Shown here piece by piece: positions 1 through 7,312 of a stretch of 7,312 nt of DNA. Below the pieces are notes generated by a model. That model made no database searches, was not told the DNA's origin, and worked only from the letters and a program-made list of their open reading frames with translations. Within the stretch, counting starts at the first letter, position 1. Each line of letters begins with the position of its first letter. The stretch spans positions 1 through 7,312 of the forward strand of contig JAFGJF010000230.1 in NCBI GenBank assembly GCA_016929205.1, read 5' to 3'. Source of the stretch: Anaerolineae bacterium (GTDB lineage: Bacteria; Chloroflexota; Anaerolineae; JAFGEY01). The position numbers and the translations under genes were made by a program.

Positions 1-2271
1 AAATGGGAAACTGATGTCGGGCAGTTACGTTTGATTGATGGTTCTCGTCAACAGGATCCAGCCAACTTGGCCGTTGTAGAGAGGCGAACTTTTTTCCCGT
101 TCAAACGTCGTGGCAAAGGACAGTTGTATGTCCTGCTAGAGTTGAGTGGGGGCTCGTTTGGCCGCGAAGATTTGTGTCACGAACTGGTCACTGCTATTAC
201 CGAGGAATATTTTCGTACTCCGGGAACGGTCACCTATGGTTTGCGTCAGGCCATACTGCTCGCCAACACGCAGTTGGTGCGCGAAAATGCCAAAGTAAAC
301 AGCGAACATCGCCTGGGTGGCGTGGCGTGTATTGTCTTGAGAGACGACGAGCTTTTTGTGGCTCAGGTGGGCTGGCCCATGGTCTACCTTGTTCATCGAG
401 AGCAAGTGCAGACCTTTCCCGATACGCTGCTGGAGAGCCAAGATATCAGCATGCTCGGCCAGCACCAGACGGCCAATGTCCGTATGTTTCATGCCGCCAT
501 TCATCCCCAAGATATGATCCTGATGGCTGATGGACCGATGGCTCGTCAATTGGGTATTACGCGTATTGGCCAGATTCTGGCAGGCAACGTCCAGCAAGCT
601 ATGCACAACCTGGAGGCCCTCGCTCCTCCGGAGGACTGTACAGCGGTGGTCATTCACCTCGGCGGCACAGCTACGCCTTTGGCGGCACAGGCTGAACGCT
701 GGGCGTTTGTGGATGTCGAACGTCCGGAACAACAGCCCGAAGAATCGCCCCAAGGTCCTCCAGCGGCTGTTCCACCTTCTTTTGAATATGATCACCAGCT
801 TGTTCCGAGTGCAAAGCAGGACAGCGGCCCAGGTGCGCCCAAAGAAGAGGCCGACGTGCCATCATCCTATGTGGATGAATTTGAACCTGATTCTTTTGAA
901 CAGCCAGTACCTGTCCAAAAAGCATCGTCTGGGTCCGACCTGGGTGAGCGTGTTGCGACTTTAGTCAAAGGCCTGGGACAGGGCGCTCGAACATTCGCGG
1001 AGCGGATGTTGCCCGAAAAAGACCCCGGCTCAGAGGCACGGCGCGCTCGGCGCCGGCGCAGTGCGGCCCGTACCCGGCGACGCGGCAAGCCTGACGAGCA
1101 ACCGACAAAATGGTGGCTTGCTGCTGCTGTTGCCGTTCCGTTATTGGCACTGCTTTTTGTTGTCCTTTACACCTGGTATCGTGGCTGGTCACAGCAATCT
1201 CAATTCAACGCCAAGCTGGAAGCCGCTCAAAGCAAGCGCGATATTGCGCTGAGCAGTAGCGAAAGCCCGGTTGTCGCACGAGATTATTGGCTAGAGGTCA
1301 TTTCACTGTCTGACGATGCGGCACAATTGCAACCTGACAGCCCCGAAATGTTGCAGTTGCGCGCTCAGGCTGAGACCGAGATCGACAGGATTGATGGCAT
1401 CACCCGGCTAGGGCAGTCATACAAGTTGTACGAGTACCCAAGTTCGCCCAGCAGGGTCATTGTGTCCGTTCTCGACGTATATGTGCTCGATCGCGGTATG
1501 GGGAATGTCTACCACCATGCACTCAACGATGTGCGAAATGGGCTACGGAACCCATCGGCTGAACAGGTGCTAATTCAACAGGGACAACCTGTTGAAGGGC
1601 AAAACGTAAATAATCTGATAGATATCGCCTGGATCAAAGATGGTGGTGAGCGGCAGGCGGGAGCGTTGTTGATTCTGGATGATGCTGGGCTTTTGCTAGA
1701 GTACGATCCAACCTGGGAAAAGTTTCAATCTCTGGCGGTCGGTGGTGTAAGTGAGTGGCGGAGTCCGTATGCATTAAGTACCTTTGACTCCAATCTGTAC
1801 CTGCTAGACCCATTGGCAAATCAGATCTTCAAGTATTGGAATCAACAATATGCGAGTGAGCCATCCCGTTGGATCGCGCAAGAAGGCGTCAGTATTGCCA
1901 CCGCGATCGATATCGGTATTGATGGGAATATTTACCTTTTGCATCAAGATGGTCGAATCACCAAGTATTTTGGCGGCGAAGTGGCTCCATTTGCTTTGAC
2001 CCGTATGCCTCTTCCATTATCCAGTGCTGACGCAATGTATATAGACGTTGATCAGGTGGCGCAGTACATTTATATTGCCGATAGCGCCGAGCAACGTGTC
2101 GTGCAGATAGATCGTGAAGGGGTGTTTGTCCGGCAGTTCAAACCTGCCCGAGAGCAAGAAGCTAGTTTCAGGCAGTTGATGGACATTTTTGTCGACGAGA
2201 TGGCGGGCAAGTTGTTCTATATTTCTGGAAATGCGCTCTATGTGACCGATATTCCACCTGTACAACGCTAG
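1..2271 (+). CDS. PP2C-like domain / single TM helix / beta-propeller membrane protein (5' end outside window)
   Basis: The reading frame is open from base 1 and no ribosome binding site precedes the first in-window start codon (TTG at 31), so the true start is probably upstream. Numbering here is from the codon at 31 (746 residues). Residues about 30-210 resemble a PP2C/SpoIIE-type phosphatase fold: a 'GGVACIVL...LFVAQVG' strand pair near 96-114, 'MILMADG' at 162-168 and 'EDCTAVVIHL' near 201-210. Residues 215-330 form a Pro/Glu/Ser-rich linker. An Arg-rich run (337-353) precedes a hydrophobic helix at 361-383, so the phosphatase-like part should be cytoplasmic and the C-terminus external. 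Residues about 470-746 contain repeated strands such as 'VYVLDRG', 'LYLLDPLANQIFKYW', 'IYLLHQDGRITKYF' and 'IYIADSAEQRVVQI', typical of NHL/SMP-30-like propeller blades. Several PP2C metal-binding Asp positions appear replaced, so catalysis is doubtful. The exact role is unknown; sensing or surface signalling is inference. It ends TAG, 50 bp before a terminator. Confidence 0.8.
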   Translation, partial: KWETDVGQLRLIDGSRQQDPANLAVVERRTFFPFKRRGKGQLYVLLELSGGSFGREDLCHELVTAITEEYFRTPGTVTYGLRQAILLANTQLVRENAKVNSEHRLGGVACIVLRDDELFVAQVGWPMVYLVHREQVQTFPDTLLESQDISMLGQHQTANVRMFHAAIHPQDMILMADGPMARQLGITRIGQILAGNVQQAMHNLEALAPPEDCTAVVIHLGGTATPLAAQAERWAFVDVERPEQQPEESPQGPPAAVPPSFEYDHQLVPSAKQDSGPGAPKEEADVPSSYVDEFEPDSFEQPVPVQKASSGSDLGERVATLVKGLGQGARTFAERMLPEKDPGSEARRARRRRSAARTRRRGKPDEQPTKWWLAAAVAVPLLALLFVVLYTWYRGWSQQSQFNAKLEAAQSKRDIALSSSESPVVARDYWLEVISLSDDAAQLQPDSPEMLQLRAQAETEIDRIDGITRLGQSYKLYEYPSSPSRVIVSVLDVYVLDRGMGNVYHHALNDVRNGLRNPSAEQVLIQQGQPVEGQNVNNLIDIAWIKDGGERQAGALLILDDAGLLLEYDPTWEKFQSLAVGGVSEWRSPYALSTFDSNLYLLDPLANQIFKYWNQQYASEPSRWIAQEGVSIATAIDIGIDGNIYLLHQDGRITKYFGGEVAPFALTRMPLPLSSADAMYIDVDQVAQYIYIADSAEQRVVQIDREGVFVRQFKPAREQEASFRQLMDIFVDEMAGKLFYISGNALYVTDIPPVQR

Positions 2272-2320
2272 CGGCAACTCTGTAGGGCGTTCAGTGTCTC
2301 AATCATAGACGTGTCCCCTT

Positions 2321-2356
2321 GAGCGTGATCGGGTTTCGATATCGATCACGCTTTTG
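2321..2356 (+). terminator. Intrinsic terminator after the PP2C-propeller gene
   Basis: A perfect 10-bp inverted repeat (AGCGTGATCG at 2322-2331 pairs with CGATCACGCT at 2343-2352) encloses an 11-base loop and runs into TTTT. It lies 50 bp after the stop codon of the upstream gene and about 100 bp before the epimerase gene. It therefore probably separates two transcription units. The T-run is short (four T, then GT), so some read-through is possible. The rest of the 184-bp gap (2272-2455) holds the epimerase ribosome binding site and no convincing promoter. Confidence 0.85.
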
Positions 2357-2455
2357 TGAGACAATCCACCATACGATTTTTGTGGAGCAATCGGTAAGAA
2401 CAAGAGATCGTTGTGGGTGGATGGCTAGATTTATATTTTAGAGGAGAAGGATTCA

Positions 2456-3388
2456 ATGAAGGTGCTGGTTACTGGCGGGGCAGGCTTTATTGGCTCTCAC
2501 GTGGTTGACGTTTTGGTCCAGGCCGGACACGATGTCGTGATCGTTGACAGCCTGTGGGAACATGGGGGTGGGCGAATGGAAAACGTCAACCCTCAAGCAC
2601 GCTTTTTCAAGATCGATATACGCGACCCCGAATTGGCCGGTATTTTCGACCAGGAGCGTCCAGAGGTGGTATGCCATCTGGCGGCGCAACACAGCGTCAA
2701 GATCTCGACAGATGATCCCGTGTTCGATGCCCAGGTTAACATTTTGGGGTTGATCCATTTACTACAATGCTGCACACGCTTTAGCGTGCGCAAGGTTGTG
2801 TTTTCTTCATCGGCGGCTATCTATGGCGTGGTAGAAAAAATGCCGATCGATGAAGATACACCCCAGTGCCCTCAATCACCATATGGCATCACCAAGATGG
2901 CGAGTGAGCATTACTTTCGATTTTGGAAGGGCGCGTATGGCTTGGATTTTACTCTGCTGCGGTATGGCAATGTATATGGTCCCCGCCAGGACCCTGCCGG
3001 CGAAGCTGGGGTCATTGCCATTTTTGCCGGGCGCATTCTCAACAACGAACCGGTACGTATTGACTGGGATGGCGATCAGAAAAAGGATTACGTGTATGTG
3101 GGAGATGTGGCGCGTGCCAATTTGCTGTCTCTCGAAAAAGGAGGAGGCGAGGCTTTCTGCATTGCAACCCAAAAAGGAACGTCCGTGAACGATCTTTATC
3201 GCGGCCTGTCAAACATTTTGGGTCGAGAGGTCAAGGTTGTTCGCGCGCCCAAGCGGCCAGGAGATGTCTATCTCAGTTGTCTCGATTTTAGCAAGGCCAA
3301 AAGGATGTTGGAATGGCAGCCACAGACGGAATTGGCTGAAGGGTTAAGATTAACGGCTATGTATTTTCAGGAGCATTTCGGGGAATAG
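2456..3388 (+). CDS. NAD-dependent epimerase/dehydratase, extended SDR (UDP-glucose 4-epimerase-like)
   Basis: The 310-residue product is a full-length extended short-chain dehydrogenase/reductase. The Rossmann motif TGGAGFIG is at 6-13, with Asp31 at the end of beta-2, which favours NAD over NADP. The active site shows 'SSSAAIYG' (117-124) and the YxxxK pair Tyr143/Lys147 in 'SPYGITK'. 'RYGNVYGPRQDP' (169-180), 'DYVYVGDVA' (211-219) and the C-terminal 'RPGDVYLSCLDFSKAKRML' pattern are typical of the GalE-like group acting on nucleotide sugars. Members interconvert UDP-Glc/UDP-Gal or related sugars in the cytoplasm; the exact substrate cannot be read from the sequence, so no symbol is given. 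GAGGAG at 2441-2446 lies 9 bases before the ATG and fixes the start. The 3' end overlaps the convergent glycosyltransferase gene by 32 bp. The two may serve the same polysaccharide pathway (inference). Confidence 0.92.
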   Translation: MKVLVTGGAGFIGSHVVDVLVQAGHDVVIVDSLWEHGGGRMENVNPQARFFKIDIRDPELAGIFDQERPEVVCHLAAQHSVKISTDDPVFDAQVNILGLIHLLQCCTRFSVRKVVFSSSAAIYGVVEKMPIDEDTPQCPQSPYGITKMASEHYFRFWKGAYGLDFTLLRYGNVYGPRQDPAGEAGVIAIFAGRILNNEPVRIDWDGDQKKDYVYVGDVARANLLSLEKGGGEAFCIATQKGTSVNDLYRGLSNILGREVKVVRAPKRPGDVYLSCLDFSKAKRMLEWQPQTELAEGLRLTAMYFQEHFGE

Positions 3389-4583
3389 CTCCAAGTGGGA
3401 GAAATACCTGGTGCAGGGTTCGGTTGGCAATCTGTTCCCAGGTGAATTCACGAGCCAACGTTTTGGCTCCTTGGCCAATTTTGTGGTGCAGTGCCGCGTT
3501 CTGCTGCAAGGCGAGCGCGGCGCTGCATATCGCTTGCGGGTCATCTGGCGGGACAAGCACGATGTTTTCGTTATGGCGCAGTTCCGGCAGTGGGACGCGC
3601 GGCGTCGTGCTGATGATGGCACATCCATGTCCCAGCGCTGCGTGCAGGCTTCCCCGTCGAAAAGAAATACCGTCGCGATAGGGCAGTATAACTGCATCGA
3701 TGCTTAACAACGCTGCAGAAACCTCTCTGGGTGGAATATATCCCGTCCATTTGATGCGTTCTTGGATGCCCAGTTCATCTGCCAGCGCCTCGATATGCGC
3801 AGCATAATCTTTGTTGGTCGGATCGCTGCTGCCAACACGTCCACCGATCATCAGCAGCTTGGTATTCGTTGGCGCGGAGGCCAGTGCCCTGAGCAGCGTG
3901 TCCCCACCCTTGCTCTCGTTCAAAAAACCAAAGTAAGCCCATACAAAATCATCTGCATTGTACCCGAGTTGAGCGCGCCAGGTGTTTCGCCTGAATCCGT
4001 CAGGCGGATCGACGGCAATGTTTGAACCGATGGGAATTTGAACGAGTTGGGGCGAGTGCGATCTCGATCGGGTTGGCCGGAAAAAGCGCCACTCGGTGGC
4101 CACGATCAGATCTTCGGCATTGGTGACGATAGACGCGTCGCTATGATGGGCCAACATTCGTACCGCCCAGGCGCGTATGGGGCCGGCTTTGGGAAAAAGG
4201 TAAGGCGTTTGCAGATCGTGAAAGGTTACCACGATAGGAGGACGACCATCCTGCAAACGAGATAAACGCCACGGCAAAAGGTTGATCGCAGGATGGCGCA
4301 TATCATATGCTGCTGCCTGGTATTGGATGTTGACGATATGGGGGCGGATGTCGTTTATTGTGGCGATGACGTGCTGCCAGCAGCTCCATTTCCAATTGGG
4401 AACGGTGGCCAGAACGTGCCAGGGGAGTGCGGCCTGGCTGCGGTAGCTATCCTGCAATGTGTCGGGCACCAGAACCCAGACGTCGTGGCCTTGCTGGACG
4501 AATGCACGCGCCATTTCTCGGGTAAAGTCCCCAACGCCACCTTGCATAGGTGGAAATTCTCCGGTGATTAAAAGTATGCGCAT
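3357..4583 (-). CDS. Family 4 glycosyltransferase (GT-B fold)
   Basis: This is a predicted 408-residue cytoplasmic or membrane-peripheral transferase moving a sugar from a nucleotide donor. The N-terminus reads 'MRILLITGEFPPMQGGVGDF', the acceptor-side glycine-rich start common in GT4 enzymes. 'TFHDLQTPYLF' (about 120-130), 'PIGSNI' (184-189), 'FGFLNESKGGD' (218-228, with the basic residue expected near the donor phosphates) and 'LPYRDGISFRRGSLHAALGHG' (300-320) follow in GT4 order. The usual E-x7-E pair is not evident; the 'RRGSL' variant occupies that place. The frame extends to an ATG at 4622, but conserved sequence begins at the ATG at 4583, which has GAGG four bases upstream, and the 4622 codon has no ribosome binding site. 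The gene has its own promoter and overlaps the epimerase 3' end tail-to-tail. Donor and acceptor are unknown; a role in surface glycan or glycolipid synthesis is likely. Confidence 0.88.
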   Translation of the reverse strand: MRILLITGEFPPMQGGVGDFTREMARAFVQQGHDVWVLVPDTLQDSYRSQAALPWHVLATVPNWKWSCWQHVIATINDIRPHIVNIQYQAAAYDMRHPAINLLPWRLSRLQDGRPPIVVTFHDLQTPYLFPKAGPIRAWAVRMLAHHSDASIVTNAEDLIVATEWRFFRPTRSRSHSPQLVQIPIGSNIAVDPPDGFRRNTWRAQLGYNADDFVWAYFGFLNESKGGDTLLRALASAPTNTKLLMIGGRVGSSDPTNKDYAAHIEALADELGIQERIKWTGYIPPREVSAALLSIDAVILPYRDGISFRRGSLHAALGHGCAIISTTPRVPLPELRHNENIVLVPPDDPQAICSAALALQQNAALHHKIGQGAKTLAREFTWEQIANRTLHQVFLPLGAIPRNAPENT

Positions 4584-4651
4584 GACGCCTCTGGTGTGAA
4601 AACCGATGATGCCCGTTGGCATAGATCAGATGAATGGTCTTGACGAGCTGG

Positions 4652-4680
4652 ATTTTAGCATGCACAGGTATAGGCGTCAA
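4652..4680 (-). promoter_or_regulatory. Sigma-70-type promoter for the glycosyltransferase gene
   Basis: Read on the minus strand, TTGACG (4680-4675) is followed after 17 bases by TAAAAT (4657-4652). Five of six bases match the consensus in each box and the spacing is ideal. Transcription would begin near 4645, giving a leader of about 60 bases to the ATG at 4583. The upstream ATG at 4622 would have only about 23 bases of leader and no ribosome binding site. The promoter faces away from the gap promoter. Confidence 0.65.
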
Positions 4681-4703
4681 ATAAAGAGGCCCGAAACAGG
4701 TGA

Positions 4704-4732
4704 TTGACTTGTGCTTCAAATCGACATATAAT
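4704..4732 (+). promoter_or_regulatory. Sigma-70-type promoter for gap
   Basis: TTGACT (4704-4709) and a perfect TATAAT (4727-4732) are separated by 17 bases, which is one mismatch from consensus overall. The start site should be near 4739, leaving a leader of roughly 62 bases. That leader ends in AAGGAGGG (4788-4795), seven bases after the AAGGAGG core from the gap ATG. Such a strong promoter and ribosome binding site fit high-level expression of a glycolytic enzyme. I see no convincing riboswitch in the leader. Confidence 0.8.
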
Positions 4733-4801
4733 ATGCTCGTAAAGGGCAGTCAATCGGCTATCCTAATCTGTAGCTGTTCTATCTTTTAAGGAGGGTTTAC
4801 A

Positions 4802-5863
4802 ATGGCAGTCAAAGTAGGTATCAATGGGTTTGGCCGCATTGGGCGTCAGGTGCTCAAGGCGACTCTGGATCTTTATCCAGACGAGATGGAAGTTGTGGCC
4901 GTACACGACATCGCAGGTGCCAAGGATTTTGCGCATCTGTTCAAGTACGACTCGAATTACGGTCAGTTCCCCGGTGAGGTGGCTGTAGATGGCGACGATT
5001 TGGTGCTTTCGGGAGAGAGCGAAGACGGTATTGAATACGAACGTCGCATTCAGTTTATCGTCAGTCGAGTTGGCCCCGATCAGATCCCATGGGGTGACTA
5101 TGGCGTAGACGTCGTCGTCGAATCCACCGGGCTCTTTCGCACCCTGGAACAAGCTGGAGGCCACATCAAGGGTGGGGCCAAAAAAGTCATTATCTCGGCT
5201 CCGGCCAAGGGAGACGTCAAGACCATCGTCCTTGGCGTAAACGAAGATACGTATGATCCCGATGTACATCACATCATATCCAATGCTTCTTGTACCACAA
5301 ACTGTCTGGCTCCGGTAGCCAAGGTGCTCAACGATTCCTTTGGTATTGTGGAAGGTCTGATGACGACCATTCACTCGTATACCAACGATCAGCGCATCCT
5401 CGATCTGCCGCACTCGGACATGCGTCGTATGCGTGCCGCGGCCTTGAACTTGATTCCCACGACCACCGGCGCGGCCTCCGCAGTGAGCCTGGTATTGCCC
5501 GAACTGAAAGGCAAGCTAAACGGCATGGCGATGCGCGTGCCGACGCCCACTGTTTCTATCGTCGACCTGGTTGTCACGACCGAAAAGCCCGTCACCGTCG
5601 AAGCGATCAACGCCGCTTTCAAGGCGGCGTCCGAGAGCGACGAGATGGAAGGGATCCTGGGCTATACTGACGAGCCGCTGGTCAGCATGGATTTCAAAGG
5701 CGATCCGCGTTCTTCGATCGTCGACTCGCTGGCGACGATGGTCATTGGCGACAAGATGGCCAAGGTGCTGTCGTGGTACGACAACGAGTGGGGTTACTCG
5801 AACCGTTGTGCCGACCTGATTTACTTTATGGGCTATGATGACGAGGGCAATCAGATCCTGTAG
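4802..5863 (+). CDS. gap: Type I glyceraldehyde-3-phosphate dehydrogenase
   Basis: GAPDH converts glyceraldehyde-3-phosphate, NAD+ and phosphate to 1,3-bisphosphoglycerate in the cytoplasm. The product has 353 residues. The NAD-binding motif '[10 protein letters not shown]' is at 6-15, with Asp36 at the end of the second strand. The active site 'SNASCTTN' (160-167) carries catalytic Cys164, and 'HSYTNDQ' supplies the general base His191, 27 residues later as in the family. 'DLPH' (201-204) matches the Leu-Pro pair of NAD-preferring glycolytic forms, and 'PTTTGAA' (219-225) and '[12 protein letters not shown]' (324-335) are hallmark segments. It is somewhat longer than the usual 330-340 residues because of extra sequence around 67-95 and a short acidic tail (YDDEGNQIL). 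The start is fixed by an excellent ribosome binding site. It lies upstream of pgk, whose enzyme uses its product, and is driven by its own near-consensus promoter. It ends in TAG. Confidence 0.97.
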
Positions 5864-5890
5864 GGTGTGACCCTCTGAACTCGTACCGCC

Positions 5891-5971
5891 AGGGGCAGGG
5901 GCGATGCAGCTTGGATCGATAATAAGTTTGGCCATTGTCGATCTCGATCTGTCTGCCCGTGCCCCTTTTTT
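5891..5971 (+). terminator. Long-looped GC-rich hairpin with T6 run between gap and pgk (terminator or attenuator)
   Basis: AGGGGCAGGGGC (5891-5902) pairs with GCCCGTGCCCCT (5955-5966) with a single G/G mismatch (5898/5959), and the right arm runs into six T (5966-5971). The 52-base apical region can fold further: GATCGA (5914-5919) pairs with TCGATC at 5944-5949 or with the adjacent copy at 5938-5943. The position 3' of gap and the T-run fit an intrinsic terminator, but the long loop could make it leaky. No good promoter is visible between it and the pgk start, so partial read-through into pgk, or an mRNA-stabilising role for the gap transcript, is plausible. Confidence 0.6.
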
Positions 5972-5989
5972 CTATGTGGGAGATGAGCG

Positions 5990-7162
5990 ATGAACAAAAA
6001 GACAGTTCGAGACGTTGACGTCAAGGGTAAACGCGTGTTGGTGCGCGTCGATTTTAACGTCCCGCTTAAAGAAGGCGTTATTACCGATGATACGCGGATC
6101 CGTTCTGCATTGCCGACGATTCAATACCTGCTGGACAAGGGTGCGTCGCTGATTTTGATGTCCCATCTCGGGCGGCCAAAGGGTGAGGCCAAGCCTGAAT
6201 TCAGCCTCGAGCCGGTTGCGACGCGCCTGGGCGAGCTGTTGGGCCGAACGGTCAAGATGGCTCCCGACTGCATCGGCGAACAAGTAGAGGCCATGGCTGC
6301 CGCGCTCAAGCCGGGGGACGTGTTATTGCTGCAGAATACGCGTTACCACGCGGGTGAGACCAAGAATGACGCCGGAATGGCGGAAGCGTTGGCCGCATTG
6401 GGCGACCTGTTCGTCAACGATGCTTTTGGCGCTGCGCACCGCGCCCACGCGTCGACGGAAGGCGTGACGCACTACCTGCCGTCCGTTGCCGGGCTGTTGA
6501 TGGAAAAAGAGATCGAGTTTTTGGGCAAGGTGGTAGAAAACCCTGAATCGCCTTACGTCGCCATTATTGGCGGGGCCAAAATATCGGACAAGATCGGGGT
6601 CATTCGCCAATTGTTGAGCAAAGCGGATGCGCTGCTTATTGGCGGCGGTATGGCCAACACCTTTTTTGCCGCACAAGGTTACGAGATGGGCGATTCGCTT
6701 GTCGAGCCCGAGAGTTATGCGGTGGCCAAGGAACTGACGGCATTGGGTGGGAACAAGCTGATTTTGCCGGTGGATGGCGTGCTGGCCGATGCCTTTTCGG
6801 CGGAGGCGAATACCAAGATCGCCGGGGTGAACGAGATCGAACCCGGGTGGCGTATGTTGGACATTGGCCCCAAGTCGGTTGAATCGTTTGGAAAAAAGAT
6901 CGCAAAGGCCAAAACGATCGTCTGGAACGGGCCGATGGGCGTATTCGAGATGGCGCCGTTTGCCAAGGCGACGACGGCTATAGCCAAGATGCTGGCCGAA
7001 AGCGGGGCGATGACTGTGATTGGTGGGGGCGATTCGGTCGCTGCGATCCAACAGGCCGGCCTGGCAGACAAGATGTCGCACATTTCCACCGGTGGCGGCG
7101 CCTCGCTGGAAATGCTGGAAGGCAAGGTGCTTCCCGGCCTGGCGGCGCTGGACGACAAGTAG
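5990..7162 (+). CDS. pgk: Phosphoglycerate kinase
   Basis: PGK transfers the acyl phosphate of 1,3-bisphosphoglycerate to ADP, giving ATP and 3-phosphoglycerate in the cytoplasm. At 390 residues it has the normal bacterial length and a complete set of signatures. The substrate-binding N-domain has 'RVDFNVP' (19-25), 'SHLGRP' (58-63), Arg118 in 'QNTRYHAGE' and '[12 protein letters not shown]' (144-155). The nucleotide-binding C-domain has 'GGAKISDK' (194-201), 'GGGMANTF' (218-225), 'WNGPMGVFE' (312-320), 'GGGDSVAA' (345-352) and 'STGGGAS' (366-372). Relative to the common 'ENVRF' motif, 'QNTRY' is a mild variant. The start is set by GGGAG (5978-5982) seven bases before the ATG. It follows gap by 126 bp that contain a terminator-like hairpin, so it is either co-transcribed through that hairpin or uses a promoter I cannot identify. 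It ends in TAG, before a strong terminator. Confidence 0.97.
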
Positions 7163-7194
7163 CTTGAGTCCAAGTTTCTCAATCATCCATAGAG

Positions 7195-7239
7195 AAAGCG
7201 TCTTGACGAACCAAATGGTTTCGCCAAGACGCTTTTTTT
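7195..7239. terminator. Strong intrinsic terminator of pgk, probably bidirectional (also selC)
   Basis: AAAGCGTCTTG (7195-7205) and CAAGACGCTTT (7225-7235) form a perfect 11-bp stem. An inner stem (7207-7212 with 7217-7223, one bulged base) leaves a four-base loop. On the + strand it is followed by a T7 run (7233-7239), a strong terminator 32 bp after the pgk stop. On the - strand the same hairpin follows the tRNA-Sec 3' end directly and is followed by TTTCTCT, so it can also stop transcription arriving from the tRNA. Confidence 0.88.
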
Positions 7240-7312
7240 GGCGGGAGCGAATGAGAGTCGAACTCACCAAGGAACGTTCTACGCCCCTTCAGACGGTTTT
7301 GAAGACCGCGCG
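7239..7312 (-). tRNA. selC: tRNA-Sec (anticodon UCA), 5' part beyond the window edge
   Basis: Read on the minus strand, the segment holds the 3' part of a selenocysteine tRNA. The anticodon loop CTTCAAA (7304-7298) contains TCA at 7302-7300, which reads UGA, and is closed by a 5-bp stem (7309-7305 with 7297-7293, outermost pair G-U). The long variable arm pairs 7289-7281 with 7277-7269 (9 bp, two G-U), a class II trait strongly developed in tRNA-Sec. The T arm is GTGAG-TTCGACT-CTCAT (7267-7251); its TTCGACT loop also occurs in E. coli selC. The 3' acceptor strand TCGCTCCC (7250-7243) is 8 nt, giving the bacterial 8+5 acceptor/T-stem geometry. Discriminator G (7242) and an encoded CCA (7241-7239) follow. 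The D arm and 5' acceptor strand are outside the window, so base pairing of the acceptor stem cannot be verified. Confidence 0.88.

Follow-up and report, generated by a model that had tools for sequence, protein, structure and literature searches.

Does the right edge of this contig carry part of a selenocysteine tRNA (tRNA-Sec) gene and, if so, does the source organism recode UGA? The question was raised by a sequence-only reading of the window, i.e. the whole stretch of 7,312 nucleotides analysed here. This reading listed a UCA anticodon, a 9-bp variable arm, an 8-nt acceptor 3' strand and a TTCGACT T loop, and it concluded that selenocysteine (Sec) should be inserted at in-frame UGA codons elsewhere in the genome. 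In the following, the anatomy of the fragment is described before its genomic context, the competing explanations and the Sec-decoding genes of related genomes are considered.

A truncated selC gene at the contig edge

The minus strand of the last 74 bases (7312 to 7239, CGCGCGGTCTTCAAAACCGTCTGAAGGGGCGTAGAACGTTCCTTGGTGAGTTCGACTCTCATTCGCTCCCGCCA) corresponds to the 3' part of a bacterial tRNA-Sec gene (selC). The contig edge cuts inside the gene, and about 24 nt of its 5' end lie beyond position 7312. The criteria for a bacterial tRNA-Sec are a UCA anticodon in a 7-nt loop, a 13-bp acceptor and T helix, a long variable arm, G73, and a D stem of 6 bp closed by a loop of 4 nt. The features that can be read are collected in Table 1.

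Table 1 Features of the selC fragment and of the adjoining pgk region in the window
Feature	Position	Strand	Basis
selC, 3' 74 bases	7239..7312	-	RF01852, anatomy, alignment with complete selC genes (G008 and 22 further genomes)
Anticodon arm: stem GCGGT/ACCGT, one G-T pair	7293..7309	-	anatomy, positions derived from the reverse complement
Anticodon loop CTTCAAA, anticodon TCA	7298-7304	-	anatomy; 7-nt loop
Variable arm AAGGGGCGT / AGA / ACGTTCCTT	7269..7289	-	anatomy; same stem in predicted fold
T arm: stem GTGAG/CTCAT (one G-T pair), loop TTCGACT	7251..7267	-	anatomy
Acceptor stem 3' strand TCGCTCCC, 8 nt; partner past the contig edge	7243..7250	-	anatomy
Discriminator G73 at 7242, encoded CCA at 7241-7239	7239..7242	-	sequence and anatomy
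pgk (phosphoglycerate kinase), convergent with selC	5990..7162	+	Pfam PF00162, 544.7 bits
Hairpin with T run after pgk, probably a terminator, directly next to the 3' end of the tRNA	7190..7239	+	predicted folds

The anticodon loop is closed by CGGT/ACCG and one G-T pair, and the exceptionally long variable arm consists of a 9-bp stem, including two G-T pairs, with a 3-nt loop. The readable half of the acceptor and T helix (8+5) comprises the 5-bp T stem and the acceptor 3' strand, whose length of eight nucleotides is fixed by the encoded G73-CCA. All four features named in the sequence-only reading were thus recovered on the minus strand of 7239-7312. The accessible portion of the description of the canonical bacterial 8/5 tRNA-Sec (PMC5330540) shares with the window the UCA anticodon, the long variable arm, the 8-nt acceptor 3' strand joined to a 5-bp T stem, and G73; relative to that portion, the readable part of the gene shows no difference.

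Model, descriptor and folding results

An E-value search of the last 153 bases of the window retrieved the Rfam family RF01852 at 7243-7312 with 40.4 bits (E = 3.4e-7 for the 153-base stretch), covering positions 26-91 of the 91-position model with the 5' end cut off. When the window was searched at the Rfam gathering threshold, no match was obtained, and ARAGORN reported no tRNA in it. This silence is expected because the gene is cut: the gathering score of 47 is set for the whole model, and the partial match falls under it. Default tRNA and Rfam scans can therefore miss a tRNA-Sec that is cut by a contig end. The RF01852 score alone is insufficient for an assignment, since seven complete tRNA-Ser genes of related genomes reach 48.6-50.6 bits on the same model and five of 14 control genomes lie over its cut-off (for comparison, selA 1/14, selB 2/14 and selD 2/14); it is the anatomy that decides.

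The anatomy was therefore cast into a descriptor that combines a UCA loop on a 4-bp stem, a T arm and the spacing between them. It matched the window once. Applied to 182 loci totalling 2.01 Mb, in which one gene is often represented by two loci, it gave 38 matches, all of which fall at selC, and it missed six of the 44 tRNA-Sec genes that ARAGORN finds in those loci. A stricter version, which also requires G73 and a variable stem that is perfect over 6 bp or more, is passed by the window and by 10 of the 38 locus matches, the low number being due to the imperfect variable arms of most relatives in that parse. In 300 mononucleotide shuffles of the window, the descriptor never matched together with a variable stem of 6 bp or longer. 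The folding energy did not discriminate (z = -0.83), and no T arm formed in the minimum-energy structure; this z-score is uninformative because the tRNA lacks its acceptor partner.

Comparison with selC of related genomes

Related genomes were selected with two genes of the window. A PGK search of 396 genomes from the class to which G001 belongs matched 362 of them, with a best identity of 70%. A search of the same 396 genomes with the first ORF, located at the other end of the contig, gave five matches at E 1e-100, the best being G008 (58%), the sole genome of its order in the comparison set; in the order of G064 (four genomes) this ORF found no match. In the 30 genomes closest by PGK, RF01852 was over its cut-off in 20, in G182 only by way of a tRNA-Ser gene, and selC scored 66-78 bits in 19. 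These 19 genomes together with G003, G004 and G005 make up the 22 selC-bearing relatives referred to below; G008 is counted apart. Since the tRNA-Sec model was scored on 98 candidates per genome, out of several hundred from a first look, absences are soft.

The selC of G008 is complete and scores 69.7 bits. Over its first 24 readable bases, the window gene is identical to it, and G008 selC tops the alignment scores among the selC genes of 23 relatives (107, compared to at most 89 for the others). By plain identity, G170 ranks first (63/71 aligned positions), followed by G008 (62/74). The two genes share the anticodon loop, the start of the T loop, the 8-nt acceptor strand and G73, and in G008, too, an ORF converges on selC with an inverted repeat visible between them. 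They differ in the variable arm, which has another sequence and is 2 nt longer in G008, and in the neighbouring gene, a weak integrase-like ORF in G008 and pgk in the window. Moreover, G008 selC ends in CC followed by T, whereas the window encodes CCA; an encoded CCA is found in two of the 23 relatives' genes (G373 and G297). In summary, the tRNA-Sec identity proposed from the letters alone is upheld by the anatomy, the RF01852 alignment, the specificity of the descriptor and the homology to G008 selC.

A selC-like sequence of a different kind was noticed in G185 (L184 about 1500-1592, G185:C514). It has the CTTCAAA loop and a T arm two mismatches from the consensus, its anticodon stem appears broken by eye, and ARAGORN finds no tRNA there. 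This broken stem indicates that decayed selC copies exist in the group. G185 has selB over cut-off and no selA match, which may mean either that Sec decoding has decayed or that the assembly is incomplete.

Genes next to selC

The window holds five genes, assigned with Pfam: those of a 756-residue protein, an NAD-dependent epimerase, a group-1/family-4 glycosyltransferase, GAPDH and PGK. The advice to re-inspect neighbouring ORFs that end in TGA found no object here, as all five genes stop at TAG. The 756-residue protein (1-2271, plus strand, start open) is without a Pfam match and has, judged by eye, a hydrophobic and probably membrane-spanning stretch in its middle. It is matched exactly by a protein on a contig of 7312 bases, so that the window apparently makes up a complete contig. 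Among the 68 matches listed for it, itself included, four carry an organism name, three from Anaerolineae and one from a Chloroflexi MAG.

The gap between pgk and selC is filled by a hairpin that ends at the CCA; the folds of 7186-7240 and 7190-7245 are both predicted at about -27 kcal/mol. A stock terminator scan found none, probably because the inner hairpin is bulged.

Of 30 fetched PGK loci, 29 contain a gapdh match. In the 19 selC-bearing genomes closest by PGK, selC and pgk lie on separate contigs in 18, and 0.9 Mb apart on a single contig in G254. Since separate contigs of a fragmented assembly cannot exclude that two genes are neighbours, the five window proteins were compared directly with the selC loci. 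Neither pgk nor gapdh was found in the 23 relatives' loci (285,553 bases), where the window proteins gave only distant epimerase matches (27-32% identity, three loci). The surroundings of selC vary among the relatives as well: the largest family common to the flanking ORFs of 22 selC genes has four members, on the 3' side, and Peptidase_M50 matches four of the 41 ORFs nearest selC in a Pfam comparison listing 25 of 54 families.

In Escherichia coli, selC is a known island site. The sequence-only reading had pointed to selC as an integration site of mobile elements in some bacteria, a suggestion that gained little from the relatives. The ORF convergent with selC in G008 (L191:1-1443, G008:C38) matches Phage_integrase with E = 0.0068 and 16.6 bits, under the cut-off of 27.1, and is adjoined by PIN and Phd/YefM toxin-antitoxin genes. 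As the Pfam listing of 25 of 54 families cannot exclude integrases, an integrase motif scan was added for the 23 selC loci and the window. It retrieved the G008 ORF only, which is a weak control given that the motif had been relaxed after this ORF was seen; the relaxed motif also gave one spurious-looking match in the PGK locus L108. Allowing up to three mismatches, the selC 3' end was detected once in 22 of 23 genomes and not at all in G005, and a second copy in none.

Alternative explanations

Three other origins of the 74 bases were weighed against a genuine, truncated selC. That an ordinary type-II tRNA (Ser or Leu) has been misread as tRNA-Sec is suggested by the tRNA-Ser genes of relatives, seven of which outscore the 40.4 bits of the window on the tRNA-Sec model. 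Still, we regard it as barely credible, considering that the 7-nt loop presents UCA, which reads UGA, that eight and not seven nucleotides separate the T stem from G73-CCA, that the variable stem extends over 9 bp, and that the identity over 24 bases is to G008 selC, a match of 69.7 bits. Conversely, the fragment could descend from a true selC and be a remnant: either a pseudogene, or the tRNA 3' end duplicated as an att site when a mobile element integrated. The island site in E. coli, the integrase-like ORF of G008 with its PIN and Phd/YefM neighbours, and the degenerate sequence in G185 would be in line with such an origin. However, the readable copy is undamaged, including the anticodon arm and up to its last base, and this homology up to the end of the contig disfavours a pseudogene fragment or att remnant. 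In addition, no duplicated 3' end was detected in the 23 selC-bearing genomes at up to three mismatches, the window gene adjoins pgk instead of an integrase, and the motif scan, weak as a control, points to G008 alone. A remnant is thus considered very unlikely.

A chimeric assembly, in which a selC fragment was joined to an unrelated pgk end, would account for the absence of pgk and gapdh from the relatives' selC loci and for a contig that ends within a conserved tRNA gene. Against this, no selC neighbour is common to more than four of 22 relatives, so a new position is unremarkable, and the hairpin after pgk extends to the tRNA 3' end. Furthermore, the best-scoring selC comes from G008, which also ranks first when genomes are compared by the ORF at the contig's other end. 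The probability of a chimera therefore appears close to negligible. Finally, it is improbable that the 5' part has an unusual acceptor or D arm, or that a selC-targeting mobile element of a poorly sampled Chloroflexota lineage lies beyond the edge; an element of this kind is conceivable because the integrase-like, PIN and Phd genes beside selC in G008 would allow it. Having weighed these alternatives, we attribute the right edge with high confidence to a canonical bacterial tRNA-Sec gene of the 8/5 type, which is probably functional and of which the contig carries the 3' three quarters. Its source is an uncultured member of the Chloroflexota that probably belongs to the Anaerolineae.

Sec-decoding genes in relatives

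In the available part of a published survey (PMC1273633), selB together with selC is described as a signature of Sec decoding. Searching 33 genomes, SelA was over cut-off in 26 and SelB in 25. Within the 22 selC-bearing genomes the numbers were 21 for selA and 20 for selB, as compared to five of 11 for either gene where selC was not found. The co-occurrence of selC and selA is thus not strict in these assemblies, as five of the 11 keep selA; missing partner genes may reflect fragmentation. Four genomes (G064, G388, G081 and G182) have selA and selB over cut-off, and their selC was not found by the model or by a T-arm pattern. Incomplete assemblies, the scope of the search or a divergent tRNA-Sec could each explain this. 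When 13 genomes in which selC had not been found were searched with a selC pattern, a single match appeared, in G388; ARAGORN reports no tRNA there.

The selD gene was searched in the selC-bearing genomes. It is over cut-off in all 22, and every one of them possesses a selD copy interrupted by a single in-frame TGA. Twelve selD loci were fetched, and in 11 of them this TGA falls within an AGU-x-x-K motif, a site which we take to be that of Cys17 in E. coli SelD; the wide motif also matched other frames, and the selD rows were picked by eye. A GC-rich hairpin is predicted downstream of the TGA in all 11. As the predicted hairpin overlaps conserved codons, it serves as supporting evidence only. 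The twelfth locus is the TGA-free second copy of G373, which lies in a 772-residue open frame and accompanies one copy with a TGA. Two selD copies with one in-frame TGA each are present in G037, G137 and G004.

Implications for UGA recoding

Regarding the claim that a tRNA-Sec implies UGA recoding, the tRNA itself is established as described above, and the recoding is supported by way of the selC-bearing relatives. It is the expected reading for the organism, because a tRNA-Sec is present and because selA, selB and a TGA-containing selD accompany selC in relatives. We infer for the source organism the unread 5' part of the gene, its expression, the partner genes and a selenoprotein. The 5' part would supply a D stem of 6 bp and, on the plus strand, a TCGCTCCC-like strand (reading GGGAGCGA on the tRNA strand). 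Transcription of selC would proceed on the minus strand towards pgk, and the resulting tRNA would be charged with serine. SelA would then convert seryl-tRNA into selenocysteinyl-tRNA with selenophosphate provided by SelD, and SelB would deliver the product to UGA codons that have a SECIS hairpin downstream. Serine charging, conversion by SelA and SelD, and SelB-dependent delivery at UGA with a SECIS element are the established pathway.

Selenocysteine-containing formate dehydrogenases in Chloroflexi have already been published, according to the available part of the source (PMC5736913). The selC gene of the window is an ordinary further member of the known tRNA-Sec family, unsurprising in itself and useful for annotation. 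Judged from this gene fragment, the source organism very probably inserts selenocysteine at some of its UGA codons, and many of its relatives apparently do likewise. It is thus a probable selenoprotein maker, and genes that apparently end at TGA should be read with recoding in mind.
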